Source: a virus. From it: 46,868 bases of DNA. The notes beneath the pieces were generated by a model. That model ran no database searches. It had not been told where the DNA came from and saw nothing but the letters and a program-made list of their open reading frames with translations. The translations under genes and the position numbers were made by a program. The stretch covers positions 1 to 46,868 of the IMG/VR virus record IMGVR_UViG_3300037502_000554; one strand, 5' to 3'. Below, one piece after another: positions 1 to 46,868 of this stretch; the first letter of the stretch is position 1, and each line of letters starts with the position of its first letter.

Positions 1-128
1 ATTCTGGCAACTACATGGTAACAGCAGTCAAACACATGATCACAAAAACGGCATATGTCAAACGTCTAGAAGTTTCAAGAGGAACATTCAGATTTGACAT
101 TGATCAAATTATCGCACTAGGACAATAA
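1..128 (+). CDS. Baseplate-hub-like protein, C-terminal end only (partial)
   Basis: Only the last 41 codons are in the window; the gene enters from the left edge and stops with TAA at 126-128. The tail reads roughly SGNYMVTAVKHMI, then KRLEVSRGTF. A 'ySGnYlVtavrH...' stretch followed by a short 'leVsRd' strand is, from memory, typical of the C-terminus of phage baseplate hub proteins. Its place just before the kinase and the gp5-like spike fits a hub gene. Two nucleotides separate it from the next ATG, so the two are probably translated together. With so little sequence the family assignment is an inference and could be another baseplate component. Confidence 0.45.
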   Translation, partial: SGNYMVTAVKHMITKTAYVKRLEVSRGTFRFDIDQIIALGQ

Positions 129-130
129 CA

Positions 131-1078
131 ATGAAATTTTCAGAGTATACTAACTACAGAGACTTTGAAGCATACCAACAGTTGCTTGAAAAGCAAATCC
201 TATACGGTCAAGGTAAGAAGTATGGGCAGATTGTTTTTCTTGCAGGTGGCGCAGGTAGCGGCAAAGGCTTTGCTATCAAAAACTTCATGCGTGGAGAAGA
301 CTTCAAAGTTCGTGACGTAGATGAATTAAAGATTGCTTTTCAGAAACTGGATGAACTTGGTAAGTTCACAATCGAAGACATTTTACAAAAGTACGGCAAT
401 CAAATCTCTACTGGCGACATGGCATTGATTCAAAAGAGTGTGCTAGAAAAAGGATACACTCTCAAAGACTTGAATCTGAAAACGCCAGAACATGTGTATG
501 CTCTTCACGTTCTAGTTCGTGCAACTGGTGCAAAAAACAAAACACTTGACTTGCTACTTGAAGGCGCAAGCAAAGGCACACTACCAAATATTCTATTTGA
601 TTCTACGTTTGCAGACTTAGATGATGTGACAGGTTATGTACCAAAGTTGATTGAAGCAGGCTATGATTCTAAAGACATTCACATTACATGGGTGTTGACT
701 AACTACGAAATCGCAATCAAAAACAACAAGACTCGCAATAGAGTTGTGCCAGATGACATTCTATTGAAGACACACAAAGGTGCGGCACAAACAATTCTAG
801 GATTAGTGAAGAGTGGCTTTCCAAACAACGTAGATGGTGGATTCTATGTCGTTCTAAACAATCCTGAGAATACGATGTTCATCGTTGATCCAAAGACTGG
901 TGAACACTACAAGGACATAAAAGGCAACAAAGTTGTTGGACACTTTATGTACCTCACACTTAAAAAGCCTGGCGGTTCAATTACCAACGATGCCGATGTG
1001 AAAAAACAACTATATGCTTGGATTAAAAGCAATGTTCCTCCAGATTCTTTAGATACGAAAGATTTGGATGATCTATGA
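131..1078 (+). CDS. P-loop kinase-like protein, zeta-toxin type
   Basis: A 315-residue protein with a clear Walker A motif GGAGSGKG at residues 39-46 (Lys45), placed after a hydrophobic strand (QIVFLAGG). Further on, a strand ending in LTNYEIAIKNNKTRNRVVP resembles the zeta-toxin/polynucleotide-kinase arrangement, in which a strand is followed by an Arg-rich lid (RNRVVP) and 'D..l...h' helices. Family knowledge: zeta-toxin-like P-loop enzymes phosphorylate small substrates such as UDP-N-acetylglucosamine or nucleotides; the substrate here cannot be read from the sequence. There is no epsilon-type antitoxin beside it. It lies between a hub-like gene and the gp5-like spike and overlaps the next gene by ATGA, so it is co-expressed with baseplate genes, which is unexpected for a kinase. 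It may be virion-associated or simply carried in the operon. Confidence 0.6.
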   Translation: MKFSEYTNYRDFEAYQQLLEKQILYGQGKKYGQIVFLAGGAGSGKGFAIKNFMRGEDFKVRDVDELKIAFQKLDELGKFTIEDILQKYGNQISTGDMALIQKSVLEKGYTLKDLNLKTPEHVYALHVLVRATGAKNKTLDLLLEGASKGTLPNILFDSTFADLDDVTGYVPKLIEAGYDSKDIHITWVLTNYEIAIKNNKTRNRVVPDDILLKTHKGAAQTILGLVKSGFPNNVDGGFYVVLNNPENTMFIVDPKTGEHYKDIKGNKVVGHFMYLTLKKPGGSITNDADVKKQLYAWIKSNVPPDSLDTKDLDDL

Positions 1079-1311
1079 AAAAATTTAAGCAATACATACT
1101 AAGCACACCTGCATCCATTGAAGAATGGGAAGAGGACGTTTTTGGCGTTGAGTCAATCGATGAAGTATTGAAACAAGTCGATGGCAAGTGGGCACTAGTT
1201 TCTAAGAAGACGGGCAAGCCCCTCGCATACTACAAAGGCGAAGGTAAACCATCCGATGAATGGGTTGCAAGTCAAGAAAGAAGAATTCAGTATTTCAAAA
1301 GCATGAGATAA
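1075..1311 (+). CDS. Small conserved phage protein, 'ALVSKK...RRIQYFK' type
   Basis: A 78-residue protein translationally coupled to the kinase (ATG 1075 overlaps TGA 1076-1078). Residues 39-78 carry the pattern ALVSKKTGKPLAYY, then KPSDEWVASQERRIQYFK. From memory this short module recurs in many unrelated small proteins and protein tails of marine T4-like phages, but its function is unknown. The N-terminal 35 residues are acidic (EEWEEDVFGVESIDEV). No membrane segment or signal peptide is visible. The adjoining kinase and spike genes suggest expression with the baseplate set, but nothing shows that the product enters the virion. Confidence 0.55.
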   Translation: MKKFKQYILSTPASIEEWEEDVFGVESIDEVLKQVDGKWALVSKKTGKPLAYYKGEGKPSDEWVASQERRIQYFKSMR

Positions 1312-1318
1312 GGACAAT

Positions 1319-2737
1319 ATGTTTCTAGGTAGAGATGGATTTGTTTGGTGGATTGGAATTGTAGAAGATGTTGAAGACCCGTTACTGCTAGGCAGAGCGA
1401 AGGTTCGTATCTTTGGTTATCATCCAAAGTACGTCAACCAATCTACAACAACAGGTGATGTAAACAATCTAGTGCCTACGGCAGATTTGCCGTGGGCTAC
1501 TGTCGTTATGCCTCCGAATCTGCCCAACTTCTATGGTCGATTGAGACTAGGCGAATGGGTTCTAGGTTTCTTTCTAGATGGCGTAGAAGCACAAGAGCCT
1601 GCGATTCTAGGATACATTCCTGGCTTGAATACAGGTGGTGGAGAAAACTTTGGCAAGTATTCAATCACAACAAAATCGTTTGATGAACAACACAAAGCAA
1701 AACCGGACGATCCAAGCCAATACACGTTCACGACACCTGGTGGGCAGTATCTAAGATTCTCTGACAAAGCGGAAGTCAGAGAGTCGTTGTTCTATAACCA
1801 AGGCAATTTTTATGTGCAGTTGTACGATGCAAACGGAACAAAGACGTTCACGATTATGCATCCGTCACAAGCGTATTATCAGATCGACAATACAGGAAGA
1901 ACAGTACTCACAACTGGCGGAACAATCGGTGAAGGCGCATCACAGAAACTAGATTCAAGCGGTAAAGACATTATCGTAGCAGGACCGGGCGGTCAGTACA
2001 GTCTAACAAATGAATTGAATCGTATCATCACGGCGTTGTATCCACCGCCACCGCCGCCACGCAGAAGAGGTGGTTGTTTTACCGGTGAAACTCTGGTAAC
2101 AATGTGGGACGGTACGAAGAAACGAATCGATGAAGTTCAAGTTGGTGATCTAGTTCAGACTGGCGTATACTCAAAGCCAGGCAAAGTTCTATTCATTGAA
2201 GAACTAAGAGACACGATGATGTGGAAAGAGTTATATTCTCCATCAGGAATGCACGAACCTTTCGCAACGCCAAACCATTTGCTATTCGTGAATAGAGAAT
2301 GGGTTGCGCTACACACCGACTTGTATGATTGGATGCCTAAGACTAATCCAGTAAAGAATCCTATCACACGACCAACGAAAGGTGATCCGGTTTACAATCT
2401 ATGGCTAGAAGGCGGTGACGGTACTTACTTTGTAAACGGCTACTTGACGCACACTATACTTTATGATGGAGGCTTTTTGCGTCTTGCATGGCAGAAAGGT
2501 TATCTGACACACCAAGAAGTCATGGGCTTGATGTTTGAATTCACCGTTCATGGTGGTAAACTAACATACGGTTCTTATCTAATCAACAAGATGATCGGCG
2601 TTATCGATCAAAAGCACTGGATTAAGTTGATTGCGTACATCATGAAACGTGAAAAAGAGTATTTGCCTAGAAAAGGCATCATTGCTCTAATGAAAATATC
2701 AGCAACCGTAATGAGATTGATTAACAGGAGAAAATAA
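1319..2737 (+). CDS. 5: gp5-like baseplate spike fused to a Hint (self-processing) domain
   Basis: A 472-residue protein in three parts. Residues 1 to about 120 (GRDGFVWWIGIVEDVEDP...LGRAKVRIFGYHP...LPWATVVMPP...LRLGEWVLGFFLDG) match the gp5/VgrG-type OB-fold that docks on the hub. Residues 121-240 are beta-rich. After a run of six prolines (242-247) and RRRGG comes a Hint domain: Cys253 in CFTGETLVTMWDG, a TPNH block at 317-320 and VNGYLTHT ending with His378-Thr379. This is the Cys / TxxH / terminal-His layout of inteins and hedgehog-type domains, but Asn after the last His is replaced by Thr, so full splicing is unlikely while N-terminal cleavage at Gly252-Cys253 remains possible. A 93-residue basic and hydrophobic tail follows. 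The lysozyme domain of T4 gp5 is absent. An AAGGA ribosome-binding site lies at 1310-1314. Confidence 0.8.
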   Translation: MFLGRDGFVWWIGIVEDVEDPLLLGRAKVRIFGYHPKYVNQSTTTGDVNNLVPTADLPWATVVMPPNLPNFYGRLRLGEWVLGFFLDGVEAQEPAILGYIPGLNTGGGENFGKYSITTKSFDEQHKAKPDDPSQYTFTTPGGQYLRFSDKAEVRESLFYNQGNFYVQLYDANGTKTFTIMHPSQAYYQIDNTGRTVLTTGGTIGEGASQKLDSSGKDIIVAGPGGQYSLTNELNRIITALYPPPPPPRRRGGCFTGETLVTMWDGTKKRIDEVQVGDLVQTGVYSKPGKVLFIEELRDTMMWKELYSPSGMHEPFATPNHLLFVNREWVALHTDLYDWMPKTNPVKNPITRPTKGDPVYNLWLEGGDGTYFVNGYLTHTILYDGGFLRLAWQKGYLTHQEVMGLMFEFTVHGGKLTYGSYLINKMIGVIDQKHWIKLIAYIMKREKEYLPRKGIIALMKISATVMRLINRRK

Positions 2738-2913
2738 TGGCAAGAGAAATCACAGACGAAGAGATTATGGAATGGACTCAATCTCTGACCGAACAGGAAC
2801 AGCAGGAGTTATTTGAGGGAATAAATATGAGAGCGGCACTACTCATGCACAAACTGTTTCCCAACAGTAAGGTAATCTGGGACATGGTCTTAGATAAGAC
2901 CTATCGTCAATAA
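2737..2913 (+). CDS. Small hypothetical protein (58 aa)
   Basis: A short gene whose ATG (2737-2739) overlaps the spike stop codon as TAATG, with a strong AGGAG at 2726-2730. It encodes 58 residues beginning MAREITDEEIMEW, with an acidic, Gln/Glu-rich helical first half (LTEQEQQELFEG) and a mixed second half (MRAALLMHKLFPNSKVIWDMV). I do not recognise the family. The good ribosome-binding site and tight coupling to the gp5-like gene support its being real. It may assist the spike or simply use the end of the operon. Confidence 0.6.
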   Translation: MAREITDEEIMEWTQSLTEQEQQELFEGINMRAALLMHKLFPNSKVIWDMVLDKTYRQ

Positions 2914-2985
2914 GGTTATTCATTATCACAGGGGACACCGTGAGTATAGCACTTTGTCAATAGAAAATCAATAGTAAAAGAGGAT
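2911..2985 (+). promoter_or_regulatory. Intergenic element A, similar to the leader of gene 55
   Basis: This leader, between the 58-residue gene and the basic 61-residue gene, shares several features with the one before gp55 (44692-44772). Both begin TAAGGTTA at the preceding stop, both have a G(G/A)ACAC(C/A)GT block, and both then carry TTGTCAA followed by a repeated TCAA-type unit (TCAATAG twice at 11-base spacing here). Both end just before a ribosome-binding site. A weak TTATCA / 16 bases / TATAGC arrangement could be a promoter. The role is unknown; a shared promoter, operator or RNA leader are all possible. Confidence 0.3.
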
Positions 2986-2992
2986 TATTACC

Positions 2993-3178
2993 ATGACACA
3001 TCATGAAACACTTGTAAGTTTATTTGACACTTACCTAAAAGAGAACGAAAAGTTTGCTGAAAAAGGCAACAAAGCGGCTGGAACTAGAGCGAGAAAAGCA
3101 CTTGCAGAGTTTACAAAAACTGCAAAAGAGCGTAGAAAAGAAATCCAAGACAGCAAAACCACAGAAAAAGCGGCATAA
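2993..3178 (+). CDS. Small basic helical protein, histone-like type
   Basis: A 61-residue Lys/Arg/Glu-rich protein with an all-helical look: LVSLFDTYLKENEKFAEKGN, then AAGTRARKALAEF and RRKEIQD. Short proteins with the same 'n.kf...kgnkaAGTRARKAL.e..k..k.RRKEiqd' plan are, from memory, common in marine T4-like phages and some bacteria, where they are often annotated as histone H1-like or simply conserved. DNA or RNA binding is plausible from the charge but not shown. An AGAGGA ribosome-binding site is at 2979-2984. It sits after intergenic element A and directly before gp25. Confidence 0.65.
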   Translation: MTHHETLVSLFDTYLKENEKFAEKGNKAAGTRARKALAEFTKTAKERRKEIQDSKTTEKAA

Positions 3179-3185
3179 ATAGAAC

Positions 3186-3566
3186 ATGAGCGATTTTTTC
3201 AAAGACTTACCACTCAATCTGACACCTAATCCTGTGACTGGAGACGTTCCAATCGCAAAGAATGAGTCTGCGGTAAAGAAATCTCTGATTAACTTGATTC
3301 GAACACCGAAAGGTTCGAAGCCTTTTAATCCGGATTTTGGTTCAACAGTCTTTGAATATCTCTTCATGCCTGCCGATCAGCAGACTGAACTTGATTTGAA
3401 CGAAGAATTAGCCGACACAATTAAAAAGTATGAGCCTAGAGTGACAGTTATTGCCATCGAATCTAAGATTGATGAAAATAGCGGCATTGAAGTTAATGTG
3501 GAGTACTATGTACAAAATTCTACGCAACTTCAGACACTAACAACCAACATTACAAGAACAAGTTAA
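3186..3566 (+). CDS. 25: Baseplate wedge subunit gp25
   Basis: A 126-residue protein with the gp25/lysozyme-related wedge pattern: KNESAVKKSLINLIRTPKG at about residues 26-44, then KPFNPDFGSTVFEYLFMP, and a C-terminal beta portion (EPRVTVIAIES...EVNVEYYV). T4 gp25 is 132 residues. The family joins gp6 and gp53 in the wedge core and helps start sheath assembly at the baseplate. It is followed after one base by the gp6 gene, the usual order in this phage group. Despite the family's 'lysozyme' label, I see no catalytic pair to support an enzymatic role. Confidence 0.93.
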   Translation: MSDFFKDLPLNLTPNPVTGDVPIAKNESAVKKSLINLIRTPKGSKPFNPDFGSTVFEYLFMPADQQTELDLNEELADTIKKYEPRVTVIAIESKIDENSGIEVNVEYYVQNSTQLQTLTTNITRTS

Positions 3567-3567
3567 A

Positions 3568-5400
3568 ATGGCTACACCTACAAATTTAAGGCTAGACGGG
3601 CTTAGTTTCGAACAGATTCGTGAAAACTTCAGAACCTATCTGAAAGCGCAAGATCAGTTTCGTGACTATAACTTCGAATCGTCAGGTATCAGTACGCTAG
3701 TTGACATTCTAACGTACAACACATATTACAATGCGTTCTATCAGAACATGATTGCAACAGAAACTTTTTTGTCTACAGCACAAAGAAGAAATTCGGCAGT
3801 CAATATTGCCAAAGCACTTAACTATACACCACGTTCAGTCACATCCGCAAAAATTATCGGAGACATTGCCGTTAGCGTTGTTGGTTCTCCTGCCGCTATT
3901 ACACTTCCGAAGTACACGAAGTTTAAGGCAGTATTCAACGGCGAAACTTATTACTTTCTAACGCAAGAAGCAATTACAATTTTTAGAAGTGCCGGTGGTA
4001 CCTACACACTAGATGATGTTGAATTGATCGAAGGCTCTTTCGTCAGCGAAAGATACATTAAAGATATCAATGACGCTGATCAGCGTTTCATTATTAGCAA
4101 CGCAACAGCAGACACATCGACTCTGGTTGTTAGAGTACAGAATTCCGTTTCAGATAGCACGGTTCGTGTTTTTAATTTGACGGACAACATTGTCAGTTTA
4201 ACTTCTACAACAACCGCATACTTCATAGAAGAAGTTGAAGACGGTAAGTATCAAGTCACATTCGGTGATGGTGTCATTGGTACAGCATTGACGGATGGCA
4301 ACGTAGTGTATCTTGAATACATTGTGTCCTCTGGCACAGCGGCTAATGGTGTTAAGACTTTAGAGTTTGCATCAACTGTAGCAAACGTAACGAATATCAC
4401 ATTCACCGCTGGCGGTACTGAGAGTCAATCGTTTGGTGGTCAAGAAAGAGAAACACTAGAGCGAATTAAGTTTGCCGCACCTAAGTCTTATGCCGCACAA
4501 AATCGTGCAGTTACAACTGAAGACTACGAAGCAATTCTATTGAACGAACCTAACGTGGGTTCCGTCATCGTTTGGGGTGGTGAAGACAACGACCCACCAG
4601 CATATGGTAAAGTTTTTATCGCAGTTCGCCCACTGATTGGTACTGCGCTAACTGCAACTGAGAAAAAGAATCTTATCGATACAGTTTTGAAACCAAAGAA
4701 AGTTTTGACTGTAGCAACAGAAATTGTCGATCCAGAGTACATCAACATTATAATTGTTGCTAATGTTAAGTATGATCCTGATCAGACAATTGAAACCGAA
4801 GCAAGCATCAAGTCGAAAGTTTTGAACACCATTACAAATTATAACGACACAGACTTGAATCAATTCTCAAAGTATTTCAGACAGTCAAGACTAACACGTT
4901 TGATTGATACATCAGATCGTGCAGTTCTAAGCACAAGCGTAACTGTTAAGATGGAAAAAGAAGTTGACGTTCAGTTGAATGCGGCTGCTAAGTATACAAT
5001 CAACTTTTCAAATCCTATTAATCCAGTAACTAATGGACGCCCTGCAACACATGCATACGGCGTAGGTTCTCAAGTCACATCAAACGAATTCAGTTATGGT
5101 GGCTTTGACAAATGCTTTCTAGATGATAACAACGGCATCATTCGTATCTACCGAGTAAGCGGAACACAAAACTTGGGTGTATCTCAAAACGTGGGTACAA
5201 TTAACTACTCCACTGGCGCAATTGTATTGACAGACTTCAAACCAACAGCATTTGCTGATGGTGGCGTGACTTTGCGTGTGACAGCAGTTCCAGCAGATAC
5301 GGATATTCTTCCATTGAGAGGACAAATTGTCAACATTCGTGACGCAGATATCACGATCAACATGATCAACGATAAACTAATCAGTCTAGTAAAAAGATAA
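3568..5400 (+). CDS. 6: Baseplate wedge subunit gp6
   Basis: A 610-residue protein. The N-terminus (LDGLSFEQIRENFRTYLKAQ, then FESSGISTLVDILTYNTYYNAFYQNM) is characteristic of T4 gp6 and baseplate J-like proteins. The central region is beta-rich, with YQVTFGDGVIGTAL and a GGTESQSFGGQERETLERIKFAAPKSYAAQNRAVTTEDY-type block (split here at 'ERETLERIKF' and 'AAQNRAVTTEDYEA') seen across baseplate J proteins. T4 gp6 is 660 residues. In T4, gp6 dimers link neighbouring wedges into the iris ring of the baseplate. It is followed after six bases by the gp7-like gene. Confidence 0.93.
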   Translation: MATPTNLRLDGLSFEQIRENFRTYLKAQDQFRDYNFESSGISTLVDILTYNTYYNAFYQNMIATETFLSTAQRRNSAVNIAKALNYTPRSVTSAKIIGDIAVSVVGSPAAITLPKYTKFKAVFNGETYYFLTQEAITIFRSAGGTYTLDDVELIEGSFVSERYIKDINDADQRFIISNATADTSTLVVRVQNSVSDSTVRVFNLTDNIVSLTSTTTAYFIEEVEDGKYQVTFGDGVIGTALTDGNVVYLEYIVSSGTAANGVKTLEFASTVANVTNITFTAGGTESQSFGGQERETLERIKFAAPKSYAAQNRAVTTEDYEAILLNEPNVGSVIVWGGEDNDPPAYGKVFIAVRPLIGTALTATEKKNLIDTVLKPKKVLTVATEIVDPEYINIIIVANVKYDPDQTIETEASIKSKVLNTITNYNDTDLNQFSKYFRQSRLTRLIDTSDRAVLSTSVTVKMEKEVDVQLNAAAKYTINFSNPINPVTNGRPATHAYGVGSQVTSNEFSYGGFDKCFLDDNNGIIRIYRVSGTQNLGVSQNVGTINYSTGAIVLTDFKPTAFADGGVTLRVTAVPADTDILPLRGQIVNIRDADITINMINDKLISLVKR

Positions 5401-5406
5401 TATTTC

Positions 5407-8400
5407 ATGGCTAATGAAGTTTTCCTATCGCCGTCATTAGCGGTACAGAATTTAGTACCGCAATTAGATGAGGACAGTTTTCTAAACTTCCTCAAGGCTT
5501 ACTATGAGTGGCTACAAAGCACCAAGATTACCTTTACAGGTAAAGTTGGTAACTTTAGTGTCGGCGAAACAATCATTGGCGATGACTCTAAAGCGAAAGC
5601 GATTGTAAAAGAGAAAGGTACAGATTTTCTTGTAATCAAGATGCTGACCGACAGACCGTTTGACTTAAAAGAAACATTTGAAGGTCAAACAAGCGGCGCA
5701 ATCGCTAGAGTAACTGAAGTAAAAGACAACATCATTCGTGCGGCCGCAAGAATTCAAAAAAATCGTGATGACAACACTTCGGTAGACAAATACTTTGAAT
5801 ATCTGAAACTAGAATTCAACAAAGGCTTTCCTACTGTAACCGAAGTTGATCGAAGACTGATTGCAAACAAGTTAAAAGAGTTCTATCAGTCTAAGTCAAA
5901 CGAAGACGCATATCGATTTCTATTCAGAGCAGTCTATGGGCTAGACATTGAGTTTCGCTATCCGGGCGAAGAAGTCTTGCGTGTCTCTGATGGCGACTTT
6001 GAAAAGACAATCCTAATTCGTGCAGAACCAACCGATACAATTTTCAGTTATCTAAACCAAACGATTGTTGGTCAGACAAGCGGCGCACTTGGTAACGTAG
6101 TTGACATTAAGATCACATTCCTTGGAGGACTTCGCTACGCAGAGTTGATTCTAAAACTTACATCGGGCACATTTACTGCCGGTGAAACGATTGAATTGCT
6201 TGATGATCCTACTGAGACAACTACCATCTATGGTATGGTTACTGGCACCGACATTGTTGATGCTGGTTCTGGCTACGCAGTCGGCGATGTTCTAACTATT
6301 ACCGGTGACGGCTCTGAAGCAGAAGCAGAAGTTTCTTCTATCAGCACAGGCCCTATCAATAAGATTGCCGTTAATGCAGTCGGTCATGGATATAGAGTAG
6401 GCACCGAAGCAACCGTTGTCAATACAGGCACTGGCGGTACAGGCTTTGCAGTTAAAGTTGATGAGATTGTTAATCCATACACATTCACTAGAGGCGCTAA
6501 CACATTCACAGTTGGTGAAGTCTCTAAAGTCTCAATTATTAGTCGTGGTTCAGACTACTTCAAAGCACCAACAATTACACTTGATGACGTAGCAGTTAAA
6601 TCTCTAGGTCTTCTATCAGAAAATCTCATCACCATCGTTAGCGGTGGTACAAACTACGCAGTAGGCGATACGCTTGTATTCACTGGCGGCGCAGGCGCAA
6701 ACGCAGCCGGTATTGTTGCATCCGTAGGTAGCGTTGCGCCATATGGTACAGAAAGTCTTTTGTTTGAAGACGGAACTAACGTACTTCAAGACGGCGATGT
6801 AAATGGTAAGTCTAGCGTTCTAAAAAATGAAGATTGGGCAAACCTAGGCGCAATTCGTAGAGTTGAACTAACAAACTTCGGTGATAACTATACCGCAGTA
6901 GGACTTCCAACAATCACAGTCACTAGCGGTGCTGGTGCAAGCGCAAACCTTGTCGCAACTGACATTCAAGGTAACAGCGCAAACGTAGCAGTAGATGTTG
7001 CAAATAATGCAATAGGTCTTGGTGCAATTCGTGCCATTACAATTAAAAACTTTGGTATCGACTATACCTCAGCAACAATTGACACAAGCACAACCGGAGA
7101 CGGCAACGCTAACGTACAAGCAGTCATTTCTGGTCTTGCAGTTAGCGATGGCGTTTTCTTGACTGACGATGGTAAGATCAGCGTCAAGATTCTACAAGAC
7201 TCATTATTCTATCAAGACTTCTCATACGTTATTCGAAGCGGTCTGGTGTTCAATGCTTACAAAGAACTTGTTAAGCAATCTATTCACCCTGCCGGCTTGC
7301 AGTTCTTTGGTGAAATTCTTATTTCATCTTACATTCTTGCTTCAGCGCAATTCAATAGCGTTGTCTCTGTTGAACGTGAAGAGATGGAAGTTATCATCAA
7401 ACAGATTCTTTCTTTCTTCCCTGGTTCAATTAATCCGATTGAAGTTGAGACTGAAAAAAATCTTGAACTTGAAATTGACGTTGGACATACTACAGAATAT
7501 CGTGAAATCAATGTTGAGATTGCGTTGCCAGTTTCGCAAGCAATTATTGTAGATTATGAATCAAGTAGGATTGAAACAAATCTAGAAATTTACATTGACG
7601 CCACGATGGGCTTGTACAGCGATGTTGTGGTTATGGAGTCCATTGCCACAGTTGAAATTGATGTTGTCACAGAACTTCAGACAATTGTTGTAGACAGAAG
7701 AGAAATTAATGTTAAAATTTCTCCATCAACCATCAATAAAATTGCAAGCATTTCTGGAACAGAACTAGTTATTGATCTAGAATTGTTTCTAGACGCTACA
7801 ATGGGACTGTATAGTGATGTTCTTGTAGTAGAATCTATTGCCACAGTTGAAATCGATGTTATTACTGAGTTGCAATCAATTACTACTGAGAGAAGGGAAA
7901 TTAATGTTGAGATTTCTCCGTTGGTTGTTGATCAAGGTGCAAATTTCTTACCAACACCTAACTTCAATCGATATATCGAAAAAGATATTGATCTTGCCAT
8001 CGACACCCCAATAACAGAAAGACAAATTCATCTTTCATTGGGTGGCTCTTATGGTGATGTGCCTATTTTTGCAAGAGAAGAAGTTTTTATAGATGAACTG
8101 GAGCCTCCTGGCTCAAATACTACATTTGAAAACTTTAATGGCTTAGTTTTGATGCCAAGAATTCTTGGTCAAGGATTTTCTGAGGCAAATCAAAACAAAA
8201 TTGATATTAAAATCAAATCTCAGGCTGGAGAAAACTTTAACATTCAATCAACAAGTTCCAGATATGATAGAATCTTGGAGTTGTTCATTGATGCAACGAT
8301 GGGCTTCTACAGCCAGATCACATTAGAGAGTCATAGTGCAGTTTCTGAAGTTGATATTGTCACAACTGTTGCTACAACTTCAAGCACACACAGAGAAATT

Positions 8401-9228
8401 GAAGTTGAATACGCATCTGGTAGCGTTCTACCGCTAAGTGCAAGTTCAGTTATCGTAAAATCATTTGAGATTTTTGTAGATGCCACAATGGCATTCTACT
8501 CACAAGTTGCCGCAGAAGCAGGCGGCATTCAAGTTACCGAAATTGATATTGTAACTTCAGTGCCGACAACAGCATCTGTTGGTAGAGAAATTGAGTTGGA
8601 TGTTGTTCCAGACAAGACTTCAGTATCATCTACACTAACAAAAGATATCGGCATCACAAGTGTAACGGAGTATGAAACCGATATCACGTTGTTCCAAACA
8701 GTTACAAATGCGTACTCAACCGCACTTGAAATTGAGTTGGCTCCGGCGTCAATAAATACTCCAGCAGTTTCATCTGCAACTGAGATTGTCAACAGAATTG
8801 AATCTGGCAATCATGTGGTTTCTGTCAATTCTTCAACTTCAGCGAAGATTGACCTAGCCCCACAACTACAAATAAATAATTTCAATCAATTTGACGTAAA
8901 TAATGTCACCTTTGCAGAATTGAACCCATACACACTAGAAAGTTTTCCGATATCTACATACTCATCTAATGCGATTTCGGATACTTGGGAATCTTACGGC
9001 ACAGTAAAGAAGAATCTAAAAGTTTCTGGTACCGTTACCCTATCGGGCAATACCGTAATTGGAACGGGTACTAGTTTTGATGTTGACTTTGGAGCAGACA
9101 AATTTATCATCGTAAATGGTGAAAAGTTCAAAGTTGCCAATGTCGCAAATTCGACATATTTGACCGTTAACGTAAATCCTGTCGGAACATATACAAATGT
9201 TTCGGCTTATAAGGAAGTTTTTGTATAA
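5407..9228 (+). CDS. 7: Baseplate wedge protein gp7-like, extended by repeats
   Basis: A 1273-residue protein in the gp7 position; T4 gp7 is 1032 residues. Residues 1-220 look like the wedge N-terminus (DEDSFLNFLKAYYEWLQ, and NKLKEFYQSKSNEDAYRFLFRAVYG). Residues of about 280-580 contain at least four Gly-rich units such as AGSGYAVGDVLTITGDG and SGGTNYAVGDTLVFTGG. A helical block (KELVKQSIHPAGLQFFGEIL) follows at about 620-640. Residues 690-1110 hold a repeat array with four copies of DATM(G/A)(L/F)YS at 731, 796, 962 and 1025, alternating with REI(N/E)V(E/K) strands. A GTVTLSGNTVIGTGTSF module at 1206-1272 closes the protein. Assignment rests on the N-terminus and position; the repeats are an addition and could project as arms. 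The stop codon lies within a late-promoter box. Confidence 0.75.
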   Translation: MANEVFLSPSLAVQNLVPQLDEDSFLNFLKAYYEWLQSTKITFTGKVGNFSVGETIIGDDSKAKAIVKEKGTDFLVIKMLTDRPFDLKETFEGQTSGAIARVTEVKDNIIRAAARIQKNRDDNTSVDKYFEYLKLEFNKGFPTVTEVDRRLIANKLKEFYQSKSNEDAYRFLFRAVYGLDIEFRYPGEEVLRVSDGDFEKTILIRAEPTDTIFSYLNQTIVGQTSGALGNVVDIKITFLGGLRYAELILKLTSGTFTAGETIELLDDPTETTTIYGMVTGTDIVDAGSGYAVGDVLTITGDGSEAEAEVSSISTGPINKIAVNAVGHGYRVGTEATVVNTGTGGTGFAVKVDEIVNPYTFTRGANTFTVGEVSKVSIISRGSDYFKAPTITLDDVAVKSLGLLSENLITIVSGGTNYAVGDTLVFTGGAGANAAGIVASVGSVAPYGTESLLFEDGTNVLQDGDVNGKSSVLKNEDWANLGAIRRVELTNFGDNYTAVGLPTITVTSGAGASANLVATDIQGNSANVAVDVANNAIGLGAIRAITIKNFGIDYTSATIDTSTTGDGNANVQAVISGLAVSDGVFLTDDGKISVKILQDSLFYQDFSYVIRSGLVFNAYKELVKQSIHPAGLQFFGEILISSYILASAQFNSVVSVEREEMEVIIKQILSFFPGSINPIEVETEKNLELEIDVGHTTEYREINVEIALPVSQAIIVDYESSRIETNLEIYIDATMGLYSDVVVMESIATVEIDVVTELQTIVVDRREINVKISPSTINKIASISGTELVIDLELFLDATMGLYSDVLVVESIATVEIDVITELQSITTERREINVEISPLVVDQGANFLPTPNFNRYIEKDIDLAIDTPITERQIHLSLGGSYGDVPIFAREEVFIDELEPPGSNTTFENFNGLVLMPRILGQGFSEANQNKIDIKIKSQAGENFNIQSTSSRYDRILELFIDATMGFYSQITLESHSAVSEVDIVTTVATTSSTHREIEVEYASGSVLPLSASSVIVKSFEIFVDATMAFYSQVAAEAGGIQVTEIDIVTSVPTTASVGREIELDVVPDKTSVSSTLTKDIGITSVTEYETDITLFQTVTNAYSTALEIELAPASINTPAVSSATEIVNRIESGNHVVSVNSSTSAKIDLAPQLQINNFNQFDVNNVTFAELNPYTLESFPISTYSSNAISDTWESYGTVKKNLKVSGTVTLSGNTVIGTGTSFDVDFGADKFIIVNGEKFKVANVANSTYLTVNVNPVGTYTNVSAYKEVFV
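7579..8530 (+). repeat. Coding repeats with DATM(G/A)-YS units in the gp7-like gene
   Basis: Four repeats of about 63-65 residues share the core (I/L/V)DATM(G/A)(L/F)YS (coding positions 7597, 7792, 8290 and 8479), followed by an acidic or hydrophobic strand, E(I/V)D(I/V)(V/I)T and REI(N/E)V(E/K). Copies 1-2 and 3-4 are adjacent pairs 195 and 189 bases apart. Between the pairs lies a diverged 100-residue stretch with further partial strands (for example ERQIHLSLG). Copies 1 and 2 are also very alike at the DNA level, which suggests fairly recent duplication. Confidence 0.8.
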
Positions 9229-9231
9229 ATA
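9224..9231 (+). promoter_or_regulatory. Late promoter box TATAAATA before gp8
   Basis: An exact TATAAATA overlaps the stop codon of the gp7-like gene and lies 40 bases upstream of the gp8 ATG. This is the T4 late-promoter sequence recognised by gp55-bearing RNA polymerase; a gp55 gene is in this window. The spacing leaves room for a leader with the AAAGGAG ribosome-binding site. Confidence 0.7.
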
Positions 9232-9271
9232 GAAGAAGTCATAATAAAAGACTTAACAAAGGAGAAATAAT

Positions 9272-10540
9272 ATGGCAGCAATTGCAACAAGCAAGTTTAG
9301 AGTGCATAATGCGGAACAGTTCGTTGAACAGTTCTCAGAAGCATCTAACACAATCATCTATCTTTACATCGGCGGTGTAGCACCTTTTGCCGATGATTTC
9401 ACCCCACCAACACCACTAAACGACACAGCAAACATTGAATTTGTGCCTTGGAGAGACTCCATCGGTGCAAAACGTGTTCAGACAACTGACGTTGTTCATG
9501 TGATTGATCGTTATAACTGGACTTCTGGTACAGTTTATGACATGTACGATGACACAGATACCAACATCCTTGATGACGATTTCTACGTCATGACTGATGA
9601 CTATAATGTGTATAAGTGCCTGTACAACAACAATGGTGGCGCATCAACAACCAAGCCAACCGGCACCAGCACTTCAGCGTTTACTGCGGCTGACGGATAT
9701 GTGTGGAAATACATGTACACCGTTACAACTTCAGACGCATTGAAGTTCTTGACAAACGAATACATGCCAGTTCGCACTAACGCAACCGTTCAAGCGGCTG
9801 CCGTTTCAGGTGCATTGGATATCGTTAAGGTTACCGCTGGCGGTTCAACCTATGCGACAGCACCTACTGTTACCATTGACGGTGACGGCACTGGCGCTAC
9901 TGCTACTGCAACAGTTTCCGCTGGCGCAGTTACCGCAGTTACAATCACTGGCGCAGGTTCAGGCTATACTTACGCAACCGTTGGTTTTTCAGGTGGTGGC
10001 GGTTCAGGCGCAACTGCAAGAGCAATCATTCCTCCAAAAGATGGACATGGTTATAACGCAGTTGAAGAACTTGGCGGTAAGTTCGTTATGGTTAACGTCC
10101 GTTTGGATGGTACCGAGTCTGGCACACTAAGCACAGAAAACGACTTCCGTAAGATCGGTTTGATCCGTGATCCATATGAGTATGGCACAAGCAACCGTGC
10201 GTTGTCTTCAAACTATCGTCAGACATATCGTTACACCGTTCCTGCGGCTAACGCAAACTTCTCTCTAGACGAAACAGTTACTGTTGGTTCTAACACCGCT
10301 ACAGTTGTTGAGTGGGATAACGCCAATAAATATCTGTACACAACCAAGCCTCTTCCAAAAGATTTTGCTAACGGCGTAAGCATCACAGGTGGCAGTTCAG
10401 CCGCTACTGGTACAATCACCGCAGTAAGCACACCAGGTTTGGCTCCATACAGCGGCGACATTCTCTACGTTGAGAACCGTAGCCCAATCTCTAGAGCAAC
10501 AGACCAGATTGAGGATGTGAAACTTATCATTGAATTCTAA
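9272..10540 (+). CDS. 8: Baseplate wedge subunit gp8
   Basis: A 422-residue protein with gp8 signatures: N-terminal FRVHNAEQFVEQFSE...NTIIYLYIGGVAPF, then YDDTDTNILDDDFYVMTDDYNVYKCL, TSAFTAADGYVWKYMYTV, and a C-terminal LYVENRSPISRATDQIEDVKLIIEF. T4 gp8 is 334 residues and forms a dimer in the wedge. The extra length includes a Gly-rich insertion at about residues 187-255 (STYATAPTVTIDGDGTGATA, and GSGYTYATVGFSGGGGSGATA) that resembles units in the gp7-like protein, and a second beta insertion near 325-395. It is preceded by a TATAAATA box and an AAAGGAG ribosome-binding site. Confidence 0.92.
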   Translation: MAAIATSKFRVHNAEQFVEQFSEASNTIIYLYIGGVAPFADDFTPPTPLNDTANIEFVPWRDSIGAKRVQTTDVVHVIDRYNWTSGTVYDMYDDTDTNILDDDFYVMTDDYNVYKCLYNNNGGASTTKPTGTSTSAFTAADGYVWKYMYTVTTSDALKFLTNEYMPVRTNATVQAAAVSGALDIVKVTAGGSTYATAPTVTIDGDGTGATATATVSAGAVTAVTITGAGSGYTYATVGFSGGGGSGATARAIIPPKDGHGYNAVEELGGKFVMVNVRLDGTESGTLSTENDFRKIGLIRDPYEYGTSNRALSSNYRQTYRYTVPAANANFSLDETVTVGSNTATVVEWDNANKYLYTTKPLPKDFANGVSITGGSSAATGTITAVSTPGLAPYSGDILYVENRSPISRATDQIEDVKLIIEF

Positions 10541-10587
10541 TTGAATTTTATACTATTACAGACTAATCTCGGATAAAGAAAAGAAAC

Positions 10588-13500
10588 ATGTCGAATCCTG
10601 GCGGAATAAATCTTAATGTAAGCCCGTACTTTGATGATTATGATGAGGATAAGAAGTTTGTAAGAGTTCTCTACCGTCCTGGGCGTGCAGTCCAGGCTAG
10701 AGAACTCAGCCAAGCCCAAACTTATCAGCAGAAACAAATCGAAAGATTTGCGGGTTACTTCTTTAAGCAAGGTGCTCTTATCGATGGATGCGAAACATCC
10801 CTTGATTTGAGAATGGATTACGTCAAACTTCAATCAACCTTTTCGGGTACTGAAGTTGACCTAGCCGACTTTGAAGGAGTAGAAATTGTCGGTGGTACGA
10901 CAGGCATTCGTGCGTATGTTGGATTGGTGACTGATGTTGAAGGTAATGATCCTAAGACATTGTACATCAACTATCTTTCATCTGGCGCATTAGTTCTAAC
11001 GGTCAATGCCGCTTCTAGTTTGATGACTGTTGGCAACAACGTAAATATTGTTGCCAACAGTATCAATTATACTGCAACACTACAAGCATTTTGGCAAGAC
11101 CCAATCACTAGCACATATAAGATTGCGGTTACCGGTTCTGGTACTGTACCTTATATCACAGTTGACGATCCTCCAGTAACAGCAAATACTATCGCATCCG
11201 ATGGTAGCACAGTTACAATGAACGTGACTGCATATGACGATCAACGTGAAACAAAGACATTTGCAAACTCAGAGTTGATTTTCACCAAGACATATGCTGG
11301 TAGATCATACGCAAACACCGCATCGACAAACGCAGTTCGCTATGTTGTTGATGAAGGACTTGCAACTGAAAGAGTATTCACAAAAGGTTCAAAAGTAACA
11401 ATCGGTGATGGTACCGTTTACATTTCAGAACACTTTGTAAAGAATACAACACAGTCTATTATTCTAGACAAATATAGCAACGAACCTTCATACAAGGTTG
11501 GTTTGGTGCCATCAAAAACATTCATCGATTCTATTGAAGATACTTCACTAGTTGATAACGCAGCCGGTACGCCTAACTTCCAAGCGCCTGGTGCAGATCG
11601 ACTAAAGATCGATACAGTTCTTACCAAGATTGCATTGGGCGAAAGCACAGACGAAACTGAATTCGTTTCTCTCATCGAAGTGCAAGACGGCGTTCTAAAG
11701 AAACGCAAGACAAAAGAACTTGAAGGCAAGATTGAAGAAGCAATCGCAAAACGCACATACGAAGAATCTGGAGACTATACAGTTTCCGATCCAAAGGTTT
11801 CTATTCGTGAACACTTAAATCAAGGCGACAACAACGGACGCTATAGTGTTAACGAAGGCGGCAACAACGAATTGTTGCTTGTCGAAGTTGATCCATTTGT
11901 TTCATACGTTCAAGGTTTTAGAAGCGAACTTCTAGCACGAAGCGGCGTAAATCTACGCAAAGGCTTGGACACACAATACGTTGAACAAGTACAGACTCAG
12001 TTGAGTTTTGGTAGTTCCGTATACATCAAAGAAGTTGTCGGTGCATGGGACTTTATGGAAAGTACCATTGTTGATTTGTATAACACCGCACAACAAGCAA
12101 TCAGCAACACATCATTTAGTTCTACCTCAGTAGCCGGCTCTAAGATCGGTGAAGCAAGAATTAAATCAGTTGAGTATATTAGCGGTGTGCCAGGAACAGC
12201 AACCGCAGTTTACAATCTATACTTGTACAACATCACAATGAACAGCGGACAGTTGTTCGAAGATGTTCGTTCAGTTTATGACTCAGCATCACCATCAAGA
12301 TTTGCTGACATTGTACTAGACACTCTAGGTCGTGCAGTACTCAAAGAAACTGCATACGACAAGATGATTTGGAAACTACCATACGATGGTATTAAAACAA
12401 TTCGTGATGATTTCAATAACGTAGAAACTGGATATGAATTCCGTAAAGAATTCACAGTTACTTTCACATCAGGTGTTGCGACAATTTCAACTACCGATGT
12501 TACTGAAACATTCTCTGGTACTGGAGCATTGACAGAGATTCAAAAGAATCGTAACTACATTGTCATTCCAACTGCTACAGCAAACACAGCCGCTTTGTCT
12601 GGTACTGTTAGTGTAACAGCAGGCACTAAAGCAGTCACTGGTGTTTCTACCGCATTCTTGTCAGGCTTTAATTCTGGTGATGTAATTCGTATTGGTTCGC
12701 AAGATGTTATCATCGATACCATTACCAACAATACATCACTAACGCTAAAGAACAATCACACAGCAGGCGCATCAGGCGCAGCCTACTACAAAGTATTGCC
12801 AGCAGGTCTACCAGTTGGCTTGGGTGGTGTTGGTTCTACAAATGCATCAAGAAGCGTTACCGTCACAACACCAACATCTATTCAGATTGACCTGAAAGAA
12901 AACGCTACGTTCAGCGCAAAAGTTGTTGCGACAATGAACCGTGCTAATGCTAGAGAAAAAGCAAAGATTCTAAATTATCAGCAACAGACTACAATCAATG
13001 CAAACACGCATCCAAATGGACTAGCAGGTCCATACAGTCTTGGCTACGCTGATGGTTATCAGTTACACGCAATTTACCAGTCATCGGGCTTTGGTGTCAC
13101 ACCATCAACAAGCAATACCAATGTGACGGCAAACTACACATTCGATAATGGGCAACGTGATAACACTTACGAACATGCAACGATTACTCCTAAGGTTGGC
13201 GTAGTACCAACCGGACAACTCCTTGTTGTCTATGATTATTTCTCTCACGATACTACACAAGGCGTTGGATATGCGTCTATTAACTCTTATCCAATCAACG
13301 ACAGCGCAACTTCAAACACGACAATCAATACCGTTGATGTGCCAGTATACACAAGCACAAGAACTGGTACTGTATTCTCATTGAAAGATTGCGTTGACTT
13401 TAGATTGATTAAGACTGCTAATACTGCCGCAACTAATCCAATCGATGTTGGTACATACCAGGTGCCTACTGGTGGGCTGCACATCCCAACACCATCATCA

Positions 13501-16500
13501 AACTTCACGGCAGACTTGATTTACTACAAAGGTAGAATTGCAAGACTGTTCGTTAACAGCAATGGCGACTTGGGTATCAACGATGGTTCGCCAGGTAACC
13601 CAACAGCGTTCCCACCACCACAGATTCCTGACACACTTGAATTAGCCGAGTTTAGCGTTCCGCCATATCCATCAAGACCTTCTGATGTTGCGATTACTTC
13701 ATTTAAGAATCGTAGATTCACGATGAAGGACATTGGTAAGATTCAAGAACGTGTCAATAAACTAGAATACTATACAGCATTGAACTTGCTTGAAAGAGAA
13801 GCAAGAGATAAAGTCATCATCGATGATGAAGGCTTGGATCGTTTCAAGAACGGTCTTCTAGTTGACCCATTCACAGGGCACAATGTCGCAGACGTTCTAT
13901 CAGATTACTACAGAGCGGCTATCGACAGACAAGAAAAATATGTAACGTCATATTCTAATAACGATCTTCAAGTTGGTCTGAGTTACACCAGCACTGGTTC
14001 TTCAGGCGTCACAATTACCACAGGTAAAAAGTTGATGCTTGCATACACAGAATCAACTTTTGCAGATCAGCCATACGCATCGACAGGTCTAAATCTTGCA
14101 CAAGATTTGACATACACATGGGTCGGCGATATGGAAGTATTGCCAGCAACAGACAACTGGCTGAACACAACCCGTGATCCAAGCAAGGACTTCGTTGTTG
14201 ACTTGACAGGTCAAGCAGACAACTGGAAGAAACTTGCAGACGCATGGAACACAGAAGTTGCTCCGTTGAATCGCCATTGGGTTGGTGTTGACACAAGAAC
14301 ATCTTCAACATTCTCTACTAACGAATTCTGGCGTGCAAATGCATTCCAAACTCCTTGGGGTGATTGGAGACAGCGTGACACAGTTCGCCGTGACGTAGTA
14401 CAGCAGACTCAAGCCGAAGTTCAGCAAAACGCAGTTATTGACATTGCACAGCAAGACGTTAAGCAAGCGGTTGATCGTGTAGCAGATATTTCTATTCCAC
14501 ACATCATGCGCTCAAGAGACTTCATCTTTGAAGCACGAAGCATGAAAGATGGTGCACCAATTTACGCATTCTTTGATGGTGTTGATGTTACTGCTAACTG
14601 TACACAAATCGCATTGGTTGGAAGCACAACCATCGATGACGTTTATGGATTGTTCAACAACGATGGTATTCTTACAACAGACAATACCAAGTATGTGACA
14701 ATGAACAAAAACGATGACGGCTCAATGCGTGTCATCAACAACAAGATTTATGGTAAGTTTAGAGTACCAGCAAACTCATTCTATGTTGGTCAGCGTGAAT
14801 TCAAACTGATCGATGATTCTCAGAATCGTGACAGTTCAGCAACGACATACGCAAAAATGTCTATCTTTGCGCAAGGCTTGTCTATCGTTAAGAGCCAAGA
14901 CGTTCTAAACACTCGCCCATTCAAAGTATCGTTTGACGATCCTAAGGCAAAAGAGACAGTTTCAAGAAGAACAGTTACCTCTGTAAGAGAAGCAGTTGTC
15001 AACACAATTATCTGGGACCCTGTGTCACAGAGTTTCTATGTTGATGACAGTAGCCATCCAGATGGTATCTTCATGACTTCTATCGACTTGTACTTCAAGC
15101 AGAAGTCTAGCAATCCAAACCTTGGTGCTACAGTAGAAATTCGTGAAATGTCAAATGGCTTCCCAACTCGCAAGATCGTTGGTGGTGAAGTTGCACGAAG
15201 AGAAAATTCTCAAATCAACGTAAGCGCAACGGCTGCTACTGCTACAACATTTACGTTTAAGAATCCAGTCTATCTATTGCCAGGTACAGAGTATTGCTTC
15301 ACAGTAAGACCTGATGGTAACTCTACAGACTTTGTGATTTGGACAGCAGAACTTGGACAGATTGACATTACCAACTCTCAAGTTGCAGTCAAGATTGACA
15401 AGCAACCTGCCGCTGGTGTTGTCTTTACTTCTTCTAACGACTTCACATGGAGCGTCAGACAGAATCAAGACATTAAGTTTAAGATGAAGATTGCGCAGTT
15501 CAGCACATCTACCGCTGGCGTTGCAGTTCTACAAAACTTAGGTGTCACAAACAATCTGACATACACTTCGTTGATTCCTAACGTAGAGAACCTGACACTT
15601 TCTAAGACAAATATTTCTTATGAATTACGTCTGGCAGATGCCGCATATCAATTGACAGATTACATTCCAATTAAGAACTTGGAACGTATCATTGAGTCTT
15701 CTTCTAAGCAGATTTCAAATACAACAAACGAAACTGCGCAGAGCATCAAGTCATTGAGTCTTCGCACTACATTGACAACACAGAACAAAGATGTTTCGCC
15801 ATACATTGATTTGCAACGTGTGAACGTAGCATTGTCTAAGAACATTATCAACAATGAAACTTTTGACACTTTGACTGGTACTGTTACATACAGTTCTGGT
15901 AGTAATGTTGTCACAGGTTCTGGTACAGCATTCAGTACTGAAGTCAGCGCAGGCGAATACATTCTCTTTGGTGAGCAGTATCGTCAAGTCACTCAGGTAA
16001 CTAACTCTATTCACATGCTTGTGTCTAGCAACTTTACCACAGCCGGTTCTGGCGTGACTGCATACAGCAAGAACGAAGAGAATCCAACTGGACCATATGC
16101 GTCAGAGACTAGATACATCACACGCAGAGTTGCATTGAACGATGGCTTTGAAGCGTCAGATTTGACAGTATATCTTGACATTAATCGTCCAGCAGGCACT
16201 TCAATCAAAGTCTACTACAAGATTTTGAATGAGAACGATACTGATACGTTCGATAGCAAATTCTACAATGAACTTACTCTGGATGGTACTGAGACATTCT
16301 CTCAGAACATGAACTCATTCGTGGAAGAAAAGTACGTTGTACCAGCGCCAACCAAGACTGGTGGAACTCAGATTCTAAATGGTACCGTAGCAATCACAAG
16401 CGGATCGGCAGACGTTGTTGGTACAGGAACTCGCTTCTTTGAAGAAGTCAAAATCGGCGACACAATCGCAGTCGGCACTTCAAGAATCGAAAGAGTTGTT

Positions 16501-16725
16501 GCAACAATTTCCAACAACAATTTCTTGACAGTTTCTTCAAACTTCTCTACGACAGCATCTGGACAAGACATTTACACCGTGCTAAATAATGTAGTTGGAT
16601 ACACTACTCCAGACGGCAGAAACTACAACGGATTCAAGTACTTTGCCGTGAAGATTGTATTCTTATCTGAAAATATTGCGTATGTACCAAAAGTTAAGAA
16701 CCTTCGTGTGATTGCACTAGCATAA
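10588..16725 (+). CDS. Giant DUF4815-type virion structural protein (2045 aa)
   Basis: The N-terminus (NVSPYFDDYDEDKKFVRVLY, then RPGRAVQARELSQAQTYQQK) matches what I remember of DUF4815, a family found in large phage virion proteins. The rest is mostly beta, with a helical region near 1030-1080 (FTMKDIGKIQERVNKLEYYTALNLLEREARDK, cited in part) and a C-terminal section of repeated modules. Three copies of a 65-residue unit beginning (S/T/N)GTV occur at about 671-740, 1762-1828 and 1930-1998. By position it replaces gp9/gp10/gp11 of T4, so it probably forms a peripheral baseplate or fibre-attachment structure; that role is inferred. I see no late-promoter box before it, so it probably reads through from gp8. 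Confidence 0.75.
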   Translation: MSNPGGINLNVSPYFDDYDEDKKFVRVLYRPGRAVQARELSQAQTYQQKQIERFAGYFFKQGALIDGCETSLDLRMDYVKLQSTFSGTEVDLADFEGVEIVGGTTGIRAYVGLVTDVEGNDPKTLYINYLSSGALVLTVNAASSLMTVGNNVNIVANSINYTATLQAFWQDPITSTYKIAVTGSGTVPYITVDDPPVTANTIASDGSTVTMNVTAYDDQRETKTFANSELIFTKTYAGRSYANTASTNAVRYVVDEGLATERVFTKGSKVTIGDGTVYISEHFVKNTTQSIILDKYSNEPSYKVGLVPSKTFIDSIEDTSLVDNAAGTPNFQAPGADRLKIDTVLTKIALGESTDETEFVSLIEVQDGVLKKRKTKELEGKIEEAIAKRTYEESGDYTVSDPKVSIREHLNQGDNNGRYSVNEGGNNELLLVEVDPFVSYVQGFRSELLARSGVNLRKGLDTQYVEQVQTQLSFGSSVYIKEVVGAWDFMESTIVDLYNTAQQAISNTSFSSTSVAGSKIGEARIKSVEYISGVPGTATAVYNLYLYNITMNSGQLFEDVRSVYDSASPSRFADIVLDTLGRAVLKETAYDKMIWKLPYDGIKTIRDDFNNVETGYEFRKEFTVTFTSGVATISTTDVTETFSGTGALTEIQKNRNYIVIPTATANTAALSGTVSVTAGTKAVTGVSTAFLSGFNSGDVIRIGSQDVIIDTITNNTSLTLKNNHTAGASGAAYYKVLPAGLPVGLGGVGSTNASRSVTVTTPTSIQIDLKENATFSAKVVATMNRANAREKAKILNYQQQTTINANTHPNGLAGPYSLGYADGYQLHAIYQSSGFGVTPSTSNTNVTANYTFDNGQRDNTYEHATITPKVGVVPTGQLLVVYDYFSHDTTQGVGYASINSYPINDSATSNTTINTVDVPVYTSTRTGTVFSLKDCVDFRLIKTANTAATNPIDVGTYQVPTGGLHIPTPSSNFTADLIYYKGRIARLFVNSNGDLGINDGSPGNPTAFPPPQIPDTLELAEFSVPPYPSRPSDVAITSFKNRRFTMKDIGKIQERVNKLEYYTALNLLEREARDKVIIDDEGLDRFKNGLLVDPFTGHNVADVLSDYYRAAIDRQEKYVTSYSNNDLQVGLSYTSTGSSGVTITTGKKLMLAYTESTFADQPYASTGLNLAQDLTYTWVGDMEVLPATDNWLNTTRDPSKDFVVDLTGQADNWKKLADAWNTEVAPLNRHWVGVDTRTSSTFSTNEFWRANAFQTPWGDWRQRDTVRRDVVQQTQAEVQQNAVIDIAQQDVKQAVDRVADISIPHIMRSRDFIFEARSMKDGAPIYAFFDGVDVTANCTQIALVGSTTIDDVYGLFNNDGILTTDNTKYVTMNKNDDGSMRVINNKIYGKFRVPANSFYVGQREFKLIDDSQNRDSSATTYAKMSIFAQGLSIVKSQDVLNTRPFKVSFDDPKAKETVSRRTVTSVREAVVNTIIWDPVSQSFYVDDSSHPDGIFMTSIDLYFKQKSSNPNLGATVEIREMSNGFPTRKIVGGEVARRENSQINVSATAATATTFTFKNPVYLLPGTEYCFTVRPDGNSTDFVIWTAELGQIDITNSQVAVKIDKQPAAGVVFTSSNDFTWSVRQNQDIKFKMKIAQFSTSTAGVAVLQNLGVTNNLTYTSLIPNVENLTLSKTNISYELRLADAAYQLTDYIPIKNLERIIESSSKQISNTTNETAQSIKSLSLRTTLTTQNKDVSPYIDLQRVNVALSKNIINNETFDTLTGTVTYSSGSNVVTGSGTAFSTEVSAGEYILFGEQYRQVTQVTNSIHMLVSSNFTTAGSGVTAYSKNEENPTGPYASETRYITRRVALNDGFEASDLTVYLDINRPAGTSIKVYYKILNENDTDTFDSKFYNELTLDGTETFSQNMNSFVEEKYVVPAPTKTGGTQILNGTVAITSGSADVVGTGTRFFEEVKIGDTIAVGTSRIERVVATISNNNFLTVSSNFSTTASGQDIYTVLNNVVGYTTPDGRNYNGFKYFAVKIVFLSENIAYVPKVKNLRVIALA

Positions 16726-16736
16726 ATAAACTAAAT

Positions 16737-16976
16737 ATGGAACGAATCGAACTAAAAGAAAAAGTCTTAGGTTTCACGGAAAGAGACCTTCACTCTAAGG
16801 CAATTCTGAACACCGATGCCGCAGGGCTTTTAAGGTACAAGATTCAACGACAGAAAAGCACCAGATTGAATGAGGGAGTTGCGGAGGTTCAGCGTGTCCG
16901 AGAGGAACTTCTGGCTCTGAAGGGTGAAATGTCCGAAATCAAACAACTTCTTCTTAAAATAACAAATAGAGAGTAA
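16737..16976 (+). CDS. Small coiled-coil protein of the tail region
   Basis: A 79-residue, highly charged protein: ELKEKVLGFTERDLHSKAIL at 5-24, NTDAAGLLRYKIQRQKS at 25-41, and then a heptad-like C-terminal half (VAEVQRVREELLALKGEMSEIKQLLLKI, shown in part) predicted to form a coiled coil. Similar proteins sit just before a fibre gene in marine T4-like phages, as far as I recall, and have no assigned function. An accessory or trimerisation role for the next fibre is possible but inferred. It ends six bases before the next ATG. Confidence 0.6.
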   Translation: MERIELKEKVLGFTERDLHSKAILNTDAAGLLRYKIQRQKSTRLNEGVAEVQRVREELLALKGEMSEIKQLLLKITNRE

Positions 16977-16982
16977 AGAAAC

Positions 16983-19900
16983 ATGGCAATTGTAACCGTA
17001 TCAACCTCAAATACATTCAACGAATGGAGAGTTGTCACCAATCAACTTGTGACTGAGGTCAACAAGACTGAAAGTGGCACCGCTGCCTTATCCGTTGATA
17101 CGTTAACTGCTAACACCGTTACTGCTAATGGTGACATTGCTGTTAATGGTGGCGATCTTACTACTACTTCTGCGACTTTCAACGTAGCAAATTCTACCGC
17201 AACAACAGTCAATGTTGGCGGTGCGGCTACGACTTTGAATCTTGGTGCCGCAACCGGCACGACTACAATTCGTAATGACGCATCAGTCTCAGGCAACACA
17301 TCAATTACCGGCACACTAGGTGTCACAGGCAACGTAACACTCTCAGGTGAACTAAGAGGACCTTCTACATTCACAATCGATCCAGCAGTTGTTGGTGATG
17401 ATACAGGTACAGTTGTTATTAAAGGTAACCTACAAGTTGATGGCACTACAACTACAATCAATTCAACTACACTAACAGTTGATGATCTAAACATTGTTCT
17501 AGCATCTGGCGCAGCCAACGCAGCCGCTGCCAATGGTGCGGGCATTACAATTGATGGTGCAAGCGCAACAATCACCTACCTATCAAGTGGCGACAAGTTT
17601 AGCATCAATAAAGCACTTGATCTTCAGACAAGTCTTAATGTTCCTAAAAATGCTTGGGTGACAGCAGGCGGTAGCAATTGGCTATTGATGGGTGCTTCAG
17701 GAACCGTGTACGTTCAGTCTGATGGTGCAGGTACAAACATTCAGTTGAATCCTAACGGAACAAACGTACTTACTGCCGCTACCGGCGAAGTTGTTATTAA
17801 TGATGCCAGCGGCGATGTTGACTTCCGTGTGGAGTCAGATACCGACACCCACGCATTCTTTGTGGATGCAGGAAACAACAAAGTTATATTCGGAATGTCT
17901 GGTGCGCCATTGAACAATGGCGCACTTTCTCCCGCATTCAATGTTGCCATTAAGGAAGGTATAGCATTTGGTAATGATGCATACACATATGGTTATATTG
18001 GTCAGAACGGAACCGCAGGTGATCTCATTATTAGAGCCAATGGATACCCAGCAAACATCGGTTCAACTAGAAAGATTGAACTAGCAGTTGGTACTACAGG
18101 CGGAAGTTTAAGATCACAGGCTATATTTGATTCAACAACTGCTACTTTTAATGAAGGCGGCGAGGATATTGACTTCCGTGTAGAATCCGACACCAACCCC
18201 CATGCATTCTTTGTGGATGCCGGCAATAGTAGAATTGGTGTTAATAATTCAAGTCCCGTTGCTGTATTTGACGTTACTTCACCATCTGAAGGTTCTCCTG
18301 TTCTAGGCACTTCTAGAACCAGAGTTTATGAATTCTCTGGAACTATTCTAGAAAACAACAACTATCAAATCTTCAAAGTAACTATAGGCGATATTCGCAT
18401 CAATGCGTTGCTAAGAATTAGATTGATGGCAACAAATACTGCGGGTATTGGTAGACCTAATGCATCTACAATGGAAGTTAGCGTTGGAAAAATTGACGGT
18501 AACGCATACTTCTACGTTAAGAATCAAGACTCCGGAGACATATCTCTATCACTACCAGTAGCATCCGGTAACGATGTTATCTTTGGCGCATTTACCAACA
18601 ACAACGGTACTGCACAGAACTTGGGATATACCTGTGTAGTAGAATTAGTTTCTAACGATGCATTGGGTAGTTTCACGTTTACTGACATTGCCGCAGGAAC
18701 CGCACATACCGGTGATTCTTCTTTTAGAACTTACAGAAAATATATTGCAGACACTTCAATTCTAGAAGCAACAACATCTAATGTTGTGTTCAATGAAGGT
18801 AGTGCTGACGTTGACTTCCGTATTGAGTCTGATACAAACACCCACGCATTCTTTGTGGATGCTGGTAACAGTAGAGTTGGTATCAACAATTCGTCTCCAG
18901 GCAATACGTTGACAATGAGCGTTCCAATAGCATCAACTCTTGGTAGTGGTTCTGATGGTATTATCATTTCTAACATATCTGGAACCGGATACAACACACA
19001 GTTAGTTCGTCTTGGAGCAAGTTACAATTATTCTGGAGCGACCGGAGCACCAACAGTTGGTGCGGCAATGCTTTACAACTATGGTGGTCGATTCTTCTTT
19101 GTTGGTGATGGTGCATCTGCATCAGACTTTGTGTTTACCACTTATGGATCAAATCGTCTACAGATTGGTTCCGACACATATGCTCTAGTAGTTAATGAAG
19201 ATGGGGCAGATTATGATTTCCGTGTTGAGTCAGACGCAAATGCAAACCGTCTATTTGTTGATGCTGGCGCAGATGTTGTCTTTATGGGTACGACAACAAA
19301 CACCAACAGTTCTAAGTTGGTTGTTGACGGCACAATCTCCGAAACAGTTTCAAGCGCACAATATCTTGTTGCATCACTTGCAGACATTGGTACAGAACCA
19401 AACAAGATTCCTCTGAATGCTTACCTAGGTGGTATGGCATATCAGAGCAATGAGGCTGTATCAATTAATGGTCTTGGAACTACTAGAGGTTATTTGTATC
19501 TAGGAAACACACAATCCGTTTCTGCTGGTGTGTTTGGTTCAATAAATGGTATGAATGGTGGAAACTCAGCAACTATCATTCAAATGGTTTCTGATGGTTC
19601 TGAAACTTCCGGTTACTTTAAGTTCTTCACCACAAATAGTTCAGGCGTAACCGCAGAGCGTTTACAAATTAATAGTGCTGAAGTAATCGTTAACGATACA
19701 AGCAATGATCTAGACTTCCGTGTAGAGTCTGATGGATCAACTCATATGTTGTTTGTGGACGCAGGCAACAATAGAATTAATATTGGAGGCTCTAGCACAA
19801 CAGAAACCACTTTAATGGTCCATGGTGGTACTGGATCTGGATATGCAGAAACTTTTAGAGTTCGTGCAGGAGGAGACGCCAACGATACTGGTGTGGCATG

Positions 19901-20864
19901 TTTCTTCGGTCAAGCGGCTGAAGGAAACTCCCGTGGTTTGTATTTGACTGCTGGTCGTGGGTCAAGTGATAGAACTCTTGTATCATTTCAGTTGAACGGT
20001 TCTGGAGGTGTCGTTCCTGGAACATCAATGGGATCAAGTAGATGGGAAATGATGCGATTCCACAATTCTGGCGGCGGAACAGCCGACTTGATTACAGTAT
20101 TCAACGAAGACGGATATGATGTTGACTTCCGTGTTGAGGGCGACACAAAAACTCATCTTATTTTTGCTGATGCCGCCGGAGATTGGGTTGGTATCAATGC
20201 AAGCACAAATTATGCATCCTCACAATTGTTTGTCAACGGCAACATAACTGTAGATTACAATCACACGATTGCTATGAGATATAATAGTTCCGGAAATACA
20301 AACAATTATTATAAAGGAATGACAGGAACAGACCTGTCTACTAGTAGCGCACGTGGATTGCATATTTTTAATTATGATGCAGATGCTGATCCAGGCATCA
20401 ATTTCTGGTCAGGTCGACCAGGCGCCGGATCGCCAGAACTTTTGGCAACGATTACTAACGCTGGTTTTTATTTGAAGAAGGCAGTTGTTGAAAAAACTAC
20501 AATTAGCGCATCCGCACCTTCATCAACGACCAACTTTGATATTATCACTCAAGCCATTCAGTATTACACTTCTAATGCAACCGGAAACTTTACATTTAAC
20601 ATTAGAGGAAATTCAGGCACATCATTAAATAATATGTTGAGCACCGGAGAATCTGTAACAATTGCTTTACTTGTCACTTGCGGCGCAACTGCGTACTATC
20701 CAAACGTAATTCAAGTTGACGGCAGTACCGTGACACCAAAATGGCAAGGTGGCACAGCACCAACTGCGGGTAATGCAAGCAGTATTGACATTTATTCATT
20801 TACGGTAATTAAAACTGGAAATGCTACATTTACAGTTATCGCCTCTCAGACTAAATTTGCTTAA
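16983..20864 (+). CDS. Repeat-rich tail fibre protein (1293 aa)
   Basis: The N-terminus (STSNTFNEWRVVTNQLVTEVN) and the following Thr/Asn/Gly-rich strands (GGAATTLNLGAATGTTTI; KGNLQVDGTTTTINSTTLTV) are typical of structural fibres in marine T4-like phages. Six copies of a unit related to DFRVESDTDTHAFFVDAGNN occur at residues 280, 397, 611, 745, 911 and 1048, each separating a different beta domain of about 100-210 residues. This is a beads-on-a-string plan in which a short invariant linker joins variable domains. The C-terminal 90 residues form a conserved-looking tip (TGESVTIALLVTCGATAYYPNVIQVDG region). Probable role: a long or short tail fibre contacting the host surface. No collagen repeats or chaperone domain are seen in it. 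Confidence 0.8.
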   Translation: MAIVTVSTSNTFNEWRVVTNQLVTEVNKTESGTAALSVDTLTANTVTANGDIAVNGGDLTTTSATFNVANSTATTVNVGGAATTLNLGAATGTTTIRNDASVSGNTSITGTLGVTGNVTLSGELRGPSTFTIDPAVVGDDTGTVVIKGNLQVDGTTTTINSTTLTVDDLNIVLASGAANAAAANGAGITIDGASATITYLSSGDKFSINKALDLQTSLNVPKNAWVTAGGSNWLLMGASGTVYVQSDGAGTNIQLNPNGTNVLTAATGEVVINDASGDVDFRVESDTDTHAFFVDAGNNKVIFGMSGAPLNNGALSPAFNVAIKEGIAFGNDAYTYGYIGQNGTAGDLIIRANGYPANIGSTRKIELAVGTTGGSLRSQAIFDSTTATFNEGGEDIDFRVESDTNPHAFFVDAGNSRIGVNNSSPVAVFDVTSPSEGSPVLGTSRTRVYEFSGTILENNNYQIFKVTIGDIRINALLRIRLMATNTAGIGRPNASTMEVSVGKIDGNAYFYVKNQDSGDISLSLPVASGNDVIFGAFTNNNGTAQNLGYTCVVELVSNDALGSFTFTDIAAGTAHTGDSSFRTYRKYIADTSILEATTSNVVFNEGSADVDFRIESDTNTHAFFVDAGNSRVGINNSSPGNTLTMSVPIASTLGSGSDGIIISNISGTGYNTQLVRLGASYNYSGATGAPTVGAAMLYNYGGRFFFVGDGASASDFVFTTYGSNRLQIGSDTYALVVNEDGADYDFRVESDANANRLFVDAGADVVFMGTTTNTNSSKLVVDGTISETVSSAQYLVASLADIGTEPNKIPLNAYLGGMAYQSNEAVSINGLGTTRGYLYLGNTQSVSAGVFGSINGMNGGNSATIIQMVSDGSETSGYFKFFTTNSSGVTAERLQINSAEVIVNDTSNDLDFRVESDGSTHMLFVDAGNNRINIGGSSTTETTLMVHGGTGSGYAETFRVRAGGDANDTGVACFFGQAAEGNSRGLYLTAGRGSSDRTLVSFQLNGSGGVVPGTSMGSSRWEMMRFHNSGGGTADLITVFNEDGYDVDFRVEGDTKTHLIFADAAGDWVGINASTNYASSQLFVNGNITVDYNHTIAMRYNSSGNTNNYYKGMTGTDLSTSSARGLHIFNYDADADPGINFWSGRPGAGSPELLATITNAGFYLKKAVVEKTTISASAPSSTTNFDIITQAIQYYTSNATGNFTFNIRGNSGTSLNNMLSTGESVTIALLVTCGATAYYPNVIQVDGSTVTPKWQGGTAPTAGNASSIDIYSFTVIKTGNATFTVIASQTKFA
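17820..20170 (+). repeat. Six dispersed DFRVESD...FFVDAG linker repeats in the fibre gene
   Basis: Near-identical units of about 60 bases start at 17820, 18171, 18813, 19215, 19713 and 20124. The protein core is DFRVESD, then about seven variable residues, then (F/L)FVDAG. Most are preceded by a short 'vvnE(G/D)..' strand. Copies 1 to 3 are the most alike at DNA level; copy 6 is diverged (GDTKTHLIFADAAGD). Such DNA repeats inside a fibre gene could support recombination that swaps the domains between them. Confidence 0.8.
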
Positions 20865-20884
20865 TTGATTAGAGGAAATTAATT

Positions 20885-22072
20885 ATGCCATTTTTTGCAA
20901 CACTAGGTTCTGGTGCAAGTAGAGCGTTTGGTAGGCTTAGATCAGCCGGTGGAGTTAACTTGGACACGAATGCTGGAAAGTATGCCGTAGTTCCATATCA
21001 TTCTTCACTTAATACTTCACCAAACACTTTTCTCATGTTGAATACTGACACAAGTGTAGTTGATTATTCTGTGACATTTGATACAACAGGACTTTCCAAC
21101 ACTGGCAATCTTAGAATTCTTCGATTTGGTAATTTTTTAATCACCGTTGACATATATGGAAACTATGTTTCACGAAACATTTTAACAAATACTTCAGCCG
21201 GAAACGGGGCTTTAGGTGTTGGTGCCGGAACCACTGGTCAGGGTGATGCTATAAAATTTGGAACAGACAAATTAGCGTTTATATATGGAGTTGCAAGTAG
21301 CAATACGATTCAAGTAAAAACGTATAATGTGGTCAACGGTGTGCCATCTCAGATAAGTTCATTTACAATTGCATCGGTGGCAGAATTTAGAGAAGGATTT
21401 TCATCACCTCAAGTTGGTGCACAAGTAACATTAAATGCTGATGCAGTTTTTAGTTCATTTCAAGGAAGATTTGCGTTTAATGCCGTATACAGTTGGATTG
21501 GTAATGGACCAACCGTCAGTTACTATGCAGTTGCAAGTTTGAATGCGGCTGGAACTAGTTGCTCCATTTCAAGTGCCTTCACAGATGGTAATAACTTTTC
21601 TCGCCCCGTTGGCGCATCTGGAGACAATGGATATTGTTTAATTTCTCAAATGGATATGGGAAGCGTTGCAATTCAAAACGGGGCAAGCGTAGGTAGTTTT
21701 GTTAATGGTGGCGGTAATGGTTCAACGTCATACGCACCATGCGCAATTCACGGATCATCAGGTGAATATATGATAGATAATACAAACTATAATTATGGTA
21801 TGGTCGCCACAAAATTAACGACAAGTGGAACTTCAACATCCCTAACTATCAGTACTAGCGGCCAGTACGGATTTGGAAGTTTTAATAGTTATGGAACTAT
21901 GCAAACAATCAAAGGGGGTTGCGTTTGGGTGTATAGTGACGATAATGTTGGTCTGCGCTATAGAAAATACACAAGATCAAGCGATACTTGGAGTGGAGCA
22001 ACCGCAATCACTGGTTACTCTTCTGGTTCTGTAAATTACAATAAAAACGTCAAAAAAGTTAATAACTATTGA
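20885..22072 (+). CDS. Probable receptor-binding fibre tip protein (395 aa)
   Basis: The Gly/Ser-rich N-terminus (FATLGSGASRAFGRLRSAGG) is of a type often found in phage adhesins, where it helps attach the protein to a fibre. The remainder is beta-rich, with repeated 'G.aVfssFqGrfaF.avYsw..' like strands and aromatic-Gly patterns (TNYNYGMVATKL; GQYGFGSFNSYGTMQTI) suggestive of a beta-propeller or similar sugar-binding fold. No enzyme motif is visible. It lies between the large fibre and a gene of the tail-assembly-chaperone family, the classical adhesin-chaperone order, so receptor binding is a reasonable inference. A TTAGAGGAAA ribosome-binding region precedes its ATG. Confidence 0.55.
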   Translation: MPFFATLGSGASRAFGRLRSAGGVNLDTNAGKYAVVPYHSSLNTSPNTFLMLNTDTSVVDYSVTFDTTGLSNTGNLRILRFGNFLITVDIYGNYVSRNILTNTSAGNGALGVGAGTTGQGDAIKFGTDKLAFIYGVASSNTIQVKTYNVVNGVPSQISSFTIASVAEFREGFSSPQVGAQVTLNADAVFSSFQGRFAFNAVYSWIGNGPTVSYYAVASLNAAGTSCSISSAFTDGNNFSRPVGASGDNGYCLISQMDMGSVAIQNGASVGSFVNGGGNGSTSYAPCAIHGSSGEYMIDNTNYNYGMVATKLTTSGTSTSLTISTSGQYGFGSFNSYGTMQTIKGGCVWVYSDDNVGLRYRKYTRSSDTWSGATAITGYSSGSVNYNKNVKKVNNY

Positions 22073-22080
22073 GGAAAAAA

Positions 22081-22563
22081 ATGTTTGCTAAAGTAAAAAA
22101 TAATATTGTAGAATGCTATCCGTATAGTTTTGAAAATCTACAAAACGATAATCCTTTCACCAATTACGGAGATAATGTAGACTTCGTTTCTATTTTTCCA
22201 GATACTGAAGCCGCATTAATTCATGGTTATGAATTGGTAGAGGTTATTGAAGAGTCGCCCCCAACTTATAATACGGTAACTCAAAGAATTGTAAAGACTG
22301 ATCCTCAGTTAATTGACGGTCAATGGAAAGTTTCTTGGTCTATTGAAAGTAAGAGTGCCGAACAGTTGCAACAAGAAAGAACTATTCAAGAGAATATAAT
22401 TCGTCAGTCTAGAAATGCTACTCTTAAAGATAGTGACTGGACTCAACTATCAGATTCTCCAGTAGATAAATCTGCGTGGGCTACATATAGACAAGCACTA
22501 AGAGATGTTCCATCACAGGAAGGTTTCCCTTGGGAAGTCACCTGGCCATCGAAACCAGTATAA
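22081..22563 (+). CDS. Tail fibre assembly chaperone-like protein
   Basis: A 160-residue protein. I choose the ATG at 22081, because GAGG at 22071-22074 is then well placed; a TTG 12 bases upstream is possible but less likely. The N-terminal part (MFAKVKNNIVECYPYSFENL) is a small beta domain. The C-terminal part (SRNATLKDSDWTQLSDSPVD, then WATYRQALRDVPSQEGFPW, then WPSKP) matches the phage tail assembly chaperone family that I recall as Phage_tail_APC. Members assist folding or attachment of the adhesin encoded next door. Its closeness to the 395-residue adhesin and the downstream lectin-like fibre supports this role. Confidence 0.72.
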   Translation: MFAKVKNNIVECYPYSFENLQNDNPFTNYGDNVDFVSIFPDTEAALIHGYELVEVIEESPPTYNTVTQRIVKTDPQLIDGQWKVSWSIESKSAEQLQQERTIQENIIRQSRNATLKDSDWTQLSDSPVDKSAWATYRQALRDVPSQEGFPWEVTWPSKPV

Positions 22564-22566
22564 ATA
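22559..22566 (+). promoter_or_regulatory. Late promoter box TATAAATA before the 110-residue gene
   Basis: An exact TATAAATA overlaps the stop codon of the chaperone-like gene, 28 bases upstream of the next ATG, which has an AAGGAGAT ribosome-binding site. It fits a gp55-dependent late promoter for the two small genes and the lectin-like fibre. Confidence 0.65.
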
Positions 22567-22594
22567 CATATAGTCATAAAAAAGGAGATAAACC

Positions 22595-22927
22595 ATGGCT
22601 ACTGAAATCACAACCACTTGGAAAGTGGCAAATCTAGAAAGAAATTCAGAGAATGGCGGTGTCATCACCGTTGATTGGTCTTGCACAGCCGCAGGCGGAG
22701 GCAAGTCAGCATTCTATGGTGGTAGAAGCACATTCACACCTGACGCATCTGCTGAAGGTTTTGTACCATTTGAAAGTCTAACCGAAGCAACTGTTTTGGG
22801 TTGGGTTTTTGAAGAACTTGGCGATAAGAAGGCGGAAATCGAAGCCGACAGAACCGCTAAAGTTGAAAAGCAACTTACTCCAACTGTAGTGTCTGGCCTA
22901 CCTTGGTCAACCGCACCAGCGCAGTAA
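22595..22927 (+). CDS. Small conserved protein of marine T4-like phages (DUF7936-like)
   Basis: A 110-residue protein: EITTTWKVANLERNSENGGV, then ITVDWSCTAAGGGKSAFYGG, an acidic helix near 65-90 (LTEATVLGWVFEELGDKKAEIEADR, shown in part) and the end TPTVVSGLPW. From memory this plan is widespread next to fibre genes of marine T4-like phages and is probably the family catalogued as DUF7936; that label needs a profile search. The function is unknown. A strong AAGGAGAT ribosome-binding site and a late-promoter box suggest abundant late expression, as for a virion or assembly protein. Confidence 0.65.
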   Translation: MATEITTTWKVANLERNSENGGVITVDWSCTAAGGGKSAFYGGRSTFTPDASAEGFVPFESLTEATVLGWVFEELGDKKAEIEADRTAKVEKQLTPTVVSGLPWSTAPAQ

Positions 22928-22967
22928 GTTATTAATTTTGTAAATCATTTATATTAGGAGAAAAAAC

Positions 22968-23183
22968 ATGGGCGAGAAAAAAACAACCCCGGTTTCAATT
23001 GAAGGCAAAGAATATGTGTTCGAAGATTTAACTCCAGAACAACAAACTATGCTCAATCACGTTGCGGATTTGGATCGTAAATTAAGTTCTACACGATTCA
23101 ATCTTGATCAACTTCAGATTGGAAGAAATGCATTCTTTGACATGTTGAAAAAATCACTATCAGAAACAAAGACAGCGGAGTAA
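22968..23183 (+). CDS. Small conserved protein (DUF6447-like)
   Basis: A 71-residue protein with VSIEGKEYVFEDLTPEQQTM followed by a helical stretch (LNHVADLDRKL, FNLDQLQIGRNAFFDMLKKSL). This 'dG.eY...dLt.eqq.ml.hi.dLd.k....fnldQl..gr.aF...L' plan matches what I remember as DUF6447 of cyanophage-like genomes. It has no known role. A TTAGGAG ribosome-binding site precedes the ATG, and it ends three bases before the lectin-like fibre gene, suggesting translational coupling. Confidence 0.65.
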   Translation: MGEKKTTPVSIEGKEYVFEDLTPEQQTMLNHVADLDRKLSSTRFNLDQLQIGRNAFFDMLKKSLSETKTAE

Positions 23184-23186
23184 AGA

Positions 23187-25049
23187 ATGTCACTATCAGC
23201 AAACTATCCAACAGTCCGACCATCGCTATTGTTGGACTTTGCTAACTCTAAAAGGTTAGACCCTAGGATCACATTCACTAGGGCAACCACTGGCACCTAT
23301 TGGGATGATAAACCAACCGTGCGTGGAGATGAAAATTTAGCGTTTCAATCCCAGACGTTAAATTCATCTCCATGGAGTGCAAGTAATGGCTCTGTTACAG
23401 CAAATGATACGACAGCGCCAGACGGAACTACAACGGCTGACAGACTATCACCTTCAGGATCAACTGTTATTGCAAGTATAAGTCAAGGCGCAGTTGTTGA
23501 TACAACTCACACTTCAACAATTTCGGTATATGCAAAAGCAAATAGTATTAATCACATTTGGATAATTTCTGGCAATAATAGTTCTGCCGCAGTATGGTTT
23601 AACGTATCTGCCGGAACCGTTGGCACAACCGCAGGTGGATATACTGCGTCCATTGTTAGCGTAGGTAGTGGATGGTATAGATGCATTGTAACAGGAACTT
23701 TTAATTCATTGCAAATTGGTATTTCGTCTTCAGACGGAGTATACACCAGTTCCGCAAGCGGTAGTAACGGTGTATATCTTTGGGGTGTTCAGGTCGAAGC
23801 CCGTTCTTCAGCAACAGCATATGTTTCAACAACATCTGCATTGGTATCAAATTCTGTTTATCCTCTTAAAACTGCAACGGCTGGTACGGCAAGATTTGAT
23901 CACGATCCTGTGACTGGTGCATCTCTTGGTCTTTTGATTGAAACCACTAAGACAAATACTATTACAAACAGCACATCGGGTTTCATAAGTAGTGGAACCA
24001 ATATGACGGCGACTACAATAACTTCTGTTAATCCGGCAGGTGTGGTTGCATCAATTCCTTTTGGTCTTTTGAATAGTACAGCCTCATCAGGAACCACTTA
24101 TGTAAATTCTTCATCTTTTTCCGCATCTAATGGAACACGTTATACAGCAAGTGTTTTTGTTAAAGCATTTGGAAGAGGAGATGGAAGTGCGCCGTCGCCC
24201 ACAGGCTTTACTTGGCACAACTTTGGTGATGCTAATGGTAGAGTTGGATATACTTTATCTGGAGACGGTACTGTCACCATAGGTAGCGATGGTGGCTCAT
24301 CAAATTGTAAAGCAACTATACGAAATGTCGGAAACGGATGGTATCGTTGTTCATTTACCTGGACCCATCAAAGTGGAGACACTACTTCTTGGTATTGGTC
24401 TCCAACTAGAACTGTTGGAGATTTTCAAAATCAAGGTGATGGTTGGTCCGGTCTAATGTTTTGGGGATATCAATTAGAAGAAAGCCCTGCTCCTTCTAGT
24501 TATATTCCAACATCAGGATCAGGAGCAACAAGAAATGCTGATATTGTGCAGGTGACTGGAGGAAGTTTTACCGATGTTAACGGAAATTCTCCTGAAGGAG
24601 TCATTTACGCAGAACAAGTTGTAGGACCATCAACAGGTATTGACACTCAATATGGAAACAATGGCGCATTTGCAGTATGGTATGATAATAATAATTTTAT
24701 TGCAATCGGTGCTGGTGTCGGCGCTGGCGGGGATATAGATGCCGGCAAAAAAGGTGCTTATTGGGTTAACCGTTTAAGTCAACAGCAAGGATATGCTATT
24801 TCAGCCAACTTGATTAATGCTTACGGCACCTTGAAAACCGCACTTTCATATAAAACTAATGAGTTATTGGCTTGTACTAATGAAGTTGCTCTTACATCAG
24901 ACACAGCATCTGTAGTTTTACCTCATGCAACACGATTCAATATTGGGTCTACATACGGCGGCTACTATGCTGAAGGATGGATCAAAAAAGTTGCATTTTA
25001 TCCAGAAACAATGACGGCGGCTCAACTAAAGGCACTCACAAAAACCTAA
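23187..25049 (+). CDS. Fibre protein with lectin-like (carbohydrate-binding) modules
   Basis: A 620-residue protein starting ANYPTVRPSLLLDFANSKRL, then RITFTRATTGTYWD, an N-terminus common in phage structural proteins with jelly-roll modules. Two similar beta modules follow at about 50-225 and 250-450. Each has the sequence of elements 'W....g.vT.N.t.aPDGT.tAd', 'SVYaKa' or 'SVFVKA', then 'GWYRC' and 'lWG.QlE.s..aTaYi.T' (GWYRCIVTGT and GWYRCSFTWT; WGVQVE and WGYQLEE). This arrangement resembles CBM-type carbohydrate-binding folds. The C-terminal 160 residues look like a concanavalin-type domain. Role by inference: sugar recognition on the host surface. Confidence 0.68.
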   Translation: MSLSANYPTVRPSLLLDFANSKRLDPRITFTRATTGTYWDDKPTVRGDENLAFQSQTLNSSPWSASNGSVTANDTTAPDGTTTADRLSPSGSTVIASISQGAVVDTTHTSTISVYAKANSINHIWIISGNNSSAAVWFNVSAGTVGTTAGGYTASIVSVGSGWYRCIVTGTFNSLQIGISSSDGVYTSSASGSNGVYLWGVQVEARSSATAYVSTTSALVSNSVYPLKTATAGTARFDHDPVTGASLGLLIETTKTNTITNSTSGFISSGTNMTATTITSVNPAGVVASIPFGLLNSTASSGTTYVNSSSFSASNGTRYTASVFVKAFGRGDGSAPSPTGFTWHNFGDANGRVGYTLSGDGTVTIGSDGGSSNCKATIRNVGNGWYRCSFTWTHQSGDTTSWYWSPTRTVGDFQNQGDGWSGLMFWGYQLEESPAPSSYIPTSGSGATRNADIVQVTGGSFTDVNGNSPEGVIYAEQVVGPSTGIDTQYGNNGAFAVWYDNNNFIAIGAGVGAGGDIDAGKKGAYWVNRLSQQQGYAISANLINAYGTLKTALSYKTNELLACTNEVALTSDTASVVLPHATRFNIGSTYGGYYAEGWIKKVAFYPETMTAAQLKALTKT

Positions 25050-25061
25050 GGACTATTTCGC

Positions 25062-25451
25062 ATGAAAGATTATAGATTAAAATTTTCAGATGAAACTGCT
25101 TGGTGGAGTATTGCAGATTCTTTTGGTTGGGTAGAGTACGAATATGAACCCCAAGAAGAAAAAGTTTCTGAACCTGGACAAGAACTTCCACCAAAAGTGG
25201 TAAAGAGAAAGTGGATGAGCGCAACGACCAATTACGATTTCGATGTAATTGGCGCCGTATTCAAACCAACTGGACAGACAGTAACTGCTCCAGATGGATT
25301 GTTTCAGTATCCAGAGATGGCCGCCGTTGATGGTTTTCATGTAAATGTCAGAGTTCGTGTTGGTAATCTACCAGACGCTCTCAGACAAAACATTATTAAA
25401 CCTTCAAATCCAGTAAGAACCTTTGCTGGTGGTTGGTTCGAAGGCGAATAA
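25062..25451 (+). CDS. Hypothetical protein at the end of the fibre operon (129 aa)
   Basis: A 129-residue protein without a family I recognise. It begins KDYRLKFSDETAWWSIADSF, has an acidic Pro/Glu linker (EYEPQEEKVSEPGQELPPK), and ends in a compact-looking part (GLFQYPEMAAVDGFHVNVRV; NPVRTFAGGWFEGE). Its last codon lies about 20 bases before a strong terminator, so it closes the adhesion operon. It may be an accessory to the lectin-like fibre directly upstream. Confidence 0.55.
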   Translation: MKDYRLKFSDETAWWSIADSFGWVEYEYEPQEEKVSEPGQELPPKVVKRKWMSATTNYDFDVIGAVFKPTGQTVTAPDGLFQYPEMAAVDGFHVNVRVRVGNLPDALRQNIIKPSNPVRTFAGGWFEGE

Positions 25452-25471
25452 TTTCTCTCACGTTCGCATAC

Positions 25472-25496
25472 AAGGGGGCTCTGTGCCCCCTTTTTT
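25472..25496 (+). terminator. Rho-independent terminator ending the fibre operon
   Basis: An 8-bp stem (AAGGGGGC with GCCCCCTT, loop TCTGT) is followed by a T run at 25491-25496. It lies just after the 129-residue gene and just before the late-promoter box of the neck operon. Confidence 0.9.
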
Positions 25497-25512
25497 ATTG
25501 GAAATCAAAGAT

Positions 25513-25520
25513 TATAAATA
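25513..25520 (+). promoter_or_regulatory. Late promoter box TATAAATA before the neck operon
   Basis: An exact TATAAATA lies 17 bases after the terminator T run and 21 bases before the gp13 ATG; AAGGAG lies between box and ATG. The terminator-then-promoter order makes this one of the clearest late promoters in the window. Confidence 0.8.
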
Positions 25521-25541
25521 GAAGAAAAAAGGAGCCATCCG

Positions 25542-26291
25542 ATGAGTACTCACAAACCAGCATCAAGAGAAGAATTCAAAGACTTTTGCCTGAGAAGGCT
25601 AGGTGCTCCGCTTCTAGAGATAAACGTAGATGATGATCAAGTAGAAGACTGCATTGAGATTGCACTTCAGTACTATCACGACTATCACTATGACGGAACT
25701 CAAAAAGTCTATCTAGCGCATCAAGTCACGCAAACTGACATTGACAATAAGTATCTAAGTATACCAGAAGCAATCATTGGTGTCATCAACATCTTTGACA
25801 TTGGCGATTCTTACTCTACAAACAACCTGTTCAACTTGCGCTATCAAATTGCGTTGAATGACTTGTTTGCATTCAACTACGGTCCGTTTGCGCCGTACTA
25901 CATGGCGCTTCAAAACGTAGCGTTAGCCGAAGAACTATTCGTTGGCAAACAATCTCTGAGATTCAATCGCCACACAAACAAACTCTACATCGACATGGAT
26001 TGGAGTAGCAAAATGGTAGTCGGTGAATACATCATCGTTGAAGGCTATCAATTGCTTGATCCGGACACATACACAGATGTGTACAATGATCGTTGGCTAA
26101 AGCGTTATGCTACTGCACAGATCAAAAAACAATGGGGCGAAAATCTCAAAAAGTTCGAAGGACTACAAATGCCAGGCGCAGTCACGTTCAACGGACAAAA
26201 GATTTGGGACGAAGCAGTAGAAGAAATCACGCAACTTGAAGAAGAAATGATCAATTCTTATTCATTGCCAGTTTCAGACATGATAGGATAA
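25542..26291 (+). CDS. 13: Neck protein gp13
   Basis: A 249-residue protein (T4 gp13: 309) with the family pattern REEFKDFCLRRLGAPLLEIN, then DDQVEDCIEIALQYYHDYHY, AIIGVINIFDIG, and a C-terminal NDRWLKRYATAQIKKQWGENLKKFEGLQMPG block (given here only in outline). gp13 and gp14 form the neck or connector complex that closes the filled head and joins it to the tail; gp13 is the head-completion component contacting the portal. It is followed by gp14 after four bases. Confidence 0.93.
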   Translation: MSTHKPASREEFKDFCLRRLGAPLLEINVDDDQVEDCIEIALQYYHDYHYDGTQKVYLAHQVTQTDIDNKYLSIPEAIIGVINIFDIGDSYSTNNLFNLRYQIALNDLFAFNYGPFAPYYMALQNVALAEELFVGKQSLRFNRHTNKLYIDMDWSSKMVVGEYIIVEGYQLLDPDTYTDVYNDRWLKRYATAQIKKQWGENLKKFEGLQMPGAVTFNGQKIWDEAVEEITQLEEEMINSYSLPVSDMIG

Positions 26292-26295
26292 CATT

Positions 26296-27108
26296 GTGGC
26301 AAGAAATCGCTACTTCAACCAATATTCGCAAGTAGCCTCAGAGCAGACACTTGTAGAAGATTTGATCATTGAATCTATCAAGATTTATGGTCACGATGTT
26401 TATTATCTTCCAAAAACGCATGTCAATCTAGACTTGCTCTACAAAGAGGATGCATCAGTTCTATTTGACGATGCACTACAACTTGAAATGTATCTCAAGA
26501 CCTACGATGGATACTTGGGACAGAATGACTTCATCTCCAAGTTCGGCTTGCAAGTCGATGAGTCGCTGACATTTACCGTATCGCAGAAACGATTCAAGCA
26601 AGTACTTCAGACAATGGCATTGACTGAGTACAACTACAATCTAAAACTTGAAGACGGCAACTTACTTGTGCATGAAGGCAGTTATGACTACAGCACATTG
26701 ATTCGCCCTAGAGAAGGGGACTTGATTTGGTTTCCGATGACAAAAGACTTGTTTGAAATCAAGTTTGTCGAACCAATCGAAGTACTCTTTCAACTAGGCA
26801 AACTTTATACCTATGAGATTCGTTGCGACAAATACGAATACTCTAGCGAAAGATTGGATACTGACGTTGCAGAAATTGATCAGATTGAAACAGACTATAG
26901 CGTTTCAACTGATAACATGCCGAAGTTCCTCAATGAAGACGGTGATCAACTTCTTAATGAAAATGGCACTCTACTTCTTGAAGAAGGTCAACACGTTGAT
27001 GAGCGTGACGATTCTGCGCAAAATGATTATTTACAAGACAAGATTGCCGATGAGGATGTACTAGACTTCTCAGAGAGCAATCCATTCTCTAGTGTGAGGA
27101 CTTTCTAA
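26296..27108 (+). CDS. 14: Neck protein gp14
   Basis: A 270-residue protein (T4 gp14: 256) beginning at a GTG. Typical elements are ARNRYFNQYSQVASEQTLVE, LIIESIKIYGHDVYYLPKTH, and LIRPREGDLIWFPMTKDLFE followed by KLYTYEIRCDKYEYSSE. These match the gp14 head-completion family. The GTG start is chosen because the conserved 'RN.YFnqys..EQ.LvedLiiEsIkiyG' region begins immediately after it and no better ATG lies nearby. A Leu/Asn/Glu repeat near 218-230 (LNEDGDQLLNENGTLLLEEG) is a small curiosity. Stop and next start overlap as TAATG. Confidence 0.92.
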   Translation: MARNRYFNQYSQVASEQTLVEDLIIESIKIYGHDVYYLPKTHVNLDLLYKEDASVLFDDALQLEMYLKTYDGYLGQNDFISKFGLQVDESLTFTVSQKRFKQVLQTMALTEYNYNLKLEDGNLLVHEGSYDYSTLIRPREGDLIWFPMTKDLFEIKFVEPIEVLFQLGKLYTYEIRCDKYEYSSERLDTDVAEIDQIETDYSVSTDNMPKFLNEDGDQLLNENGTLLLEEGQHVDERDDSAQNDYLQDKIADEDVLDFSESNPFSSVRTF

Positions 27109-27827
27109 TGTTTGGACACGATTTTTATCACGGTTCGTTGCGCAGATACGTTATCATGTTTGGTAACATCTTCAACGAAATTCAAATTAAGCGTTTCAAC
27201 GACTCTGGCGCCGCTATTCAAAGCGTTGCAGTTCCTATTGCATACGGACCAAAACAGAGAGCAATTGAACGTGCGTTGGCTGATCCTACAGGCTTCAAAA
27301 GCGTAGCAGTTACTATGCCACGCATGACGTTTGTTATGTCTTCGTTGAACTATGCGCCAATGCGTAAGTTAGGCAGCACACTCAAGTTTCGCAACAGCAC
27401 ATTTGATCAAAACTTGCAATCGTTCAGTTCAGTCTATGCGCCAGTGCCATATGACATGTTGTTCACTCTTAGCGTATTGACAAAGAACGCAGAAGACGGA
27501 ACACAAATCATCGAACAGATTTTGCCATTCTTCACACCAGACTTTACTGTGACGATGAAAGCATTGCCAGAGATGGGCTTGAATCTTGACATACCAATTG
27601 AACTAACATCTGTATCCTCAGACGATTCATATGAAGGCGATTTTGACGTAAAGCGTGTACTCACTTGGGACTTGACTTTCAATGTCAAAGGCTATCTATT
27701 TGGACCTGTCAGCAAGAGCAAATACATTGCTGAAGTTGACATTAACATGTTTGACAAAGATTATGCAGAAGCGATCACAGAAATTGCTGGCATTACTGCT
27801 AACACTACAACTACGATATTATCATGA
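27108..27827 (+). CDS. 15: Tail completion / sheath terminator gp15
   Basis: A 239-residue protein (T4 gp15: 272) with FYHGSLRRYVIMFGNIFNEI, VPIAYGPKQRAIERALAD, MTFVMSSLNYAPMRKL and YDMLFTLSVLTKNAEDGTQI, which together are diagnostic of gp15. In T4, a gp15 hexamer caps the finished tail and sheath and connects to gp13/gp14. The gene overlaps gp14 by TAATG and gp16 by ATGA, so the neck and packaging genes form one transcription unit. Confidence 0.94.
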   Translation: MFGHDFYHGSLRRYVIMFGNIFNEIQIKRFNDSGAAIQSVAVPIAYGPKQRAIERALADPTGFKSVAVTMPRMTFVMSSLNYAPMRKLGSTLKFRNSTFDQNLQSFSSVYAPVPYDMLFTLSVLTKNAEDGTQIIEQILPFFTPDFTVTMKALPEMGLNLDIPIELTSVSSDDSYEGDFDVKRVLTWDLTFNVKGYLFGPVSKSKYIAEVDINMFDKDYAEAITEIAGITANTTTTILS

Positions 27828-28228
27828 AGCCTACAGTAGATACAAAACTTAACCAAATCTTTGACGTTGTTCCTGCGGCTACAACGACAATGGAACTCGC
27901 ACCATCTTTGCCAAAAGAAGAACAGAATGTCGATGATGATTATGAGTACGCACGAAAGAATCTGCGCACACTCATTGACAATGGCAAAGACGCTATGGAG
28001 AACTTGACGTTTCTAGCGAAAGAGGGTGAATCGCCAAGAGCATACGAAGTCATTGGTCAACTCATCAAGACATTAGCAGATACGAATAAAGACCTTCTTG
28101 ACCTCTCTAAGAAAGCAAGAGAAGCAAAAGGCATGAAGAGTGCAGAGGACCAAAAGCCTCAAAACGTGACAAATGCTTTGTTTGTCGGCAGCACAGCAGA
28201 ACTACAAAAACTAATTAAGGGACAGTAA
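27824..28228 (+). CDS. 16: Terminase small subunit gp16
   Basis: A 134-residue protein (T4 gp16: 164). The central helical pair (DDDYEYARKNLRTLIDNGKD, then SPRAYEVIGQLIKTLADTNKDLL shortened) matches T4-type small terminases, which form a ring that regulates gp17 and recognises DNA for packaging. The C-terminal tail (NVTNALFVGSTAELQKLIK) is the usual 'FVGSTaeLqklik' ending. It overlaps gp15 (ATGA) and the nuclease gene (TAATG). Confidence 0.9.
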   Translation: MKPTVDTKLNQIFDVVPAATTTMELAPSLPKEEQNVDDDYEYARKNLRTLIDNGKDAMENLTFLAKEGESPRAYEVIGQLIKTLADTNKDLLDLSKKAREAKGMKSAEDQKPQNVTNALFVGSTAELQKLIKGQ

Positions 28229-28656
28229 TGTATCAGTATAGAGCAAAAATTCTAAAAGTACTTGACGGCGACACCGTACAAGTTGACTTGGACTTGGGTT
28301 TCAACATCGTTCTAGCAAATCAAAAAGTGCGCCTAGCAGGTATTGATACACCAGAATCTCGCACAGCAAACGCAGAAGAAAAGCCAAGAGGCTTGCTATC
28401 AAAGAAAAAACTACAAGAAAAACTGCCAGTCGGTTCTTATGCGATGATTGAGACAATGAAACCAGACAGCAATGATGACAAGTTTGGACGTATTCTTGGT
28501 GTCTTTATTACCGAAGACGGTACTAGAGTCAACCAATGGATGATTGACAACAACTACGCAGTTCTCTATTTGGGTGAAAATAAAGAGTTGGTTCAAGAAG
28601 CACACCAACAAAACAAGCAAATACTCATTCAGAGAGGCGAGTTACCTAATAAATAA
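28228..28656 (+). CDS. Staphylococcal-nuclease-like (thermonuclease) protein
   Basis: A 142-residue protein with the SNase pattern: ILKVLDGDTVQVDLDLGF at 8-25, VRLAGIDTPES at 34-44, and DDKFGRILGVF at 83-93. Arg35, Asp40, Glu43 and Arg88 match the catalytic or metal-binding residues of staphylococcal nuclease (Arg35, Asp40, Glu43, Arg87). No signal peptide is visible, so it should act inside the cell or the capsid complex. The gene is wedged between both terminase subunits, coupled to gp16 by TAATG. That placement suggests a link to packaging, host DNA breakdown late in infection, or DNA trimming; the sequence alone does not tell which. From memory, some cyanophages also carry a thermonuclease near here. 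Confidence 0.88.
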   Translation: MYQYRAKILKVLDGDTVQVDLDLGFNIVLANQKVRLAGIDTPESRTANAEEKPRGLLSKKKLQEKLPVGSYAMIETMKPDSNDDKFGRILGVFITEDGTRVNQWMIDNNYAVLYLGENKELVQEAHQQNKQILIQRGELPNK

Positions 28657-28659
28657 CTC

Positions 28660-30294
28660 ATGGCAACTAAAAACTACCTTGGCAATGCGAACTTAAAAGC
28701 GATCAATGTTCAGATACAATACACAAAAGACCAAATTGATGAGTATCTGAAGTGCGCAGCCGACCCAATTTACTTCATCGAAACTTATTGCAAGATTGTA
28801 ACGCTTGACCACGGTCTTCAACCATTTAATCTCTACGAATGTCAGAAGAACAAAGTCAAAGTAATTCACGAAAACCGCAAAGTCATTCTGATGGAGGGGC
28901 GTCAGCAGGGCAAGACTACCACCTCTGCGGCGTATATCCTTTGGTATACCATTTTCCAGGAAAGCAAGACAGTTGCGATTCTTGCAAACAAGGCGGCCGC
29001 AGCCCGAGAAGTACTGTATCGTTATCAGTTGATGTATGAAAACTTACCTATCTGGCTACAGCAAGGCGTTTCTACATGGAACAAAGGTGACATTGCACTA
29101 GAAAACGGATCAATTGTCTTCACAGCCGCAACAAGCCGTCAAGGTATTCGTGGTAAGTCTGTTAACTTGTTGTACGTTGACGAAACTGCTATCATTCCTA
29201 ACAATCTTGCTGAAGAATTCTTCACCGCAGTCTATCCTACCATCTCCGCTGGTGAAACGACAAAGATTCTATTGTCATCTACACCGCTTGGCTATAATCA
29301 CTTCTGGAAATTCTGGAACGATGCACAAAACAATCGCAACGGATTTGTTCCATTGTTCATTCCGTACTGGGAAATTCCCGGCCGTGATGAGAAATGGGCT
29401 GAAGAACAACGCAGATTGCTTGGCGAACTACGATTTAACCAGGAAGTCTTATGTAACTTCTTAGGTTCTAGCCTAACGCTGATTGCATCGGACGCAATTG
29501 CACAAATGTCACCAAATCCGACAATCTATAGCAAAGATGGGCTTGACATTTACGAAAAAGTTGAAAAAGAACATACATACGTTATCGTAGCAGACACTTC
29601 AAAAGGTGTTGAAGGTGACTACTCAGCATTTCAAATCATCGATGCAACTTCAGTACCATACAAAGTTGTTGGAAAATACCGAGACAACAAAATTAGTCCG
29701 TTGTTGTATCCGTCAGTCATCTACAAAGTCGCAAAAGAATTCAACGATGCTTACGTTCTAATTGAAATCAACACTTCAGAACAAGTCGCAGAGATTCTTT
29801 ATGGCGAATATGAGTACGAAAACATTGTATTCGTCAACCGAACAACACAAGGACAGGTTGTCTCTGGTGGCTTCGGTGGCGGTAAATCTCAACTCGGTGT
29901 CGTTACAGACAAAAAAATCAAACGCATCGGTTGTTCTAACTTCAAATCAATGGTAGAAGAGAAAAAACTTCTCATACCAGACGCAGACACAATTTCAGAA
30001 ATCTCCACATTCATTCAAAAGAGAAACAGTTACGCCGCAGATGAAGGTTATCACGATGATCTAGTCATGCCATTGGTTCTATTTTCTTGGCTAACAACAA
30101 ATCCTTACTTCAAGGACTTGACTAATGTAAACTTGAGAAAAGAACTTTATGAACAGCGAATTAAGATGATTGAGGAAGAAGTCACACCCTTCGGCTTTAT
30201 AAATAACGGTGAAGATGAGGATAAAACTTTTGTTGATGGTTCCGGACAGGTGTGGGAGGAAATAGACAAATATGCAAAATCCGATTTTTTATAA
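28660..30294 (+). CDS. 17: Terminase large subunit gp17
   Basis: A 544-residue protein (T4 gp17: 610). The ATPase domain has Walker A EGRQQGKTT (Lys85), the TerL form with Arg-Gln before the loop, and Walker B LLYVDE (Asp174-Glu175). A coupling motif (LLSSTPLGYNHFW) follows. The C-terminal RNase H-like nuclease has Asp312 (VIVADTSKGVEGDYSAF), Glu369 (VLIEINTSEQV) and Asp466/Asp467 (YHDDLVMPLVLF). It drives DNA into the prohead and cuts the concatemer when the head is full. It begins three bases after the nuclease gene. The C-terminus overlaps a late-promoter box for the sheath gene. Confidence 0.97.
   Translation: MATKNYLGNANLKAINVQIQYTKDQIDEYLKCAADPIYFIETYCKIVTLDHGLQPFNLYECQKNKVKVIHENRKVILMEGRQQGKTTTSAAYILWYTIFQESKTVAILANKAAAAREVLYRYQLMYENLPIWLQQGVSTWNKGDIALENGSIVFTAATSRQGIRGKSVNLLYVDETAIIPNNLAEEFFTAVYPTISAGETTKILLSSTPLGYNHFWKFWNDAQNNRNGFVPLFIPYWEIPGRDEKWAEEQRRLLGELRFNQEVLCNFLGSSLTLIASDAIAQMSPNPTIYSKDGLDIYEKVEKEHTYVIVADTSKGVEGDYSAFQIIDATSVPYKVVGKYRDNKISPLLYPSVIYKVAKEFNDAYVLIEINTSEQVAEILYGEYEYENIVFVNRTTQGQVVSGGFGGGKSQLGVVTDKKIKRIGCSNFKSMVEEKKLLIPDADTISEISTFIQKRNSYAADEGYHDDLVMPLVLFSWLTTNPYFKDLTNVNLRKELYEQRIKMIEEEVTPFGFINNGEDEDKTFVDGSGQVWEEIDKYAKSDFL
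30198..30205 (+). promoter_or_regulatory. Possible second late box inside the 3' end of gene 17
   Basis: An exact TATAAATA lies within gene 17, in frame with Ile-Asn codons, 155 bases before the sheath ATG and 84 bases before the main box at 30290. It may be a tandem late promoter for gp18, but its coding location makes chance equally likely. Confidence 0.3.
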
Positions 30295-30297
30295 ATA
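30290..30297 (+). promoter_or_regulatory. Late promoter box TATAAATA before the sheath gene
   Basis: An exact TATAAATA, after a short T run, overlaps the gp17 stop codon; it lies 63 bases before the gp18 ATG, which has an AAGGAG ribosome-binding site. Confidence 0.75.
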
Positions 30298-30360
30298 AAA
30301 CAGAATATGAATGAATCGTGCGTGAAGAGAGATATAAAATCTTAATCAAGGAGAAAACGA

Positions 30361-32262
30361 ATGGCAATCAATCTAATTTCACCAGGCGTAAAAGTTACTG
30401 AATCTGATCAAGTCGCATCAGTTCAGGCAACTGGTACGACCATTGGAGGTGCTGTTGGTCAGTTTAGATGGGGTCCGGTTGAAGCCGCTACTCTTGTTAC
30501 TAGCGAAACCGAATTGGTAACAAAGTTTGCAGCCCCTAACGCAACTAATGTAGTTGATTTTCTAAATGCCGCAAACTTCCTATCTTATACTCCAGCCCTA
30601 TACGTTGTTCGTACCGCCACAACCGGTGCAAATAATGCAACTGCTGAAGCATCTACCGGATCAGGTACCACAGGTACTGGTCTTCTAATCAAAAATGACG
30701 ACATTTACGACAATACCTACTCAGATGGTTCAGGTAACGTAGGTCCATGGATTGCAAAGCATCCAGGCGCATTGGGTAACTCACTAAAAGTTTCTACTTG
30801 CCCATCAAGCGCAGTTTGGGAATCTACTCTAACCGGTACATTCACCGTTTCTGCATCTGGTACTGTAGTGACTGGCTCTGGTTCAGCCGCAAACACAGAA
30901 CTAACAGTTGGCGATATCGTTGTTATCAGCGGTCGTTCAATCAAAGTTTCTGCTGTAACTAACGCAACTTCATTCACACTAGCATCTGCACACATCACGG
31001 GTGCGGCCTCTGTGACTGTAACTCGCCGTTGGGAATACTTCGACTCATTCGATGCCGCTCCAGGTACATCAACCTATGCTTCAGATCGTGGTGGTGTTAA
31101 TGACGAAATGCACATTGCCGTTGTTGACGAAGATGGTTTGTTCACTGGCACCGCTGGTGCAGTTGTTGAAAAGTTCGGTTCAGTTTCAAAAGGTAGCGAT
31201 GCCCGTAAATCTGACGGTGGTAGCAACTACTACAAAGACGTTATCAACACAGGTTCTACATACATTCGTTGGATGGATCATGATGCCGCTGGTACAAACT
31301 GGGGCACAACCGTAACTGGTAAGACATTTACCGCAGTTACAGTTCCAAAGAACTACAGCCTAGCAGGTGGTTCAGATGGTTCAGCCGCAACAGACGGTCA
31401 GAGAATTGATGCATATGGCAAGTTCAAGAACAAGCAGAATGTTCCTGTAACATTGATTCCTATGGGTGCTTCAAGCGCAACAGTTATCAATACAGTTATT
31501 GCTGACGTTGCTGAGGCTCGCAAAGACGTTGTTGTTACATTCTCACCAGAAAAAGCAGACGTTGTTAACAACGCTGACGATGAAGTTACCGATATCAAAG
31601 CATTTGCTGACACCATCACCCGTTCTACATACGGCGTAATGGACGGCAACTGGAAGTATCAGTACGACAAGTATAACGACACTTATGTTTGGGTACCTTG
31701 CGCCGCTGACGTAGCAGGTTGCATGGCAAGAACAGATGCAGAACGTGCACCATGGTTCTCACCAGCAGGCTACGCAAATGGTCGTATTCTTAACGCAGTT
31801 CGTCTAGCATGGAATCCTAACCAAACAGAACGTGACTTGTTGTACAAGCACGCCATCAACCCAATCTTCTCAGAGCCAGGTCGTGGTGTTGTTCTCTTCG
31901 GTGACAAGACTTTCACAACCAAGCCAGGTTCATTCAGCCGCATTAACGTGCGCCGTCTGTTCATCGAACTTCAGAAGAACATCAGCGGACTTGCTGGCAA
32001 TCTATTGTTCGAACAGAACGATGATGCTACAAGAGCAGGTTTCGTGAATGCTGTTGAGCCATACTTGAGAAGCGTACAAGGTCAGCGTGGTCTAACAGAC
32101 TTCCGTGTGATTTGCGATGCATCAAACAATCCTGATGCAGTTGTAAACGCTAACGAATTCATTGCAGACATTTACGTTCGTCCAATTTCTTCAATCAACT
32201 TCATTCAGTTGAACTTCGTTTCTGTGAGAGGGGCTGCCGCTTTTGCTGAGATTGCAGGCTAA
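30361..32262 (+). CDS. 18: Tail sheath protein gp18
   Basis: A 633-residue protein (T4 gp18: 659). The start (INLISPGVKVTESDQVASVQ, then GGAVGQFRWGPVE) and the C-terminal core (RINVRRLFIELQKNISGLAG, then EPYLRSVQGQRGLTDFRVIC, and VYVRPISSINFIQLNFVSV with D before V here) are diagnostic. Sheath subunits form six-start rings around the tube and contract to drive it through the host envelope. An inserted domain at about residues 157-222 (LTGTFTVSASGTVVTGSGSA...VGDIVVISGRSIKVSAV) is a beta module also found in the DUF4815 and gp7-like proteins. Surface insertions in sheath proteins are known in this family; this one is shared with other virion genes. Confidence 0.96.
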   Translation: MAINLISPGVKVTESDQVASVQATGTTIGGAVGQFRWGPVEAATLVTSETELVTKFAAPNATNVVDFLNAANFLSYTPALYVVRTATTGANNATAEASTGSGTTGTGLLIKNDDIYDNTYSDGSGNVGPWIAKHPGALGNSLKVSTCPSSAVWESTLTGTFTVSASGTVVTGSGSAANTELTVGDIVVISGRSIKVSAVTNATSFTLASAHITGAASVTVTRRWEYFDSFDAAPGTSTYASDRGGVNDEMHIAVVDEDGLFTGTAGAVVEKFGSVSKGSDARKSDGGSNYYKDVINTGSTYIRWMDHDAAGTNWGTTVTGKTFTAVTVPKNYSLAGGSDGSAATDGQRIDAYGKFKNKQNVPVTLIPMGASSATVINTVIADVAEARKDVVVTFSPEKADVVNNADDEVTDIKAFADTITRSTYGVMDGNWKYQYDKYNDTYVWVPCAADVAGCMARTDAERAPWFSPAGYANGRILNAVRLAWNPNQTERDLLYKHAINPIFSEPGRGVVLFGDKTFTTKPGSFSRINVRRLFIELQKNISGLAGNLLFEQNDDATRAGFVNAVEPYLRSVQGQRGLTDFRVICDASNNPDAVVNANEFIADIYVRPISSINFIQLNFVSVRGAAAFAEIAG

Positions 32263-32297
32263 ATATAACTGACTAACAAGCAAAAGAGGAGAATAAA

Positions 32298-32831
32298 ATG
32301 GCAATTGCAACCTTAGCATCAATTAAAACAGCGATTGGTTTGGGCGCACGCCCAAACCTTTTCCGAATCTACTTCGGTGGTGGCTTGAGTGCCGCTAGTG
32401 TAGGTAAGGACGGTGCGGTGTCGTTGCTCTGCAAAGCCGGTTCTCTACCAGGTTCAACATTGGGCGTGATCGAAGTACCAATGGGAGGCGGACGTAGATA
32501 TAAACTTGCAGGGGACCGTACTTACGCAGAATGGACTGTTACAATTTTGAATGACAGCGCCGGTAACGCACGAAAAGTAATGGAAGACTATCAGAAGTTG
32601 TTCGTTAACACCGACATGGAATTGGCTTCACTTGGCAACCGTGTAACTACAGCACGATCAACCGTGACTGTAGAACAGTTGACTGAAGACGCTACAACCA
32701 TTGGACGTAAATACGAACTAGTAAACTGCTTCCCTACCGATATCTCAGCAATGGATTTGTCTTATGATACGACAGATACCCTGCAAGAGTTTACCGTGAC
32801 TTGGGTATACGATTACTTCAAAGCGGTTTAA
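32298..32831 (+). CDS. 19: Tail tube protein gp19, copy 1
   Basis: A 177-residue protein (T4 gp19: 163). Family elements: LGARPNLFRIYFGG, LLCKAGSLPGSTLGVIEVPM, YKLAGDRTYAEWTVTILND, and the C-terminal AMDLSYDTTDTLQEFTVTWV. gp19 hexamers stack to form the inner tube of the contractile tail. It is followed 15 bases later by a clear paralogue. An AGAGGAG ribosome-binding site at 32285-32291 precedes the ATG. Relative abundance of the two paralogues in the tail cannot be judged from sequence. Confidence 0.93.
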   Translation: MAIATLASIKTAIGLGARPNLFRIYFGGGLSAASVGKDGAVSLLCKAGSLPGSTLGVIEVPMGGGRRYKLAGDRTYAEWTVTILNDSAGNARKVMEDYQKLFVNTDMELASLGNRVTTARSTVTVEQLTEDATTIGRKYELVNCFPTDISAMDLSYDTTDTLQEFTVTWVYDYFKAV

Positions 32832-32846
32832 TAGGGAGAAAAGAAA

Positions 32847-33359
32847 ATGGCATTTAGCATAACAGCATTTAATACCGCACTAAACGGTGGTATTAGACCT
32901 AATCAGTTTAGCATTGAGATTCCCTCTGTGCCAACAGGCGTAACGCTACCTAACTTTTCGATTCTGTGCAAAGCAGGTGCAGTTCCTGGCATGACAATCG
33001 GCGTCATTGAAGTTCCTTTCAGAGGCCGTAGAGTTAAGTATCCAGGCGACAGAACATTCGCAGAGTGGACAGTTACGGTTATCAATCAGAGAGACCAAGC
33101 AATTCGTGCAGGTTTTGAAGCATGGGGTAATTTCACTAGCGCACTAGATTTCACCAGTACTGCTATTAGTAGCAAGTCTGCTGATAACTATAAAGCAAGC
33201 GTAGACATTAAACAATTGGCAGACGATGGCTCAGTCATTCGTACCTATCAGTTGAGAGAAGCGTTTGTTGTAGACGTTGGTGCGATTGAACTATCATACG
33301 ATACTACCGATGCTATCGAAGAGTTTACCGTAACCTTCCAATACAGTTATTTCGTATAA
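32847..33359 (+). CDS. Tail tube protein gp19, copy 2
   Basis: A 170-residue paralogue of the preceding gene. Shared blocks include GGIRPNQFSIEIP, ILCKAGAVPGMTIGVIEVPF, YPGDRTFAEWTVTVIN and IELSYDTTDAIEEFTVTFQY. The loop around residue 60 is shorter (FRGRRVK instead of MGGGRRYK), and the middle portion has diverged strongly. Ancient duplication followed by specialisation is likely: one copy may build the shaft and the other a special ring, or both may alternate. A GGGAGAA ribosome-binding site is at 32833-32839. Confidence 0.92.
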   Translation: MAFSITAFNTALNGGIRPNQFSIEIPSVPTGVTLPNFSILCKAGAVPGMTIGVIEVPFRGRRVKYPGDRTFAEWTVTVINQRDQAIRAGFEAWGNFTSALDFTSTAISSKSADNYKASVDIKQLADDGSVIRTYQLREAFVVDVGAIELSYDTTDAIEEFTVTFQYSYFV

Positions 33360-33375
33360 TTTGACGAAGACTTTT

Positions 33376-33396
33376 CGCAACTATAAATAAGTTGCG
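33376..33396 (+). promoter_or_regulatory. Palindrome with a late promoter box (33382-33389) in its loop
   Basis: Six-base perfect arms CGCAAC (33376-33381) and GTTGCG (33391-33396) enclose a nine-base loop TATAAATAA, whose first eight bases are the exact late box. No T run follows, so the structure is not an ordinary terminator. It lies after the second tube gene and before the terminator that precedes gp20. As a promoter it would give a transcript starting near 33395 that must cross the terminator at 33413-33441 before reaching gp20. Confidence 0.6.
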
Positions 33397-33412
33397 TATG
33401 TAGTTTTCAATG

Positions 33413-33441
33413 TGGGGGGCTACTACGCCCCCCATTTTTTT
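33413..33441 (+). terminator. Rho-independent terminator between the tail and portal genes
   Basis: An 8-bp stem, TGGGGGGC with GCCCCCCA (loop TACTAC), is followed by seven Ts at 33435-33441. It lies downstream of the palindromic late box and 17 bases upstream of the gp20 ATG, so it may act on both read-through from the tail operon and the new transcript. Confidence 0.88.
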
Positions 33442-33458
33442 AATGAAGAGAGATATGT

Positions 33459-35126
33459 ATGGCACTAAAACTATTCGGCTTTAAGATCGGTAAAGACGAT
33501 CCAGCACAGGATCAATTAAAGTCATTTGTTCCTCCATCCGATGAGGAACAAGCGGTATCCGTTGTAGGTGGCGGAGTCTATGGTACATATGTTGACCTTG
33601 AAGGTCAAATTCGTACCGATGCAGACTTGATCAAGAAATACCGTGAAATGGCACTTCAATCAGAGTGTGATTCTGCTATTGACGATATTGTTAACGAAGC
33701 AATCGTCTACGAAGAAGGCACTTATCCAGTTAGCATCGTACTGGACAATCTGAAACAACCAGAAGCAATCAAGAAAAAAGTTCGTGATGAATTTGAACAC
33801 ATCATGAAACTTCTTGACTTCAACAATCAAGGCTACGATATTTTCCGTAGATGGTACATTGATGGTAAGTTGTACTATCATATGTTGATTGATGAGAAGC
33901 AACCTCGCCAAGGCTTGAAAGAGGTTCGCTACATTGATCCACGCAAGATTCGTAAAGTCAGAGAACTTCCAAAATCACCACCTGGCTTGAATCCAACAGC
34001 ACAGCAAGCCCAGTATCTAAAGCCTATTGAGTACTTCGTATTCTCAGATAGAGGATTCGTGCGTGACACAAATCAAGGCTTAAAAATCTCCGTAGACTCA
34101 ATCTGCTATGTTCACTCAGGCATTACCGACAAAGATGGTAAAGCCATTGTGTCTTATTTGCACAAAGCAATTAAGCCATTGAATCAGTTGCGCATGTTGG
34201 AAGATGCAACAGTCATCTATCGTATCAGTAGAGCACCAGAACGTAGAATTTTCTATATCGATGTGGGTAACTTGCCTAAGATGAAGGCAGAACAATACCT
34301 TCGTGAGATTATGCAAAAGTACAAGAATAAGATTGTGTACGATGCATCAACTGGTGAAATCCGTGATGACCGCAGATTTCAAACAATGCTTGAAGACTTC
34401 TGGTTACCTCGCCGTGAAGGTGGTAAAGGTACAGAGATTACCACACTTGCTGGCGGTCAGAACCTAGGCGAGATTGAAGACGTATTGTACTTTCAGAAAA
34501 AACTATTTAAGTCACTCAATGTTCCCATCTCACGTTTAGAAGCAGACAACGGATTCTCACTCGGTCGTGCATCAGAGATTACCCGTGATGAAGTTAAGTT
34601 TGCTAAATTCGTTTCACGCCTACGTTTGAGATTCAGTCACTTATTTGACAAACTGCTTGAAACACAACTTCTATTGAAAGGTGTTTGCACCCGTTCAGAG
34701 TGGGCGCAGATGAAAGAAGAAATCAGTTACGACTTCGTATCTGATGCACACTTCTCAGAACTTAAAGATGTTGAAATCATGAAAGAACGTCTTGGTATCC
34801 TAGAAGTTATTGATCCATATGTTGGCAAATATTTCTCCAAAGATTATATTCGCCGCAAAGTGCTTCGACAGACTGAAGAAGAAATCAAAGAACTTGACAA
34901 AGAGATGGAAGAAGAAAATGCTGACATTAGTGATCATGAAATTAAATCCATCGCCATTGCACAAGCCTCTCAGCCTCAGGTAGCAGAACCTGCACCACAA
35001 GAGACTGCACCAGAACCTGTGGTGAAAGAATCTGTAGATGACACAGATCAAAAAGAGTTGGCTAAGTCAATGACAAAGTTTTTTGATACTCTAGTCGAAG
35101 AGGCAAAAGGTGACAGTAAAAAATAA
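33459..35126 (+). CDS. 20: Portal protein gp20
   Basis: A 555-residue protein (T4 gp20: 524). Diagnostic stretches are [66 protein letters not shown], and [20 protein letters not shown] followed by [20 protein letters not shown]. The dodecameric portal sits at one capsid vertex, starts head assembly and is the channel for packaging. The last 60 residues are an acidic, Pro/Gln-rich tail ([20 protein letters not shown]). Its 3' end overlaps the collagen-like gene by 17 bases. Ribosome-binding sequence GAAGAGAGA lies before the ATG. Confidence 0.96.
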
Positions 35127-37632
35127 TACGTTACTTGACGATCCTCTGACTGACGCTCTGAAGATTGCTACAGCAATTGCTTATACAAAAAAGCAAGTAG
35201 ACAAACTCAAGGATGAAATTTCTGAGTTAAGAGAAGAAAAGAGAAATCAAAAGTTACTAGTCGAATATGTTCAAGGTCCTCCTGGCGCAAAAGGCGAAGT
35301 AGGACCTAGAGGCTTTATTGGTCCGCAGGGACCGGAGGGCGACATTGGTCCGCAAGGTCCTAAAGGCGATACAGGCGAAAAAGGTGATCGTGGTGAACCT
35401 GGTTTGCCAGGACCAATTGGTCTCCGTGGTCCACAAGGCGAACAAGGACCAAAAGGCGACAAGGGTGACACAGGCGATAAAGGCGACAAAGGAGAAGTTG
35501 GTGATGTAGGTCCTCAAGGTCCAAAAGGTGACAAAGGAGACAAGGGGGACAAAGGTGAAGACGGTAAGAACGGTCTGGACGGAAGAGATGGAGCGCAAGG
35601 CGCAATGGGTCCCGCTGGACCTGCTGGCGCAAAAGGAGCCCAAGGTCTTCAAGGAGAGCGAGGTCCTAAAGGTGAAACAGGAAGAGTTGGACCAGCAGGC
35701 GTACAGGGACCACCCGGTCCTAAAGGCGAACCCGGACCACAAGGTCTTCAAGGCTTACCAGGTAAAGATGGTAAAGACGGAGACGTAAAGCCTATTGAGC
35801 AAAAGTTCACAACGTACACGAAGAAACTTGATGAAAACTTTGCTGAATATCGCAACAGACTAAACGCACTAATATCTAAATCACTAGCCAACGATGCATG
35901 GAAAGCAACTGGCTCTGGTGAAGTCAATCTACGATATCTTGATGACGTAGATCGTAGTAGTATTCAAAACGGCTACGTCTTATCATACAACTCAACCACA
36001 CAAAAATTTACATTCGTTGAACAAACAGGCGGTGGTGGAGGTGGTTCTTCATCCATACCAATTGCAATATTAGATGAAGGTTCAACTGTAACTGCCAATG
36101 TAGTCAGTATCAACTTTGTTGGTGCTGGCGTTACTGTAGCAAATACAGGATCAAATACGGTTAGTGTCACAATTCCAAGTACATCATTTGTACCAACAGA
36201 TGTAACGCAAGTATTTGCAGAAATTAAAAACGCAGAATCTTTTACCATCACAAAAGGACAAGCGGTTTATCTTTATCAAGCAACTGGCAATAAAGCGTCT
36301 GTAAAACTTGCCATCAATACCGGCGATCCAACTTCAGCAAAAACTCTCGGTCTTGTCTATAGTGACAGCATCACGCCTGGCGGTACAGGCATCGTTATCA
36401 CGCAAGGCGTTATTACCGGCGTTGACACAAAAGACTATCTTGAAGGCGATACACTTTATCTTGCAAACACGGCAGGCAATTGGACCGCAACTAAACCATA
36501 CGCACCAAATCATCTAGTTTATCTTGGTGTTGTCGAACGTGCAAATCAAGGGCAAGGACAAATTTATGTGCGCCCTCAAAATGGTTATGAATTACACGAA
36601 ATTCATGACGTAAACATCGATCACAATGTTGCACTTGCAAATGCACATGTCATTGTTTACAACTCAGGTTTAAGTATTTGGGAAAACAGACCAATCTCTT
36701 ACTTGGGTATTGCCACAGAGTCATACGTCAATACTGCAATTTCAAATCTTGTAAGTACAGCGCCAGCATTGCTAGACACGCTAGGTGAACTAGCAGACGC
36801 AATCGGCGATGATGCAAATTTTATTACAACAATTAATAACAAAGTCAATGTTGTATATAACACCGCAAACGCATCATACTCGCAAGCAAACACCGCAACG
36901 ACAAACGCCTCTTCCGCAAACACATTAGCATCTAGTGCTTTTGCGCAAGCGAATACTGCCACAACTAACGCATCTACCGCAAATACGTTTGCTGGCTACG
37001 CACAGTCTACCGCTGATGCAGCCTATAGTCAAGCCAATACTGCTACTACAAATGCATCCACGGCTAACACATTAGCGTCTAGCGCATTCAATCAAGCAAA
37101 TACTGCTACAAGTAATGCTTCAACTGCTAACACGTTTGCCAGTTATGCACAAGCAACAGCGGATGCCGCATACACGCAAGCGAACTCAGCATTTTCTCAG
37201 GCTAATACTGCCACCACAAATGCGGCTTCAGCGAACACGTTAGCATCTAGTGCTTTTGCACAAGCAAACACAGCAACAACAAATGCCGCAACTGCACAAG
37301 CGACTGCAAATCAAGCGTGGGTAACAGCAAATAATAAAAACTATACCATTAGCACGATTGCGGCAAACACAGCCGTTACATCATCGTACAATGGACATGT
37401 TGTGGTATGCAACAGCGCATCTGCAATCTATATAAGTGTACCAGACTCTACAGGATTAGATGATGGCTTTAACTTCAAAGTCTACTCTATCAATTCTGGT
37501 TCAGTTTATGTTACATGTAATAGCGTTTCCGATTCTATTGCTACAGGCACTCTACGCAGGTCAGAAGTTTTGCTTAATCGAAATGCTGAAATCGTGAAGT
37601 TAGCGAACACGATCTTCGCTATTTTTGAATAA
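35110..37632 (+). CDS. Collagen-like fibre protein in the head operon (840 aa)
   Basis: The reading frame opens at a GTG that overlaps the portal gene by 17 bases; no upstream ATG fits. Residues 22-48 form a probable coiled coil ([20 protein letters not shown]). Residues 56-225 are 56 uninterrupted Gly-X-Y triplets, rich in GPQ, GPK, GDK and GEK. Next come a beta region with a poly-Gly/Ser linker (310-320), a domain with [20 protein letters not shown] and [20 protein letters not shown] typical of phage fibres, then about 145 residues of ANTATTNA-type repeats, and a C-terminal knob of about 100 residues. The plan is that of a trimeric fibre: coiled coil, collagen triple helix, stalk and head. 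Its place between portal and prohead core suggests a head- or neck-attached fibre, though a tail fibre expressed from here is equally possible. Confidence 0.8.
35275..35784 (+). repeat. Collagen-like Gly-X-Y repeat, 56 triplets
   Basis: An uninterrupted coding repeat with Gly at every third position. The X and Y positions favour Pro, Asp, Glu, Lys and Gln, giving charged GDK and GEK clusters that stabilise bacterial collagens lacking hydroxyproline. Because Gly codons vary (GGT, GGC, GGA) the DNA repeat is degenerate. Confidence 0.95.
36883..37320 (+). repeat. ANTA/TNAS repeats in the fibre stalk
   Basis: About 145 residues of Ala/Asn/Thr/Ser repeats built from (S/A)[20 protein letters not shown] and YAQ(S/A)TADAAY units, with a periodicity of about 7 and 11 residues. 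Such runs form thin helical trimeric stalks in phage fibres. DNA copies differ mainly at third positions. Confidence 0.8.
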
Positions 37633-37655
37633 AATCGTCCCAATTAACGGGTTTT

Positions 37656-37663
37656 TATAAATA
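37656..37663 (+). promoter_or_regulatory. TATAAATA box close to the gp67-like start
   Basis: An exact TATAAATA after a short T run lies only ten bases before the gp67-like ATG, with AGGAG directly after it. A T4-type start site would fall near 37669, leaving almost no leader. It could serve downstream head genes or be fortuitous. Confidence 0.4.
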
Positions 37664-37673
37664 GGAGTGAATT

Positions 37674-37886
37674 ATGGAAAACATTAATAAAGCAATCGAA
37701 TATGCAATGAACGCACAACCAGTAGAGTTTAAGGCTGCTATTGGCGATGCTCTTGCTGATAAAATTGCTGATGCGGTTCAATTGAGAAAAATCGAAATTG
37801 GCGGATCGCTTTTGAAGGACAGGGAAGAACCGTCAGAGAACGGGGAAAATTTCAAGTTAGAGGATAACTTAGATGAAGAACTTTAA
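37674..37886 (+). CDS. 67: Prohead core protein, gp67-like
   Basis: A 70-residue protein in the gp67 position (T4 gp67: 80). The N-terminal half is a helix (INKAIEYAMNAQPVEFKAAI; GDALADKIADAVQLRKIEIG), followed by a flexible acidic tail (EEPSENGENFKLEDNLDEEL). Small, acidic and Ala-rich, it resembles gp67 proteins, which are needed for core formation and are cut by gp21 to internal peptides. The next gene starts inside its last codons (14-base overlap). Confidence 0.75.
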   Translation: MENINKAIEYAMNAQPVEFKAAIGDALADKIADAVQLRKIEIGGSLLKDREEPSENGENFKLEDNLDEEL

Positions 37887-38403
37887 GAGTTTTGTTCAGA
37901 TAGATGAACTACTAGGCGTAAAGCCAAAAGCAAAAAAGGAACATGATTTTGTTCATAGTACCTATTTGGCTCAGGTAAAAGACCCTGCTGATTTAGAAAA
38001 AACAGGTCCAGAAGAAATTGGTCCTAAAGATACTAAGTCTGGTCAAGGCAAGCGTCCTGCTGATCGTCTAGATAATAAGCAAGAGTTTGGTGAAGCCGAC
38101 TTCAGCAAACAACAAACTAAGATGGCACACACCATCGGCAAAGAGTTTGAGAAGAAAGGCGTAGGCGATGAGGCTAAAGGCGGTCCGTTTGCAGTAGCAT
38201 CTGCAATGGTTCGTGATAAGCCAGAAGCGGCTAAGAAAGCATATGCTACCATCAAATCAAAGATGAAGAATGAAGAACATCAGGATATTTTGATGGCATT
38301 GTATGATGAACTTAACGAAGCAAATCAAGAAATGTTCTTGGATCAACTTGAAAAGAATCCAGAAAAACTTCTAGAGTTTGCACTAAAGAAGCATGAGGAA
38401 TAA
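37873..38403 (+). CDS. 68: Prohead core protein, gp68-like
   Basis: A 176-residue charged protein (T4 gp68: 141) starting KNFKSFVQIDELLGVKPKAK. The C-terminal helix (LYDELNEANQEMFLDQLEKN, then PEKLLEFALKKHEE) is the part that resembles gp68. The middle (QTKMAHTIGKEFEKKGVGDE, then PFAVASAMVRDKPEAAKKAY) is an extra basic helical segment. gp68 is a minor scaffold component that influences head length in T4. The overlap with the gp67-like gene supports joint translation. Confidence 0.7.
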   Translation: MKNFKSFVQIDELLGVKPKAKKEHDFVHSTYLAQVKDPADLEKTGPEEIGPKDTKSGQGKRPADRLDNKQEFGEADFSKQQTKMAHTIGKEFEKKGVGDEAKGGPFAVASAMVRDKPEAAKKAYATIKSKMKNEEHQDILMALYDELNEANQEMFLDQLEKNPEKLLEFALKKHEE

Positions 38404-38408
38404 TAGCC

Positions 38409-38867
38409 ATGGCTGATACAGTAACATCACAGACTCTCAAAGATCACGCTAGAGGATACGCAGTTAAGTTTACTAACGTATCTGATGGTTCAGGTGAGAC
38501 AAACGTAACAAAAGTTGATGCGTCTGCACTTGTTGCAGCCAATGGTGATGGTACTGAAAGACTGAGTATTACCAAATTGTTTTGGTCGATTGCATCAGGC
38601 ACTTCATCTACCATGTCTCCAAGAGTCACCCTAACATGGGGCGGCGCAACACCTGCAACTATTGTAACGCTAACAGGTTCAGGTTTCTGGGACCTCACTA
38701 CAGCAGGTCAAGCACCTCTAACAAATAACGCAACTACACCTACTGGCGATATTCTTCTAACAACAACTGGCTTCACAGCGAACGCCGCATATACATTGAT
38801 CCTTGAAGGTCATAAGACTGCTGGCTACACAAGCCGTGAGACTACAGACGATGGAGTATCACCATGA
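38409..38867 (+). CDS. Small beta-rich protein of the head operon, unknown function
   Basis: A 152-residue protein inserted between gp68-like and gp21. It has a Thr/Gly/Ala-rich beta composition (VTSQTLKDHARGYAVKFTNV; LTWGGATPATIVTLTGSGFW; PTGDILLTTTGFTANAAYTL) with strands about ten residues long, suggesting a beta-sandwich. From memory, similar small proteins are detected in virions of marine T4-like phages, so a capsid-surface or decoration role is possible; this is an inference. Its stop overlaps the gp21 start by ATGA. Confidence 0.6.
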   Translation: MADTVTSQTLKDHARGYAVKFTNVSDGSGETNVTKVDASALVAANGDGTERLSITKLFWSIASGTSSTMSPRVTLTWGGATPATIVTLTGSGFWDLTTAGQAPLTNNATTPTGDILLTTTGFTANAAYTLILEGHKTAGYTSRETTDDGVSP

Positions 38868-39514
38868 AACTAATTACAGAACTTAACGAAGAGGTAAAAT
38901 TTATTACCGAAGCGACAGAGGCTGGCAAGAAAGAGATGTTCATTGAGGGCGTCTTCATGCAGGCCGAAAAAGAAAATCGCAACGGTCGTATGTACCCACT
39001 TCAAATTCTTTCTAGAGAAGCGACTCGCTACGTTAACGAATACGTTAACAAAGGCAGAGCGTTCGGTGAACTTGGTCACCCACAGGGTCCAACAATCAAC
39101 CTAGAGAGAACATCACACCTTATTAAAGAACTACGCCTAGAAGGCAATGACTTCTATGGCAAAGCAAAGATTCTTGACACACCATACGGAAACATTGTTC
39201 GCAACCTGATTAATGAAGGCGCAACATTTGGTGTATCAACAAGAGGCATGGGCAGTTTAGAAGAGAGATCAGATGGTGTCAAAGTTGTTAAAGATGACTT
39301 CTATTTGGCTACCGCCGCTGATATTGTTGCTGATCCATCAGCACCAGATGCATTCGTAAGAGGTATCATGGAAAACAAAGAGTGGGTTTGTGTTGATGGT
39401 CGCTGGATTGAGCAGGATATTGACAGAGCCAAATCTATGATTAGAAAAGCCAGTGCCAAAGACCTTGAGGAAACGAAACTCAAAATTTTCGAAGCATTTA
39501 TAAGAAAACTATAA
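38864..39514 (+). CDS. 21: Prohead core scaffold protein and protease gp21
   Basis: A 216-residue protein (T4 gp21: 212). The serine-protease fold is marked by GELGHP (His72), GVSTRG (Ser125) and ADIVADPSAPDAF (Asp153 or Asp157 nearby). Further family stretches are AEKENRNGRMYP and TSHLIKELRLEGNDFYGKAK. The enzyme cleaves scaffold, gp67, gp68 and the N-terminus of gp23 after (L/I)xE-type sites, then destroys itself. It overlaps the preceding gene by ATGA. A T-rich stretch and a late-promoter box follow its stop. Confidence 0.95.
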   Translation: MKLITELNEEVKFITEATEAGKKEMFIEGVFMQAEKENRNGRMYPLQILSREATRYVNEYVNKGRAFGELGHPQGPTINLERTSHLIKELRLEGNDFYGKAKILDTPYGNIVRNLINEGATFGVSTRGMGSLEERSDGVKVVKDDFYLATAADIVADPSAPDAFVRGIMENKEWVCVDGRWIEQDIDRAKSMIRKASAKDLEETKLKIFEAFIRKL

Positions 39515-39523
39515 TCTTTTTTT

Positions 39524-39531
39524 TATAAATA
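39524..39531 (+). promoter_or_regulatory. Late promoter box TATAAATA before the scaffold gene
   Basis: An exact TATAAATA preceded by a long T run, 41 bases upstream of the gp22 ATG, which has an AAGGAG ribosome-binding site. Confidence 0.75.
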
Positions 39532-39572
39532 CATAAATGACACTCAATGATTTCAAATAAAAGGAGAATCGT

Positions 39573-40346
39573 ATGGCAGACGAAATCAAATTAGAAGGAA
39601 CTCCCGAAGAAAAGAAAGTAGAAACATCTGATGTTGATGCTTTGTTTTCAGGTGAAGGTCTTTCAGAAGAATTCAAAAACAATGCTAAAGCAATTTTTGA
39701 AGCGGCTGTTCTAGCGAAAGTCGAAGAACAAAAGACTGAACTAGAAGAACAGTATAGCACAAAACTTGCGGAAGAAACTCAAGCATTCGCAACAAACTTG
39801 GTAGACAAAATCGATGAATATCTAGAGTATGTTGTTTCCGAGTATATGGAAGAAAACAAGATCGCCATTGAAAAAGGTATCAAGGCTGAACTTGCCGAAG
39901 ACTTTATGTTGGGCTTGAAGAATCTATTTACCGAACACTACATCGACATTCCAGAAGAAAAAGTTGATGTAATGGAAGAATTCGCAGATAAAGTTGAAAA
40001 GTTGCAAGAAGAACTTGACAAGATTATCGGCGAGAAAAAAACTCTTTCTTCAGAGTTGAATGAACTGAAGAAGGATAAACTTGTGGGTGAGGTTTCAGAG
40101 GGACTTTCAGAAGTACAGACTGAAAAGTTGAAATCTCTTGCTGAAGGTATCGAATTTGTATCCGAAGAAGACTACAAAGAAAAACTTAATCTCACAAAGA
40201 AAAAGTACTTCGCAGAATCTTCAGAAACAAAGGAACCCGTTAAAAAGAACGAAAGCCTAGATTCTGATGCATCTACACTTGATGAATCATACTCCCCAAC
40301 CATGAATCATTATGTGCAGAACATTTCCAAATTCGTGAAAAGATAA
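39573..40346 (+). CDS. 22: Prohead core scaffolding protein gp22
   Basis: A 257-residue, very acidic, Glu/Lys-rich helical protein (T4 gp22: 269). It has the family's N-terminal LFSGEGLSEEFKNNAKAIFE, the middle LVDKIDEYLEYVVSEYMEEN and the C-terminal SYSPTMNHYVQNISKFVKR. It forms the internal core on which the gp23 shell is built and is later digested by gp21. Long heptad-like segments (EEFADKVEKLQEELDKIIGE) suit coiled-coil packing. A late box and AAGGAG precede it. Confidence 0.93.
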   Translation: MADEIKLEGTPEEKKVETSDVDALFSGEGLSEEFKNNAKAIFEAAVLAKVEEQKTELEEQYSTKLAEETQAFATNLVDKIDEYLEYVVSEYMEENKIAIEKGIKAELAEDFMLGLKNLFTEHYIDIPEEKVDVMEEFADKVEKLQEELDKIIGEKKTLSSELNELKKDKLVGEVSEGLSEVQTEKLKSLAEGIEFVSEEDYKEKLNLTKKKYFAESSETKEPVKKNESLDSDASTLDESYSPTMNHYVQNISKFVKR

Positions 40347-40351
40347 TTTTT

Positions 40352-40359
40352 TATAAATA
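40352..40359 (+). promoter_or_regulatory. Late promoter box TATAAATA before the major capsid gene
   Basis: An exact TATAAATA after a T run, 37 bases before the gp23 ATG, with AAAGGAG between. gp23 is the most abundant late product in T4-like phages and its own promoter is expected. Confidence 0.8.
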
Positions 40360-40396
40360 ACAATAGAGTTAGTCTAATACTCAAAGGAGAAAACGT

Positions 40397-41716
40397 ATGT
40401 CAATCGAAACTTTAGTTAAGAAATGGGCTCCCGTTCTGGATCACCAGGACCTTGGTGCTATTAAAGATAGCCACAAGCGTTCAGTTGTTGCCCAACTTCT
40501 AGAAAACCAAGAAACCGCTTGCCGTGAGAATTCCTCAGCCGGCTACAAAAATCCTCAGTCCCTATTGTCAGAGGCTGCCCCAACAAACTTCATGGGTGCG
40601 TCTTCTTCAACAGCAGGTGACGGTGCAATCGACATTTATGACCCAGTTTTGATCAGTTTGGTTCGCCGTGCGATGCCTAACTTGATCGCATACGATATCT
40701 GCGGCGTTCAGCCAATGACAGGCCCAACAGGCTTGATTTTCGCAATGCGTTCAAATTACAGCACACAGGGTGGTACTGAAGCATTGTTCAATGAAGCAAA
40801 CACTTCATTCTCTTCTTCAGGCGCAACTGTTCAGACAGGTTCTACACCAGCACTTGCTAACGCTACTAACTATACAGTTGGTACTGGCATGTCAACACAC
40901 CGTGCAGAATCACTTGGTGATGGCACAAACGCTTTTGCCGAAATGGCATTCAGCATTGAAAAGGTTGCTGTAACTGCTAAGAGCCGTGCGCTAAAAGCAG
41001 AATACACAATGGAACTTGCACAAGACTTGAAAGCAGTTCATGGTCTTGATGCAGAGCAAGAACTTGCTAACATTCTTTCAACTGAAATCCTTGCCGAAAT
41101 CAACCGTGAGGTTGTTCGTACAATCAACATCTCTGCCACCGTTGGTGCACAAGAGAATGTTGCTGCCGCAGGTACTTTCGACCTAGACGTTGACGCTAAC
41201 GGTCGTTGGTCAGTTGAGAAATTCAAGGGCTTGATGTTCCAACTAGAACGTGAAGCCAATGCGATTGCTAAAGCAACTCGCCGTGGTAAGGGTAACGTCT
41301 TGATCTGCTCTTCTGATGTTGCTTCTGCACTTCAGATGGCTGGCGTTCTTGACTATACTCCTGCTCTTGCTAACAACCTACAAGTTGATGACACTGGCAA
41401 CACTTTCGCAGGTGTTCTAAACGGTCGTATCAAAGTTTACATCGACCCATACTTCGCAGCCTCTTCTGGCGTACACTACGCTACAATCGGCTACAAAGGC
41501 ACTTCAGCATTTGACGCTGGCTTGTTCTACTGCCCATACGTTCCTCTACAGATGGTTCGTGCAGTTGGTCAGGACACTTTCCAGCCAAAGATTGCGTTCA
41601 AGACACGTTACGGCATGGTCGCAAACCCATTCGCAACATCTGCCGCTGACGGTACTATCTCCTTCAGCAACAAGAACGTCTACTATCGTAGATTCGCAAT
41701 TGCTAACTTGATGTAA
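40397..41716 (+). CDS. 23: Major capsid protein gp23
   Basis: A 439-residue HK97-type capsid protein (T4 gp23: 521). Diagnostic stretches: VRRAMPNLIAYDICGVQPMT followed by GPTGLIFAMRS, AEYTMELAQDLKAVHGLDAE, and the C-terminal FQPKIAFKTRYGMVANPFA. The N-terminus carries a likely gp21 cleavage site at LLSE-A (Glu59/Ala60), giving a mature chain of about 380 residues. It has its own late box and a strong ribosome-binding site upstream and a strong terminator downstream, so it can be expressed at high level as a single unit. A gp24-type vertex paralogue is not next to it. Confidence 0.97.
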   Translation: MSIETLVKKWAPVLDHQDLGAIKDSHKRSVVAQLLENQETACRENSSAGYKNPQSLLSEAAPTNFMGASSSTAGDGAIDIYDPVLISLVRRAMPNLIAYDICGVQPMTGPTGLIFAMRSNYSTQGGTEALFNEANTSFSSSGATVQTGSTPALANATNYTVGTGMSTHRAESLGDGTNAFAEMAFSIEKVAVTAKSRALKAEYTMELAQDLKAVHGLDAEQELANILSTEILAEINREVVRTINISATVGAQENVAAAGTFDLDVDANGRWSVEKFKGLMFQLEREANAIAKATRRGKGNVLICSSDVASALQMAGVLDYTPALANNLQVDDTGNTFAGVLNGRIKVYIDPYFAASSGVHYATIGYKGTSAFDAGLFYCPYVPLQMVRAVGQDTFQPKIAFKTRYGMVANPFATSAADGTISFSNKNVYYRRFAIANLM

Positions 41717-41752
41717 TCAAGTATCGACAAAACCAACGCAGATTGGGTTTTC

Positions 41753-41781
41753 AAGAGGGCACTTCGGTGCCCTCTTTTTTT
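41753..41781 (+). terminator. Rho-independent terminator after gp23
   Basis: A 10-bp perfect stem (AAGAGGGCAC with GTGCCCTCTT) closed by a TTCG tetraloop and followed by seven Ts (41775-41781). It is the strongest terminator in the window. Confidence 0.95.
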
Positions 41782-41785
41782 GTCT

Positions 41786-41793
41786 TATAAATA
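41786..41793 (+). promoter_or_regulatory. Late promoter box TATAAATA after the gp23 terminator
   Basis: An exact TATAAATA starting five bases after the terminator T run and ending 17 bases before the next ATG, with AAAGGAGAG between. It repeats the terminator-then-late-box order seen before gp13. Confidence 0.75.
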
Positions 41794-41810
41794 TGTGAAA
41801 AGGAGAGACT

Positions 41811-42326
41811 ATGACAACACCAACAGTACAACCTACCAACAAAAGTTTTCTAAGCAATAACAAGTTTCAGTTTGTTATTGATAGATTACCTCACGTTGAA
41901 TTCTTCGTTCAGTCGGTTAACTTGCCAGCGATGACATTGCTTAACTCTGATACGCAGACTCCTTTTACCCGTGTTAGCATACCAGGTAACATTCTCATTT
42001 TCGATCCTTTACAAGTCACTTACATGATGGATGAAAACATGCAATCGTGGTTTGAGATTTATGAATGGATCACTCAGTTGGGCAATCCAACGTCACGAAA
42101 TAAGATTGGTAATCTGACAACACAACCTGGCGCACTTAATAGCATTACTTCAGATGCGGTGTTGACAATTAACACCAATGCAAATAATCCAAACATTCGT
42201 ATCACGTTCAAAGACTTGTATCCTACCGAATTGACTGGTGTGCAATTCACCTCAACGGAAGGACAAGACTTTCTTACCGCTACCATTACTTTTGCGTATA
42301 CCACATACACGGCAGTTAAGTTATAA
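41811..42326 (+). CDS. Tail-tube-like protein in the gp3 position
   Basis: A 171-residue protein. Typical elements are NKFQFVIDRLPHVEFFVQSV, NLPAMTL, VSIPGNILIFDPLQVTYMMD and ENMQSWFEIYEWITQLGNP, a pattern shared by T4-type tube proteins (gp19) and by tube-related initiator or terminator proteins. In related phages this slot between gp23 and uvsY usually holds gp3, the tail terminator. The fold signal is clear but the exact role (gp3, gp54-like or another tube protein) is not settled. It has its own late box and ribosome-binding site, although its neighbours downstream are DNA-metabolism genes. Confidence 0.65.
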   Translation: MTTPTVQPTNKSFLSNNKFQFVIDRLPHVEFFVQSVNLPAMTLLNSDTQTPFTRVSIPGNILIFDPLQVTYMMDENMQSWFEIYEWITQLGNPTSRNKIGNLTTQPGALNSITSDAVLTINTNANNPNIRITFKDLYPTELTGVQFTSTEGQDFLTATITFAYTTYTAVKL

Positions 42327-42329
42327 AAC

Positions 42330-42358
42330 TTGACAACCACTTCCGAACGTGCTACAAT
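42330..42358 (+). promoter_or_regulatory. Sigma-70 type promoter before uvsY
   Basis: A perfect -35 TTGACA (42330-42335), a 17-base spacer, and a -10 TACAAT (42353-42358), one base off TATAAT. It starts four bases after the stop of the tube-like gene and ends 30 bases before the uvsY ATG. This is an early-type promoter read by the unmodified host polymerase and contrasts with the TATAAATA boxes upstream. Confidence 0.85.
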
Positions 42359-42387
42359 AGCATTGTTTATAAGTGGAGCCATGCCAT

Positions 42388-42825
42388 ATGAAATTAGAAG
42401 AGATATCGCAAGAGTGGATTAAAGATGCTAAGATAGATACAACAGAGTTGGATATTGAATCTATCAAAATCCCACAGTTGCACAGTAAGTACCTGAAGAT
42501 ATATTTCGAAGAGCGTAGAAGACTCAAAGCATTGGAGTTTCAAAGCAAAGAAATGTATCTCAATAAGTATGAGTACTACAACGGAAGACTCTCAGACGAA
42601 GAACTTCAGAATCTGAATTGGGAGCCTTTCATGAAGCGTTTGATGAAAAACGAAGTTGATCTTTATCTTGAATCGGATAAAGACATTATTGGTAACAACA
42701 TGCGTATTGTGAATCAGAAAGAAAAACTGGACATGCTTGAAGAGATTTTGAAGAATCTCAACCAGAGAAACTTTCAGATTAAGAATGCAATCGATTGGAA
42801 GAAGTTTACACAAGGTGTCCAGTAA
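42388..42825 (+). CDS. uvsY: Recombination mediator UvsY
   Basis: A 145-residue protein (T4 UvsY: 137). Family stretches include LEEISQEWIKDAKIDTTELD, IPQLHSKYLKIYFEERRRLK and YEYYNGRLSDEELQNLNWEP. I choose ATG 42388 because it begins the conserved MKLEEI segment; a GTG 15 bases upstream and an out-of-frame ATG at 42381 are rejected. UvsY loads the UvsX recombinase onto ssDNA covered by gp32. It is preceded by a sigma-70 promoter and overlaps the next gene by 11 bases. Confidence 0.92.
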   Translation: MKLEEISQEWIKDAKIDTTELDIESIKIPQLHSKYLKIYFEERRRLKALEFQSKEMYLNKYEYYNGRLSDEELQNLNWEPFMKRLMKNEVDLYLESDKDIIGNNMRIVNQKEKLDMLEEILKNLNQRNFQIKNAIDWKKFTQGVQ

Positions 42826-44275
42826 AACTACATTAACACTATCGAAAGTCAATGAGGTATTCGTAAAGATACATTGCGACAAAGGTGAAGCAATGGAACT
42901 CAGCGAGTACTTCACGTTCTATGTACCTGGCTACAAATTCATGCCAGCGTTTCGCAACAAGATTTGGGACGGAAAGATTAGACTGTTCAATTCTCAGAAC
43001 CATACAATCTACTATGGGCTGATTCCGTACATCGAAAAGTTTTGTGAAGAACGTGACTATGACTTTGCGCTAGATGATACAATTGATGTTGCAGAAGAAT
43101 TCTCGCTTGATGAAGCAATGGAGTTTATTGATACGTTAGGTCTGCCGTTTGAACCTAGAGACTATCAAGTAAAAGCGTTTCTCTATGCTATTCGCAACAA
43201 GAGACACATGCTATTGTCACCAACTGCTTCAGGCAAGTCTCTTATCATTTATCTCATCGTGAGATATTTGCAAGGTAAGACTCTGATCATTGTACCAACA
43301 ATTTCTCTTGTTGCGCAGTTGTACAAAGACTTCAAAGACTATGGCTTTGACAGCGAAAAACATTGTCATCAAATCTTTGCTGGTGAAAGCAAGTACTCAG
43401 AAAAGCCTATCATCATTTCTACATGGCAGTCAATCTATAAGTTACCGAAAGAGTGGTTCAATCAGTTTGATGTAGTGATTGGTGACGAAGCACACTTGTT
43501 CAAAGCAAAGTCTCTGACTACGATCATGTCGAATCTGACAGAGTGCGGCTATCGTTTCGGTTTGACTGGTACACTAGATGGCACTCAGACACATAAACTA
43601 GTGCTAGAAGGTTTGTTTGGTAGAGTCAAAAAAGTGACTACTACAAAAGAACTTATCGATACGGGTAAGTTGGCTAAGTTTAAGATCAAAGCGTTGATTC
43701 TGAAGCACAGCGAAGAGGTTTCTAAACAAACGAAGAATTATAAGTACCAAGAAGAGATAGAGTATTTGGTCACATCACAAGCAAGAAATCGATTCATTCG
43801 TAATCTTGCAATGAGTCTCAAAGGCAACACACTAATTCTTTATCAATTCGTTGAGAAACACGGCAAAGTGTTAGACGCTATGATTCGTGATATCTCTGAA
43901 GATCGAATGATATTTTTTGTGCATGGCAAGGTAGGTGTAGATGAAAGAGAAGAAGTAAGAGCGATTACCGAAAAAGAATCAAACGCAATTATTATTGCAT
44001 CATACGGTACGTTCTCTACAGGGATCAACATTCGCAATCTACATAATATTGTATTTGCTTCACCAAGCAAAAGCAAGATTAGAACACTACAGTCCATTGG
44101 GCGTGGTTTGAGAATAGGAGACAGTAAAGAAGAAGCAACGCTGTTTGACATTGCTGATGATATGACTCACAAGAGTAAGCAGAATTTTACTCTTCAACAT
44201 TTTATAGAAAGAATGAAAATCTATAATGAAGAGAAGTTTGACTACAAGATTTATACCATCAATCTAAAGGAATAA
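42815..44275 (+). CDS. uvsW: DNA helicase UvsW
   Basis: A superfamily 2 helicase of 486 residues from the GTG at 42815; an ATG at 42785 would add ten residues but sits deep within uvsY, and the conserved sequence starts only at KVNEVFVKIH. The N-terminal domain reads YFTFYVPGYKFMPAFRNKIW then DGKIRLFN. Motif I is SPTASGKS (Lys141), motif II GDEAH (Asp224), motif III LTGT, and motif VI QSIGRGLR (Gln426). UvsW drives branch migration and unwinds R-loops, switching replication from origins to recombination. It ends two bases before the next ATG. Confidence 0.93.
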   Translation: MSSKTTLTLSKVNEVFVKIHCDKGEAMELSEYFTFYVPGYKFMPAFRNKIWDGKIRLFNSQNHTIYYGLIPYIEKFCEERDYDFALDDTIDVAEEFSLDEAMEFIDTLGLPFEPRDYQVKAFLYAIRNKRHMLLSPTASGKSLIIYLIVRYLQGKTLIIVPTISLVAQLYKDFKDYGFDSEKHCHQIFAGESKYSEKPIIISTWQSIYKLPKEWFNQFDVVIGDEAHLFKAKSLTTIMSNLTECGYRFGLTGTLDGTQTHKLVLEGLFGRVKKVTTTKELIDTGKLAKFKIKALILKHSEEVSKQTKNYKYQEEIEYLVTSQARNRFIRNLAMSLKGNTLILYQFVEKHGKVLDAMIRDISEDRMIFFVHGKVGVDEREEVRAITEKESNAIIIASYGTFSTGINIRNLHNIVFASPSKSKIRTLQSIGRGLRIGDSKEEATLFDIADDMTHKSKQNFTLQHFIERMKIYNEEKFDYKIYTINLKE

Positions 44276-44277
44276 AC

Positions 44278-44694
44278 ATGCATCAACAAGAAGAAGAACA
44301 TCCAGATAAGAGTGATCAAATCTGTAAGGTTTTCAAACTCTCTAACGGAGAGACAATCATTTGCATTGTGACAAAAGAAACACCATCATACATTGAGGTT
44401 GAAGTTCCTTTTCGTTTGAATATGATGTACACACCACACGGTACTGTCAATCTTGCAATCATGAAATGGGATCACACAATCAACTATGATCAACCAATTC
44501 GTGTCTACAAAAATTCAATCGTTGCAGTTGCTGATCCTGATGTAGACATGTATCGTAACTATACAGGTATGATCAATGCAACATCAGGTGACTCAGTTGA
44601 TGACGATGATGAAACGCCTGAGACAGGTAACACAGAGATAGATAAAGTTATGACTAACTTGTTGCAGAACTTCAAATCTGATAAGATGCACTAA
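44278..44694 (+). CDS. LSm-like small protein between uvsW and gene 55
   Basis: A 138-residue protein. Residues 17-55 (VFKLSNGETIICIVTKETPS, YIEVEVPFRL) have the strand pattern of an Sm/LSm-type barrel, in which 'kLsnGE.ii..V' precedes 'yieVe.Pf.l'. The second half has a matching strand (YDQPIRVYKNSIVAVADPD), then an acidic linker (SGDSVDDDDETPETG) and a C-terminal helix (IDKVMTNLLQNFKSD). From memory a protein of this shape occurs in the same slot in cyanophages, without an assigned function. RNA binding would fit an LSm fold and the nearby transcription gene, but this is inferred. Confidence 0.55.
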   Translation: MHQQEEEHPDKSDQICKVFKLSNGETIICIVTKETPSYIEVEVPFRLNMMYTPHGTVNLAIMKWDHTINYDQPIRVYKNSIVAVADPDVDMYRNYTGMINATSGDSVDDDDETPETGNTEIDKVMTNLLQNFKSDKMH

Positions 44695-44772
44695 GGTTAA
44701 TCCAATATCGCTTATGCTGAGGAACACAGTCATTGTACCTCATTGTCAAGTAAAAATCAAGTAAATCAAGGA
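44692..44772 (+). promoter_or_regulatory. Intergenic element B, leader of gene 55
   Basis: The 85-base gap before gp55 resembles element A at 2911-2985: TAAGGTTA at the preceding stop, a GGAACACAGT block, then TTGTCAAG and TCAAGTAA-type repeats (TCAAGTAAAAA, TCAAGTAAA, TCAAGG). A TTATGC / 16 bases / TGTACC arrangement parallels the weak promoter-like pair in A. This leader could carry a promoter or operator specific for gp55 expression. Confidence 0.35.
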
Positions 44773-44779
44773 ATATATT

Positions 44780-45373
44780 ATGGCGAACAATCATTATGTA
44801 AACAATGCGCAATTCTTGCAAGAGATGATCAACTACCGAACTCTTGTAATTGATGCCAAGGATAAACAATTAGAACGACCAAGAGTGCCAGAGTACATCG
44901 GCACTTGCTTCTTCAAGATTGCTACCCACCTTGCAAGAAAACCAAACTTTGCAAACTACACGTTCAAAGAAGATATGATATCTGACGGTGTAGAAAACTG
45001 TTTATTGTACATCGATAACTTTGACCCCACCAAGTCTACCAATCCATTCGCATACTTTACGCAAGTTATCTACTTTGCATTCCTTCGCAGGATTCAAAAA
45101 GAGAAGAAGCACATGTACATCAAGTACAAGAGCATGGAGAATGAAATTGTTACCGCATTGATTGAGAACAATGGTGAAGAATTAGTTTCCTCTCAGATGA
45201 ATGGTATGATGCATGAAGCGTACAGCGACCATTTCATTCGTGATTTCATTGAGACTTTTGAATCTAACAAAAGAAAGAAGAGTACCACACGAAAGAAAAA
45301 AAGTGGAGGGTTGACTAAATTTATGGAAGAAGAGGAGATTGAAGATGCAGACCCCATTACCCGTTCAACTTGA
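44780..45373 (+). CDS. 55: Late-transcription sigma factor gp55
   Basis: A 197-residue protein (T4 gp55: 185). The conserved sigma-2-like core is LERPRVPEYIGTCFFKIATH, then DMISDGVENCLLYIDNFDPT and NPFAYFTQVIYFAFLRRIQK, with a basic C-terminal tail (KRKKSTTRKKKSGGLTKF) followed by an acidic end. gp55 replaces the host sigma on RNA polymerase and reads TATAAATA boxes, several of which are present upstream here. The small downstream gene starts inside its 3' end. Confidence 0.93.
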   Translation: MANNHYVNNAQFLQEMINYRTLVIDAKDKQLERPRVPEYIGTCFFKIATHLARKPNFANYTFKEDMISDGVENCLLYIDNFDPTKSTNPFAYFTQVIYFAFLRRIQKEKKHMYIKYKSMENEIVTALIENNGEELVSSQMNGMMHEAYSDHFIRDFIETFESNKRKKSTTRKKKSGGLTKFMEEEEIEDADPITRST

Positions 45374-45536
45374 ATATTGGATAAAGATTGCCGAGAACAA
45401 GAAAAGTCCATACGATCTAAAGCAAAACGCAATCTTGCATTTGAAGACGATTCGTGATACAATAGACAAGGTTCTGGTTGAATCTAACCGACCAGTGGTG
45501 CGTAACATACCAAAGAGTACAAGAAATAGACGATGA
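45345..45536 (+). CDS. Small hypothetical protein overlapping genes 55 and 47
   Basis: A 63-residue protein from ATG 45345, chosen because AGAGGA at 45331-45336 lies at the right distance; a TTG six bases upstream is less likely. It overlaps the end of gp55 by 29 bases and the gp47 start by ATGA. Sequence: a helical, moderately basic chain (VQLEYWIKIAENKKSPYDLK, then QNAILHLKTIRDTIDKVLVE) with a basic end (KSTRNRR). I do not recognise a family. The coupling on both sides supports expression. Confidence 0.6.
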   Translation: MQTPLPVQLEYWIKIAENKKSPYDLKQNAILHLKTIRDTIDKVLVESNRPVVRNIPKSTRNRR

Positions 45537-46615
45537 AAATTTGCTTACTAGGTGACACACACTTTGGCATCAGAAATGATTCCAAAGTCTTCCATGAATA
45601 CTATGAAAAGTTTTATAACGAAGTTTTCTTTCCATACTTGAAAGAGCATGGCATTGATACCGTTATTCAACTCGGTGATCTTTTCGATAGACGCAAGTAC
45701 ATCAACTTCGTTTCATTGAGCGAGAGTCGTAGGTACTTCTTCGACAAACTCAAAGAGAACAACATTCACCTTCATGCGTTGATTGGTAATCACGATATCT
45801 TCTACAAGCATACGCTGGAGGTCAATTCTCCAGAATTACTCCTGCGTGACTACGACAACATCACTCTATGGTCAAAGCATGGCACACTAGAAATCGATGG
45901 CGCAGTCTTTGATATGATTCCTTGGATTTGCAATGAGAACGAACAAGACGTTCGTGAATTCATTTCAAAGAGTACATCACCGTATTGCATTGGACACTTC
46001 GAACTTCTCGGCTACTACATGCAACGTGGTCAACTAAGTCATGAAGGCTATGAAGACAAGTTTCTAAAGAACTATGATCAAGTTTACAGCGGTCACTATC
46101 ACTCACGTTCAGCATCAGTTGATGGCAAGATAGCGTATCTTGGCACACCATACGAACTGTTTTGGTCAGACTACAAAGATCAAAAAGGCTTTGGTGTGTT
46201 TGACACTCAAAGCAAAGTCTTTAAGTTTGTACAGAATCCACATCGTATCTTTCATAAGATCACCTACGATGACACTGGTATAGATGAACACAAGTTCATC
46301 ACAGAGTTAAATTTTGATCGTTTCAGAGATACATATATTAAAGTAGTTGTGATTAACAAGACTAACCCGTACCTCTTTGATAAGATGATTGACGAAATTT
46401 ACAAAGCACAACCAACAGACATTTCTATTGTTGAAGACTTCACCGATGTGACTGAAGGCGTCATTGAAGATGATGTGGTCGATCAAGCACAAGACACAAT
46501 GACAATTCTCTCAAACTATATCGATGGACAAACACTAAGCATTGAGTCTACCAAACTCAAGACGTTGATGCGTGAACTGTATGTCGAAGCACTCTCTACG
46601 GAGAACATCGAATGA
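45533..46615 (+). CDS. 47: Recombination endonuclease subunit gp47 (Mre11/SbcD type)
   Basis: A 360-residue calcineurin-like metallophosphatase (T4 gp47: 339). Metal-binding motifs are LLGDTHFG (Asp8, His10), QLGDLFDRR (Asp49), IGNHD (Asn86, His87), a GHFELLG His and SGHYHSRS. With gp46 it forms the Mre11-Rad50-like nuclease that resects DNA ends for recombination-dependent replication. Gene 46 starts at the ATGA overlap. Confidence 0.95.
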   Translation: MKICLLGDTHFGIRNDSKVFHEYYEKFYNEVFFPYLKEHGIDTVIQLGDLFDRRKYINFVSLSESRRYFFDKLKENNIHLHALIGNHDIFYKHTLEVNSPELLLRDYDNITLWSKHGTLEIDGAVFDMIPWICNENEQDVREFISKSTSPYCIGHFELLGYYMQRGQLSHEGYEDKFLKNYDQVYSGHYHSRSASVDGKIAYLGTPYELFWSDYKDQKGFGVFDTQSKVFKFVQNPHRIFHKITYDDTGIDEHKFITELNFDRFRDTYIKVVVINKTNPYLFDKMIDEIYKAQPTDISIVEDFTDVTEGVIEDDVVDQAQDTMTILSNYIDGQTLSIESTKLKTLMRELYVEALSTENIE

Positions 46616-46868
46616 TTACATTTCATAAACTTCGTTGGAAGAATTTTCTTTCGACAGGAAATTACTTTACCGAGATGGTGTTGTCAACTGACAACTCTAC
46701 ATTGATTGTCGGCTCTAACGGATCAGGTAAGTCTACAATGCTTGATGCGCTTTGCTTTGCGTTGTTTGGTAAGCCATTTCGTAGCATTAACAAACCACAA
46801 CTTGTAAATTCAATTAACAGTAGAGATTCTGTAGTTGAGATTGAGTTTGAAACGAACAGCAAGAACTA
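46612..46868 (+). CDS. 46: Recombination endonuclease subunit gp46 (Rad50/SbcC type), N-terminus only
   Basis: The first 85 codons are present before the window ends. MITFHKLRWKNFLSTGNYF is the usual N-terminus, and GSNGSGKST at 34-42 (Lys40) is the Walker A motif, followed by LDALCFALFGKPFR. This is the ABC-ATPase partner of gp47. The ATG overlaps the gp47 stop as ATGA. Confidence 0.95.
   Translation, partial: MITFHKLRWKNFLSTGNYFTEMVLSTDNSTLIVGSNGSGKSTMLDALCFALFGKPFRSINKPQLVNSINSRDSVVEIEFETNSKN

Follow-up and report, generated by a model that had tools for sequence, protein, structure and literature searches.

The baseplate spike of an uncultured T4-like phage ends in a cassette of two parts, a genuine Hint domain followed by a conserved helical C-terminal domain (CTD). 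Since it turns up in related aquatic viruses on further tail proteins, the cassette has the look of a mobile tag that detaches or modifies itself, not of a part of the spike itself. The spike gene was analyzed within a 46,868-base fragment from an IMG/VR record, called the window below. Its features are:

1319-2737, plus strand: gp5-like baseplate spike gene, an open reading frame of 472 amino acids with matches to phrog_694, phrog_1922 and phrog_430
1322-1669, plus strand: gp5/VgrG-type OB domain, residues 2-117 (phrog_694; T4 gp5 chains in the PDB)
2042-2074, plus strand: Pro6-Arg3-Gly2 linker PPPPPPRRRGG, residues 242-252, with the scissile-type Gly252 (from the sequence)
2075-2455, plus strand: Hint domain, residues 253-379 (PF01079, BIL2 profile match, fold match, conservation)
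2198-2200, plus strand: Glu294, invariant in 13 of 13 members and placed by MAFFT in the putative position of Hedgehog D46
2456-2734, plus strand: CTD, residues 380-472 (conserved; five predicted helices, net charge +10)

The window protein carries the OB domain characteristic of the T4 gp5 spike. Its match to phrog_694 (baseplate hub/tail lysozyme, E=2.9e-29) is confined to residues 2-117, and T4 gp5 chains in the PDB match at E about 2e-9, with T4 gp5 aligned over residues 8-67. Wedge genes follow downstream, one gp25-like (3186-3566) and one gp6-like (3568-5400), with matches to phrog_261 and phrog_219.

An initial annotation had read a Hint core in this gene. Its reading frame, Cys253, TPNH, His378, Thr379 and linker were all placed correctly, and the profile search and structure prediction that it had proposed as checks both returned Hint. 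PF01079, the Hedgehog-type Hint module, was the top family match and scored 31 bits on the window domain against a cut-off of 29.7. Both PF01079 and PF14623 were matched by 13/13 family members at E<=0.1, PT-HINT by only three of them. When the profile of the 13-member family was compared with PDB sequences, the best match was Tetrahymena BIL2 (positions 3-134 of 226, E=8e-7). The AlphaFold model (pLDDT 84.6, pTM 0.77) led to the same protein in a fold search of the PDB (E=1.4e-8); Vint, inteins and Hedgehog (1at0/6tyy) came next. Together with this fold and a curated family score, the domain has a position-1 cysteine and a TxxH motif: Cys1 is Cys253 (2075-2077), in CFTGETLV directly after the linker, and TPNH occupies residues 317-320 (2267-2278). 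Residues 253-379 are thus a genuine Hint domain. An assembly chimera was ruled out because the same gp5-Hint-CTD fusion is present in four other metagenome contigs (L001, L002, L043 and L047; 66-67% identity) from four IMG data sets. An intein remnant was also rejected, given the missing Asn, the C-terminal position and the presence of a CTD belonging to the cassette.

Conservation was assessed in 13 diverse Hint-CTD sequences, with identities as low as 32%. All of them share Cys1, Phe2, T-x-N-H, one Glu (Hint position 42) and VYNLW as invariant residues, and in 11/13 Cys1 is preceded by Gly. Block G of the window reads YLTHT, with His378 (2450-2452), Thr379 (2453-2455) at the Asn position and Ile as the following residue. 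Across the family, the block-G His is kept in five members, and the Asn position is occupied by Ser or Thr in all 13, by Asn in none. Splicing is excluded by sequence because of this missing Asn, as the initial annotation had expected from the Thr; the splicing-intein combination of a C-terminal Asn at block G:7 and a downstream Cys/Ser/Thr was not found. The core had further been described as complete-looking. For Cys253 and TPNH this is correct; His378, however, is not an essential part, since most of the family lacks the block-G His, and the conserved CTD had been omitted. In the block nomenclature for Hint and intein step residues (PMC4031507), the 13 sequences have kept the N-S acyl shift residues of step 1 and lost those of Asn cyclization. 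The presence of Cys1 and TxNH in every member makes it likely that N-terminal acyl-shift (thioester) chemistry is under selection. Within gp5 the cassette evolves slowest and is under strong purifying selection: dN between the window and its relatives is 0.18 for the Hint domain, 0.28 for the CTD and 0.53-0.58 for the remaining gp5, with dS saturated.

In Hedgehog proteins, D46 acts as the general base. A MAFFT alignment with human and fly Hedgehog places the invariant Glu294 in the D46 column and pairs the GT..(I/V)N......(S/T) end with GTILINRVLASC; the residue of Tetrahymena BIL2 aligned with Glu294 is not acidic. Full-length homology to Hedgehog was not supported by hhalign, which covers only the first 33 positions (Prob 91, E=1.2e-6).

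The CTD comprises 93 residues, its helices being taken from the AlphaFold prediction. Its charge is net positive in 12/13 members and its last helix is hydrophobic or amphipathic, in the window protein as in the family. No match was found in Pfam, NCBIfam or PHROGs, nor to toxin families, and homology to the Hedgehog SRR could not be shown, there being no sequence match. Instead of the variable C-terminal toxin domain of polymorphic toxins, one conserved family was observed.

The cassette is carried by gp5 in five contigs, window included. The three distinct gp5-borne cassettes placed in the tree group as a single clade (support 100/99), so gp5 probably acquired the cassette a single time. In seven distinct contigs and one near-copy (L144 to L151), Hint and CTD are found at the C-terminus of a DUF4815/phrog_358 protein, an assignment based on scored family matches for L144, L147, L148, L149 and L151 and made by eye for L145 and L146. 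Three further contigs (L152-L154) bear the cassette on other or incomplete proteins. In G001, G003, G004 and G005, the Hint is found in an open frame equal in length to the one with the phrog_358-type match; the DUF4815 gene of the window (10588-16725) is without the cassette. Hint and CTD are therefore one cassette that is mobile between virion proteins and indifferent to its carrier. Exactly one copy was found in 7/7 cassette-bearing records, all of them fragments, including one of 192 kb. One copy per record together with carrier switching suggests a function needed once per virion and not a feature of a single gene. No additional carriers emerged from scans made after L144-L154, and no relatives were found in GTDB genomes. 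Among isolated phages there was no complete Hint-CTD match, only partial Hints in Mycobacterium phages and Lak phages.

In T4 gp5, the lysozyme lies between the OB domain and the C-terminal beta-helix, and the same order was found in L163. The Hint domain had been assigned to the place of this lysozyme; it is in fact C-terminal, behind the Pro/Arg/Gly linker. No lysozyme or Gp5_trimer_C match to window gp5 was obtained with Pfam or PHROGs; in L163, which served as positive control, the lysozyme was above and the trimer domain below cut-off. In G001, with its cassette on the DUF4815 protein, gp5 is longer and contains the OB domain, a GH19-type stretch (23.9 bits against a cut-off of 25.5) and a weak C-terminal trimer-domain match. 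As the gp5 of this phage retains a weak chitinase-type match while the cassette is located elsewhere, the cassette does not replace the lysozyme; it hangs from the C-terminal end of gp5. A Hint motif is missing from many related gp5 proteins, whose length would not accommodate a T4-type lysozyme either; the close relatives without Hint have about 190-330 residues. In place of the Pro6-Arg3-Gly2 linker, L001, L002 and L043 contain poly-Gly. The gp5 of L015 and L084-L088 has a similar Pro/Gly linker, then a different all-helical domain starting KIICTKLY, and no Hint. A C-terminal helical domain thus need not be detached.

Taken together, we consider it rather probable that the mobile cassette forms a thioester at its Gly-Cys junction and then either leaves the baseplate protein or attaches something to it. 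With Thr317 and His320 as activators, Cys253 would attack Gly252 and convert the peptide bond between the two residues into a thioester, as the invariant residues suggest. The reaction would stop short of splicing because the block-G Asn is absent. An outside nucleophile (water, a thiol or some substrate that the CTD brings in) would then resolve the thioester, leaving gp5 to end in ...PPPPPPRRRGG and the Hint-CTD piece free to depart. Simple detachment of this piece during assembly or delivery appears to be the likeliest outcome, though we hold it tentatively; Hedgehog-style retention of an adduct by the virion protein comes second and is a minor prospect.

Several observations speak against a cassette that detaches. 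Linkers of poly-Gly or Pro fit a permanently attached flexible tag, the gp5 proteins of L015 and L084-L088 carry their helical domain with Hint absent, and in L152 and L153 Cys1 is preceded by Val and Ser, respectively. In addition, an invariant Asn stands where block F has Asp, and the known cassette contigs number only about 18, every record being a fragment. Some of this would suit a Hint fold without any chemistry, serving tail proteins as a stable terminal tag for structure or adhesion; the loss of block G and the close gp5 relatives that manage without Hint point in the same direction. A mere tag, however, has no need of Cys1, and the step-1 Cys, Thr and His are invariant in the 13 members although other active-site positions drift. 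We regard a purely structural role as improbable. The initial annotation had suggested a spike that matures by Hint chemistry. T4 gp5 itself undergoes cleavage in maturation, and Hint chemistry might take the place of this cleavage in yielding a working needle. The gp5-borne cassettes are indeed conserved and form one clade, and a real non-splicing Hint that keeps Cys1 and TxNH agrees with the proposed chemistry. Its restriction to a puncturing device was not supported: the same cassette sits on non-spike proteins (DUF4815/phrog_358), and the carrier G001 retains a longer gp5 with a GH19-type stretch. Spike-specific maturation is accordingly the most doubtful of the explanations considered.

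Adduct transfer as in Hedgehog would require the CTD to recruit a lipid, sugar or amine nucleophile, so that the spike keeps a modified C-terminal glycine, for example as a membrane anchor. The leading position of PF01079 among the family matches is consistent with this, as is the layout of N-domain, Gly-Cys, Hint and helical tail, which equals that of Hog with its Hint and SRR/ARR (PMC2362128). The MAFFT placement of Glu294 on D46, with a non-acidic residue in BIL2, may point the same way, but this pairing comes from a sequence alignment. Moreover, the Hedgehog likeness by hhalign ends after 33 positions, BIL2 is the better full-length match, and homology of the CTD to any SRR could not be shown. 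Such transfer thus seems unlikely, and slightly more so a complete prokaryotic-virus counterpart of Hedgehog, in which a nucleophile chosen by the CTD would be put on the tail-tip glycine to give a covalent, e.g. lipid-like, virion tip. By analogy with polymorphic toxins, where HINT directly precedes the C-terminal domain (PMC3482391), the basic CTD might also be cargo that is carried on the spike tip into the host envelope and freed there. Its net positive charge in 12/13 members and its hydrophobic or amphipathic last helix would agree with an injected effector, and L123 has an independent VHN-type Hint upstream of another C-terminal helical domain. Polymorphic-toxin tips are variable, however, and the CTD is a single conserved family to which toxin families give no match; injection is also not obvious for the DUF4815 carriers of the baseplate region. 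We judge an effector quite unlikely.

The predicted thioester-forming cassette shares features with several known systems. Type-B BILs are without block G and undergo cleavage only (PMC4031507). They share with the phage domain the Hint fold, Cys1, TxxH, the lack of an intein-like block G and a predicted cleavage uncoupled from splicing, and the block-G counts (His 5/13, Asn 0/13) would correspond to the sequence half of the type-B definition. In contrast to them, the phage Hint is fused to a dedicated helical CTD and occurs in virion proteins; unlike Tetrahymena BIL2, which was solved as a C1A-N143A construct, it does not end in Asn. Hedgehog proteins carry out the first N-S acyl shift only (PMC7664689). 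The Hog part resembles the cassette in its Gly-Cys-Phe junction, TxxH, missing Asn, acidic residue in the D46 column and helical extension after Hint, but aligns significantly over the first 33 residues only, and the cassette belongs to a prokaryotic virus. As with PT-HINT, a Hint lies just ahead of the C-terminal domain of a delivery-type protein; here, however, a contractile phage carries the Hint on its VgrG-family spike, and the tip domain lacks variability. Likeness to T4 gp5 extends to the OB domain and the position in the baseplate gene cluster, whereas the window protein ends in the cassette and no lysozyme was found in it.

Uncultured Caudovirales proteins in BFVD/UniProt are annotated as 'Hint domain containing protein', with no described function or spike context. 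Since phage Hint domains are thus present in databases, the kind is already known. According to Zhang et al. 2012, HINT accompanies several secretion systems but never the T6SS or PVC contractile systems, the argument being that injection renders HINT autoprocessing unnecessary (PMC3482391). The literature searched contained no description of a baseplate spike with a Hint, nor, as far as these searches show, has a conserved Hint-CTD cassette been described that switches carriers between a VgrG-family spike and another virion protein. Its presence on spike and baseplate-region proteins of contractile-tailed phages is a candidate counterexample to the 2012 statement (PMC3482391). The cassette could also provide a compact domain, evolved for protein ends, that forms thioesters.

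Besides L084:4031-4504, 18 rows of alignment A3 contain the KIICTKLYELG all-helical domain; its carriers in large aquatic phages are gp5, DUF4815-type and fibre-like proteins. By eye it resembles the CTD (GYL[ST]..., YGSY/YYGY), but hhalign gave Prob <1% and homology of the two was not shown. It matches no family, and a PDB fold search gave nothing at E<=0.001. One copy was present in 7/8 records, never together with the Hint cassette among 15 records checked, and the only isolate match is gene 028 of Synechococcus phage SynMITS9220M01. In L123 (2812-3792), one protein contains a VHN-type Hint just upstream of a poly-Gly linker and a KIICT domain, an independent pairing. In L138-L142, lambda J-like tail tip proteins also begin with VHN-ending Hints, two in tandem in L138.

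Further genes of the window were noted. A Zeta_toxin-family protein (131-1078; 29.3 bits, cut-off 22.3) adjoins the baseplate genes, and L002 also has one upstream of gp5. A staphylococcal-nuclease homologue (PF00565, 28228-28656) lies directly ahead of a terminase-like gene, and positions 35110-37632 encode an 840-amino-acid protein, part of it alanine-rich and coiled, that also has a long collagen-like stretch of Gly-X-Y.
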